A DNA stretch of 33,580 nt, taken from positions 1 to 33,580 of the IMG/VR virus record IMGVR_UViG_3300044695_002617; one strand, given 5' to 3'. Shown here piece by piece: positions 1 to 33,580 of this stretch. The position numbers were made by a program, and so were the translations under genes. The notes under the pieces are model-generated. The model saw only the letters and a list, made by a program, of their open reading frames with translations, had not been told where the DNA came from and made no database searches. Numbering within the stretch: position 1 is the stretch's first letter; every line of letters starts with the position of its first letter. Source of the DNA: a virus.

Positions 1-127
1 TTTTGAATTGCATTTCCAGACTTGAAATTCTTTTTATCTCTTGGGTCTCTTGTGCCACCAATTGCTTCAACACCATACGGAGGATCGGTGACCATTAAAA
101 CTGCCTTCTTGCCATCCATCAGTCTTG
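1..127. repeat. Terminal direct repeat, left copy
   Basis: These 127 bases are identical to positions 33454-33580. A gene on the minus strand continues in frame across the joined copies, so the repeat most likely marks overlapping ends of a circular assembly. A length of exactly 127 matches a common maximum assembler k-mer size, which favours an assembly overlap over a biological terminal repeat. The non-redundant length is then about 33,453 bp. Confidence 0.93.
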
Positions 128-707
128 CCACTTGTTGTTCATCTGTAGAATCACCACACAGAATCCGATGCCTGCCGACAATCCACAGTTGTCCAACTTC
201 TGTCTGCCACTTTTCACGCAGTTCATCTGCACGTGATATTTCTGCTTCTGGCACATCATCCACAGTCTTGGTTGGCACTGCATCATTGCTCAAATCAGAA
301 ATCAAATCTTGCAAATCCTGATCTGTGAATCCAGTGCCTTCCAATCCAATGGTGTTTGACAAATCTGCCAGCAGTTCAGCAAGTGATGTGTTGTCATAGG
401 TTGCCAGATCAGATGCACGATTGTCTGCCACAAGAATCTTCAGTGCCTGTTTATCATTGCAGTCAACCCAAATGGTTGGTATAGATTCCAGTCCTGCTTC
501 ACGTGATGCCATGAACGTGTGGTTGCCACGCAGGATGTGTCCAGTTGATTTCTGTGCCACCACGCATCCGTAAAATCCATTGGCATTGATGCTGTCCACA
601 ATCATCTGGACATTGCCTTTACGTGCATTCTTTGGGTGAGTTTTCAAATCATGAATGCTCACATTTTCCAATGAATCATTGATGATTTTTGGTTGTGCTT
701 TTGCCAT
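1..707 (-). CDS. ParB-like / DNA methyltransferase fusion, N-terminal part (continues at 33453)
   Basis: This is the first 235 codons of a 418-residue protein that runs off position 1 and resumes at 33453, ending at 32904. The start is the ATG at 705-707, preceded by a good ribosome site (AAAGGG) and overlapping the TAA of the upstream gene as TAATG. Residues 1 to about 120 resemble the ParB/Srx nuclease-like domain, with the core LRGNHTFMASREAG. A linker follows, then the methyltransferase domain starts with TDPPYG (D208-Y211), the motif IV catalytic loop. ParB-methyltransferase fusions are common in phages, where they are thought to modify phage DNA at N6-adenine or N4-cytosine, often against host restriction. 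The N-terminal half has the genome's usual base style; the part below about position 130 is more AT-rich. Confidence 0.9.
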   Translation of the reverse strand, partial: MAKAQPKIINDSLENVSIHDLKTHPKNARKGNVQMIVDSINANGFYGCVVAQKSTGHILRGNHTFMASREAGLESIPTIWVDCNDKQALKILVADNRASDLATYDNTSLAELLADLSNTIGLEGTGFTDQDLQDLISDLSNDAVPTKTVDDVPEAEISRADELREKWQTEVGQLWIVGRHRILCGDSTDEQQVARLMDGKKAVLMVTDPPYGVEAIGGTRDPRDKKNFKSGNAIQ

Positions 708-862
708 TATTTCCCTTTGGTAAGTTTAGCACGTGTGGACAGTTCATGATGCTTGGCACTGCCTTCACGTACCCACTGTCCACACACCATCTTATATCCA
801 CGTTCACGCATCGTGGTTGCCTGCTTCCGCAATTTGATCCTGCGTGATTCTTTGCGTGTCAT
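707..862 (-). CDS. Small basic protein, 51 aa, unknown function
   Basis: This short reading frame starts MTRKESRRIKLRK and ends RAKLTKGK. It is strongly basic (many Lys and Arg), which suggests nucleic acid contact, but I recognise no family. It is supported by tight packing: its ATG shares ATGA with the stop of the upstream gene, and its TAA shares TAATG with the methyltransferase start. The ribosome site of the methyltransferase (AAAGGG) lies within its last codons. Translational coupling with its neighbours is therefore likely. It has the base style of the main genome. Confidence 0.72.
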   Translation of the reverse strand: MTRKESRRIKLRKQATTMRERGYKMVCGQWVREGSAKHHELSTRAKLTKGK

Positions 863-1056
863 TTGTCCAAACGAAATTCACAGACAAAATAGTTGGCAAC
901 AGTGTTTTGGTTTTCCAGTCTTAAAAGTGCCTTGCCTGTTTCTGCCCATTCAATCAATTGTTTGCCAGTCTCTTCACTCACCTGAATGACAGCAATTGCC
1001 ATGTTTGGCATGACAGGAAATGGGTGCCGGAAACCAATTCTGAAATTTTTCTTCAC
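859..1056 (-). CDS. Hypothetical protein, about 65 aa
   Basis: The frame ends in a TGA that overlaps the next gene's ATG (ATGA). I chose the GTG at 1054-1056 because it overlaps the upstream stop as GTGA. An ATG at 1011 would give a 50-residue product, and neither start has a clear Shine-Dalgarno sequence. The protein begins VKKNFRIGFRHPFPV and carries a helical-looking stretch with SEETGKQLIEWAETGKAL, then a beta-like end. I do not recognise a family. It belongs to a run of small genes between the metallophosphoesterase and the methyltransferase at the head of the late operon. Confidence 0.6.
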   Translation of the reverse strand: MKKNFRIGFRHPFPVMPNMAIAVIQVSEETGKQLIEWAETGKALLRLENQNTVANYFVCEFRLDK

Positions 1057-1238
1057 AGTTGTTCCACACCCAATCCTGCCAGTGCACCAGTCACAGCACC
1101 TGCCACCCAATTCTTCAGTGCCAGTGCCCAATTGAACTTCAGATCAGGTGTGGATTTCCACTTGCCAAAGTCCACCACGACAGCAGACAGAAATCCACCC
1201 AATGCACCAACAACAATTTTCTTCACCAATGCGTCCAT
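1053..1238 (-). CDS. Small membrane protein, 61 aa (possible holin)
   Basis: The protein starts MDALVKK and has two glycine-rich hydrophobic stretches, about residues 8-23 and 43-58, separated by a charged segment with FGKWKSTPDLKFNW. This fits a two-helix hairpin in the inner membrane. Small two-helix phage proteins are often holins, but similar glycine-rich proteins also occur in phages without a lysis role. The lysis amidase lies in another operon (3381-3926) next to a different membrane protein, so the holin assignment is open. The ATG lies 5 bases after the metallophosphoesterase stop, and the gene overlaps the next one by 4 bases. Confidence 0.65.
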   Translation of the reverse strand: MDALVKKIVVGALGGFLSAVVVDFGKWKSTPDLKFNWALALKNWVAGAVTGALAGLGVEQL

Positions 1239-1243
1239 GATTT

Positions 1244-2110
1244 TCACATTATAACACGACAGACAGTGCGTGTTGATTTCTTTCCTTTTGTCCACATTTC
1301 CTGCTGTTTCAATTCCAGAATGATGCCACCTTGCATTTGTGGTGCCAGATTCCATGCTTCTGCATAAGATGGTGCAGTGCCAGTGTCTGCATCACCATAC
1401 GTTTCCAAATAACTGCCAGTCATCATCTGCACCACTGGAAACATCTTGGTTTTGTTGGTGTTGCTGTCATACCTTGCCTTGATGTCTGTGGACACCCACC
1501 TGTTGTGTTTGTGCCCAATCCAAATGCAGTCAATGTTGGACAACCAGATCATCATGCGTTGCGTGTCCAACAAACCTTTGGTCATGGGTGCACTGCCACC
1601 TGCACCATGATGCCTGTAAATTGTGTACGCAGTCCGCAAACCTTGTTTGTTCAGCATCAGGTGCCAGAAACCACACCAACCACCATGTCTGATGTTGACA
1701 CCCGGCAATTGGTTCAATCTGTCAATCAGAATGCTGGTGATGCAGATGTGGTGACGTTTCTTCACATGGTCTTCATGGTTGCCAATGCCGATCCAATCAA
1801 TGTGGGTGGCAAATGGTGCAAAGGTGTCATAAGCCAATTTGATGGCATTGTCCAGTGGTGTGCCTTGCATTTGGTGCAGTCGTGGATCAACTGCCAGTGG
1901 GTTGTATCTCTTGATGTCTGAATGCAAGATGGCATCAAAGATGTCACCATTGATTCCAATCCTGCAATCCATGTCCACCATGCGTTGCAAATCATTAATC
2001 AATGCTGTGTTGTTCATACTGCTGGCACCAATGTGGGTGTCTGAAATGCACCCAATTCTTACAACATCATTGTTCGATTTGATTTGAAATTCACTTTGCA
2101 AGTTCACCAT
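1244..2110 (-). CDS. Calcineurin-like metallophosphoesterase
   Basis: This 288-residue protein shows the full metal-binding signature of the calcineurin-like phosphoesterase superfamily: D24-x-H26 in CISDTHIG, GD in INGDIF, GNHE in IGIGNHEDH, and GHKH in WIGHKHNRW. The two-metal centre hydrolyses phosphate ester bonds. Phage members include DNA nucleases and phosphatases, and the substrate cannot be read from the sequence. It is the first gene of the long minus-strand late operon, facing the plus-strand gene at 2248 across a divergent intergenic region. No strong ribosome site precedes the ATG at 2108-2110. A role in DNA processing before packaging is a guess from its place upstream of the methyltransferase and terminase. 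Confidence 0.88.
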   Translation of the reverse strand: MVNLQSEFQIKSNNDVVRIGCISDTHIGASSMNNTALINDLQRMVDMDCRIGINGDIFDAILHSDIKRYNPLAVDPRLHQMQGTPLDNAIKLAYDTFAPFATHIDWIGIGNHEDHVKKRHHICITSILIDRLNQLPGVNIRHGGWCGFWHLMLNKQGLRTAYTIYRHHGAGGSAPMTKGLLDTQRMMIWLSNIDCIWIGHKHNRWVSTDIKARYDSNTNKTKMFPVVQMMTGSYLETYGDADTGTAPSYAEAWNLAPQMQGGIILELKQQEMWTKGKKSTRTVCRVIM

Positions 2111-2151
2111 GACAGGTTCAATTTTGAATCAGTGGCAGAAATTTTCCAAAG

Positions 2152-2160
2152 TTATCCACA
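2152..2160. promoter_or_regulatory. DnaA-box-like 9-mer in divergent intergenic region
   Basis: TTATCCACA matches the high-affinity bacterial DnaA box exactly. It lies in the AT-rich 137-base gap between the divergent genes starting at 2110 and 2248. Only one copy is seen, so it may be chance, a host DnaA-dependent regulatory site or part of an origin. About 0.3 exact copies would be expected in a genome of this size. Confidence 0.4.
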
Positions 2161-2181
2161 TTTTGTGAAAATTGTTGTGAC

Positions 2182-2229
2182 TATTTGTTGATATTGTGCG
2201 TATAATATCTATGTAACCAATCAGTGGTT
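2182..2229 (+). promoter_or_regulatory. Promoter and 5' leader hairpin of two-gene unit A
   Basis: The -10 element TATAAT lies at 2201-2206 in the 14-mer TATAATATCTATGT (2201-2214), which recurs exactly on the minus strand at 18425-18438. Upstream bases are also shared with that copy (TTGATA, 2 or so variable bases, GTGC). There is no good -35 match at normal spacing. Predicted transcription starts near 2213. A hairpin AACCA (2215-2219), loop ATCAG, TGGTT (2225-2229) therefore forms at the very 5' end, just before the ribosome site AGGAAACACACGAA. Confidence 0.7.
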
Positions 2230-2247
2230 GCACAGGAAACACACGAA

Positions 2248-2466
2248 ATGAATAACATCAAACTCTCACCAGCACAATCCAAGATGCTCCAACAAATTAA
2301 AGGCGAGATCAAAGGCAACAACGTTATCTATTGCCCATCCAGCGACAACTGGGTCGTACAATGTCACTCAAACGGTTATGCAGTTGCACGAAAGCTGATT
2401 GAGCTTGGAATCTTGGAATTAGTCTCAAACGAATATGGTATGCACGTAAAATTAGCAAGCAACTAA
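2248..2466 (+). CDS. Hypothetical protein, 72 aa, first gene of unit A
   Basis: I chose the ATG at 2248 because AGGAAA lies about 10 bases upstream and the gap resembles other starts in this genome. An upstream in-frame GTG at 2224 falls inside the predicted leader hairpin. The product starts MNNIKLSPAQSKML, which reads as a helix, and continues with IARKLIE-like helical and beta segments (AVARKLIELGILELV); this could be a small winged-helix-like fold, though I recognise no family. Codon use differs from most of the genome (for example AGCT within AAAGCTGATT), which suggests a recent arrival. It is followed by a GCAA-tetraloop hairpin and the 190-residue gene. Confidence 0.75.
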   Translation: MNNIKLSPAQSKMLQQIKGEIKGNNVIYCPSSDNWVVQCHSNGYAVARKLIELGILELVSNEYGMHVKLASN

Positions 2467-2473
2467 ACCAACC

Positions 2474-2493
2474 GGGTGGTGGCAACACCACCC
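2474..2493 (+). promoter_or_regulatory. Intercistronic GCAA-tetraloop hairpin, unit A
   Basis: A perfect 8-base-pair stem GGGTGGTG / CACCACCC closes the loop GCAA, a GNRA-type tetraloop. It starts 8 bases after the stop at 2466. No T-run follows, so it is not a classic terminator. It is followed by ACCAACAAACAAAGGAAACAAACAAATG, the spacer and ribosome site of the next gene, described here only in outline. Related hairpins lie at 8816-8835 and, on the other strand, 18112-18129. It may process, stabilise or attenuate the transcript. Confidence 0.8.
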
Positions 2494-2522
2494 AATGACC
2501 AACAAACAAAGGAAACAAACAA

Positions 2523-3095
2523 ATGAAAACATTCACAAACGAATACGTGGAAACACTGGAATCACACAACTACTTTGGACAACTGCCAGACCAATCTGCT
2601 GAACAGCAATCTGCCATCAGACAGCACTGGTTGCAGTGCATGGCACAACGTGGGTGGACACTTGGCACAGAAATTTCTGATGATGATGCCTTTGATAATG
2701 ACTGCCTGCAATCACTGATTGAAACTCACAACAAAATCAATGATTTTTACAGACATTGGTACGATGCATTGCAACATTTCAATGTGCCATTTGGTGTCAA
2801 TCTGCCTTGGACAGATGAATTGGATTTGTTCATCCAAAAGGCAAACAATTATGCCACAGACATGGTGGATGCTGGTGATGATCCTGTCAAGGTTGCACAG
2901 GTTAGACTGCAACATGGCATCTTCATCCAACAGGCAAAACCACGTGGTGGCACACGTGCTGGTGCAGGCAGACCAAAGGTGCACGGATTGAAACGCAGAT
3001 CAACCACAGCAACAGATGATGAATGGCAGGCAATGATTTCTGCCAGAAATGAAATCAGGCAACGCAACAGGCAGGCACCACGTATAAACGATTGA
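2523..3095 (+). CDS. Hypothetical protein, 190 aa, with C-terminal GAGRP DNA-binding-like tail
   Basis: The N-terminal 140 residues are mostly helical and acidic, with no family I recognise. Residues about 146-153 contain TRAGAGRPK, a motif common in small phage proteins that carry a ribbon-helix-helix or helix-turn-helix tail. It leads into a predicted helix with DDEWQAMISARNEIRQ. DNA binding is a reasonable inference for this tail. The ribosome site AAAGGAAACAAACAA before the ATG is one of the strongest in the genome. This is the second and last gene of unit A, and a terminator follows. Its codon use is that of the main genome, unlike the gene before it. Confidence 0.8.
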   Translation: MKTFTNEYVETLESHNYFGQLPDQSAEQQSAIRQHWLQCMAQRGWTLGTEISDDDAFDNDCLQSLIETHNKINDFYRHWYDALQHFNVPFGVNLPWTDELDLFIQKANNYATDMVDAGDDPVKVAQVRLQHGIFIQQAKPRGGTRAGAGRPKVHGLKRRSTTATDDEWQAMISARNEIRQRNRQAPRIND

Positions 3096-3120
3096 GCACT
3101 GAAAGGTGACGTTTGTAGAT

Positions 3121-3150
3121 GGCACTCACAATGTGGGTGCCTTTTCTTTT
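3121..3150 (+). terminator. Rho-independent terminator
   Basis: GGCACTC at 3121-3127 pairs with GGGTGCC at 3135-3141 (one G-T wobble) across a short loop, followed by TTTTCTTTT. It ends the plus-strand unit A, whose last gene stops at 3095. It also separates this unit from the converging lysis genes, whose last stop is at 3149. A matching T-run is not present for the minus direction. Confidence 0.85.
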
Positions 3151-3379
3151 ACCTGTCCTTCAACAGAATGTCCATCTTTGTCTTCAATTCTTTGACGTCC
3201 AATTTGATGTCCATGATGGCAGACGTTTGTTGTTCCATCTGGTTGATACGCTGTTGCATTCTGCCCATGTGGAAGATGCCACCAATCATTGGCAACAACC
3301 AAGCCCAAAATGAAGATAATGCATTGGAAAGCAATCCAATGATTTCCGTGTTGTTGCTGTTGTGTTCTGGTGTCGGCAT
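3149..3379 (-). CDS. Single-pass membrane protein with coiled coil, holin candidate
   Basis: The 76-residue protein has a hydrophilic start, one hydrophobic segment at about residues 13-36 (core SSFWAWLLPMIGGIF) and a charged tail with heptad-like spacing (MQQRINQMEQQ through LKTKMDILLKDR). Small proteins with one membrane segment and a coiled-coil tail are frequent next to phage endolysins and are often annotated as holins or holin-associated proteins. The gene begins 2 bases after the amidase stop, which supports a lysis role. Spanin genes are not evident. It is the last gene of the replication and lysis operon. Confidence 0.75.
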   Translation of the reverse strand: MPTPEHNSNNTEIIGLLSNALSSFWAWLLPMIGGIFHMGRMQQRINQMEQQTSAIMDIKLDVKELKTKMDILLKDR

Positions 3380-3380
3380 C

Positions 3381-3926
3381 TTAGTTCATCCTTTTGGCAA
3401 GTTCTGTCCAGAACTTTATTCTGGTGTTTCGATCACGCATAATTGCACGATCTGTTGCATTGTCCAAAAATCCAATTTCCATAAGGCAGGCAGGTGGCAA
3501 AAAATCCAACACTGCCAGACGTGAATGTTGACTGTCTGATTCCTTCTTCAACCCACGATTTGGCAAACCTGTTGCCACCACCAATGCGTCCAAGACTTTG
3601 GTGGCAAACACCAAGTCTGTGCCATCACGATAAAAGACTTCCACACCACTGGCACTGCCATTGAATGCGTTGCAGTGGATGGACAGCAGATGGGTGCAAT
3701 TGTTTGCCTTTGCCATGTCATCACGTCTGCCCACTGGTGTGTTGTCTGTGGCATCATCACGTGTCAGGAAATGACCAATGCCATACTGTGGCAAGACAAA
3801 CTTGCCTGCCAATGCCCATTCCAGTGCAATGGATGCTTCTTCAATGCCACGTGCAGTGGCACCCGGATCATAAACACCCGGTGTCCGATTTCCCATTCCA
3901 TGTCCGGCATCAATACAAATCTTCAT
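3381..3926 (-). CDS. Endolysin, N-acetylmuramoyl-L-alanine amidase (Amidase_3)
   Basis: This 181-residue protein matches the zinc amidase family that cuts between N-acetylmuramic acid and the first L-alanine of peptidoglycan. The sequence opens MKICIDAGHG, giving zinc ligand H9. The second ligand is a glutamate in GIEEAS (E29 or E30), the third is H84 in SIHCNA, and the catalytic glutamate is E150 in LMEIGFLDN. The protein is a bare catalytic domain with no cell-wall-binding repeat and no signal peptide, so release probably needs a holin. The start overlaps the previous stop as ATGA. A single-domain amidase of this size is typical of phages of Gram-negative hosts, but that is only suggestive. 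Confidence 0.93.
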   Translation of the reverse strand: MKICIDAGHGMGNRTPGVYDPGATARGIEEASIALEWALAGKFVLPQYGIGHFLTRDDATDNTPVGRRDDMAKANNCTHLLSIHCNAFNGSASGVEVFYRDGTDLVFATKVLDALVVATGLPNRGLKKESDSQHSRLAVLDFLPPACLMEIGFLDNATDRAIMRDRNTRIKFWTELAKRMN

Positions 3927-4078
3927 GGCAGTGCTGTTTCTGTTTGGGTGATGGTTTGGTCATAACGTCCACAGCAGTGGCACCATCTGGAAACAGAAAC
4001 AATGGATTGCATCACGCAACCACAACAAATTGTACACACTTTGCAAACACATTTTTGATGTGTCCACGAATTTGGCAT
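3923..4078 (-). CDS. Small cysteine-rich zinc-ribbon-like protein, 51 aa
   Basis: The product starts MPNSWTHQKCVCKVC and contains clustered Cys and His: C10, C12, C15, C18/C19, C21, then WCHCCG further on. This spacing fits one or two zinc-binding knuckles, as in the short zinc-ribbon proteins found in many phage replication and lysis operons. No specific function is known. I chose the ATG at 4076-4078, 4 bases after the upstream stop. The gene ends in an ATGA overlap with the amidase start, so coupled translation is likely. Confidence 0.7.
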   Translation of the reverse strand: MPNSWTHQKCVCKVCTICCGCVMQSIVSVSRWCHCCGRYDQTITQTETALP

Positions 4079-4082
4079 GAAC

Positions 4083-4295
4083 TTATTTGTCAATTGGTGT
4101 TGCGTCACCATCAAACACCAACCAGTGCTGTGGCACCACCACACGTGTCTTCACCTTTTCAACATTGTGGGTCATCAGTGCATCAATCGTTTCTGGACGC
4201 AGGAAACCTGCATCTTTGTTCAACCACCATGATGCACCACCATCTTCAATGGACATGACTGGTTTGCCGGGTTGACTTTTATAGTTCAACATCAT
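4083..4295 (-). CDS. Hypothetical protein, about 70 aa
   Basis: The protein reads MMLNYKSQPGKPVMS and continues with GGASWWLNKDAGFLRPETID and a beta-like tail VVVPQHWLVFDGD. I recognise no family. The gene overlaps the end of the gene before it by 17 bases. I chose the ATG at 4293-4295 because AAAGGA lies about 9 bases upstream; the next ATG at 4292 is equally possible. Base style is that of the main genome. It sits between the replication genes and the zinc-ribbon and endolysin genes. Confidence 0.65.
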   Translation of the reverse strand: MMLNYKSQPGKPVMSIEDGGASWWLNKDAGFLRPETIDALMTHNVEKVKTRVVVPQHWLVFDGDATPIDK

Positions 4296-4809
4296 CACCA
4301 AATGTCCTTTGGATCAATGCGTTTGCACGTTTCCTTTGTGCATCTGTCATGGGTGTGTGTGGTTCTGGCACTGGCAACCCACGTCTGATGCGTTCACGAT
4401 GCACCAACTGATCTAGTTCAGCAGACAGCATTCCACGTTTCACACGTATGCAGTGCGTGATGCTATAACCTTCTGCATTGATTTCTTCACCCACGCAAAT
4501 CATTTGGTACATTTCCAAATAGGTTTGCTTGCAGGCATCCACATACTCTGGTGCTGATGGGAACACGATTGGCACTGGCACGTGCACACCATCTTTCCAC
4601 CTAGTCACCTTGCCACGTGCATAACGCATCGTGGTTTCGTGAATGATTTCTGGTGTGATTTCTTGGTGTTCAGCACACAGGAATGCATACACCTGTGACT
4701 TCGAAATCAACTGATCTTCTGTGAATCCGCCAAACGTGTTGAATCCACAGTCAATCAAAATGGTCATGGATTGCAACACGTGATATTCCAATGGGTTTTG
4801 ATTATTCAT
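4279..4809 (-). CDS. Hypothetical protein, 176 aa, downstream of replication protein
   Basis: The ATG at 4807-4809 overlaps the end of the replication gene by 8 bases (ATGAATAA), so the two are probably translated together. The protein has a helical N-terminal half (EYHVLQSMTILIDC, QLISKSQVYAFLCAEHQEITPEII) and a conserved-looking middle (RYARGKVTRWKDGVHVPVPIVFPSAPEYVDAC). The C-terminal third is basic (RVKRGM, HRERIRRGLP). I do not recognise it with confidence. Its place right after a DUF1376-like protein suggests a replication partner such as a helicase loader, but no P-loop is visible, so this is only positional inference. Confidence 0.8.
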   Translation of the reverse strand: MNNQNPLEYHVLQSMTILIDCGFNTFGGFTEDQLISKSQVYAFLCAEHQEITPEIIHETTMRYARGKVTRWKDGVHVPVPIVFPSAPEYVDACKQTYLEMYQMICVGEEINAEGYSITHCIRVKRGMLSAELDQLVHRERIRRGLPVPEPHTPMTDAQRKRANALIQRTFGDDVEL

Positions 4810-5761
4810 CTGCAATCACCAAGTCTAAAATACTCACTTCATCATTGTCAACTATTTCTGCTGGCAGTGCCTGTCTGTGTTGCTGTGCCAATGCTTCTGC
4901 TTCTGCTTCTGCTTCTTGCCTTGCCTTCTTCAGTGCCTGTTGCCTTTGTTGCTCTTTTAGAAACCAATTCATGGCACCTTTTATCACTGGTTGTTTTGCA
5001 TCACGTCTTTTCTGTTTGGTGACAGCATCTGGAAACACATCCCGCCAACCACTGGCAATGGATTTGTTGATTGCTTCGATTGCCACATCTGGTGCCACGT
5101 CCACCAATTTTCCAACAATCTTCTGCCACGCACGTGGTGTCAATGGGTGTTTGATTTCCTGCCTGTGTTGCACGAACTCTTCAATCGCAGACAACAGTGC
5201 CTGATCTAAGATGCCAGCATTGGTGGCATCAGAAACAGCATCTGATGGTGAAAATGATTTGCGTTTCGCACTGCACTTAATATCTTCGTTAGAAGATATA
5301 ACATTGTGTTTGTGTTTGTGTTTGGTTGCACTGATGTTGAACGTCTGTTCAACAGGTGTTGAACGTGTGTTGATTGGTTGTTCATTTTGAACCTGATTGC
5401 GTCTTGCTTCTGCACTCTTTTCACCAGCAATCTTCTTCTGATTCTGCCTGTTGAATGCATCATTTCGCAGTTGATCCATCTTTGCATTGACACCATTTGG
5501 AAACAATTCATCCATGTATGGTGCAAATTCTGCCCACTGTTCAACAGTTATTCCAATGATGTTCAACAGACGTTCAACAGACGTTAAACGTCCGTGTTCC
5601 CACTGGATGTCCAAGCATTCACGATAGATTGCACGTGCAGTGAATGACATGGAACGGACAGTGATGCTGGTGGCAAAATCACGTGGGTACCACGCATACC
5701 AACCAAGTGGTGTTGATGATTTGTCTAGTGGCACAATGGTGCCTGTTTCGTTTGTGTTCAT
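4802..5761 (-). CDS. DUF1376-like replication initiation protein
   Basis: The 319-residue product starts at the ATG at 5759-5761, six bases after TAGGT. Residues about 20-110 match the pattern of DUF1376 phage proteins: WYAWYPRDFAT, then SFTARAIYRECLDIQWEHGRL, then a short winged-helix-like section. In prophages these proteins sit in the place of replisome organisers and are thought to open the origin or recruit helicase. The middle is low-complexity and includes ATKHKHKHN. The C-terminal part (about 190-290) is helical with a basic run before a long EAEAEALAQQ coil. The codon repeat GCTTCTGCTTCT on the plus strand near 4900 encodes that coil. The assignment to replication is from family resemblance and operon context. 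Confidence 0.75.
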   Translation of the reverse strand: MNTNETGTIVPLDKSSTPLGWYAWYPRDFATSITVRSMSFTARAIYRECLDIQWEHGRLTSVERLLNIIGITVEQWAEFAPYMDELFPNGVNAKMDQLRNDAFNRQNQKKIAGEKSAEARRNQVQNEQPINTRSTPVEQTFNISATKHKHKHNVISSNEDIKCSAKRKSFSPSDAVSDATNAGILDQALLSAIEEFVQHRQEIKHPLTPRAWQKIVGKLVDVAPDVAIEAINKSIASGWRDVFPDAVTKQKRRDAKQPVIKGAMNWFLKEQQRQQALKKARQEAEAEAEALAQQHRQALPAEIVDNDEVSILDLVIADE

Positions 5762-5773
5762 ATTGATACCTAC

Positions 5774-5817
5774 CAATCAAGGCATTGGGTGGGTATCAGC
5801 ACCTTCTGCCTTGATTG
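5774..5817 (-). promoter_or_regulatory. Stem-loop upstream of the replication protein
   Basis: An exact 11-base inverted repeat, CAATCAAGGCA at 5774-5784 and TGCCTTGATTG at 5807-5817, spans the gap between the RusA stop (5830) and the replication gene start (5761). A nested partial repeat, GATACC/GGTATC, overlaps it and could form an alternative fold reaching the ribosome site TAGGT. It could tune translation of the replication gene; no T-run supports termination. Confidence 0.55.
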
Positions 5818-5829
5818 ACTGTTTTGATT

Positions 5830-6279
5830 CTACTTCTTCTGATTGAAGATTTCTAGTGATTTGGTGAAACGTTCCACCACTGCTTCTTGGTTGAATGTTT
5901 CGATGGGTGACAATGTAATGGTCACAGATGATCCTTGGTCTTTGTCATAATCAATGCCCACAGAAAACCCACGCACAAACCTGTGGTTGTCTTCCAAGAT
6001 GGCACCTGATTTCACCAGTGCGTCTTCTGCTGGTTTGACACGGTTGGACACGTCACCACGAAAGGCACTGCCAAGATGAAATTGATAGTGGATGTGGACA
6101 GCACCAGACGCACGATGCATTGCCAATGCAAGGTATGGCACCACTGCATTTGTCCACAGATCGTATTTGCCATTCTTCACACGTCCTTTGCCGGGAACAT
6201 TGACGTACATTGAATTCAATGATGGTGGCATTGTAATGGTTGCTGTCCAAGATTTCTTCACAATGATTTGATTTTGCAT
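5830..6279 (-). CDS. rusA: RusA-family Holliday junction resolvase
   Basis: This 149-residue protein carries the RusA signature: MPPSLNSMY near residue 17, then GDVSNRVKPAEDAL (D76, N79, K82, D86), then GAILEDNHRFV with acidic E96-D97. In RusA the conserved aspartates bind magnesium and cut Holliday junctions. In phages the enzyme resolves recombination or replication intermediates before packaging. It lies between SSB and the replication protein, with the ERF annealing protein further upstream, which fits a recombination-dependent replication module. Its length is typical. The final 25 residues after the core are basic and probably flexible. Confidence 0.9.
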   Translation of the reverse strand: MQNQIIVKKSWTATITMPPSLNSMYVNVPGKGRVKNGKYDLWTNAVVPYLALAMHRASGAVHIHYQFHLGSAFRGDVSNRVKPAEDALVKSGAILEDNHRFVRGFSVGIDYDKDQGSSVTITLSPIETFNQEAVVERFTKSLEIFNQKK

Positions 6280-6295
6280 GATTCTTCAAAGTGGT

Positions 6296-6324
6296 TGGCA
6301 CCATCCACAATGTGGACAGTGCCA
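6296..6324. promoter_or_regulatory. Inverted repeat between ssb and rusA
   Basis: TGGCAC (6296-6301) pairs with GTGCCA (6319-6324), and inside it TCCACA (6304-6309) pairs with TGTGGA (6311-6316). The structure lies in the 53-base gap between the SSB stop and RusA start. There is no following T-run, so it is more likely an RNA stability or processing element than a terminator. Confidence 0.45.
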
Positions 6325-6332
6325 GATGTCAA

Positions 6333-6734
6333 TCATTCATCACTGAATGGATCATAGGCATCAGGTTGTGGTGCCTGCCTTCCACCACTGTTGCCACCAC
6401 TGTTGCCATCATCCTTTGGTCTGTCCAGTGAATGCACGTTGTCTGCCACGACAAATACCTGTTCACGTGGGTTTCCATCTTTGTCTGTGAATTTGCGTGT
6501 TTCCAAACGTCCATCCACAGAAATCAACCTGCCTTTTCCAAGGTAATCATTGATGTACCTTGCTGTGGATTCCCATGCTGTGATGCGAAAGAAATCTGCG
6601 TCTGCTGATCCATCTTTTGGTTTGATGCGTTTGTTGACTGCAATGTTAATTTCCACCACGTCTTTGCCTGTGTTTGTTGTCCTGAGTTCAGGATCACGTG
6701 TAATCCGTCCGATTAAAGTTATTCTGTTAAGCAT
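6333..6734 (-). CDS. ssb: Single-stranded DNA-binding protein
   Basis: The 133-residue product opens MLNRITLIGRITRDPELR, the classic OB-fold start of bacterial and phage SSBs. It continues with FFRITAWESTARYINDYLGKG and SVDGRLETRKFTDKDG. A glycine-rich linker (DDGNSGGNSGG) leads to the acidic tip DPFSDE, which resembles the DDDIPF-type peptide that recruits repair and replication proteins. It coats single strands during replication and annealing. The start lies inside the end of the SWIM gene (16-base overlap), with AAGG about 10 bases upstream. Its length is shorter than E. coli SSB and usual for phages. Confidence 0.95.
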   Translation of the reverse strand: MLNRITLIGRITRDPELRTTNTGKDVVEINIAVNKRIKPKDGSADADFFRITAWESTARYINDYLGKGRLISVDGRLETRKFTDKDGNPREQVFVVADNVHSLDRPKDDGNSGGNSGGRQAPQPDAYDPFSDE

Positions 6735-6967
6735 TTTTGTACTGCCTTTGCTACTGCTGTCATGTGCTTGCAGGCATGGTGGTTTGTGCCATTCAGCAAA
6801 TCAATGAAGTGTGGTTGTTTCTGTCTGCACTGTGCGTCCATGCAGTCACACGTTGTATGACCAAAAGGATTCACAAAGACTTCGTACCACTGCCACCAGT
6901 GGGTGCTACTTTGGACAATGAACATCATGCCATCTTCCAAAATAACATCCACCAACACCACTTCCAT
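6719..6967 (-). CDS. SWIM zinc-finger-like small protein
   Basis: The 82-residue protein has the arrangement C-x-C-x(n)-C-x-H: C40 and C42 in TTCDCMD and C66 and H68 in HACKHM. This is the pattern of the SWIM zinc-binding domain, found in proteins linked with recombination and in DNA- or protein-binding factors. The N-terminal 35 residues (MEVVLVDVIL, THWWQWYEVFVN) look like a beta lead-in. Here it is a free-standing domain between the ERF annealing protein and SSB, so help in DNA annealing or mediator function is plausible. The start is 2 bases after the ERF stop. Confidence 0.75.
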   Translation of the reverse strand: MEVVLVDVILEDGMMFIVQSSTHWWQWYEVFVNPFGHTTCDCMDAQCRQKQPHFIDLLNGTNHHACKHMTAVAKAVQKCLTE

Positions 6968-6969
6968 TT

Positions 6970-7677
6970 TTAGTCAATCTTAAATGGGTGTGGCAATTCT
7001 TTGTGCGTTGCTGTGATCCAATGATGGACATCAGGAATCGTGGTGCAACCTTCTTTTAATGCCTGATGGATAATGTCCGTTGCCTTCAATGGGTGGTTGA
7101 TGGTTTGCAATTTTAGTTTCAATTGATTGAACTGATCCATTGTGCCACCCACTTCTTGGAATTCTGCAAACACCTGTTTTGCAAACACAGCACGTGATGT
7201 GGTGGCATCCACCATTGTTGGTGCTGGTGCTGGTGCTGGTGCCTTTGCCTTCGATTTCGCAGGTGCCACATCCATACCTGCGTGGGCATCAGTGTCCGTA
7301 TCATCAATGATTGGGATCAGAAAATACTTTAACAATGCATATTTTGTGCATGACGTTATTGCCTTCTGCACACCTTTATCATCATTGCCTTTTGCCTCAC
7401 CAAACCAGATGAATTGGTCTGATTCACCACTGCTGGCATCCACGATTGTGAACTGCATCTGCACCACCACGTGTCCACCTTCATTGGTCATTTGCAGAAC
7501 ACTTGGTCTGATCTGGACACCCACTTCCACACACGCATTCCTGACAGCAGGCAACACATCATCCCATGCCTGATATTTGAATTTGAAATGGGCATTAAGT
7601 CCATTCTTTTCCACGTGTCCAATTGCCTGCGACACCTTCAGCACCTTCTGTGCCAGTGTTGTTGTTGCTGTGCTCAT
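6970..7677 (-). CDS. erf: ERF-family single-strand annealing protein
   Basis: This 235-residue protein matches the ERF superfamily of phage recombinases. The N-terminal core shows KNGLNAHFKFKYQAWDDVLPAVRNAC, WFGEAKGNDDKGVQKAIT and CTKYALLKYFLIP, all typical of the family. A linker rich in Ala and Pro (SKAKAPAPAPAP), made by a GGTGCT repeat on the plus strand near 7218, joins it to a C-terminal helical domain. ERF proteins form rings that anneal complementary strands for genome recombination or circularisation. It overlaps the Gam/Gp157-like gene as ATGA. The SSB, SWIM and RusA neighbours complete a recombination module. Confidence 0.9.
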   Translation of the reverse strand: MSTATTTLAQKVLKVSQAIGHVEKNGLNAHFKFKYQAWDDVLPAVRNACVEVGVQIRPSVLQMTNEGGHVVVQMQFTIVDASSGESDQFIWFGEAKGNDDKGVQKAITSCTKYALLKYFLIPIIDDTDTDAHAGMDVAPAKSKAKAPAPAPAPTMVDATTSRAVFAKQVFAEFQEVGGTMDQFNQLKLKLQTINHPLKATDIIHQALKEGCTTIPDVHHWITATHKELPHPFKID

Positions 7678-8219
7678 GCCATCACCTTCACTGTCATTGT
7701 TTCACTGTCCGGCACCACCACAAATCCTTCAGGCACTGTTTCCAACAGCAGTTGTTTTTGGTCTGCTGTGATTTTGCTGATTTGAAATTCTTCAGTGGTT
7801 TTGATTGCTTCCACCCATCCAAATTTGTGGGCAGTAGCTAGTGCCAATGATTTGTCCGAAACACGCACACCACCAGCAGATGTGCGAAATGACACACTGC
7901 CAAAAGCAGTCAACAGTGTTTTGGATTTTTGCAATTCCAATCTTCCCTTTGCAAATGCTTCAATGTGTGGTTCGTATAGATCACGCAAATAGGCAATCTT
8001 TGCCTGTTCACGTTGTTCGATCTTTGCCATGTTTGCACGTATGCTGTCATGGTGTGCCTTCTTGCCTGCCAAGATTGCTTCTGCCTTGCCAATGCGTTCC
8101 AACACTGCTTCCAGTGCCACCTGTGATGTGATGCCTTCTGGTGCCAGTGCTTCACACAGGATTTCACCTGTGGACACTTCCACCACTTGGTTGTCAATGA
8201 TTTGATATGTTCGTTCCAT
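7674..8219 (-). CDS. Gam / Gp157-like protein
   Basis: The 181-residue product starts at the ATG at 8217-8219, after the ribosome site AAGGAAACAAACAACA. A long charged helix (about residues 30-100, with IEQREQAKIAYLRDLYEPHIEAFAKGRLELQ) precedes a beta-rich end with KTLLTAFGSVSFRTSAGGVRVSD and GFVVVPDSETMTVKV. This layout, coiled coil then TxFGxVxFR and a pairing strand, resembles Gp157 and Mu Gam-type host-nuclease inhibitors, which protect DNA ends during recombination. The location directly upstream of the ERF gene supports this. The match is by pattern, so a related family without nuclease inhibition cannot be excluded. Confidence 0.6.
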   Translation of the reverse strand: MERTYQIIDNQVVEVSTGEILCEALAPEGITSQVALEAVLERIGKAEAILAGKKAHHDSIRANMAKIEQREQAKIAYLRDLYEPHIEAFAKGRLELQKSKTLLTAFGSVSFRTSAGGVRVSDKSLALATAHKFGWVEAIKTTEEFQISKITADQKQLLLETVPEGFVVVPDSETMTVKVMA

Positions 8220-8233
8220 TGTTGTTTGTTTCC

Positions 8234-8422
8234 TTACTTTGATTTGCGTGGACGTCCACGTCTGTCTTTGGTTGTCTTGCCAATGATGATGTTCATTGCC
8301 TGATACTTCAGGTTTTGGACACTCATGCCAGCATCTTCTGCGATTGCGTGAAACGGACGCAGACTTGCCTTGGTTTTGATCCACTGCACTGCTTCCATCA
8401 CGTATGGGTTTTCGTGTTCCAT
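8234..8422 (-). CDS. Small DNA-binding-like protein, 62 aa, first gene of the replication operon
   Basis: The protein starts MEHENPYVMEAVQW at the ATG at 8420-8422. Residues about 26-45 (AIAEDAGMSVQNLKYQAMNI) look like a helix-turn-helix. The C-terminus, KDRRGRPRKSK, contains RGRP, the core of an AT-hook that binds the minor groove of AT-rich DNA. It sits next to the AT-rich divergent control region (8430-8513), so a regulator of that region is a reasonable guess. The predicted promoter places the transcription start at about 8423, so the messenger may be leaderless; an in-frame GTG lies at 8431. Confidence 0.7.
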   Translation of the reverse strand: MEHENPYVMEAVQWIKTKASLRPFHAIAEDAGMSVQNLKYQAMNIIIGKTTKDRRGRPRKSK

Positions 8423-8429
8423 CACAATC

Positions 8430-8457
8430 ACATTACCACATTTAATTATTTTGTCAA
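8430..8457 (-). promoter_or_regulatory. Promoter of the replication operon
   Basis: On the minus strand a perfect -35 TTGACA (8452-8457) is followed after 16 bases by TAATGT (8430-8435). Transcription would start about 8423, next to the ATG of the 62-residue gene at 8422. It lies back to back with the plus-strand promoter at 8486-8491, in an AT-rich gap. Confidence 0.6.
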
Positions 8458-8461
8458 CATA

Positions 8462-8513
8462 TTGTTATTATTTTATGGAATTATGTATAATGGATTTGTC
8501 ACCACGTGGTGGC
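8462..8513 (+). promoter_or_regulatory. Promoter and 5' leader hairpin of unit B
   Basis: TATAAT lies at 8486-8491, with a weak -35 TTGTTA at 8462-8467 (18-base spacer). Predicted start is near 8498. There a hairpin forms: GTCACC (8498-8503), loop ACGT, GGTGGC (8508-8513), with one G-T wobble. Its centre is the 12-base palindrome CACCACGTGGTG (8500-8511), which could also be a protein operator. The ribosome site CGGAAACAAACA follows directly. Confidence 0.65.
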
Positions 8514-8526
8514 ACGGAAACAAACA

Positions 8527-8808
8527 ATGACAAACGAAACAATGGAATATTGGAACAAACTTGCCAAAGGCAATGACCATAAAATTGATGATAACTTTTA
8601 CAACGTGGGTGATCTGGTGATGGTCACCAAAGACATCCAATTCAAAATCAATGGTGACATCTGCCAAATCTTTCAAGGTAGCACTGGCACTGTGACAGCA
8701 GTGGGCAATGCACCCACAATCTATGGTGGATTTGTGCCAATGGTCACAGTGTCCATTGATGGTGCGCCATACAATTTCTTGGCATCAGACATCTGCTATA
8801 AACTTTGA
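8527..8808 (+). CDS. Hypothetical protein, 93 aa, first gene of unit B
   Basis: Translation starts at the ATG at 8527, after CGGAAACAAACA; an upstream in-frame GTG at 8506 falls in the leader hairpin. After a short helix (MEYWNKLAKGND) the protein is beta-rich: VGDLVMVTKDIQFKINGDI, then QGSTGTVTAVGN, then GGFVPMVTVSIDGAPYNFL. This resembles a small SH3-like or KOW-type barrel, which often binds RNA or ribosomal proteins. I cannot place it in a named family. It heads a plus-strand operon of about ten small genes. Confidence 0.75.
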   Translation: MTNETMEYWNKLAKGNDHKIDDNFYNVGDLVMVTKDIQFKINGDICQIFQGSTGTVTAVGNAPTIYGGFVPMVTVSIDGAPYNFLASDICYKL

Positions 8809-8815
8809 CACTATC

Positions 8816-8835
8816 GGGTGGTGTTGCCACCACCC
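8816..8835 (+). promoter_or_regulatory. Intercistronic tetraloop hairpin, unit B
   Basis: The same 8-base stem as at 2474-2493, GGGTGGTG / CACCACCC, here closes the loop TTGC (the reverse complement of GCAA). It begins 7 bases after the stop at 8808. ACCAACAACAGGAAATAAAAC follows, that is the shared spacer and a ribosome site for the next gene. No T-run is present. Confidence 0.8.
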
Positions 8836-8857
8836 ACCAACAACAGGAAATAAAACA

Positions 8858-9214
8858 ATGACAGACAAATTGAAATCGGAAATCAAATCCAAGATTGCAG
8901 AAATTCAGGACAGTGGATCATCAGGTGATTGCCACTGTTTTCGTGGCGACATGATGAATCCACCAGAACAGTGTGACGACTGCTGGAATCAAGGTGAATT
9001 GCAAGAGTTAAAAGATTGGGTGGAAATGACATCCAACAACCTTGCCAACCAAGAGTTATCACTAGGCACACCAGCAACCATGTCACCAGATTGCGTCCGT
9101 ACATGGTGGGCAGATTACACAGAAGAAATGGCACAGCACCAATTGACTGAATTGCAGATGAACATTCTGTTCTGCTACAGTGTCTTGCCAATCATCGAAG
9201 GTGAATTGCGATGA
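8858..9214 (+). CDS. Hypothetical protein, 118 aa, cysteine motif
   Basis: The ATG at 8858 follows AGGAAATAAAACA. The N-terminal 18 residues are a charged helix (MTDKLKSEIKSKIAEIQD). A possible zinc knuckle follows: C25 and C27 in GDCHCFRGD, then C39 and C42 in EQCDDCWNQ. The remainder is helical, with QELKDWVEM and EEMAQHQLTELQMNILFCYSVLP. No family is recognised. It is the second gene of unit B and begins a chain of ATGA overlaps, since its stop overlaps the next start at 9211. Confidence 0.78.
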   Translation: MTDKLKSEIKSKIAEIQDSGSSGDCHCFRGDMMNPPEQCDDCWNQGELQELKDWVEMTSNNLANQELSLGTPATMSPDCVRTWWADYTEEMAQHQLTELQMNILFCYSVLPIIEGELR

Positions 9215-9594
9215 TCTACGCAGTGATTTCTCGTGATGAATTTGGCACTATCACAGATGTGAAGGCATCGTGCCACAATACCCACTTTGATGCAGATGTG
9301 ATTTCACTTTTTTATGGTGTCACAGAATGGTGTGCCATGAAATTGCGTGTCAATTTCATTGACGTGAATCATGGGTACCCACGTGATGCCACCACGCAAT
9401 TTCAAATCAAATGCATTCCAACATCATCTGTGATTGCATGGATGGAAGAATGCATTGGCATCATGGACAGTGCCAGATTGGACAAATCTGCCAGTGTCAC
9501 AGAAGCAGTTGAATATGTGGTGAAATTTGTGGAAACATTCATCACAGACAACATTGACGAAATCATCAAAAACAATCAGGAAACAAACCAATGA
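9211..9594 (+). CDS. Hypothetical protein, 127 aa
   Basis: The protein starts MIYAVISRDEFGTITDVKAS, which reads as a beta hairpin, and then alternates strands and helices (VISLFYGVTEWCAMKLRVNFIDV). A C-terminal helix (EAVEYVVKFVETFITDNIDEIIK) follows. No family is recognised. ATGA overlaps at both ends link it to its neighbours, so it is almost surely translated by coupling. Its base style matches the main genome. Confidence 0.78.
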   Translation: MIYAVISRDEFGTITDVKASCHNTHFDADVISLFYGVTEWCAMKLRVNFIDVNHGYPRDATTQFQIKCIPTSSVIAWMEECIGIMDSARLDKSASVTEAVEYVVKFVETFITDNIDEIIKNNQETNQ

Positions 9595-9881
9595 ACAACC
9601 AACCAAACAACAACCAGATCACCAACCAGACCATGTCACAGACCATCATGCCTTCACCAGAACGCATCAAGGAAATCGAAGCATTTGACAATGCGTGGGC
9701 ATCACTGCGTGGCAATCCGAAACGTGCAGAAATCATTCAGCAGATGATTGACAATGGCACACTGATGTCTTATGGCAAACCACGCAGACGTCCACGCACC
9801 CATGACATGACATGGGCAGATGGGTTCACAATGCTGGCACTGATTGCCATTGCCATCTTTGTGGGTGTGGTGCTGAAATGA
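9591..9881 (+). CDS. Small membrane-anchored protein, 96 aa
   Basis: An Asn- and Gln-rich start (MNNQPNNNQITNQTM) leads to a charged central region with basic GKPRRRPRTHD. A C-terminal hydrophobic segment follows at about residues 79-95 (FTMLALIAIAIFVGVVL). This is a tail-anchored layout, with the N-terminal part in the cytoplasm and the basic patch next to the membrane. Function is unknown. A later start at MSQTIMPSPERIKE is possible, but the ATG at 9591 forms an ATGA overlap with the gene before it, which I prefer. Confidence 0.72.
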   Translation: MNNQPNNNQITNQTMSQTIMPSPERIKEIEAFDNAWASLRGNPKRAEIIQQMIDNGTLMSYGKPRRRPRTHDMTWADGFTMLALIAIAIFVGVVLK

Positions 9882-9892
9882 GCATGAGTGAA
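9876..9892 (+). repeat. 17-base direct repeat spanning a stop/start overlap, copy 1
   Basis: AAATGAGCATGAGTGAA occurs here and at 10166-10182, 290 bases apart. Each copy contains the TGA of one gene and the ATG of the next, and encodes the same start, MSMSE. Recombination between the copies would delete exactly one gene and leave a working ATGA junction. Confidence 0.85.
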
Positions 9893-10171
9893 ATCATCAA
9901 GTTTACACCACGAACTATCAAGATTTATAAGTGTGATGTATGCCAACAATCGTTTGAATGGGGCGAAGAATCTCATCTTTGGGGGTCGATAGGGCATCAA
10001 GATATTGGGGCAAGACAGTTCAAAGTTTGCTCGAATGAATGCCGCAGGAAAGCACCTAACATCACAGACTTGGATTACATCACTGGAGACTATAAATGCT
10101 CGGATGGTGGCAAAGTGGTAAACGCTCATTGGGACGAATGGGATAATCAAACGGGGAGGTTTGCAAAATGA
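9878..10171 (+). CDS. Zinc-finger-like protein, 97 aa, flanked by direct repeats
   Basis: The protein starts MSMSEIIKFTPRTIKIYKCDVCQQSFEW. Two pairs, C19-x2-C22 and a later VCSNEC, fit a treble-clef or zinc-ribbon-like site; another Cys lies in YKCSDGG. The rest is hydrophilic. The gene differs in base style from its left neighbour: runs such as GGGGG and GCCGC occur here that are otherwise rare. Together with the flanking 17-base repeats this suggests that it is an inserted gene. The function is unknown. Confidence 0.75.
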   Translation: MSMSEIIKFTPRTIKIYKCDVCQQSFEWGEESHLWGSIGHQDIGARQFKVCSNECRRKAPNITDLDYITGDYKCSDGGKVVNAHWDEWDNQTGRFAK

Positions 10172-10182
10172 GCATGAGTGAA
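10166..10182 (+). repeat. 17-base direct repeat spanning a stop/start overlap, copy 2
   Basis: This is the second copy of the repeat at 9876-9892, with identical sequence. It holds the stop of the zinc-finger-like gene and the start of the gene at 10168. Confidence 0.85.
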
Positions 10183-10419
10183 TTGAAGCCGATTGAGAAT
10201 GCACCGAGAGATGGAACTTTTCTTTTGCTTGCATGGGTTGAAGAAAAATCTTTAATGTTCAAGATAGAAAGAGGTGCTTTTCATGTTGGTTATCAACAAT
10301 GGCACGTTCCTTCGCTTGGATTTGATGTTGTCCCACAATGGTGGGATTGGTCGCATCCAAATCCACTTTTTAACATTAACAAAGATGAACTGGAAAAGTA
10401 TGCAGAGGATCAAAAATGA
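10168..10419 (+). CDS. Hypothetical protein, 83 aa (DUF551-like pattern)
   Basis: The start MSMSELKPIENAPRDGTFLLLAW and the later HVGYQQWHVPSLGFDVVPQWWDW fit a pattern seen in small phage and prophage proteins, in which W-x-P-I-x-x-A-P-x-D-G-x-x-x-L and a WxP or WxPLP end occur. That family has no known role. The base style resembles the preceding inserted gene rather than the main genome (for example AGAGGTGC and CGAGAG). ATGA overlaps connect it on both sides. Confidence 0.72.
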   Translation: MSMSELKPIENAPRDGTFLLLAWVEEKSLMFKIERGAFHVGYQQWHVPSLGFDVVPQWWDWSHPNPLFNINKDELEKYAEDQK

Positions 10420-10580
10420 GCGACAAGGAAATTAAGTTAATGATTGCAAAAGAATGCCTTGTGGCAATGCTGTCCAACTCAGGTGAACGTGCAAGTTGTT
10501 TCAGTGAACAACTTACACATAATGCTTGGAAGTGTGCCACAAGACTTTTGAAATTAAGTGAAAAAGAGGAAAAGAAATGA
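10416..10580 (+). CDS. Small hypothetical protein, 54 aa
   Basis: This short frame starts MSDKEIKLMIAKECLVAML and ends KLSEKEEKK. It is predicted to be mostly helical and has three cysteines. Both ends are ATGA overlaps with neighbours, which is the main support for it being real. No family is recognised. It lies in the stretch with atypical composition. Confidence 0.68.
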   Translation: MSDKEIKLMIAKECLVAMLSNSGERASCFSEQLTHNAWKCATRLLKLSEKEEKK

Positions 10581-10780
10581 CACCACTGCCAATCAAAGAA
10601 ATTCCACTGGAATACTTCACCCACCCACGCAGGTTGCTGTGCATCAACATGACTGCACACTCTCCTGCGTGGATCATCTGCCAGTGGGATCAACTAGAAG
10701 GAAAGTTCATGTTGGACAAAGAAGTGGATATGTGGTTGGAACCTACCCACTTCTGTGAACTGCCACAGGTGCCACAATGA
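10577..10780 (+). CDS. Small hypothetical protein, 67 aa
   Basis: The product starts MTPLPIKEIPLEYF and is rich in Trp, Pro and Cys (AWIICQWDQLEGKF, WLEPTHFCELP). It looks like a compact beta protein. It has no family that I recognise. It is linked by ATGA overlaps to the genes before and after. The base style here returns to that of the main genome. Confidence 0.7.
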   Translation: MTPLPIKEIPLEYFTHPRRLLCINMTAHSPAWIICQWDQLEGKFMLDKEVDMWLEPTHFCELPQVPQ

Positions 10781-10956
10781 ACTATATGCTTTATGACATG
10801 GATGTTGAAGTGGTTGAACATAAAATTACAGGTGTCTGGAAGATTGGCAACAATGACCACATTGAATTGAAATTCTATGATGGGCAAAAACCAAAATGGT
10901 TTCATCGTTTGATGGCACGTGTCTTTCTTGGATGGACATGGGTGGATTTGAAATGA
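10777..10956 (+). CDS. Small hypothetical protein, 59 aa
   Basis: The frame starts MNYMLYDMDVEVVEHK and continues with KIGNNDHIELKFYDGQ and WFHRLMARVFLGWTWVDLK. It is likely a small beta-rich protein with a C-terminal amphipathic helix. Overlaps of four bases at both ends support it. No homolog is recognised. Confidence 0.68.
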   Translation: MNYMLYDMDVEVVEHKITGVWKIGNNDHIELKFYDGQKPKWFHRLMARVFLGWTWVDLK

Positions 10957-11075
10957 TGGCACTGAAGGCACTTGGCATTCTTCTGCTGGTTTTGGCACTC
11001 ACCTTTGTGGGTGCCTTGCTGTATGCGTGGGCACTGCTGTCCGACATTGAATTCCGTGATGAAGAAGAATCTTGA
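10953..11075 (+). CDS. Small single-pass membrane protein, 40 aa
   Basis: The product starts MMALKALGILLLVLALTFVGALLYAW..., a membrane segment at about residues 5-29, followed by a short acidic tail (DIEFRDEEES). The arrangement fits a type II or signal-anchor peptide in the inner membrane. It starts in an ATGA overlap and its last 17 bases overlap the nuclease-like gene. Small membrane proteins of this type are common accessory phage products; the role is unknown. Confidence 0.65.
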   Translation: MMALKALGILLLVLALTFVGALLYAWALLSDIEFRDEEES

Positions 11076-11526
11076 TTGCCATACACCCAAAGGCAGGCAG
11101 TGGATTGAAAAGCAGAATGAAATTGCACATCGTGTGGCGGAAAGATTTGGGCATGACGTAATCTTCACACCTGACACAGATGCCAAGGTTGATTGTATAT
11201 TCACAAAAGACAATGTAATTGTGGGCATTGCGGAAATCAAATCACGTGATCTGAAATTGGATCAACTACGCACAATGGGCACCTACTTGGTGACTGAAGA
11301 AAAACTGTTGGCAGGCATCGAAATTGCCAAATACTTCCGTGCACCATTTGCACTGATTATCAACCTGAAAGACGCAGACATCTTCATCAAAATCTGCAAC
11401 GCAGAAGGTGAACGTTTGGTGTCTTGGAAATCTGATCTGACACGCACACAGGCAACCTGCAATGGTGGACAGGCAGACAGGCAGAATGCCTATGTGTCAT
11501 TGTCCACCATGCTGGTGTTGCGTTAA
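11059..11526 (+). CDS. PD-(D/E)xK nuclease-like protein, 155 aa
   Basis: Residues about 35-65 read FTPDTDAKVDCIFTKDNVIVGIAEIKSRD. The spacing of D (in KVDCIF), then E-x-K (AEIKSR), is the core motif of the restriction-endonuclease-like fold. The following ALIINLKDADIFIKI fits the next strands. An N-terminal helix (RQWIEKQNEIAHRVAERFG) is common in this fold too. The enzyme may cut DNA, for example host DNA or phage branched DNA, or may protect against competitors. The start at 11059 overlaps the membrane-protein gene; its stop overlaps the opposing gene's stop by 4 bases. Confidence 0.7.
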   Translation: MKKNLDCHTPKGRQWIEKQNEIAHRVAERFGHDVIFTPDTDAKVDCIFTKDNVIVGIAEIKSRDLKLDQLRTMGTYLVTEEKLLAGIEIAKYFRAPFALIINLKDADIFIKICNAEGERLVSWKSDLTRTQATCNGGQADRQNAYVSLSTMLVLR

Positions 11527-11783
11527 ACGTCTTTTGCCTTGGCAAAGGCATCATGCTGTTTGATGGCATCATACACTGCCTTGACATCCAAATCTACCAT
11601 TTCAGGCAGTGGCACCATGTAATTGGTGAGTGGTGCATTGTCATCCAGACGTGCCTTTTGGTTGACGTAGCAGGCAAGTGTGGCATTGCCTGCCTTTGAT
11701 CGAAAGTCATAAACGACTTGCATCAATCGGTGATATGTCGCTTCGATACCAAATGCTGTTGGTAAGTTAATTTGTAATGCCAT
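11523..11783 (-). CDS. Hypothetical protein, 86 aa, last gene of the late operon
   Basis: I chose the ATG at 11781-11783 within the end of the preceding gene (17-base overlap). The product starts MALQINLPTAFGIEATYHRLMQVVYDFRSKAG and ends with a helix. Small proteins of this style often sit downstream of tail fibres, with a role that is not established. It ends in TAA (11523-11525), which overlaps the TAA of the converging plus-strand nuclease-like gene. No terminator is visible between the two operons. Confidence 0.7.
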   Translation of the reverse strand: MALQINLPTAFGIEATYHRLMQVVYDFRSKAGNATLACYVNQKARLDDNAPLTNYMVPLPEMVDLDVKAVYDAIKQHDAFAKAKDV

Positions 11784-11955
11784 CTTCTTTTGCCTCTTCT
11801 GTTTGTGCTGGCACCAATCGTGCCATGATGTCATGCAGTCTTTGCACTACTTCAAACACCTGTCCTGCCTGCCCAATCGTGCCATTGAATGGTGCTGATT
11901 CCAGTGCCATCTTTAATAGGTTCGCTTCATCTTCGGTTAATTCCAATACAACCAT
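11767..11955 (-). CDS. Hypothetical protein, 62 aa
   Basis: The frame starts MVVLELTEDEANLLKMALES, predicted helical and acidic, and ends AQTEEAKEDGITN. The ribosome site AAGGAG, a strong match, lies about 12 bases upstream, right after the fibre gene's stop. It overlaps the final gene of the operon. No function is known; small helical proteins after a fibre gene can be chaperones, but that is a guess. Confidence 0.7.
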   Translation of the reverse strand: MVVLELTEDEANLLKMALESAPFNGTIGQAGQVFEVVQRLHDIMARLVPAQTEEAKEDGITN

Positions 11956-11971
11956 GTTTCTAGTTTACTCC

Positions 11972-13126
11972 TTAAAACGCCGCTCCAAGTGCAATACGTC
12001 TCCAGCCAGTTGACATCCTAACATAGAGGTAGTTGTCATCCCATGCAATGTCGCCAGCGTTACCAGCCGCCGCCGAAGTTGCTGGAGTTTGAGCAGTAGT
12101 TATTTGAATTTTGTTGGCTGAAAAAGTAGTTACTCCATTAGCTCTATCTATAGAAAGAGCTATTCCTAAATCTACTTGAGCATCTGAATACCTTCTTAAA
12201 TGAAAGTTACTTCCAGCATTACTACCGCTTTCAGCTTCAGAGCTAGCTTGGAGCGTCCATCTAGTAGAGCCAGCAGTTCTAAAGAATAAGGTTCTTGTAG
12301 TACCTGCGGAATTATTTAACTGTAAATCAGAAGCTATTACCTGATTAGTGAAGGTAGCTAATCCAGTTGAACCTATTGTTAACCTTGTTGAACCACCTGC
12401 GGCAAGCGTAATGCTTCCACTAGATGTTCCTGCAGTTAACTGAATTTGTCCAGCAGTCGCACGGTTTGTTATCGCAATGTTCCCGCTTGCCGTTGGTGAA
12501 AGAAGTTGAATGTTGTTAGCACTTGTAATGCTTAAAACACTTTCTGAAACAGCGGCAACGCTTTCAAAGTTAATGCCTGTATTGTTTTTTAGAAAAATAG
12601 TTCCAAAGAATTCAGCGTTGTGACCAGTCAAAAGTGTTCCGTTGGAAAGCCTTAACCCGATGCTGTTAGTCGCTGAGCCAACTGGTGTAACCAAAAATTC
12701 CAGCGATGTACCTTTTGCCGTGTCTGTAAAGGCTTGGTTTGCTGTTGCCCGTATTTGAGCTTGAACTGTTGAGCCAAAGGTAGTTGCACCTCTTCCTTGC
12801 CATTGAACACTACCTAAAATGTCTGCACTAGCAATGGCAGTGGGTGATGTGTAGGTGCCATTATTGCGTCTGAAATATACATGGTTTGGAGCACCAGACG
12901 ATGCCCACATGACGTGTGAAACCACTGCTTCAGTGCCTTGGAACAGTGCAATGGCATTGGCATCAACTGTTGGAATGGCAGAAATAGTGCCAGTGCCTTG
13001 GAAGATAGCACCAGCATCAACAGTGGTGGGTGCCTTGAAAACCTGCTGTGCTGTGAACGTGTTTGGTCTTGATGCACCTGCAACAATCCATGTCGGATCA
13101 ACAGCAGTAAATTGACTTTGTGGCAT
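11972..13126 (-). CDS. Tail fibre protein with a foreign C-terminal part
   Basis: This 384-residue protein is rich in Ala, Thr, Ser and Gly with repeating beta-type strings, such as IAITNRATAGQIQLTAGTSSG and LTIGSTGLATF, typical of trimeric phage fibres. The C-terminus, GNAGDIAWDDNYLYVRMSTGWRRIAL, is a motif common at fibre ends. Residues up to about 100 (12825-13126) have the usual base style, while about 12825 down to 11972 uses different codons and contains AGCT, GCGG and CTAGCT, which are rare elsewhere. It therefore looks like a native attachment end with a swapped receptor-binding part. Its ATG shares TAATG with the gene upstream. Confidence 0.82.
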   Translation of the reverse strand: MPQSQFTAVDPTWIVAGASRPNTFTAQQVFKAPTTVDAGAIFQGTGTISAIPTVDANAIALFQGTEAVVSHVMWASSGAPNHVYFRRNNGTYTSPTAIASADILGSVQWQGRGATTFGSTVQAQIRATANQAFTDTAKGTSLEFLVTPVGSATNSIGLRLSNGTLLTGHNAEFFGTIFLKNNTGINFESVAAVSESVLSITSANNIQLLSPTASGNIAITNRATAGQIQLTAGTSSGSITLAAGGSTRLTIGSTGLATFTNQVIASDLQLNNSAGTTRTLFFRTAGSTRWTLQASSEAESGSNAGSNFHLRRYSDAQVDLGIALSIDRANGVTTFSANKIQITTAQTPATSAAAGNAGDIAWDDNYLYVRMSTGWRRIALGAAF

Positions 13127-13449
13127 TATGCTAGGATTTCCTCACCCTTCAGTGTGATGGATGCACCACTTTCCAACACTGCATAAATGTCCAAAGACGC
13201 AGATGCATCATCAATTACCAATGCACCTGCTTCTGCACGGATGGAACAACCAACCAGCATGGTTGCCTTGGTTGGTGCTGTCGCACCTGCTGTCTGCACC
13301 TGAAATCGAACACCCACACCTGCTGTCACAGTCGTGGGAATAATCACACGCCAACCAATTCTGGTGGCAGTGTTTGAATCAAATAATTTGACAGGTGTGG
13401 TTGAATCCACAGTCACTTGATTTCGCAGTTGAATGTTGTTGTATGCCAT
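13126..13449 (-). CDS. Hypothetical virion protein, 107 aa
   Basis: The sequence starts MAYNNIQLRNQVTVDSTTPVKLFD and has the beta-sandwich look of small virion surface proteins (RVIIPTTVTAGVGVRFQVQTAG, SLDIYAVLESGASITLKGEEILA). It lies between two fibre-like genes, so it is probably part of the tail tip or an appendage, but this is inference from position. The TAA overlaps the ATG of the next gene as TAATG. No family name is offered. Confidence 0.75.
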   Translation of the reverse strand: MAYNNIQLRNQVTVDSTTPVKLFDSNTATRIGWRVIIPTTVTAGVGVRFQVQTAGATAPTKATMLVGCSIRAEAGALVIDDASASLDIYAVLESGASITLKGEEILA

Positions 13450-13477
13450 GATGTTGCCTTCTGGTTGTTAGTATACG

Positions 13478-13957
13478 TTAATCAATCCAATATTCAATGT
13501 GGCACTGAACTTTGAAATTGTCACCTGTGTTGAAGTAATCGGCACCAGTGTACGCAAAACTACCTGATGTCATGTCTGTCAATTTCAACAGTGTGCCTTG
13601 GTTGCTATCAAATTGACAACCAGTGGGTGCTTGCTGTCCACTGCCGGGTGTCGCAATGCCAATGGTGATGGTGGACGCATCAGCAACAAATGGAAGGTTG
13701 CCAATGGCAAGAAATCCTGTGCCAGCACTGGTGCAGTTGTCCCCATAGAAATCCACATCAACAATCACTTTGTTGCCAATTCTTTGGTACCTGCCAAATG
13801 ACGTTTCAAAATCAAAGACTGGCACAATGGTGGCACCCACGTCATACGTCACCAATGTGGGTGTGAAGGCACCTTCTGCATAAGCAGGTGCAGTGCCTGT
13901 CTTTGTCACCTGCGTGGTGCCTGCATTGATGCTTCTGTTTACTTGGATGTTTGCCAT
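13478..13957 (-). CDS. Tail fibre / receptor-binding-like protein, 159 aa
   Basis: The protein begins MANIQVNRSINAGTTQV and contains GAFTPTLVTYD, then FGRYQRIGNKVIVDVDFYGD and AIGNLPFVADASTITIGI. The pattern G-x-Y-x-x-I-G-N-x-V plus LPF is widespread in C-terminal receptor-binding or head domains of phage fibres. The product is short, so it may be a tip subunit that binds to a longer fibre or baseplate protein. Gene spacing of 19 bases follows the large tail protein, and the base style is native. Confidence 0.75.
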   Translation of the reverse strand: MANIQVNRSINAGTTQVTKTGTAPAYAEGAFTPTLVTYDVGATIVPVFDFETSFGRYQRIGNKVIVDVDFYGDNCTSAGTGFLAIGNLPFVADASTITIGIATPGSGQQAPTGCQFDSNQGTLLKLTDMTSGSFAYTGADYFNTGDNFKVQCHIEYWID

Positions 13958-13976
13958 GATGCCTTCAGTTTACATT

Positions 13977-16900
13977 TTATACAAAGGTGATTCCATCATC
14001 TGATTTGCGTTCCACCAAATTGCCTGATTCAACATCAATCAGAATCAACCTTCTGTTGCCACCATTGTATACATCTTCATCTGCACTGATGCATTCATCA
14101 TCCACACCACTTGCCACAATGACTGTGTTGGTATTCAGGATGGTGTCGGCACGATCTGTGCGTTCACCTTTGATGGCAACACCATCCACCCAATAAATGT
14201 ATCTTGTGCCATCCCGTCCAATGACGATGAATGGTTTCACCCCATTTGCTATAGTTCTTGCCATAGTGAATCCTTCTTCTGGTTTGTCTGCTGTATAAAG
14301 TTTTATGCTTCCGTTAACTTCTGCAACCATGTATATTGTCTGGTTGTTCGATTGTCTATCAATTTTGATGCAAGCAGACTGTGCATTGATTCCAAGCGTG
14401 TTCACAGTTGACCATGTCAATGTGTTGTCGGCTGTTCTGATCTGCACGTTGCCATTGTTCAGGACGTAGGCAGACACGTGTTGGTTGCTGGCAAAATCAA
14501 TGTCCATTGATGTGCGACAGTTGGTGGATCGAAGTAGGCAGTACCAACCGTGCCACGGTCGCACGTGTGCCCACGTCTTGCCACCAGCAAAAATCTTCCA
14601 ATTGGTTTCATTGTTGTACAGTGTTGGATTGAATGTCCAAATGTACCATCCGGGTTCACCGGGTGACAGCACACTGCCACTGTCCACACCTGCATCTGTC
14701 TGCAATTTGGCACTGGCACTAGTGTTTGAAATCAGGTATCTGCCATCCTGCACATGGTCATACACCACTTGTGCATACGTGCCTGTTGGCAACCATGTGT
14801 TTGTGTTTCGTTTGCGTGTGGGAAAGCAGGCAAATGGTGGCAGTTCACTGAAACTGTTCACCAGTGCGTATCTGATGTCGTGTCCATTGCCTTTGGGCAG
14901 AATGAAACTGTTGCTGAATTTGTCCACCACAGAAATTGACTGCCCTTCATATGAATCATAGAGTGTTGACAAATCAGATGTGATGGTGCTGGCAAGGTTA
15001 GTGCCACCTGTGCCATTCATAACACGGTAATTAAATGCCAGTGCATCAATGACAGTGGATGGCACATCCATGCCTGCTGTGATGGGTGGGTTCATGAATC
15101 CAAGCACTGTGGAATACCATTGAAGGTTGCCCCACCTGATGTTCATTGAATTGTGCCACAGCATGGACAGGTACTTTGAATTTTCCCAATACATCATTGG
15201 GTGGGTGTGTTGCAAATTGAATGTTGGGAAATTGATGGTGATATTGTTGGCAGGATTTGTCGGCACGATTGTGAATCGAAGTTTTGCAAACATCCGTCCA
15301 CGTCCAAGTTCAAAGTTTACAGACAGTTCAGGATCACTCATGTAAGTGGCAGAAACACCATTGGGCAGTGTGTCTGTGCCAGTATCTGTCACCAGTGATG
15401 CACCATTGTCAATTGCCCATGTGCCTGCGTATTTGGTCTGGATTCCTGTTGGCAAATCGTAGGTGCCAGTGGCATTGCCAAAGTAGTTGCTGGTGTTGTC
15501 TTGCCCAATCCAAGACACTTGTATTTCAGACACATTGGTTGCAGACCAATTCACAATAACTTGGTGTGCCTTCAGCAAAAGCAGATACGGATCAACTGCC
15601 CAATTTCCCATGTCCAAATCCACATAGTGGTTGGTGCCAGTGAAGGCAGAAACAGTGATGCCACCTGCACCCACTGTTGCTGTACAATTGGTGCCTGTCC
15701 AGTTGCCACTGCGTGTCTGCGAAAGTGTCAATGTTGATGGTGGTGATGCCACCAGTGTCTGCCACCTGCTGATGCCAATCCACCTGAACTTGCCAAAGAA
15801 GGCATCTTGGAATGGTTGGTTGCCGTTATCCCAATACAGTGGGCACGCAATCATGCTGTTGCGTGTGCGTGGGTTTGATGGCAGTGCACTGTTGTACAGG
15901 TACTGTTCCTTGATGGCAGACCAATACAAATCATTGTCAACTGGTGCACCATCAACATCCCAATCCTGTCTGTGATAGGCAAGGTTCCAATGTGGATTCA
16001 CCCAACTGCCTGTGTACCTGCACAGCATATCTGCGTGCCCCTGATACCCGGCAAGACTGCCCACGTATGATGGGAAATGCCTGTTGATGGATTCTGATTG
16101 ATTGGTGCCAACATCTGTCTGTGGCACGTTTGTGCACGTCCAAACCAACACTTCACCTTCAGGACATGATGGAATTGGCACAGATGGTGGTGGGCATAGG
16201 CACACTGTGCCACCTTCATAAGACCAAGTCTTGGAATAAGATTTGGTTTTGGACATTCCGTGCTGTGTGTAGATGGTGTTTGGGAATGCCTGTTCGACAT
16301 TGCTGGTGGCATTGGTCACCACTTCCAAGAAGTCTGCACCCAAATCTGTATACACCACTATTTCACCACCAGTGTTCACTGTCACAGCACCATTGGTGCA
16401 TGATCTGGTTGCACTGCCACGCACTTCTGGAAAATCGAACCTTCGCCACAGTGCCTTATAATCACCATTGATTCTGTAAATTGCACGTTCTAGATTGGGT
16501 ATGGCACGTGCTGTGCCACCATGACTTTCTGCCCACGATTCTAAGTAGTAGGCATCAATGTACCCATCATCATATTCAAGCGTGCATGGATCAAGACAAT
16601 ATCCTGTGACGTATTCATCGTAAACCACAGTGCCACCATCTTCACCCACGCATTCACCCACCACGTGCTGTGTGAGTGTGCGTCTGCCATCATACGTCTT
16701 CTGCGTCTTTGCGTATGATCTGCAATGGATTTCGATGCTGTCTGTATCATCCACTGTGACTTCATTGCTGAATGAAAGGTTGTATGGACAACTGCCTGAT
16801 GTTGGGATTGATGCTGTCCAAATGGCACATGGCAGTGCTGTCCAATTGTTGTCCTGATCCTGAAATCGCCAACCAGCATTGATTGTGGACGTTGCAGTTG

Positions 16901-17462
16901 CTTCTGTCATGTACGCAGATGCACCCGGATTGCATGGATCATACGCAGGTGGTGTGAATACCTTGGACGCACTGCACGTGCCACTGGCATAAAGTGGGAT
17001 TCCCACATCATTCACGTAATTGGCACCAGTGCCATTGGACGTGTAATCAACACCAGACAGTGTGGTGGACAACGCACCATTGACAAAGACCATCATGCTA
17101 TCCCACATCACACGCAGAAGACTGCCTGTCAATTTGCAGTAGATTTTGAAACCTGTGGCACGCACCCGGATTTCAACATCATTGCGGAATGCAGGTGCAC
17201 CCACGATGTACCCACCAGCAGGTGCACCAGCACCATCATACTTTGCCTGCCATGCAACACCACCAGCACCATCATCAGATGAAGACACTTCAAGGTAAAT
17301 GCCAGTGTTGACATTGATGGCATTTGGCACCCACTGCGTGATGGCAGTTGCGGAATGTGATTTTGCAAGTGTGCCACTACCTGCACCTGTGGCACTGTTC
17401 AGTGTGGATTTTACGTGCCATTCAATGGCAGTGGTTTTGAATATGATTCCATTATTGGGCAT
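13977..17462 (-). CDS. Large tail protein, 1161 aa
   Basis: This is the longest gene. I chose the ATG at 17460-17462 (MPNNGIIFKTTAIEW) because it overlaps the end of the small gene before it by 11 bases. An in-frame upstream start would add 23 residues in conflict with that gene. The protein is rich in Trp, Tyr, Cys and Gly. A cluster of Cys (VCLCPPPSVPIPSCPEGEVLVWTC) sits near the middle. Repeated NG and GT motifs throughout suggest a beta-rich tip or central fibre. Near the C-terminus (INAQSACIKIDRQSNNQTIYMVAEVNG and FIVIGRDGTRYIYWVDG) the pattern resembles beta-propeller blades. It is most likely the tail tip or baseplate protein that contacts the host. I see no known enzyme motif. Confidence 0.8.
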   Translation of the reverse strand: MPNNGIIFKTTAIEWHVKSTLNSATGAGSGTLAKSHSATAITQWVPNAINVNTGIYLEVSSSDDGAGGVAWQAKYDGAGAPAGGYIVGAPAFRNDVEIRVRATGFKIYCKLTGSLLRVMWDSMMVFVNGALSTTLSGVDYTSNGTGANYVNDVGIPLYASGTCSASKVFTPPAYDPCNPGASAYMTEATATSTINAGWRFQDQDNNWTALPCAIWTASIPTSGSCPYNLSFSNEVTVDDTDSIEIHCRSYAKTQKTYDGRRTLTQHVVGECVGEDGGTVVYDEYVTGYCLDPCTLEYDDGYIDAYYLESWAESHGGTARAIPNLERAIYRINGDYKALWRRFDFPEVRGSATRSCTNGAVTVNTGGEIVVYTDLGADFLEVVTNATSNVEQAFPNTIYTQHGMSKTKSYSKTWSYEGGTVCLCPPPSVPIPSCPEGEVLVWTCTNVPQTDVGTNQSESINRHFPSYVGSLAGYQGHADMLCRYTGSWVNPHWNLAYHRQDWDVDGAPVDNDLYWSAIKEQYLYNSALPSNPRTRNSMIACPLYWDNGNQPFQDAFFGKFRWIGISRWQTLVASPPSTLTLSQTRSGNWTGTNCTATVGAGGITVSAFTGTNHYVDLDMGNWAVDPYLLLLKAHQVIVNWSATNVSEIQVSWIGQDNTSNYFGNATGTYDLPTGIQTKYAGTWAIDNGASLVTDTGTDTLPNGVSATYMSDPELSVNFELGRGRMFAKLRFTIVPTNPANNITINFPTFNLQHTHPMMYWENSKYLSMLWHNSMNIRWGNLQWYSTVLGFMNPPITAGMDVPSTVIDALAFNYRVMNGTGGTNLASTITSDLSTLYDSYEGQSISVVDKFSNSFILPKGNGHDIRYALVNSFSELPPFACFPTRKRNTNTWLPTGTYAQVVYDHVQDGRYLISNTSASAKLQTDAGVDSGSVLSPGEPGWYIWTFNPTLYNNETNWKIFAGGKTWAHVRPWHGWYCLLRSTNCRTSMDIDFASNQHVSAYVLNNGNVQIRTADNTLTWSTVNTLGINAQSACIKIDRQSNNQTIYMVAEVNGSIKLYTADKPEEGFTMARTIANGVKPFIVIGRDGTRYIYWVDGVAIKGERTDRADTILNTNTVIVASGVDDECISADEDVYNGGNRRLILIDVESGNLVERKSDDGITFV

Positions 17463-17658
17463 CTTGGCACCCACATGGTTTTGTGGCAATGGTGGTTTCT
17501 GTCTGCTGATCTGCCAGACGTTTCCAATCATTGGTGAATTTCACCAGTGCCATCAGATAATCAGGCACCCGGCATTCACAACCAACAATGGCAATGGACA
17601 GGTTTGTTTCCTGCCCACTGCCACCAATGTCAATGCTGATGAATGTATCTGGTGCCAC
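17452..17658 (-). CDS. Hypothetical tail protein, 68 aa, GTG start
   Basis: The frame begins with GTG at 17656-17658 and reads MAPDTFISIDIGGSGQETN, then CECRVPDYLMALVKFTNDWKRLADQQ, then CGCQDAQ at the end. No upstream start is available because an in-frame TAA lies 12 bases before. No Shine-Dalgarno sequence is apparent. It overlaps the large tail gene, so it probably belongs to the tail block. It now follows the accessory unit C. The lack of a normal ribosome site may mean that insertion of unit C removed its original coupling to the 783-residue tail gene. Confidence 0.6.
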   Translation of the reverse strand: MAPDTFISIDIGGSGQETNLSIAIVGCECRVPDYLMALVKFTNDWKRLADQQTETTIATKPCGCQDAQ

Positions 17659-17674
17659 AGTTGATTATGGCACC
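17651..17674 (-). promoter_or_regulatory. Inverted repeat over the GTG start of the 68-aa gene
   Basis: GGTGCC (17651-17656) and GGCACC (17669-17674) form a perfect 6-base stem with a 12-base loop. One arm takes in a base of the GTG start and the next codons. It could hide the start from ribosomes or mark the boundary of the inserted unit. It is short, so chance is possible. Confidence 0.35.
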
Positions 17675-17681
17675 ACTGCTG

Positions 17682-18086
17682 TCAACTGTTGGCAACCAAG
17701 GTGTCCAACAAATCTTGCCAGTAGGTTGCATCTTCACCAGATGCCTTTGCACTAGCAATCACTTCTTGCAATGAATCCTTGGTGTCATACGTTCGATTGC
17801 AGTTCAAGTCACGCAAGATTTTTAACGCCTCACGCTCTGATCTATCCCAAAGGTCTTGCTCGCTAACAAATGATGACATCCAAACGTGCTTGTCTCCAAA
17901 TTGAGAGCGATAGAACAGCTCCCAAACGGTCGTGTCTTTGCTAAACTTGTGGCTTTTTACCTCAACTCCATGCTGATTTCCCATGACCTCTAGGCAATGG
18001 TTGATGAAATCCCGCTTGTTATGGAAAACCTCTTTGTCATTGTTGATGATTGGGTTGACGATTTTCAGATTGATTGTTTGTTCCAT
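17682..18086 (-). CDS. Hypothetical protein, 134 aa, second gene of unit C
   Basis: The protein starts MEQTINLKIVNPIINN after the ribosome site AAGGAAAGACAACAA. It contains DFINHCLEVMGNQHGVEVKSHKFSKDTTVWELFYRSQFG and a helical C-terminal half (SEREALKILRDLNC, DSLQEVIASAKASGEDATYWQDLLD). The content is not virion-like. No family is recognised. From about 17790 upward the codon use is unlike the tail genes (CTCGCT, CTCACGCTCTG), while the last 35 codons look native. A chimeric gene is possible. Confidence 0.75.
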   Translation of the reverse strand: MEQTINLKIVNPIINNDKEVFHNKRDFINHCLEVMGNQHGVEVKSHKFSKDTTVWELFYRSQFGDKHVWMSSFVSEQDLWDRSEREALKILRDLNCNRTYDTKDSLQEVIASAKASGEDATYWQDLLDTLVANS

Positions 18087-18111
18087 TTGTTGTCTTTCCT
18101 TGTTGGTTGGT

Positions 18112-18129
18112 GGGGAGGTTGCCCTCCCC
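18112..18129 (-). promoter_or_regulatory. Intercistronic GCAA-tetraloop hairpin, unit C
   Basis: On the minus strand the stem GGGGAGG / CCTCCCC closes the loop GCAA. It begins 7 bases after the stop of the first gene. It is followed by ACCAACCAACAAGGAAAGACAACAAATG in outline, that is, spacer plus ribosome site. The stem sequence differs from units A and B, yet all seven pairs are kept; this covariation supports a functional RNA structure. Confidence 0.8.
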
Positions 18130-18136
18130 GTTGATT

Positions 18137-18394
18137 CTAGAATCTTCGGACGATGCTGTAATTTGCACCACCCCAGAAGTCAAAGATTTCTGCCTCAATC
18201 AGTTCTTCTGTCAACGTGATTCCAAAGATTGCCTCAATGTCCTTCCGGTTGCAGGTGATTTGCGTTCCTTTGTATGGAAGTCTTTGCTTCCAGATTCTTG
18301 CAACGCTAGCGGTTGCTTCTTCGATGTTCCCACAGGAAAGTGCGTTGATGATTTTGTTTGCTGTTGCATTGGTGATTGGTTTCATGTTGTACAT
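18137..18394 (-). CDS. Hypothetical protein, 85 aa, first gene of unit C
   Basis: The start is the ATG at 18392-18394, after CGGAAACAAACGAA, the same ribosome site as in unit B. The protein (MYNMKPITNATANKIINALS, then ASVARIWKQRLPYKGTQITC, then a helix-rich end FGITLTEELIEAEIFDFW) looks like a small alpha/beta protein. Its family is unknown. Its codon use differs strongly from the surrounding tail genes. A promoter in the AT-rich gap upstream gives it its own transcript within the late operon, so it is an added accessory gene. Confidence 0.78.
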   Translation of the reverse strand: MYNMKPITNATANKIINALSCGNIEEATASVARIWKQRLPYKGTQITCNRKDIEAIFGITLTEELIEAEIFDFWGGANYSIVRRF

Positions 18395-18408
18395 TTCGTT
18401 TGTTTCCG

Positions 18409-18445
18409 TGTCACTTCGTGTGTGACATAGATATTATATGCACGT
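18409..18445 (-). promoter_or_regulatory. Promoter and 5' leader hairpin of unit C
   Basis: On the minus strand TATAAT lies at 18433-18438 in the 14-mer TATAATATCTATGT (18425-18438), identical to unit A, with shared upstream bases TTGATA and GTGC. The predicted start is about 18426. A hairpin, TGTCAC (18422-18427 on this strand), loop ACACGAA, GTGACA (18409-18414), forms at the 5' end. The 103-base gap (18395-18497) contains nothing else that I see apart from AT-rich sequence. Confidence 0.75.
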
Positions 18446-18497
18446 TATCAAAATAAATGCAGTAATTTTTCAAAAATATTTTAATTTTGTTGAAAAT

Positions 18498-20849
18498 TTA
18501 CAGAACGTTGCGTGTGTAGATTGGCAACCGGGTGATTGATCCATCAATGAAACCACGTCTGGCAAGAGTGTTTCTTATGCCATTCATCGTGCTGTAGGCA
18601 ACAATATCATCAAATTTCGCACTGTTGCTGTACCCAACAATGTTGGCAAGTACATACGTGCATGGACGCCACATAAACTGATCTGCACCATCAGGATCCT
18701 TTTCAACAGCACCACTGATGGACACCACAATGAAATCACCAGCACTGCCCAATGTCACCTTATCAGACACCCAGACAGGCAATCCAGTGGTGTCATTGAT
18801 GATGGGCAATTCCACTTCGATTTCACGTATTTCTCTGTAAGGTGTGCACCTGTCATACAAAATGGTGGCACCACTGTCTGCCAAATCCTGTGATGCAATT
18901 CCTTTATTAATCAAACCAAGACGTTTCACCACACCCAACCAGTTGCTTGGTCGTGATGATGGTGGCAATGTTGGATCAATGGACGCAAAATCAGATTTGA
19001 TGGATTGAACTGGTTTGCCAAATCGTGCATCAAAACCTGTCACCACAATTTCGTTTGCCTCTGGTTTGATATAGTGCCACCTGTGTTGCCTGTACACATG
19101 ACGCCACGCATCATCTGATGCAATGCCAGCAGTGATGGCATCATCAATGGTTGCGTACCACACGTATTTGACTGCACCACCATTGATGGTGGCAGGTGAC
19201 TTGGTGGTGAATTTTATTTGGGTGTTGGGCAATCCGGTGTCCACCACAGGCACTTCACCGTACCACCACCCACCCAAATAATCCTGCATCACACGTGACA
19301 GGTAATCCCATGCATTCTCACCAATGTCTGCAATTTCATTGAAATCACCACACACAGCAGGTGCAATTTCACCAGCACGCACACTGGCAGTTTCCAAGTT
19401 CAGATCAAAATCACTGCCACCCACCAGATGCACCAAACGTCTGATAACGCAATCTTGTGACGCATGGCAGATCAACATTCCGTCAAACACAAATCTTTCA
19501 CGGAAACAATAATCTTTCAACAGTTGCGTGATGTGTGGTTGGGAACGCAAAGTGATTCTGTCATTGTCCGGGTTTGTGCCTTCCACGTATTCAACAGGTT
19601 CTGTCATGCCTTCATGGAAGATGGTGTTGCCAAGGTATGCCAAGGTTGGTTTGTTTGCGTGGGCATAAAGTCCCACAATGCCACATCTTGCCGGGTTGAA
19701 CATATCCCAACTCATGACACTGCCACCAGTTTCTGGCACATCAAATTGCATCCGTTGCCATGCTGGTGCCAGATTTGCCACTTCAGAATCATCAGTCATG
19801 GCAGACAACCTTTCCCATCCACCATTGATGCCATACACCACTGGTGTGGACAAACCATTGCCAGTCAATGTTGCCTTGATACGCAACTGGATGTCTGTGC
19901 CATTGGGCACAAATGCTGTGGTGCCATCTGCCTGCACGATACTGGACACCACTGCATCAGTGGCACCTGTCCTGTACGATTTGTCACCATACACACGTCC
20001 AACACCAGACGCCCATGCCGGGTTGCTGTAGGTTTCCAATGTCGCAGTGGTTGGTGGTGCTTCTGCTAGATCAATCAATTCTGAACACGCATAACCACTG
20101 GTGGCAAATTTTAGTGGTGCCACTTGGAACAAAACTGTTCCCGGCATCATCACCCAAAACTTGGTGGCAGGTGTGATGGCAGGTGCAGGATCGGTTTCCA
20201 AAATATCTTCCATCACTGCACGCACACCATTTCCTGCACTGCTGATTATCAACAGTTCACGATGCCGACATGGAATCATTGCTAGTTCAATCAAGGCATT
20301 TTGGTTGCTGGCACTGCCTTTGGCACCACTCACCTGTCCTTCAGTGATTTTGTTTCCATTTCGCCACACTTCCAGTGCACCATCACTGTACAACCTGCAA
20401 CCTGTTCCACCACTTAGTGTCGCAGTGCTGTTCCAACCAAATTCAGCAACAATGGTGCGTGAACCTTCTGAATACCCAAAGAAGCTAACATAGAATCCGG
20501 TGTTCACTGCGTAGGTGCTGGTGGTTGCCACACCCACACCTTTGGCACTGGTGGGTGCCTGAAGATACTTGCTACCACCCACACCTGTCATGTCCACTTC
20601 TTTCCAAGGTGATGCCAGACCAAATGCTGTCAAACCCAATTTGTCATAAGGTGCAGTGTTTGATGTGTACCACTGTGTATAGAAACAACGTGGACGCAAC
20701 ATCAGCGTCAAAGTGATTGGATCAATGTATGTATCTGCAAAGAATTGTCCGGTGTTGAAATCTTCACCACCAGCCACAAAACCAATGCGATCTGCTGACT
20801 GTCGCCACTGGTCACCATCAATTGTGAAATCAAATTCTGGACGTGGCAT
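18498..20849 (-). CDS. Tail protein, 783 aa, probable distal tail / hub region protein
   Basis: I chose the ATG at 20847-20849 (MPRPEFDFTIDGDQWRQSADR), with AGAAGGGAAG just upstream and one base after the tape-measure stop. The N-terminal half contains a laminin/concanavalin-like beta region (YVSFFGYSEGSRTIVAEFGWNS, RLYSDGALEVWRNGNKI). The middle has DYCFRERFVFDGMLICHASQDC, and the C-terminal part has RVMQDYLGGWWYGEVPVV and VSDKVTLGSAGDFIVVSISGAVEK, reminiscent of hub or late-control-D-type folds. Its position right after the tape measure supports a distal tail or baseplate hub protein. I cannot name a family with certainty. The gene is followed by accessory unit C. Confidence 0.8.
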   Translation of the reverse strand: MPRPEFDFTIDGDQWRQSADRIGFVAGGEDFNTGQFFADTYIDPITLTLMLRPRCFYTQWYTSNTAPYDKLGLTAFGLASPWKEVDMTGVGGSKYLQAPTSAKGVGVATTSTYAVNTGFYVSFFGYSEGSRTIVAEFGWNSTATLSGGTGCRLYSDGALEVWRNGNKITEGQVSGAKGSASNQNALIELAMIPCRHRELLIISSAGNGVRAVMEDILETDPAPAITPATKFWVMMPGTVLFQVAPLKFATSGYACSELIDLAEAPPTTATLETYSNPAWASGVGRVYGDKSYRTGATDAVVSSIVQADGTTAFVPNGTDIQLRIKATLTGNGLSTPVVYGINGGWERLSAMTDDSEVANLAPAWQRMQFDVPETGGSVMSWDMFNPARCGIVGLYAHANKPTLAYLGNTIFHEGMTEPVEYVEGTNPDNDRITLRSQPHITQLLKDYCFRERFVFDGMLICHASQDCVIRRLVHLVGGSDFDLNLETASVRAGEIAPAVCGDFNEIADIGENAWDYLSRVMQDYLGGWWYGEVPVVDTGLPNTQIKFTTKSPATINGGAVKYVWYATIDDAITAGIASDDAWRHVYRQHRWHYIKPEANEIVVTGFDARFGKPVQSIKSDFASIDPTLPPSSRPSNWLGVVKRLGLINKGIASQDLADSGATILYDRCTPYREIREIEVELPIINDTTGLPVWVSDKVTLGSAGDFIVVSISGAVEKDPDGADQFMWRPCTYVLANIVGYSNSAKFDDIVAYSTMNGIRNTLARRGFIDGSITRLPIYTRNVL

Positions 20850-20850
20850 C

Positions 20851-22815
20851 TTATACTTCCCTTCTGGACACGTTGTTGCCAAATGCTGTGGCAGTGTTTC
20901 TGCTCATGTTGCGTTCGATCGCATATCCAAGTTCAACCAAGATGGATTTGATTTCCTTGGTGCCACTGCGTCTGCCACCTGCCATGTCTGCCATTTCCTG
21001 TCTGGACAAACCACGTGATGCAAGTGAACCACCACCCAACACCCGATTGTTCAAATCCAATTGTTTCTTGGTGTTGTCTGCTGTTTCTCTGCTTGATTCT
21101 GCAATCTTCATCAGGCTGTCTTTGAAACCACCAGTGTCCTGTTGTCCTGCGTCTGCCAGTGCACCACCAGCACCAGCAGTGGTTGGTTTATATTCACGGA
21201 TGTTTTTATCTGCCAGATCACGTTGTTGTTTGGCATTTGACAAATCCTTCTGTGCATTCAACAGCAGTTTCTGTGCCTGTTCCAGTTGCGTTTGAAATTC
21301 GGTGTTGTCTGGATATAGCTTGGCATTTGCCAATGCTTGGTTGTACAACCTGCGTTGCCTTGCCACTTCACGTTCTGATGCATTCACCCTGATGTTTGCC
21401 TGCGTCTGTGCTTCATTCAATGCTTTGTATGTATCCACAGTGGATGTGCCACCAGCACCTGCCACTGCTGGTGCAGTGGATGCAACACCACCACCACGCA
21501 TCATCTTTTCAATTTCTGCCTGCCTGCGTGTGAAGTCTTCGATGCTTGGCAAATCACCAATCTTGGACATTCCTTCTGTCATTTTGTCCAGTGCATAGTT
21601 GATGCCAAAACCAGCAGTCACAGCAACAGCAATGGCAGGCAAGGTTGTCAACAATTCCTGTGCAATGGACGTGCCCATTGTCAAAATTGCCTTCATTATC
21701 ACACCTGTGACAGACACACCCACCATTGCCTTCCGCAACGTGGTGAATGCTTCAATCAAGGTGACAACACCTTTGACAATAGGTGATGTTAGAAATATGC
21801 CTGCCAGCACACCACCCACCACACTGATGGCAATTTTGATGTTGCTGAATGCCACCACAAATTTGTTGGCAACGTCTGCGACAAATTTTGGCATCACTTC
21901 CAAACCTGCCAGCATTCCTGCAAAGGTGCCAATCAAGGCATCACCTAGTGCCTTGGTGTCAAACATTTTCATCAAACCATTGGTGATGTTTTCCAACACA
22001 CCACTGGATGAAAGGTTGTTCAGTGCATCTGCAAATTGTTTGACCACTGGCACCACATACCTTAGCAACACACCACCAATTTTTATCATGGCAATGTTCC
22101 ACGCATCACTGAATGATGCCAAACCAGCACCAGCACCATCTGCCATTTCTTTGGACAGTTGACCAAATTTCTGGTTGACCAATTTTTCAACAGCAGTTAA
22201 TGCCTGATCCACACTGCCAAGGTATTGTCCACCTTTGTCAAATTTCAAACCTTCACCCATCAGTTGCTGTCTGGAAATGCCACCACGTGCTAGTGATTCA
22301 AATGCCTCACCAAACCTGCCTGATTTCAGATAACCCAAAGATGTGATGAAACTGTCCAGTGATTCTGTGGTGCCACCAAACACAGTGCCAAGTTTTTCAG
22401 CAATGGGCAGGAATCTTTCTGTGGACAATCCAAATGCTTCCAAAGTCTTGGATGCCTCACCAAGTTGTGCCTGTGTGTATATGGATGGCAGTGCCAGTTT
22501 CTGAACAAAGGAAAGTATCTGTCCTGTGCGTTGTGCACTGCCTGTGATGGCATTCAATGAACGTTGCAAGGTGTCATAGGCAACAGCAGAATCCAATGCA
22601 GTTTTTGCCAAACCAATCATGGGCAATGATGCGACAGTGGCACCAATCGCCAAACCTTTGACAGCACTTACACCTTTGCCTAAAGTGTCACCAATCTTGC
22701 CAGCACCTGCCACCAATTTCTTGCTTGCCGACAGCACCTGATCTGCACCAGCTTTATACCTGTCGGCATTCAGAATGTATTCAGTAATAACTTTGTCAAC
22801 AACCACAGATGCCAT
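20851..22815 (-). CDS. Tail tape measure protein, 654 aa
   Basis: The protein is helical and rich in Ala and Gly. The N-terminal part has the typical TMP layout: YILNADRYKAGADQVLSAS, AVAYDTLQRSLNAITGSAQ and SIYTQAQLGEASKTLEAFG. The middle holds hydrophobic helices (FSNIKIAISVVGGVLAGIFL, LTTLPAIAVAVTAGFGINYAL), as seen in TMPs that enter membranes. A coiled coil lies at about 490-560 (QTQANIRVNASEREVARQRRL). At roughly 0.15 nm per residue this predicts a tail of about 100 nm. It follows the chaperone genes by 12 bases, as in most siphophages. Confidence 0.9.
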   Translation of the reverse strand: MASVVVDKVITEYILNADRYKAGADQVLSASKKLVAGAGKIGDTLGKGVSAVKGLAIGATVASLPMIGLAKTALDSAVAYDTLQRSLNAITGSAQRTGQILSFVQKLALPSIYTQAQLGEASKTLEAFGLSTERFLPIAEKLGTVFGGTTESLDSFITSLGYLKSGRFGEAFESLARGGISRQQLMGEGLKFDKGGQYLGSVDQALTAVEKLVNQKFGQLSKEMADGAGAGLASFSDAWNIAMIKIGGVLLRYVVPVVKQFADALNNLSSSGVLENITNGLMKMFDTKALGDALIGTFAGMLAGLEVMPKFVADVANKFVVAFSNIKIAISVVGGVLAGIFLTSPIVKGVVTLIEAFTTLRKAMVGVSVTGVIMKAILTMGTSIAQELLTTLPAIAVAVTAGFGINYALDKMTEGMSKIGDLPSIEDFTRRQAEIEKMMRGGGVASTAPAVAGAGGTSTVDTYKALNEAQTQANIRVNASEREVARQRRLYNQALANAKLYPDNTEFQTQLEQAQKLLLNAQKDLSNAKQQRDLADKNIREYKPTTAGAGGALADAGQQDTGGFKDSLMKIAESSRETADNTKKQLDLNNRVLGGGSLASRGLSRQEMADMAGGRRSGTKEIKSILVELGYAIERNMSRNTATAFGNNVSRREV

Positions 22816-22827
22816 ATCTTTTCACAC

Positions 22828-23405
22828 TTACCCAACCATTATGACTTGCCTTGCAGGTGATGGACACACTTCATTCAGTGCAATGATTTGCAACACACGC
22901 AGTTGTTTGATGGGTGGCAAATCATCAAACCATTCACCATAGTTGTCCAAGGCAACCCGGCATTTGACTGCGTAATCCGGGTTGTCCTCTAGTCTTTTTT
23001 TTGGTCTACAAAAATTGCGTAATCAGATGCCTTGTTACTTGCCAATTCATCCAGTGCACGCACGACACCTGCAAAGATTGGGCACGCACGTTTGGCAATG
23101 GTCAACCATGCAAGTTCAGATTGAAACTCTTCATCCAATGCCAGCATGGACAGCATCTTCACCTGTGCCAGAATGCCCAAATTGTCTGTTGCCACGTCTT
23201 TCCACGCAGGCAGACATCTGCCACCCTGCACTGTCTTTGCCATTTCTGTTGACCATCGAACTGCTTCCGTTTCAACACGTGTGCGTTCTTCCATGTCCAC
23301 CAAGATTTTGAATCGGCAGGACACACCATCAATGATCTTGATTTCCGCAACATCTGATGGTGGTGCTGATTCTGCAAGAATTTTGTTGACCAAATCGCCA
23401 ATCAT
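22828..23405 (-). CDS. Tail assembly chaperone frameshift product (G-T type)
   Basis: A ribosome that slips -1 on the A8 run at 22995-23002 reads on past the TAG at 22989. The product has 137 residues from the zero frame, then about 55 from the -1 frame (RLEDNPDYAVKCRVAL...), ending in TAA at 22828-22830. It has 192 residues in total. The exact join is complement(22995..23405) with complement(22828..22995), with base 22995 read twice. In lambda and many siphophages such G-T products chaperone the tape measure. The location, immediately upstream of the tape measure, fits, as does the downstream hairpin. Confidence 0.85.
22953..23002 (-). promoter_or_regulatory. -1 programmed frameshift signal: slippery A-run and hairpin
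   Basis: On the minus strand the zero-frame codons CAA AAA AAA precede GAC TAG, so the heptamer A AAA AAA sits at 22995-23001 within the A8 run 22995-23002. About 10 bases downstream an exact 8-base stem CAACCCGG (22984-22977) and CCGGGTTG (22960-22953) with a 16-base loop forms a stimulatory hairpin. The -1 frame stays open for 55 codons. Confidence 0.88.
22989..23405 (-). CDS. Tail assembly chaperone, zero-frame product (G type), 138 aa
   Basis: The protein starts MIGDLVNKILAESAPP at an ATG that overlaps the preceding stop (ATGA), and ends DYAIFVDQKKD. It is helical in its second half (LGILAQVKMLSMLALDEEFQSEL). It lies between the tail tube and the tape measure, which is the usual place for the chaperone. 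Most ribosomes should end here; a smaller share slips to make the longer product. Sequence alone does not show family identity, so the assignment rests on location and frameshift signal. Confidence 0.85.
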   Translation of the reverse strand: MIGDLVNKILAESAPPSDVAEIKIIDGVSCRFKILVDMEERTRVETEAVRWSTEMAKTVQGGRCLPAWKDVATDNLGILAQVKMLSMLALDEEFQSELAWLTIAKRACPIFAGVVRALDELASNKASDYAIFVDQKKD

Positions 23406-23536
23406 TCTTTGCCTGCCTCACCATCAACTGGTGCTGGTGCATCAACTGTGGTGGTGGTTTCTTTTGCGTCTTGGCACTGGTGATTGCGGAAACCACCTGC
23501 CACTTCTTCTGTTTGTATGTTTTTGTCTTTTGCCAT
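23402..23536 (-). CDS. Small hypothetical protein, 44 aa, between tail tube and chaperone
   Basis: The frame starts MAKDKNIQTEEVAGGFRN and ends VDAPAPVDGEAGKE. It is acidic and probably disordered. A ribosome site AAGGA lies about 10 bases upstream, and the stop overlaps the chaperone start as ATGA. I recognise no family. The gene is in the native base style. Small proteins in this slot are common in siphophages and are often of unknown function. Confidence 0.68.
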   Translation of the reverse strand: MAKDKNIQTEEVAGGFRNHQCQDAKETTTTVDAPAPVDGEAGKE

Positions 23537-23572
23537 TTGTTTGGATTCCTTACAATTATTTGTTTGGTTACC

Positions 23573-24334
23573 TTACGATTTTACTACCTGTCCAAGCCCT
23601 TTGAATGAATACTGTTCAGTGATAATTCCAGATTCCGGAATGGTCAATGAAGCGGATTCAATGCTGGTGTTGCCAGTGTAGGTGCCAAGTGTCGCAACAG
23701 TAGCAACAATTTGACATAGTGTGGTGCCTGTCAAACACAGGTTCCACAACGTGTTGCCAGTGCTGGTGGTTGGCACACCACGTTGTTCCCAATCAAAATT
23801 GACCAAAATCAGGTTGTCACGTTCCACAGTGATTTCAGCACTGGTGAGCACCACAGGAAAGACCAAAACCATACCACCTGCACTGATGGAAACAGTGGTG
23901 GACAAACCTGCCAGTGATCCATTCAAAGTGTCCAAGATGCTTGTGGTGTCGGCATCAGCAATCTGCATCACACCACTGCCTGTCACCTTAGTGCCAGTTG
24001 CCTGATAGGTTTCAAATTCGTCTGCACGTCCACTGCATTCCTGTTGCGTGGTTGCCACATTGACAGACAATGAACGCACCTTGGCAAGATACAATGTGGC
24101 ACCCACTGTTGCCACAGATAGTGTCAAAGATGTTTGCCGGACACTGGTTGCTGTCCGCATGATTTCGGTTTTGGCATCAAACATCCGTTTCACTGGCACT
24201 GCTGTTGAATGTCGTTCCGCACCACCTTTGCCTTCTTCAGTGGATGCCGAAATTTTGAATGACACGTTGGTGAAATCAGCCAAGTATGCTGTGCCACCCA
24301 ATGTGTATGCTGTCAAATCACCTGCGTATTTCAT
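23573..24334 (-). CDS. Major tail tube protein
   Basis: The 253-residue product is beta-rich and begins MKYAGDLTAYTLGGTAYLADFTNVSFKIS, which fits the first strands of a tail tube protomer. Other segments (RMFDAKTEIMRTATSVRQTS, LTSAEITVERDNLILVNFDWEQRG) match the phage tail tube style. The C-terminal half shows SIESASLTIPESGIITEQYSFKG, ending in a strand. Its position after the connectors and before the chaperone and tape measure is the normal slot. Assignment is from order and composition; no direct family motif is conclusive. Confidence 0.78.
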   Translation of the reverse strand: MKYAGDLTAYTLGGTAYLADFTNVSFKISASTEEGKGGAERHSTAVPVKRMFDAKTEIMRTATSVRQTSLTLSVATVGATLYLAKVRSLSVNVATTQQECSGRADEFETYQATGTKVTGSGVMQIADADTTSILDTLNGSLAGLSTTVSISAGGMVLVFPVVLTSAEITVERDNLILVNFDWEQRGVPTTSTGNTLWNLCLTGTTLCQIVATVATLGTYTGNTSIESASLTIPESGIITEQYSFKGLGQVVKS

Positions 24335-24346
24335 CTTCTTATTTTC

Positions 24347-24913
24347 CTATGGCAAGAAATTCCATTTGATGTATGAATCATAGAATGCCTTCCTGTACAT
24401 TTTAACACGTTTGCCCAATGCACCTTTGTCACCTTTGCCCCAAAGTCCACGTCCCACCATCTTCTTGGTGCCACTAGGCAATACAGCAAATAATGCACCA
24501 CCTGCACTGCTGTCAAAACCAGCAGTGATTTTGTAGTACATATTCTTCTTCTGCTTGCTGACAAATTTGGAACGTTGCAGGTTGCCACTGATTTCACCAA
24601 TGGGCAGTGTGGGTGCCTTCACCACACCAGATCGTGCCTTTTCTTTGCGTCTGATGTCTTTGTGCACACCACGTTTGCGTCCAGTGGGTGTGGATTCTGA
24701 TGCCGATTGCCCACGTCCAAACGGATGTCCAGTGCGTGCCAGCCACTTCTTTCTTGCCTTGCCAACTGGTTGTGCACCTTCTGTGAAATTTTTCATATCA
24801 TCAAAAATGTTCTGCCTGATGATTTCAACTGCTTCATCCATGCTGGCATTGATTTTCTTGAATTTTGCCACCATTGCCTGATAGTGTTGAGTGTCTGTGC
24901 GTCTCACTGCCAT
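24347..24913 (-). CDS. HK97 gp10-like tail completion or neck protein
   Basis: The 188-residue protein has a helical start (QHYQAMVAKFKKINASMDEAVEIIRQ) and a long basic middle with RKKWLARTGHPFGRGQSAS, TGRKRGVHKDIRRKEK. The end is YYKITAGFDSSAGGALFAVLPSGT. Basic proteins of this size before the tube gene are often HK97 gp10-like, acting at the head-tail junction. The start overlaps the upstream stop by 10 bases. The middle is more basic than the family's usual members, so this is a tentative assignment. Confidence 0.6.
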   Translation of the reverse strand: MAVRRTDTQHYQAMVAKFKKINASMDEAVEIIRQNIFDDMKNFTEGAQPVGKARKKWLARTGHPFGRGQSASESTPTGRKRGVHKDIRRKEKARSGVVKAPTLPIGEISGNLQRSKFVSKQKKNMYYKITAGFDSSAGGALFAVLPSGTKKMVGRGLWGKGDKGALGKRVKMYRKAFYDSYIKWNFLP

Positions 24914-25347
24914 GTGGTTGTCCTCACCTGAAATGACAGCATGACAGCAACTGCGTTGTCTTCATCATCAAGTGGCATTGGTGTCCATTCTGTCACCAGT
25001 GGCAAATACCCAATGCCAGCAAATGGTGATGGTGCTGGTGGCACTGTCGCATGGTTTTCTGAAAATGGTGTCAGCAGTTGTATCAATGCTTCTGCCTTGA
25101 TTGCCATCAATTCCTGTGGATCAACACCAGCAACCACAGGCAGTGGGAATTGCCCACCAATCTGCCATGTCCATGTCTGTTCCACGCTTCTGCCAGCCAA
25201 TTCTCGTGAACATGATTCCAGTGATAAAACAGCACGTGGCAACTGTGGCAGTGGTTTTGCTGTCCTGCCGGGTGCAATGGTCGTGGCATTCCACGCAGTC
25301 TTGATTTGCGTGGCAATATGGTCAAACAAAATTTGGTAGTGTGCCAT
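24904..25347 (-). CDS. Tail terminator / completion protein, 147 aa
   Basis: The protein starts MAHYQILFDHIATQIKTAWN, typical of the first helix of tail terminator proteins, and then has beta strands (RAVLSLESCSRELAGRS, TWTWQIGGQFPLP) and a helix (ELMAIKAEALIQLLTPF). The end returns to strands (VAVMLSFQVRTTTW). This alpha/beta layout matches gpU-like or HK97-type tail terminators, which cap the tube and contact the head. It follows the head stopper gene with a TGATG overlap. Family identity is by pattern and order. Confidence 0.65.
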   Translation of the reverse strand: MAHYQILFDHIATQIKTAWNATTIAPGRTAKPLPQLPRAVLSLESCSRELAGRSVEQTWTWQIGGQFPLPVVAGVDPQELMAIKAEALIQLLTPFSENHATVPPAPSPFAGIGYLPLVTEWTPMPLDDEDNAVAVMLSFQVRTTTWQ

Positions 25348-25691
25348 CAGTGTTTCACCTGCACTGCGTAAATGACAGTGTGATCTGATGCCAACATTTG
25401 GTTGTTGGTCTGCACCTTTTCAATTGCGTACACATCACCATTATATTCAATGGTGCCACCCACTTCAGTGGCAGACAAAGTGTCCATGTCAATGTCCACA
25501 AAGAAAGACCATCCATTGGAAACATCACGTCCAAAGGCATCATAGGCAACAGATGGTGATAACTGCTGTGCACATCCACGCACTAAAATGCCGGGTGTAT
25601 CTGGTGCAAAACCTTCCACCACATTGGTGGCATTCAATCGTGCCGATTGCCCAAAGATGCGGAATGTGTGTGGTTTGAATGGTAATGCCAT
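25347..25691 (-). CDS. Head-tail stopper / head closure protein, 114 aa
   Basis: This beta-rich protein starts MALPFKPHTFRIFGQSARLN and shows VRGCAQQLSPSVAYDAFGRDVSNGWSFFVDID, then TEVGGTIEYNGDVYAIEKVQ. The segment I-x-Y-N-G-x-x-Y-x-I-E resembles the barrel of SPP1 gp16-like stoppers, which close the portal after packaging. Size and location after the adaptor gene fit. It overlaps the adaptor gene at the stop/start and the tail terminator at TGATG. Confidence 0.7.
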   Translation of the reverse strand: MALPFKPHTFRIFGQSARLNATNVVEGFAPDTPGILVRGCAQQLSPSVAYDAFGRDVSNGWSFFVDIDMDTLSATEVGGTIEYNGDVYAIEKVQTNNQMLASDHTVIYAVQVKH

Positions 25692-26293
25692 CAGGACAAC
25701 CTATAATACATTGCAATGGATTTTGCACGTTTCCGCAGTTCTGTCACAGGGTTGTCCGGTGTGCTGATTTCAATTAATCCAGTCTTCACACGTGAAGTTA
25801 CACCTGCCTTGCCACTGCCTTCTTCAATTGCACGTGCAGATGCCAGCAGGCAGATTGCTTCATTCACCAGATCATCAATGCCAGCAGATGCCATGTACCC
25901 AAAGGCACCAGTGATTTCCAGACGTGTCTGTGGTTTCTGCCTAAAAATGATTTGCGTCCAAGGTGCACTGCCAGTGGGCATTTCGTAATCATCCCACTGC
26001 ACAAAGGTGACACCAAGGTTGTTTGTGCCAACACCAGATTTCACCAAGGTGGGCACAGCAGACAGTGGTGTCGGCAAATCTAAAATCCACCCACGTCTGT
26101 CTGCCTGTATATCTCGCACATCAAAGGTTTTGGTGGTGGATGTTGCCAAAAATGGTTTGACACCCACCAACATTTCCCATTCACCCACACTGCTGTTCAG
26201 CAATCTGGTTGCGTCTGCATCCGAAATTGCTGTGTCCACAAATCCGTTGGAAACCAAGTAATTTGCCAGTTCAGTGTAGGTGATGTATGCCAT
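25691..26293 (-). CDS. Head-tail adaptor protein, 200 aa
   Basis: The protein starts MAYITYTELANYLVSNGFVDTAISDADATRLLN, a helical start typical of HK97 gp6 / SPP1 gp15 adaptors. It continues with beta parts (IIFRQKPQTRLEITGAFGYM) and ends in helices (DDLVNEAICLLASARAIEEG). Residues CLLASARAI and the long loop between helices match the family. It binds to the portal ring and to the stopper. It is longer than most gp6 proteins (around 110 aa) but close to the larger gp15-like forms. Confidence 0.72.
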   Translation of the reverse strand: MAYITYTELANYLVSNGFVDTAISDADATRLLNSSVGEWEMLVGVKPFLATSTTKTFDVRDIQADRRGWILDLPTPLSAVPTLVKSGVGTNNLGVTFVQWDDYEMPTGSAPWTQIIFRQKPQTRLEITGAFGYMASAGIDDLVNEAICLLASARAIEEGSGKAGVTSRVKTGLIEISTPDNPVTELRKRAKSIAMYYRLS

Positions 26294-26301
26294 GTCTTAC
26301 C

Positions 26302-26757
26302 TTATGACCAAGTGCCAGCAACAACCACTGGTTGTCCTGCATTTTGGTTTGCAGTTGTCACCTGCGTGACTGCTTGGTTGCGTGGCAGTGCCAATGCAAC
26401 AATGCCACTGATGGCAGTGTTGGCAGTGTTTCTGTCAATCGCAATTCGCACATATCTGTGGGTGCATTGGGAAACAACAAATGCAACCTTTTGCAAGGTG
26501 TGTGCATCTGTCCATGCAAACGATGCACCAGTGATGTCTGCCCATGTGGTGCCATCATTGGATCGTTGCAATTTGAAGGTGCCAGTACCTGTTGCAGTGA
26601 CAACACCAAGATCAATGATGATGTTCAACTGCATATCAGACAGCAAATCAATTGCACTGCTGTTGACATCTGTAGTGCCAGCAGACAATGCCTTGGTTGT
26701 TGGTGCTGTCGCATCAGGAAAGACGGTGACGATTTGGAATTGGTTCAGTTGTGCCAT
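26302..26757 (-). CDS. Probable capsid decoration or head protein, 151 aa
   Basis: The product, beginning MAQLNQFQIVTVFPDATAPT, is a beta-sandwich type with FKLQRSNDGTTWADITGAS and HRYVRIAIDRNTANTAISGIVAL. That pattern resembles carbohydrate-binding or discoidin-like domains, often seen in capsid decoration proteins or accessory head proteins. It directly follows the major capsid gene (TAATG overlap). The name is therefore positional, and a decoration role has not been shown by motif. Confidence 0.65.
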   Translation of the reverse strand: MAQLNQFQIVTVFPDATAPTTKALSAGTTDVNSSAIDLLSDMQLNIIIDLGVVTATGTGTFKLQRSNDGTTWADITGASFAWTDAHTLQKVAFVVSQCTHRYVRIAIDRNTANTAISGIVALALPRNQAVTQVTTANQNAGQPVVVAGTWS

Positions 26758-27968
26758 TATGGTTTCACCTGTAGTCGTGCAAATGCTTCTTCCAAGACAG
26801 GTGCACCATCACTGTACTTGTGCATCACGTATCCCACTTCACCAGCAGATGCGTATGGGTCTTGATCCAATACCTGAATTGTCAAATTCATGAAATCATA
26901 AATTCTATAGTATTGGAAATCACCAAACACGCAGGCATAGGTGCCAGCAGTTAATGCTGTTGGTGCAGATTCACTTTCGTAAAGTGGTCTGCCTTTCAGC
27001 ACCATTGGTGTGCCAATTGCCAAGGCATTGCCAACACCAGCACCATCAGTGAAGATGTACTGTCCGGCAGTGTCTTTGAGTTTCATGACAGCAGTCACAA
27101 ATTGTCGGCTTCCAACCCACGAACCACGATTTCGTATGGTTGCCTTACAATTCATCATCACAGACAGAATATCATCAGATGCGATCGAAGCACCTGCTGT
27201 CTGCACATCACGTGATGTTGGGATACCATCAGCAGATGCAGTGAAGATGCCAAGCCATTGACCAGTGCCATTACCTGTCATGCCTGCTTCTTCCTCTTTC
27301 AATCGGGTGACGTAATCCAATTCACCTGCCAACCATGCCTCCACATTGATGATTGATTGTTCGATCAACAATCGTGAATTGCTGGTTTTGACTGTGACAC
27401 GATTTGGTCTGAATTCACGTTGCCCAACATTGACGCTGGATGCAATTGCAGTTTCAGTTTCACCTTGCCAGTACGCAGTGGCACGGTTCACTTGTTTTGG
27501 AATTGCAACGTTTGCCCCAATTTGCTGAACGTTAGAAATCTGCCGAAGGAAAATCGGGTTGTCAACTGGTTGAATGATTTCGTTTGCCAGTGCTGTGGGC
27601 ACCAAGAAACCACCTTGGACGTTTGGATTCACTTGCTGGTTGGCACGGATTTGTGCAACAGCACCCATGTCACCACGCAGGTATTGTCGGAATGCACGCA
27701 CGTGTGCGTCTTCAGCAGGTGCAGGTGCCTTGCCACCCATGATGGATGGGTTGGTGCCTTCTTCACTGATGAAAGATCGTGCACTGTCAATGTTTGCAAT
27801 TGCTTCCAATTGCTTCTTGGCATCAAGCATATCTGCCACTGCGGAATCAAACCTTGCTTCCACGTCTGCTGGCATCGCAATTCCTTTGCCAGCATATTCG
27901 CTTCGGATTTGATCCACAAATGCGATTGCCTCAGCCAACTGTTTGTTTAGTTGTTCTTTGGTTTTCAT
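26757..27968 (-). CDS. Major capsid protein, HK97 fold
   Basis: The 403-residue protein has an N-terminal coiled coil (TKEQLNKQLAEAIAFVDQIRSEYA and ADMLDAKKQLEAIANIDS), the delta or scaffold domain removed by protease. The body follows with QGGFLVPTALANEIIQPVDN, VGQREFRPNRVTVKTSNSRLLIEQ, and a C-terminal FGDFQYYRIYDFMNLTIQVLDQ. These match the HK97 gp5 family: G-G-x-L-V-P, the P-domain and the E-loop order. The delta-domain cut is probably near residue 80-100. Its ATG overlaps the protease stop (ATGA). Confidence 0.93.
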   Translation of the reverse strand: MKTKEQLNKQLAEAIAFVDQIRSEYAGKGIAMPADVEARFDSAVADMLDAKKQLEAIANIDSARSFISEEGTNPSIMGGKAPAPAEDAHVRAFRQYLRGDMGAVAQIRANQQVNPNVQGGFLVPTALANEIIQPVDNPIFLRQISNVQQIGANVAIPKQVNRATAYWQGETETAIASSVNVGQREFRPNRVTVKTSNSRLLIEQSIINVEAWLAGELDYVTRLKEEEAGMTGNGTGQWLGIFTASADGIPTSRDVQTAGASIASDDILSVMMNCKATIRNRGSWVGSRQFVTAVMKLKDTAGQYIFTDGAGVGNALAIGTPMVLKGRPLYESESAPTALTAGTYACVFGDFQYYRIYDFMNLTIQVLDQDPYASAGEVGYVMHKYSDGAPVLEEAFARLQVKP

Positions 27969-29116
27969 TTTAGGATGTCCTTTATTTGGTCAAATTTTGC
28001 CTGTTGTCTTTCCAGTGCAGTGGGCATTTCTGCCTGTGCAATCAGTGCGTCCAATTCTGTCCGCAGTGCGTGGATGGATTCCAAGGTTGTTTTGCCAAGT
28101 GTTTTGTTGTCTGCGTGTCTTAGTGTTGCCACTTCAGACGCACGTTCTGTGACCAATCGCAACGCACCAAGAGCATTTGCAAGTTGATCTGCAAGAGTGA
28201 TGCCAGCATGAGAATCACCCAAATCATTTCGGACAGATGTTGCTTCACTGTCCGGCACAGCAGGAAAGTTCACCTGCGAAACTTCATACATTTTTGCAAG
28301 TCTGGTGAACAGGTAGCACGATCTGGTGCATTTCCTGATGGATTCCATATCAAACAAATTCATGTCCATGCCAAGGTTCTGAGCACCCAACAGCAGTGAT
28401 TCACCATTCTCAAATTGGATGTAATCACCAACAGTGAAACCAATGGACAACCCAACCTTCTTGCCTGCCTGCAATCGTTCGATTGCAACTGTGCGTGCGT
28501 CTTGTGCGTCACCAGTCGTGTGGTAATCCACTTCCACTTCAATGCCATTTCCATTGTCCACTGCTGATTTGATGTACCCAATGGCAAGATCATCTGCGTC
28601 ATGGTTGCCAAGAAATGCACCATTTGCAACAAAGTCTGGAAGGCATGACGTGGCACTGCCGGGTGCAAACACACTGTTGTAGGTGTCCATCCTGCCATAC
28701 ATCAATGCCATGCCCATCAATCCGGCAGTGGTGGCATCTGCACCTTCCATACGCAAATTGAATTGCCTGTGTTGTCGTGTGTTCATTTCCATGTTTTCAC
28801 TCTTTTGCTGTTGGTCAACTATTTGTTTGTATACCTTACGAAACCAATCACGTCCGGGAGCACCTCCCCAAAGTAGTGCAGACACCATTGCTGGTGAATC
28901 AGATGGTTCATCCAAAAATCTTTCATTGCGTCCCCACCATCTGTTGCCTTTTCTGATTTTTGCTTCTGTCTGTGCTTCACCACGTGCCATTGAACGTGCT
29001 TCTTTGATGGTGGCAGGTTCCAACCCATCACCACCTTTGCCTTCTTCAAACAGCACCAACCCACGTTTACACGCACGTTGCACTGCTTCTGGTGGTGTCA
29101 TGTTGATTTCTGCCAT
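27965..29116 (-). CDS. Capsid maturation protease with extra N-terminal domain
   Basis: The C-terminal part fits the HK97 family prohead protease: FLGNHDADDLAIGYI gives the catalytic His at about 172, and GLSIGFTVGDY gives the Ser at about 224. The helical C-terminus is followed by a coiled coil (LRTELDALIAQAEMPTAL). Unusually, residues 1 to about 105 form another domain: MTPPEAVQRACKRGLVLFEEG, then EPATIKEARSMARGEAQTE, NRWWGRNERFLDEPSD and ALLWGGAPGRDWFRKVYKQI. This resembles a domain found in some phage and prophage proteins fused with head proteins, whose role is unknown. The protease cleaves the major capsid delta domain and itself. Internal ATGs near residue 109-111 might allow a shorter product. 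Confidence 0.85.
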   Translation of the reverse strand: MAEINMTPPEAVQRACKRGLVLFEEGKGGDGLEPATIKEARSMARGEAQTEAKIRKGNRWWGRNERFLDEPSDSPAMVSALLWGGAPGRDWFRKVYKQIVDQQQKSENMEMNTRQHRQFNLRMEGADATTAGLMGMALMYGRMDTYNSVFAPGSATSCLPDFVANGAFLGNHDADDLAIGYIKSAVDNGNGIEVEVDYHTTGDAQDARTVAIERLQAGKKVGLSIGFTVGDYIQFENGESLLLGAQNLGMDMNLFDMESIRKCTRSCYLFTRLAKMYEVSQVNFPAVPDSEATSVRNDLGDSHAGITLADQLANALGALRLVTERASEVATLRHADNKTLGKTTLESIHALRTELDALIAQAEMPTALERQQAKFDQIKDILK

Positions 29117-29117
29117 T

Positions 29118-29840
29118 TTAGATCAATGTCACAGGTTTAATTGTTTCAATCATTGTATCACCAATTTGAAGACGCAAATGGCATTTGCAGTTGCCCAAAC
29201 ATGGTGTATCGCACGCACCCGGTGTGGTGAACAGTGTGGATTTGGTGAATGGTGAAATGCCTGCCAGCACTGGACAATCCACGCAGTGCATTTCATTGCC
29301 ACCAAGTGTCCAAAAGATTTGGTCTTCTTCAGTCAAATTGTCCACTGATGCCTGTCCTGCAATGCCACGTACTTTGCCCATGTACAGTTTCTGCCGATTC
29401 AAAATTTGTGATTCAATCAGGTTGCCTTCATCATCTGTGTACCTGCCACTTTCAATATCATCAATGAAACCTTGCAGGTATTCGGCATCCACGTCTGCAA
29501 TGCCACGTGCCTTCAAAATGTCCTGTTTGCCAAATTTGGTTTTGCTGGTGGACACCAAGTCACGTCCAATCCAGTGACTGTTGGCATTTGCCTGAAGGAT
29601 TGCACTGAAGAAATCATCTGCCCACTTCTGCACACTGATGCGATCTGCCACCAATTTGCCTGTGGTTTTCTTTGCCTTCTTCCAGTTCATGTCCAACATA
29701 TCTTCAAACCATGCCTGATGTGAATTGCCACTGTTGGCAAATGCAGATGGCACTGCACGGATTTCACGCATGGTTGGTTTGAACACAGTGATGCGTGGGT
29801 GTTTGGTGTTCCTGATGTGGTGGCAGTGGTGGTGGCACAT
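29118..29840 (-). CDS. Minor head protein, MuF-like
   Basis: The 240-residue product has a helical middle (KWADDFFSAILQANANSH, YLQGFIDDIESG) and a cysteine-rich end: FWTLGGNEMHCVDCPVLAG, then GACDTPCLGNCKCHLRLQIGD. The pattern W-x-x-G-G-x-E-x-x-C-x-x-C-P together with C-K-C-x-L is typical of the C-terminal zinc-binding tail of MuF head morphogenesis proteins. Such proteins enter the head through the portal and help assembly. Position between portal and protease agrees. The start at 29840 lies one base after the portal stop. Confidence 0.75.
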   Translation of the reverse strand: MCHHHCHHIRNTKHPRITVFKPTMREIRAVPSAFANSGNSHQAWFEDMLDMNWKKAKKTTGKLVADRISVQKWADDFFSAILQANANSHWIGRDLVSTSKTKFGKQDILKARGIADVDAEYLQGFIDDIESGRYTDDEGNLIESQILNRQKLYMGKVRGIAGQASVDNLTEEDQIFWTLGGNEMHCVDCPVLAGISPFTKSTLFTTPGACDTPCLGNCKCHLRLQIGDTMIETIKPVTLI

Positions 29841-29841
29841 T

Positions 29842-31197
29842 CTAGTTCATCAGCAGTTGAATATCTTCTGCAATGGCAAATTGTTGCTGTGTATACCTTT
29901 GTTTGCGTGTGCTGGTTGCCACAGGTGATGCCAGTGCATTCATGTCAAACCACGTTCTTGGATCATCCAAATTGTCCTGAAATCCAAGTGATTTGCGGAA
30001 TTCACCACGTGTGGATGCACCTGCCTTGAATGCCTTTTCTGCACGATCGTATTTGGCTGTTACGTCTTCGTCCAGTTCACGATAGCACGATGAATCAAAT
30101 GCCAATCTTTGGTTGTCCTTCAATGGCAATGAATTTTCTTGGATGAACATCACATTCAATGTGCTGGCAATCAATGACAGCAGTGGCAAGATCGTATCTT
30201 CAATGAATGCTTCACGTGCCTCTGCCATGTTGTTGTAAGTCTTGGAATCACTAGGCAGACCAAGAATCATTGGATCAACACCAAGTGCACCAAGGATTTC
30301 TGTCATGGTGTGCACCTTGGATTCAATTGCCTTCATGTCTGTTGGTGACAGTGCCACTGATTTGATGTCAAAAGCACCCGGCAAATCCATCATCTGCCCA
30401 CGTCTGTCACGTGTGAATGATTGCCACCTTTCACGCATTGATTTCCGTTGTTCCTGCGTGGGTTCAATGACGTTCGATTCTTTGGGTGACACTATGACCC
30501 CGGGAATGCCCATGTTGGACATCAAGGTTGCACAGTAATTGCTTGCTTCATTGTCTGAAACGATTTGACGCAGGCAGGCAAGCAGTGCTGACAGACCAAG
30601 TGCCGGGTTGTTGGGATCAACCATGCCATCACGGAAATGCACGATTTCGGATGGTGCGACATAAAACATTGCACCACCACCATAAGGTGTCACCTGATAA
30701 CGTGTAATCAGTTCATTACCATTGTTGGGTGTGCCATCAATGTGCACATCAGATTTGGGTGTCACCTGCCAGACCATGAGAGGTGCCAGACCAATCAGAA
30801 ATCCTGTTTGTGATCTGCGTTTCAGCAGGTATGCATTGCCATAGATTTTCAGTGAACAGGCAATGGTTTTCAGCAACACTGTTTCATCAATCTGAGGCAG
30901 TGGCATCTGCCATGCAAACAGGTTTTTGTCATGGGTGTATGTGACACTGCCATCTGGATTGTCAGTTTTGACGCACAGTTTTGCCTGTGAAATCTTCTGT
31001 GCAATCTTTGAAATGCCAATGGCAACAGTGCTGTTTGTTTCCAGTTGTCCTGCTTCTGCACGCCAGTTTCTGTCTGTGGCACCATAACGCAAATACCCAC
31101 CAAGAATGCTGGTGTTGCCAACCCACGCATCACCAACCATTGGCACAGATTTCTTCTGTTTGCCTACTGCACGTATTTCAATCCCAAAGATTTTCAT
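29842..31197 (-). CDS. Portal protein, HK97 family
   Basis: I chose the ATG at 31195-31197, two bases after the terminase stop (TAAAAATG), giving 451 residues. The sequence shows ISKIAQKISQAKLCVK, LIGLAPLMVWQVTP, EIVHFRDGMVDPNNPALGLSALL and EILGALGVDPMILGLP, all usual in HK97 gp3 family portals. It forms the dodecameric gate at one capsid vertex where terminase docks. It sits in the canonical order after large terminase and before the minor head protein and protease. Length is typical. Confidence 0.93.
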   Translation of the reverse strand: MKIFGIEIRAVGKQKKSVPMVGDAWVGNTSILGGYLRYGATDRNWRAEAGQLETNSTVAIGISKIAQKISQAKLCVKTDNPDGSVTYTHDKNLFAWQMPLPQIDETVLLKTIACSLKIYGNAYLLKRRSQTGFLIGLAPLMVWQVTPKSDVHIDGTPNNGNELITRYQVTPYGGGAMFYVAPSEIVHFRDGMVDPNNPALGLSALLACLRQIVSDNEASNYCATLMSNMGIPGVIVSPKESNVIEPTQEQRKSMRERWQSFTRDRRGQMMDLPGAFDIKSVALSPTDMKAIESKVHTMTEILGALGVDPMILGLPSDSKTYNNMAEAREAFIEDTILPLLSLIASTLNVMFIQENSLPLKDNQRLAFDSSCYRELDEDVTAKYDRAEKAFKAGASTRGEFRKSLGFQDNLDDPRTWFDMNALASPVATSTRKQRYTQQQFAIAEDIQLLMN

Positions 31198-31199
31198 TT

Positions 31200-32567
31200 T
31201 TACCAATCCCAAACATTGCTGACACTTGCCAATTCGTTGAACGCACCTGATGTCGCATCCACTTGGTCATCGTGGGCACCTTTGTCAAACACACGATGTT
31301 CTTCCACCCACGCATTGTTCCAATGTCCACGCACCACTGCCACGTTTCCTGCATTCACCTGTGACGCAAAACCATCAGCACGAACAGTTTTACTTCCAGT
31401 TTCCCGCACTGCTTTTACATTGTATCCACTTAGAAGACGTGTGAATTGCAATGATTGGTCTTTGCCTGCTGAACCCGGGTCTTGTGGCACCACGATGCGT
31501 ACACCAGTGCCATCTTGCTGTGCTGTCTGCAACATGATTTTATTTCGTTCATCAGTGCCCCATTGCCCACGCACAACATCCAACACATAGAATCTGCCAC
31601 TGGCATCTTTGCCCATCAGTACACCAACAGTGAAGTCACCTTTGCCACTACTGCTGGCAATGTCCCACCTGCGTACACGTTCCACCATTGGTGGCAAATC
31701 GGACGCATCCACAAAATGCAGGTTGCCCACTTTGAACAGTGCACCTTCACGTGGTGTTGGGTTGCCTTGAAACAGTGCATTGAAATTGTAGTCACCCATC
31801 TGTGCACGAACCTGTTCCAGAAATGCCAGTGGTTTCACTGCTTCCCACAGTGCAGTGCCGGGTGTCCTGCCAAGTACATCACCTTCTTCTGCAATGGCAG
31901 GCAGGTTTATGAACGTCCAGTTGCCATCACTTTTCTTCTGAAGTCTGCCAATCAGATCATCATGGTGCCATCTGGTGCAAATCACCAATGCCTTGGTGCG
32001 TGGAAAGAATCTTTGAACAATCGAACCTTGCCACCAATCCCAAATATTGTCACGTTCGATTTGGGATTCTGCCTGCATCCTGTCTTTGATGGGATCATCA
32101 CACACCAACAATGAAATTGGGTTGATGCCTGTGGGTGCACTGCCGACACCACGTGCAACCAACCTGCCACCATTGGTCAACTGCCAATCAGACATGGCAG
32201 TGGTGCTGTTGTCCAGAATGCCCAATTCCTGTGCAAAATCACGTGCAGGTTTGGACAGTTGTTTTTCAGCAAACGTTTGGTTGTATCCTGTGAACACAAC
32301 TGCGTCCATTGGGTTGCGTTCTGCCCAATACACTGGCAACCTTCTGGTGATGGTGTCTGATTTGCCATGTCCCGGTGGCAGTGAAATCGCAACGTTCTGC
32401 AACCTGCCAGCAACTATATCATCCACCACTTTGCATAGGTATTTGATGTGTGGTGGCAAATCATAGTGTGCAGGTTTGTGATATTTCCACCATGCCGAAA
32501 ATGTCAGCAACTGATACTGCTTCTGAAATTCAATCTGTTTCAGACGTAATGTTTTTGAGTCTTTCAA
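31200..32567 (-). CDS. terL: Terminase large subunit
   Basis: The 455-residue protein has an ATPase domain with Walker A at residues 64-71 (PPGHGKSD) and Walker B at 153-158 (LLVCDD), then the nuclease domain with RRWDIASSSGKGD (D302, D311), VPQDPGSAGKD (D363) and GAHDDQVDA (D433/D434/D437). These are the RNase H-like metal ligands. It packages DNA into the prohead and cuts it. Its start is a TTG at 32565-32567 within the small-subunit gene (38-base overlap); no ATG is available at the right place, and GGA lies about 10 bases before. Confidence 0.94.
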   Translation of the reverse strand: MKDSKTLRLKQIEFQKQYQLLTFSAWWKYHKPAHYDLPPHIKYLCKVVDDIVAGRLQNVAISLPPGHGKSDTITRRLPVYWAERNPMDAVVFTGYNQTFAEKQLSKPARDFAQELGILDNSTTAMSDWQLTNGGRLVARGVGSAPTGINPISLLVCDDPIKDRMQAESQIERDNIWDWWQGSIVQRFFPRTKALVICTRWHHDDLIGRLQKKSDGNWTFINLPAIAEEGDVLGRTPGTALWEAVKPLAFLEQVRAQMGDYNFNALFQGNPTPREGALFKVGNLHFVDASDLPPMVERVRRWDIASSSGKGDFTVGVLMGKDASGRFYVLDVVRGQWGTDERNKIMLQTAQQDGTGVRIVVPQDPGSAGKDQSLQFTRLLSGYNVKAVRETGSKTVRADGFASQVNAGNVAVVRGHWNNAWVEEHRVFDKGAHDDQVDATSGAFNELASVSNVWDW

Positions 32568-32907
32568 TTTCTGCGTCCAGTTGTTGCACTGTCATGGTTT
32601 GAATGTCTTTGCCATTGGTGGTGATGTCCACACGGTCTTGCTTTCCAAAATCTTCTTTGCGTCTTCTTTCCAACCACCATGCAGATGCCTGCCATGATGT
32701 TTTGCCTGCCTGATTGATGATTGCAACGTTTCGTGCTTCTGCTTCTGCTTCTGCCTTTTTAACAGACTCAGAAAACTCAGATTTTGACTTCATCCACACG
32801 TAAAATGTTTCTTCAGAAATGCCACCAGCAATGGCAGATGTGCGTCTGGTGTTGCCTGCCTTTAGTAAATTGCAGATGGTTGATACAGTGCGTTTGTTGT
32901 ACTTCAA
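32530..32907 (-). CDS. terS: Terminase small subunit
   Basis: The 125-residue protein begins with a helix-turn-helix region: KRTVSTICNLLKAGNTRRTSAIAGGISEETFYVWMKSKSEFSE is typical of small terminases that bind the packaging site. A coiled helix (SVKKAEAEAEARNVAIINQA) and FGKQDRVDITTNG follow. The start is TTG at 32905-32907, overlapping the methyltransferase stop as TTGA, with GAGG upstream. Overlap with the large subunit gene is 38 bases. Confidence 0.85.
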   Translation of the reverse strand: MKYNKRTVSTICNLLKAGNTRRTSAIAGGISEETFYVWMKSKSEFSESVKKAEAEAEARNVAIINQAGKTSWQASAWWLERRRKEDFGKQDRVDITTNGKDIQTMTVQQLDAEIERLKNITSETD

Positions 32908-33580
32908 TCAATCAACCTCGGCTCCAATCCCATCTCAGAAAGACGTTCCAAAGTCACAGCAACATATTTGGGTTCAATTTCCATCCCGTAACAAATTCTG
33001 TTGTTAATTTCTGATGCACAAATCTGTGATCCACTGCCCACAAATGGTTCAATGACAATATCATTTTCCTTTGTATGGTTCTTGTATGGAATTTCAAACA
33101 CACCTAAAGGTTTCACTGTTGGGTGCAATTTCTTTTCAACATTTTGATCTCTTGCAATTTCCCACACAGTGCTTTGATCGTATGTGCCAACCCATGTGTG
33201 TGCACCATCAACCCAACCATAAGCAATTGGTTCATGCTTGTAATGATAATCGCACCTACCAAAAACAAATTGCTCCTTCACCCACACAAGAATATGCTTT
33301 GCACCATTTAATATTTCAAGTGAATTTAACACTGGAATGGTTTCCGTGCCAGCATAAAAACAATACCAACTTGCACCTTTGGTTAAATGTGGCAACCAGC
33401 TTTTCCAACATGATTCTAAAAAATGTTGCAGTTTGATTCCAGTCAATTCATCATTTTGAATTGCATTTCCAGACTTGAAATTCTTTTTATCTCTTGGGTC
33501 TCTTGTGCCACCAATTGCTTCAACACCATACGGAGGATCGGTGACCATTAAAACTGCCTTCTTGCCATCCATCAGTCTTG
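32904..33580 (-). CDS. ParB-like / DNA methyltransferase fusion, C-terminal part (partial at the window end)
   Basis: This is the rest of the protein that starts at 707; the frame runs off the right end through the 127-base repeat. It carries the methyltransferase domain: motif IV DPPY (residue 208 of the full protein), HPTVKP (about 346-351), and the SAM-binding FVGSGS (about 373-378). The order IV before I is that of beta-class N6-adenine / N4-cytosine methyltransferases. HEPIAYGW also matches this class. Its target site is not visible. The region is AT-rich, unlike the ParB half. Confidence 0.9.
   Translation of the reverse strand, partial: RLMDGKKAVLMVTDPPYGVEAIGGTRDPRDKKNFKSGNAIQNDELTGIKLQHFLESCWKSWLPHLTKGASWYCFYAGTETIPVLNSLEILNGAKHILVWVKEQFVFGRCDYHYKHEPIAYGWVDGAHTWVGTYDQSTVWEIARDQNVEKKLHPTVKPLGVFEIPYKNHTKENDIVIEPFVGSGSQICASEINNRICYGMEIEPKYVAVTLERLSEMGLEPRLID
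33454..33580. repeat. Terminal direct repeat, right copy
   Basis: This is identical to positions 1-127. It marks the closure point of a circular assembly; see the left copy. Confidence 0.93.

Follow-up and report, generated by a model that had tools for sequence, protein, structure and literature searches.

A putative -1 ribosomal frameshift in the presumed tail assembly chaperone gene of a phage family probably infecting cyanobacteria: the slip site recurs in all 14 relatives, the downstream hairpin does not

Does the stretch between a small tail gene and the presumed tape measure gene of this phage encode anything, and if so, by which means is it translated? The sequence-only reading had proposed a complete -1 frameshift signal in a tail chaperone gene, and we have followed this proposal in the phage itself and in its relatives. 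The window (the whole stretch of DNA analysed, 33,580 bases of IMGVR_UViG_3300044695_002617) is probably a complete circular assembly, because it carries a direct terminal repeat of 127 bases (1..127 and 33454..33580). Its structural genes lie on the minus strand and comprise the terminase, the portal (PF04860, 1.8e-46), an HK97-type capsid (TIGR01554, 5e-63), the head-tail joining genes and then the tail genes. The features of the tail region are the following, all on the minus strand.

23573..24334, minus strand: presumed major tail protein, 253 aa, named from position; conserved in all relatives
23404..23538, minus strand: 44-aa ORF, its stop overlapping the G start (ATGA); an ORF of the same size is found at the same place in Synechococcus phage Sc-Yong805-2
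23405..22989, minus strand: putative G-type tail assembly chaperone ORF, 138 aa, zero frame, ATG at 23405 and TAG at 22991..22989; it has homologues and precedes the presumed tape measure gene
22995..23002, minus strand: A8 run; A8, A9, GGGAAAA or AAAAAAC stands at the matching place in 14 relatives
22828..22995, minus strand: putative T-type extension, -1 frame, 55 codons plus TAA; open frame, under purifying selection in the -1 frame
22953..22984, minus strand: predicted hairpin, CAACCCGG / 16-base loop / CCGGGTTG, from fold prediction; not conserved in relatives
20851..22815, minus strand: presumed tape measure protein, 654 aa, named from position and size; syntenic in relatives; starts 12 nt after the T stop

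The order presumed major tail protein, G/T, presumed tape measure protein is common to the relatives and to Sc-Yong805-2. It is from position, size and synteny that we take the names major tail, tape measure and chaperone; curated models do not give them, and for the proteins of the window they yielded no family match to the presumed major tail protein and none naming the tape measure neighbour. The only PHROG match of the presumed tape measure protein was phrog_4928, of unknown function, and the presumed major tail protein gave a predicted structure (pLDDT 39) too poor for a fold search. Judging from the nearest isolated relatives, the hosts of this phage family are probably cyanobacteria. 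The terminase stands at 45% to Microcystis phages, and the presumed tape measure protein at 29% to Sc-Yong805-2. Other phages with a similar portal are Mwe-Yong1, ctLpZ231 and StopSmel.

The G ORF ends with the codons CAA AAA AAA GAC TAG, as the sequence-only reading had described, and the A8 run within them (23002..22995) is the sole run of A or T of at least seven bases in the window. It contains a canonical slippery heptamer in frame, A AAA AAA (23001..22995), close to the 3' end of G. From there the -1 frame is open for exactly the 55 codons that had been proposed (22995..22831), with the translation RLEDNPDYAVKCRVALDNYGEWFDDLPPIKQLRVLQIIALNEVCPSPARQVIMVG*, and its stop TAA (22830..22828) lies 12 bases ahead of the start of the presumed tape measure gene; the predicted G-T fusion has 192 aa. 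Two figures of the earlier description had to be corrected. The apparent gap that an annotation program would leave, given as about 160 bases, amounts to 173 bases from the G stop to the tape measure start, and the interval assigned to the signal (22953-23405) ended at the hairpin, whereas the extension runs to 22828.

How much of this could be due to chance in a single genome? In-frame heptamers of the form X XXA AAZ or X XXT TTZ occur 11 times in the 9,387 codons of the window, giving a chance of about 2% for one to fall in a 15-codon overlap zone. When the residues QKK were held fixed and the synonymous codons randomised, a heptamer appeared in 35% of the trials, and because of this the window genome alone provides modest evidence for a frameshift; it is the relatives that decide. 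As to the stem, the window has 28 perfect 8-bp stems whose loops measure 3-20 bases, versus 14-39 in five shuffles, so that an 8-bp stem by itself is not above chance, while a stem starting 5-15 nt from the heptamer is an event of about 1%, by arithmetic from the stem counts of the window.

We have scanned IMG/VR with G, the G-T fusion and the presumed major tail protein, which retrieved 13 distinct contigs in which the G-T junction can be read, duplicate loci from separate scans being counted once (L001 is the same as L005 and L015). Together with the isolated phage Sc-Yong805-2 they make up a set of 14 relatives. A rescan with a wider alignment returned the same six loci, and no match was obtained with the Sc-Yong805-2 fusion as query, by tblastn of the window G against phage records, or in the scan of genome contigs, hence neither in a prophage nor in a host. 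All 14 relatives carry a canonical zero-frame heptamer close to where G ends, and a -1 extension follows it; a fusion of the two frames lacking a slippery run appeared in none (0/14). The run itself is exchanged among them: A8 is found in the window, L001, L018, L019, L021, L023, L025 and L029, A9 in L006, L007 and L009, GGGAAAA in L002, L003 and L022, and AAAAAAC in Sc-Yong805-2. The nearest relative retains the same A8 and shares CAAAAAAAAGACTAGAG with the window, even though synonymous sites are near saturation (pS 0.84 in G). Ten relatives share the window's kind of G; their extension measures 55-56 codons, and their fused product is 192 aa long wherever it was counted in full. L018, L019 and L021 have an A8 followed by a 63-codon -1 extension, and a presumed major tail protein 65-66% identical to that of the window. 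The G of L018, tested for this group, showed no BLASTP similarity to the window G, and the profile similarity between the two types is weak (probability 50); in this group G/T appears to have been exchanged or to have strongly diverged.

Substitutions were analysed in seven genomes including the window (21 pairs). Since dN/dS is not computable where pS is at or near saturation (it is then printed as 0.000), we have relied on pS and pN. In all 21 pairs the extension, read in the -1 frame, gave a pS of 0.25-0.91 versus a pN of 0.02-0.28, a pattern like that of G itself, and its changes gather at the third codon positions of that frame; no such pattern is seen in these seven genomes when the bases are taken in the zero or the +1 frame. 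The -1 frame extension is thus under strong purifying selection in the seven genomes, and so is G.

The isolated relative, Synechococcus phage Sc-Yong805-2 (OR075997; locus L011 4645..5237, i.e., OR075997.1 31644..32236), has presumed major tail and tape measure proteins with about 29-31% identity to those of the window, and keeps the same gene order. Its slip site, A AAA AAC, is in frame and leads into a -1 extension of 61 codons. A profile comparison found the extension of the window family and the -1 frame of Sc-Yong805-2 to be homologous, in a match that crosses the junction (34% over 47 columns, probability 80, E 1.3e-5). Unlike in our reading of the window, GenBank lists G and T of Sc-Yong805-2 as two separate hypothetical proteins (WNA09302/WNA09301), T as a 50-codon gene from an internal ATG, and the G-T frameshift is unannotated. 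The sequence-only reading had anticipated that annotation would miss the extension, and the GenBank record of Sc-Yong805-2 shows annotation missing this family. The PRFect paper (PMC10885494) discusses divergent chaperone genes whose parts stay separate as hypothetical proteins, and Sc-Yong805-2 looks like a case of this type.

The hairpin is a different matter. The exact 8-bp stem with a 16-base loop is where it had been described (22984..22953), with the arms CAACCCGG (22984..22977) and CCGGGTTG (22960..22953), starting exactly 10 bases past the A run. The minimum-energy fold goes further, with an outer GAGG/CCTT helix and some inner pairs, the structure then beginning 5 nt after the heptamer, and reaches -18.5 kcal/mol (z -3.2 over 50 nt). 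In a gapless alignment of eight genomes 45% of the cells were paired versus 46% in shuffles, and no pair had changed on both sides; a conserved stimulatory hairpin is therefore rejected. The nearest relative does not have the hairpin of the window. Sc-Yong805-2 has a hairpin of its own with a different sequence (z -2.5 over 75 nt), L018, L019 and L021 have downstream structures with z -2.4 to -4.1, and some other relatives have none. The signal had been called complete; its run stands, with a canonical heptamer in every relative, whereas its hairpin, stable as it is here, does not belong to what is conserved. It is a possible phage-specific stimulator, and downstream structure may help particular phages, being no fixed part of the signal of the family.

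These observations taken together point to programmed -1 ribosomal frameshifting of the lambda G/GT type in a putative tail assembly chaperone gene. Among the readings of the locus this is by far the best, with a probability of roughly 0.93. Most ribosomes would translate G to its stop, giving the 138-aa G protein, and a minority would slip back by one base with AAA AAA in the P and A sites and continue for 55 codons to give the 192-aa G-T fusion. If lambda is a guide, G would form a coat on the tape measure protein, and the T part would bring in the major tail protein. We infer the ribosomal nature of the slippage, its efficiency and the chaperone function. In E. coli A_AAA_AAA is less slippery than A_AAA_AAG (PMC5009743); the weaker slippage fits the low efficiency expected for G-T, which is not proof.

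Could the frames be joined, or T be expressed, in some other way? RNA polymerase might slip on A8 or A9, runs long enough for it, so that the number of As in the mRNA is altered and it is the transcript, rather than the ribosome, that joins the frames; some bacterial genes and IS elements use such slippage (PMC5009743). We consider it very unlikely as the explanation here, since GGGAAAA (L002, L003, L022) and the GCAAAAAAC of Sc-Yong805-2 keep the same arrangement with A runs of only 4 and 6, which fit two-tRNA slippage. It could contribute at A8 and A9 but does not easily explain these members. There is also an outside chance that what is kept within the family is the change of frame from G to T while the means drift, with long A runs (polymerase slippage possible) in some members and short ribosomal sites in others, structures coming and going, and a mechanism that may differ between close relatives.

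That T is a separate small gene, expressed from its own start with no frameshift, is how GenBank treats the counterpart in Sc-Yong805-2, and is highly improbable. No conserved start codon was found in the T frame: the first candidates are a TTG at codon 16 in the window and a GTG at codon 10 in L005, codon 16 in L006 and codon 35 in L002, none with a convincing Shine-Dalgarno sequence. A protein begun there would lack the conserved beginning of T, whereas selection acts from the slip site on and the heptamer itself is kept. Finally, errors of homopolymer length are common, and one of them, or the decay of the gene, might have split a single ORF in two. All 14 independent records repeat the frame offset, even though the run is short or different in several of them, which excludes a sequencing error, and both parts are under purifying selection, leaving this explanation with practically no probability.

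Programmed ribosomal frameshifting, the preferred reading, can be set beside two known systems. The slip site of lambda is GGGAAAG, and that of E. coli dnaX has an upstream Shine-Dalgarno-like stimulator. No dnaX-like stimulator was seen in the window, nor, by eye, any internal Shine-Dalgarno sequence ahead of the slip site. With dnaX the locus shares a slippery run of lysine codons and a stem downstream; the gene and its purpose are different, and dnaX uses A AAA AAG. Unlike lambda, the window has A AAA AAA as its heptamer, a stable hairpin near the site and no detectable similarity to known chaperone families. The likeness to lambda G/GT, in the accounts cited in the review of G-T frameshifting PMC5009743 (Levin et al., 1993; Xu et al., 2004), lies in the position just ahead of the (here presumed) tape measure gene, the heptamer near the end of G and the -1 extension and, in lambda as in other long-tailed phages considered there, in an arrangement that is conserved while the protein sequence diverges.

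As for the chaperone itself, the name given in the sequence-only reading agrees with the gene order and with weak fold matches, and finds no counterpart among known families. G, T and the fusion had no match in Pfam or PHROGs, apart from a marginal match to DUF7368 in 3 of 7 members in these family searches, and the G/T profile had none in PDB sequences. The structure model of G has a mean pLDDT of 68. Its best viral match in the fold search was an uncharacterised phage protein (E 4e-4, TM 0.64), and the weaker ones include several named tail assembly chaperones (best probability 0.82, E 0.055) and a protein named pre-tape measure frameshift protein G; the search of the PDB with the same model gave nothing significant. 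Gene order and these weak matches suggest a chaperone function. The window is an ordinary further case of the well-known G-T frameshift of long-tailed phages and leaves the general picture unchanged, in a family itself missed by annotation: the putative tail assembly chaperone and its frameshift are identified where no family model finds them and where annotation has two hypothetical proteins, or else a gap, to show. The relatives with their exchanged slip sites form a small natural series on which one could study which parts of the signal are required.

A minor feature of the junction is a repeat, GATTACGCA, which flanks the slip site on the minus strand (approximately 23017..23025 and 22968..22976) and encodes DYA twice, once in the G frame and once in the T frame; several relatives keep this repetition as (D/N)YA.
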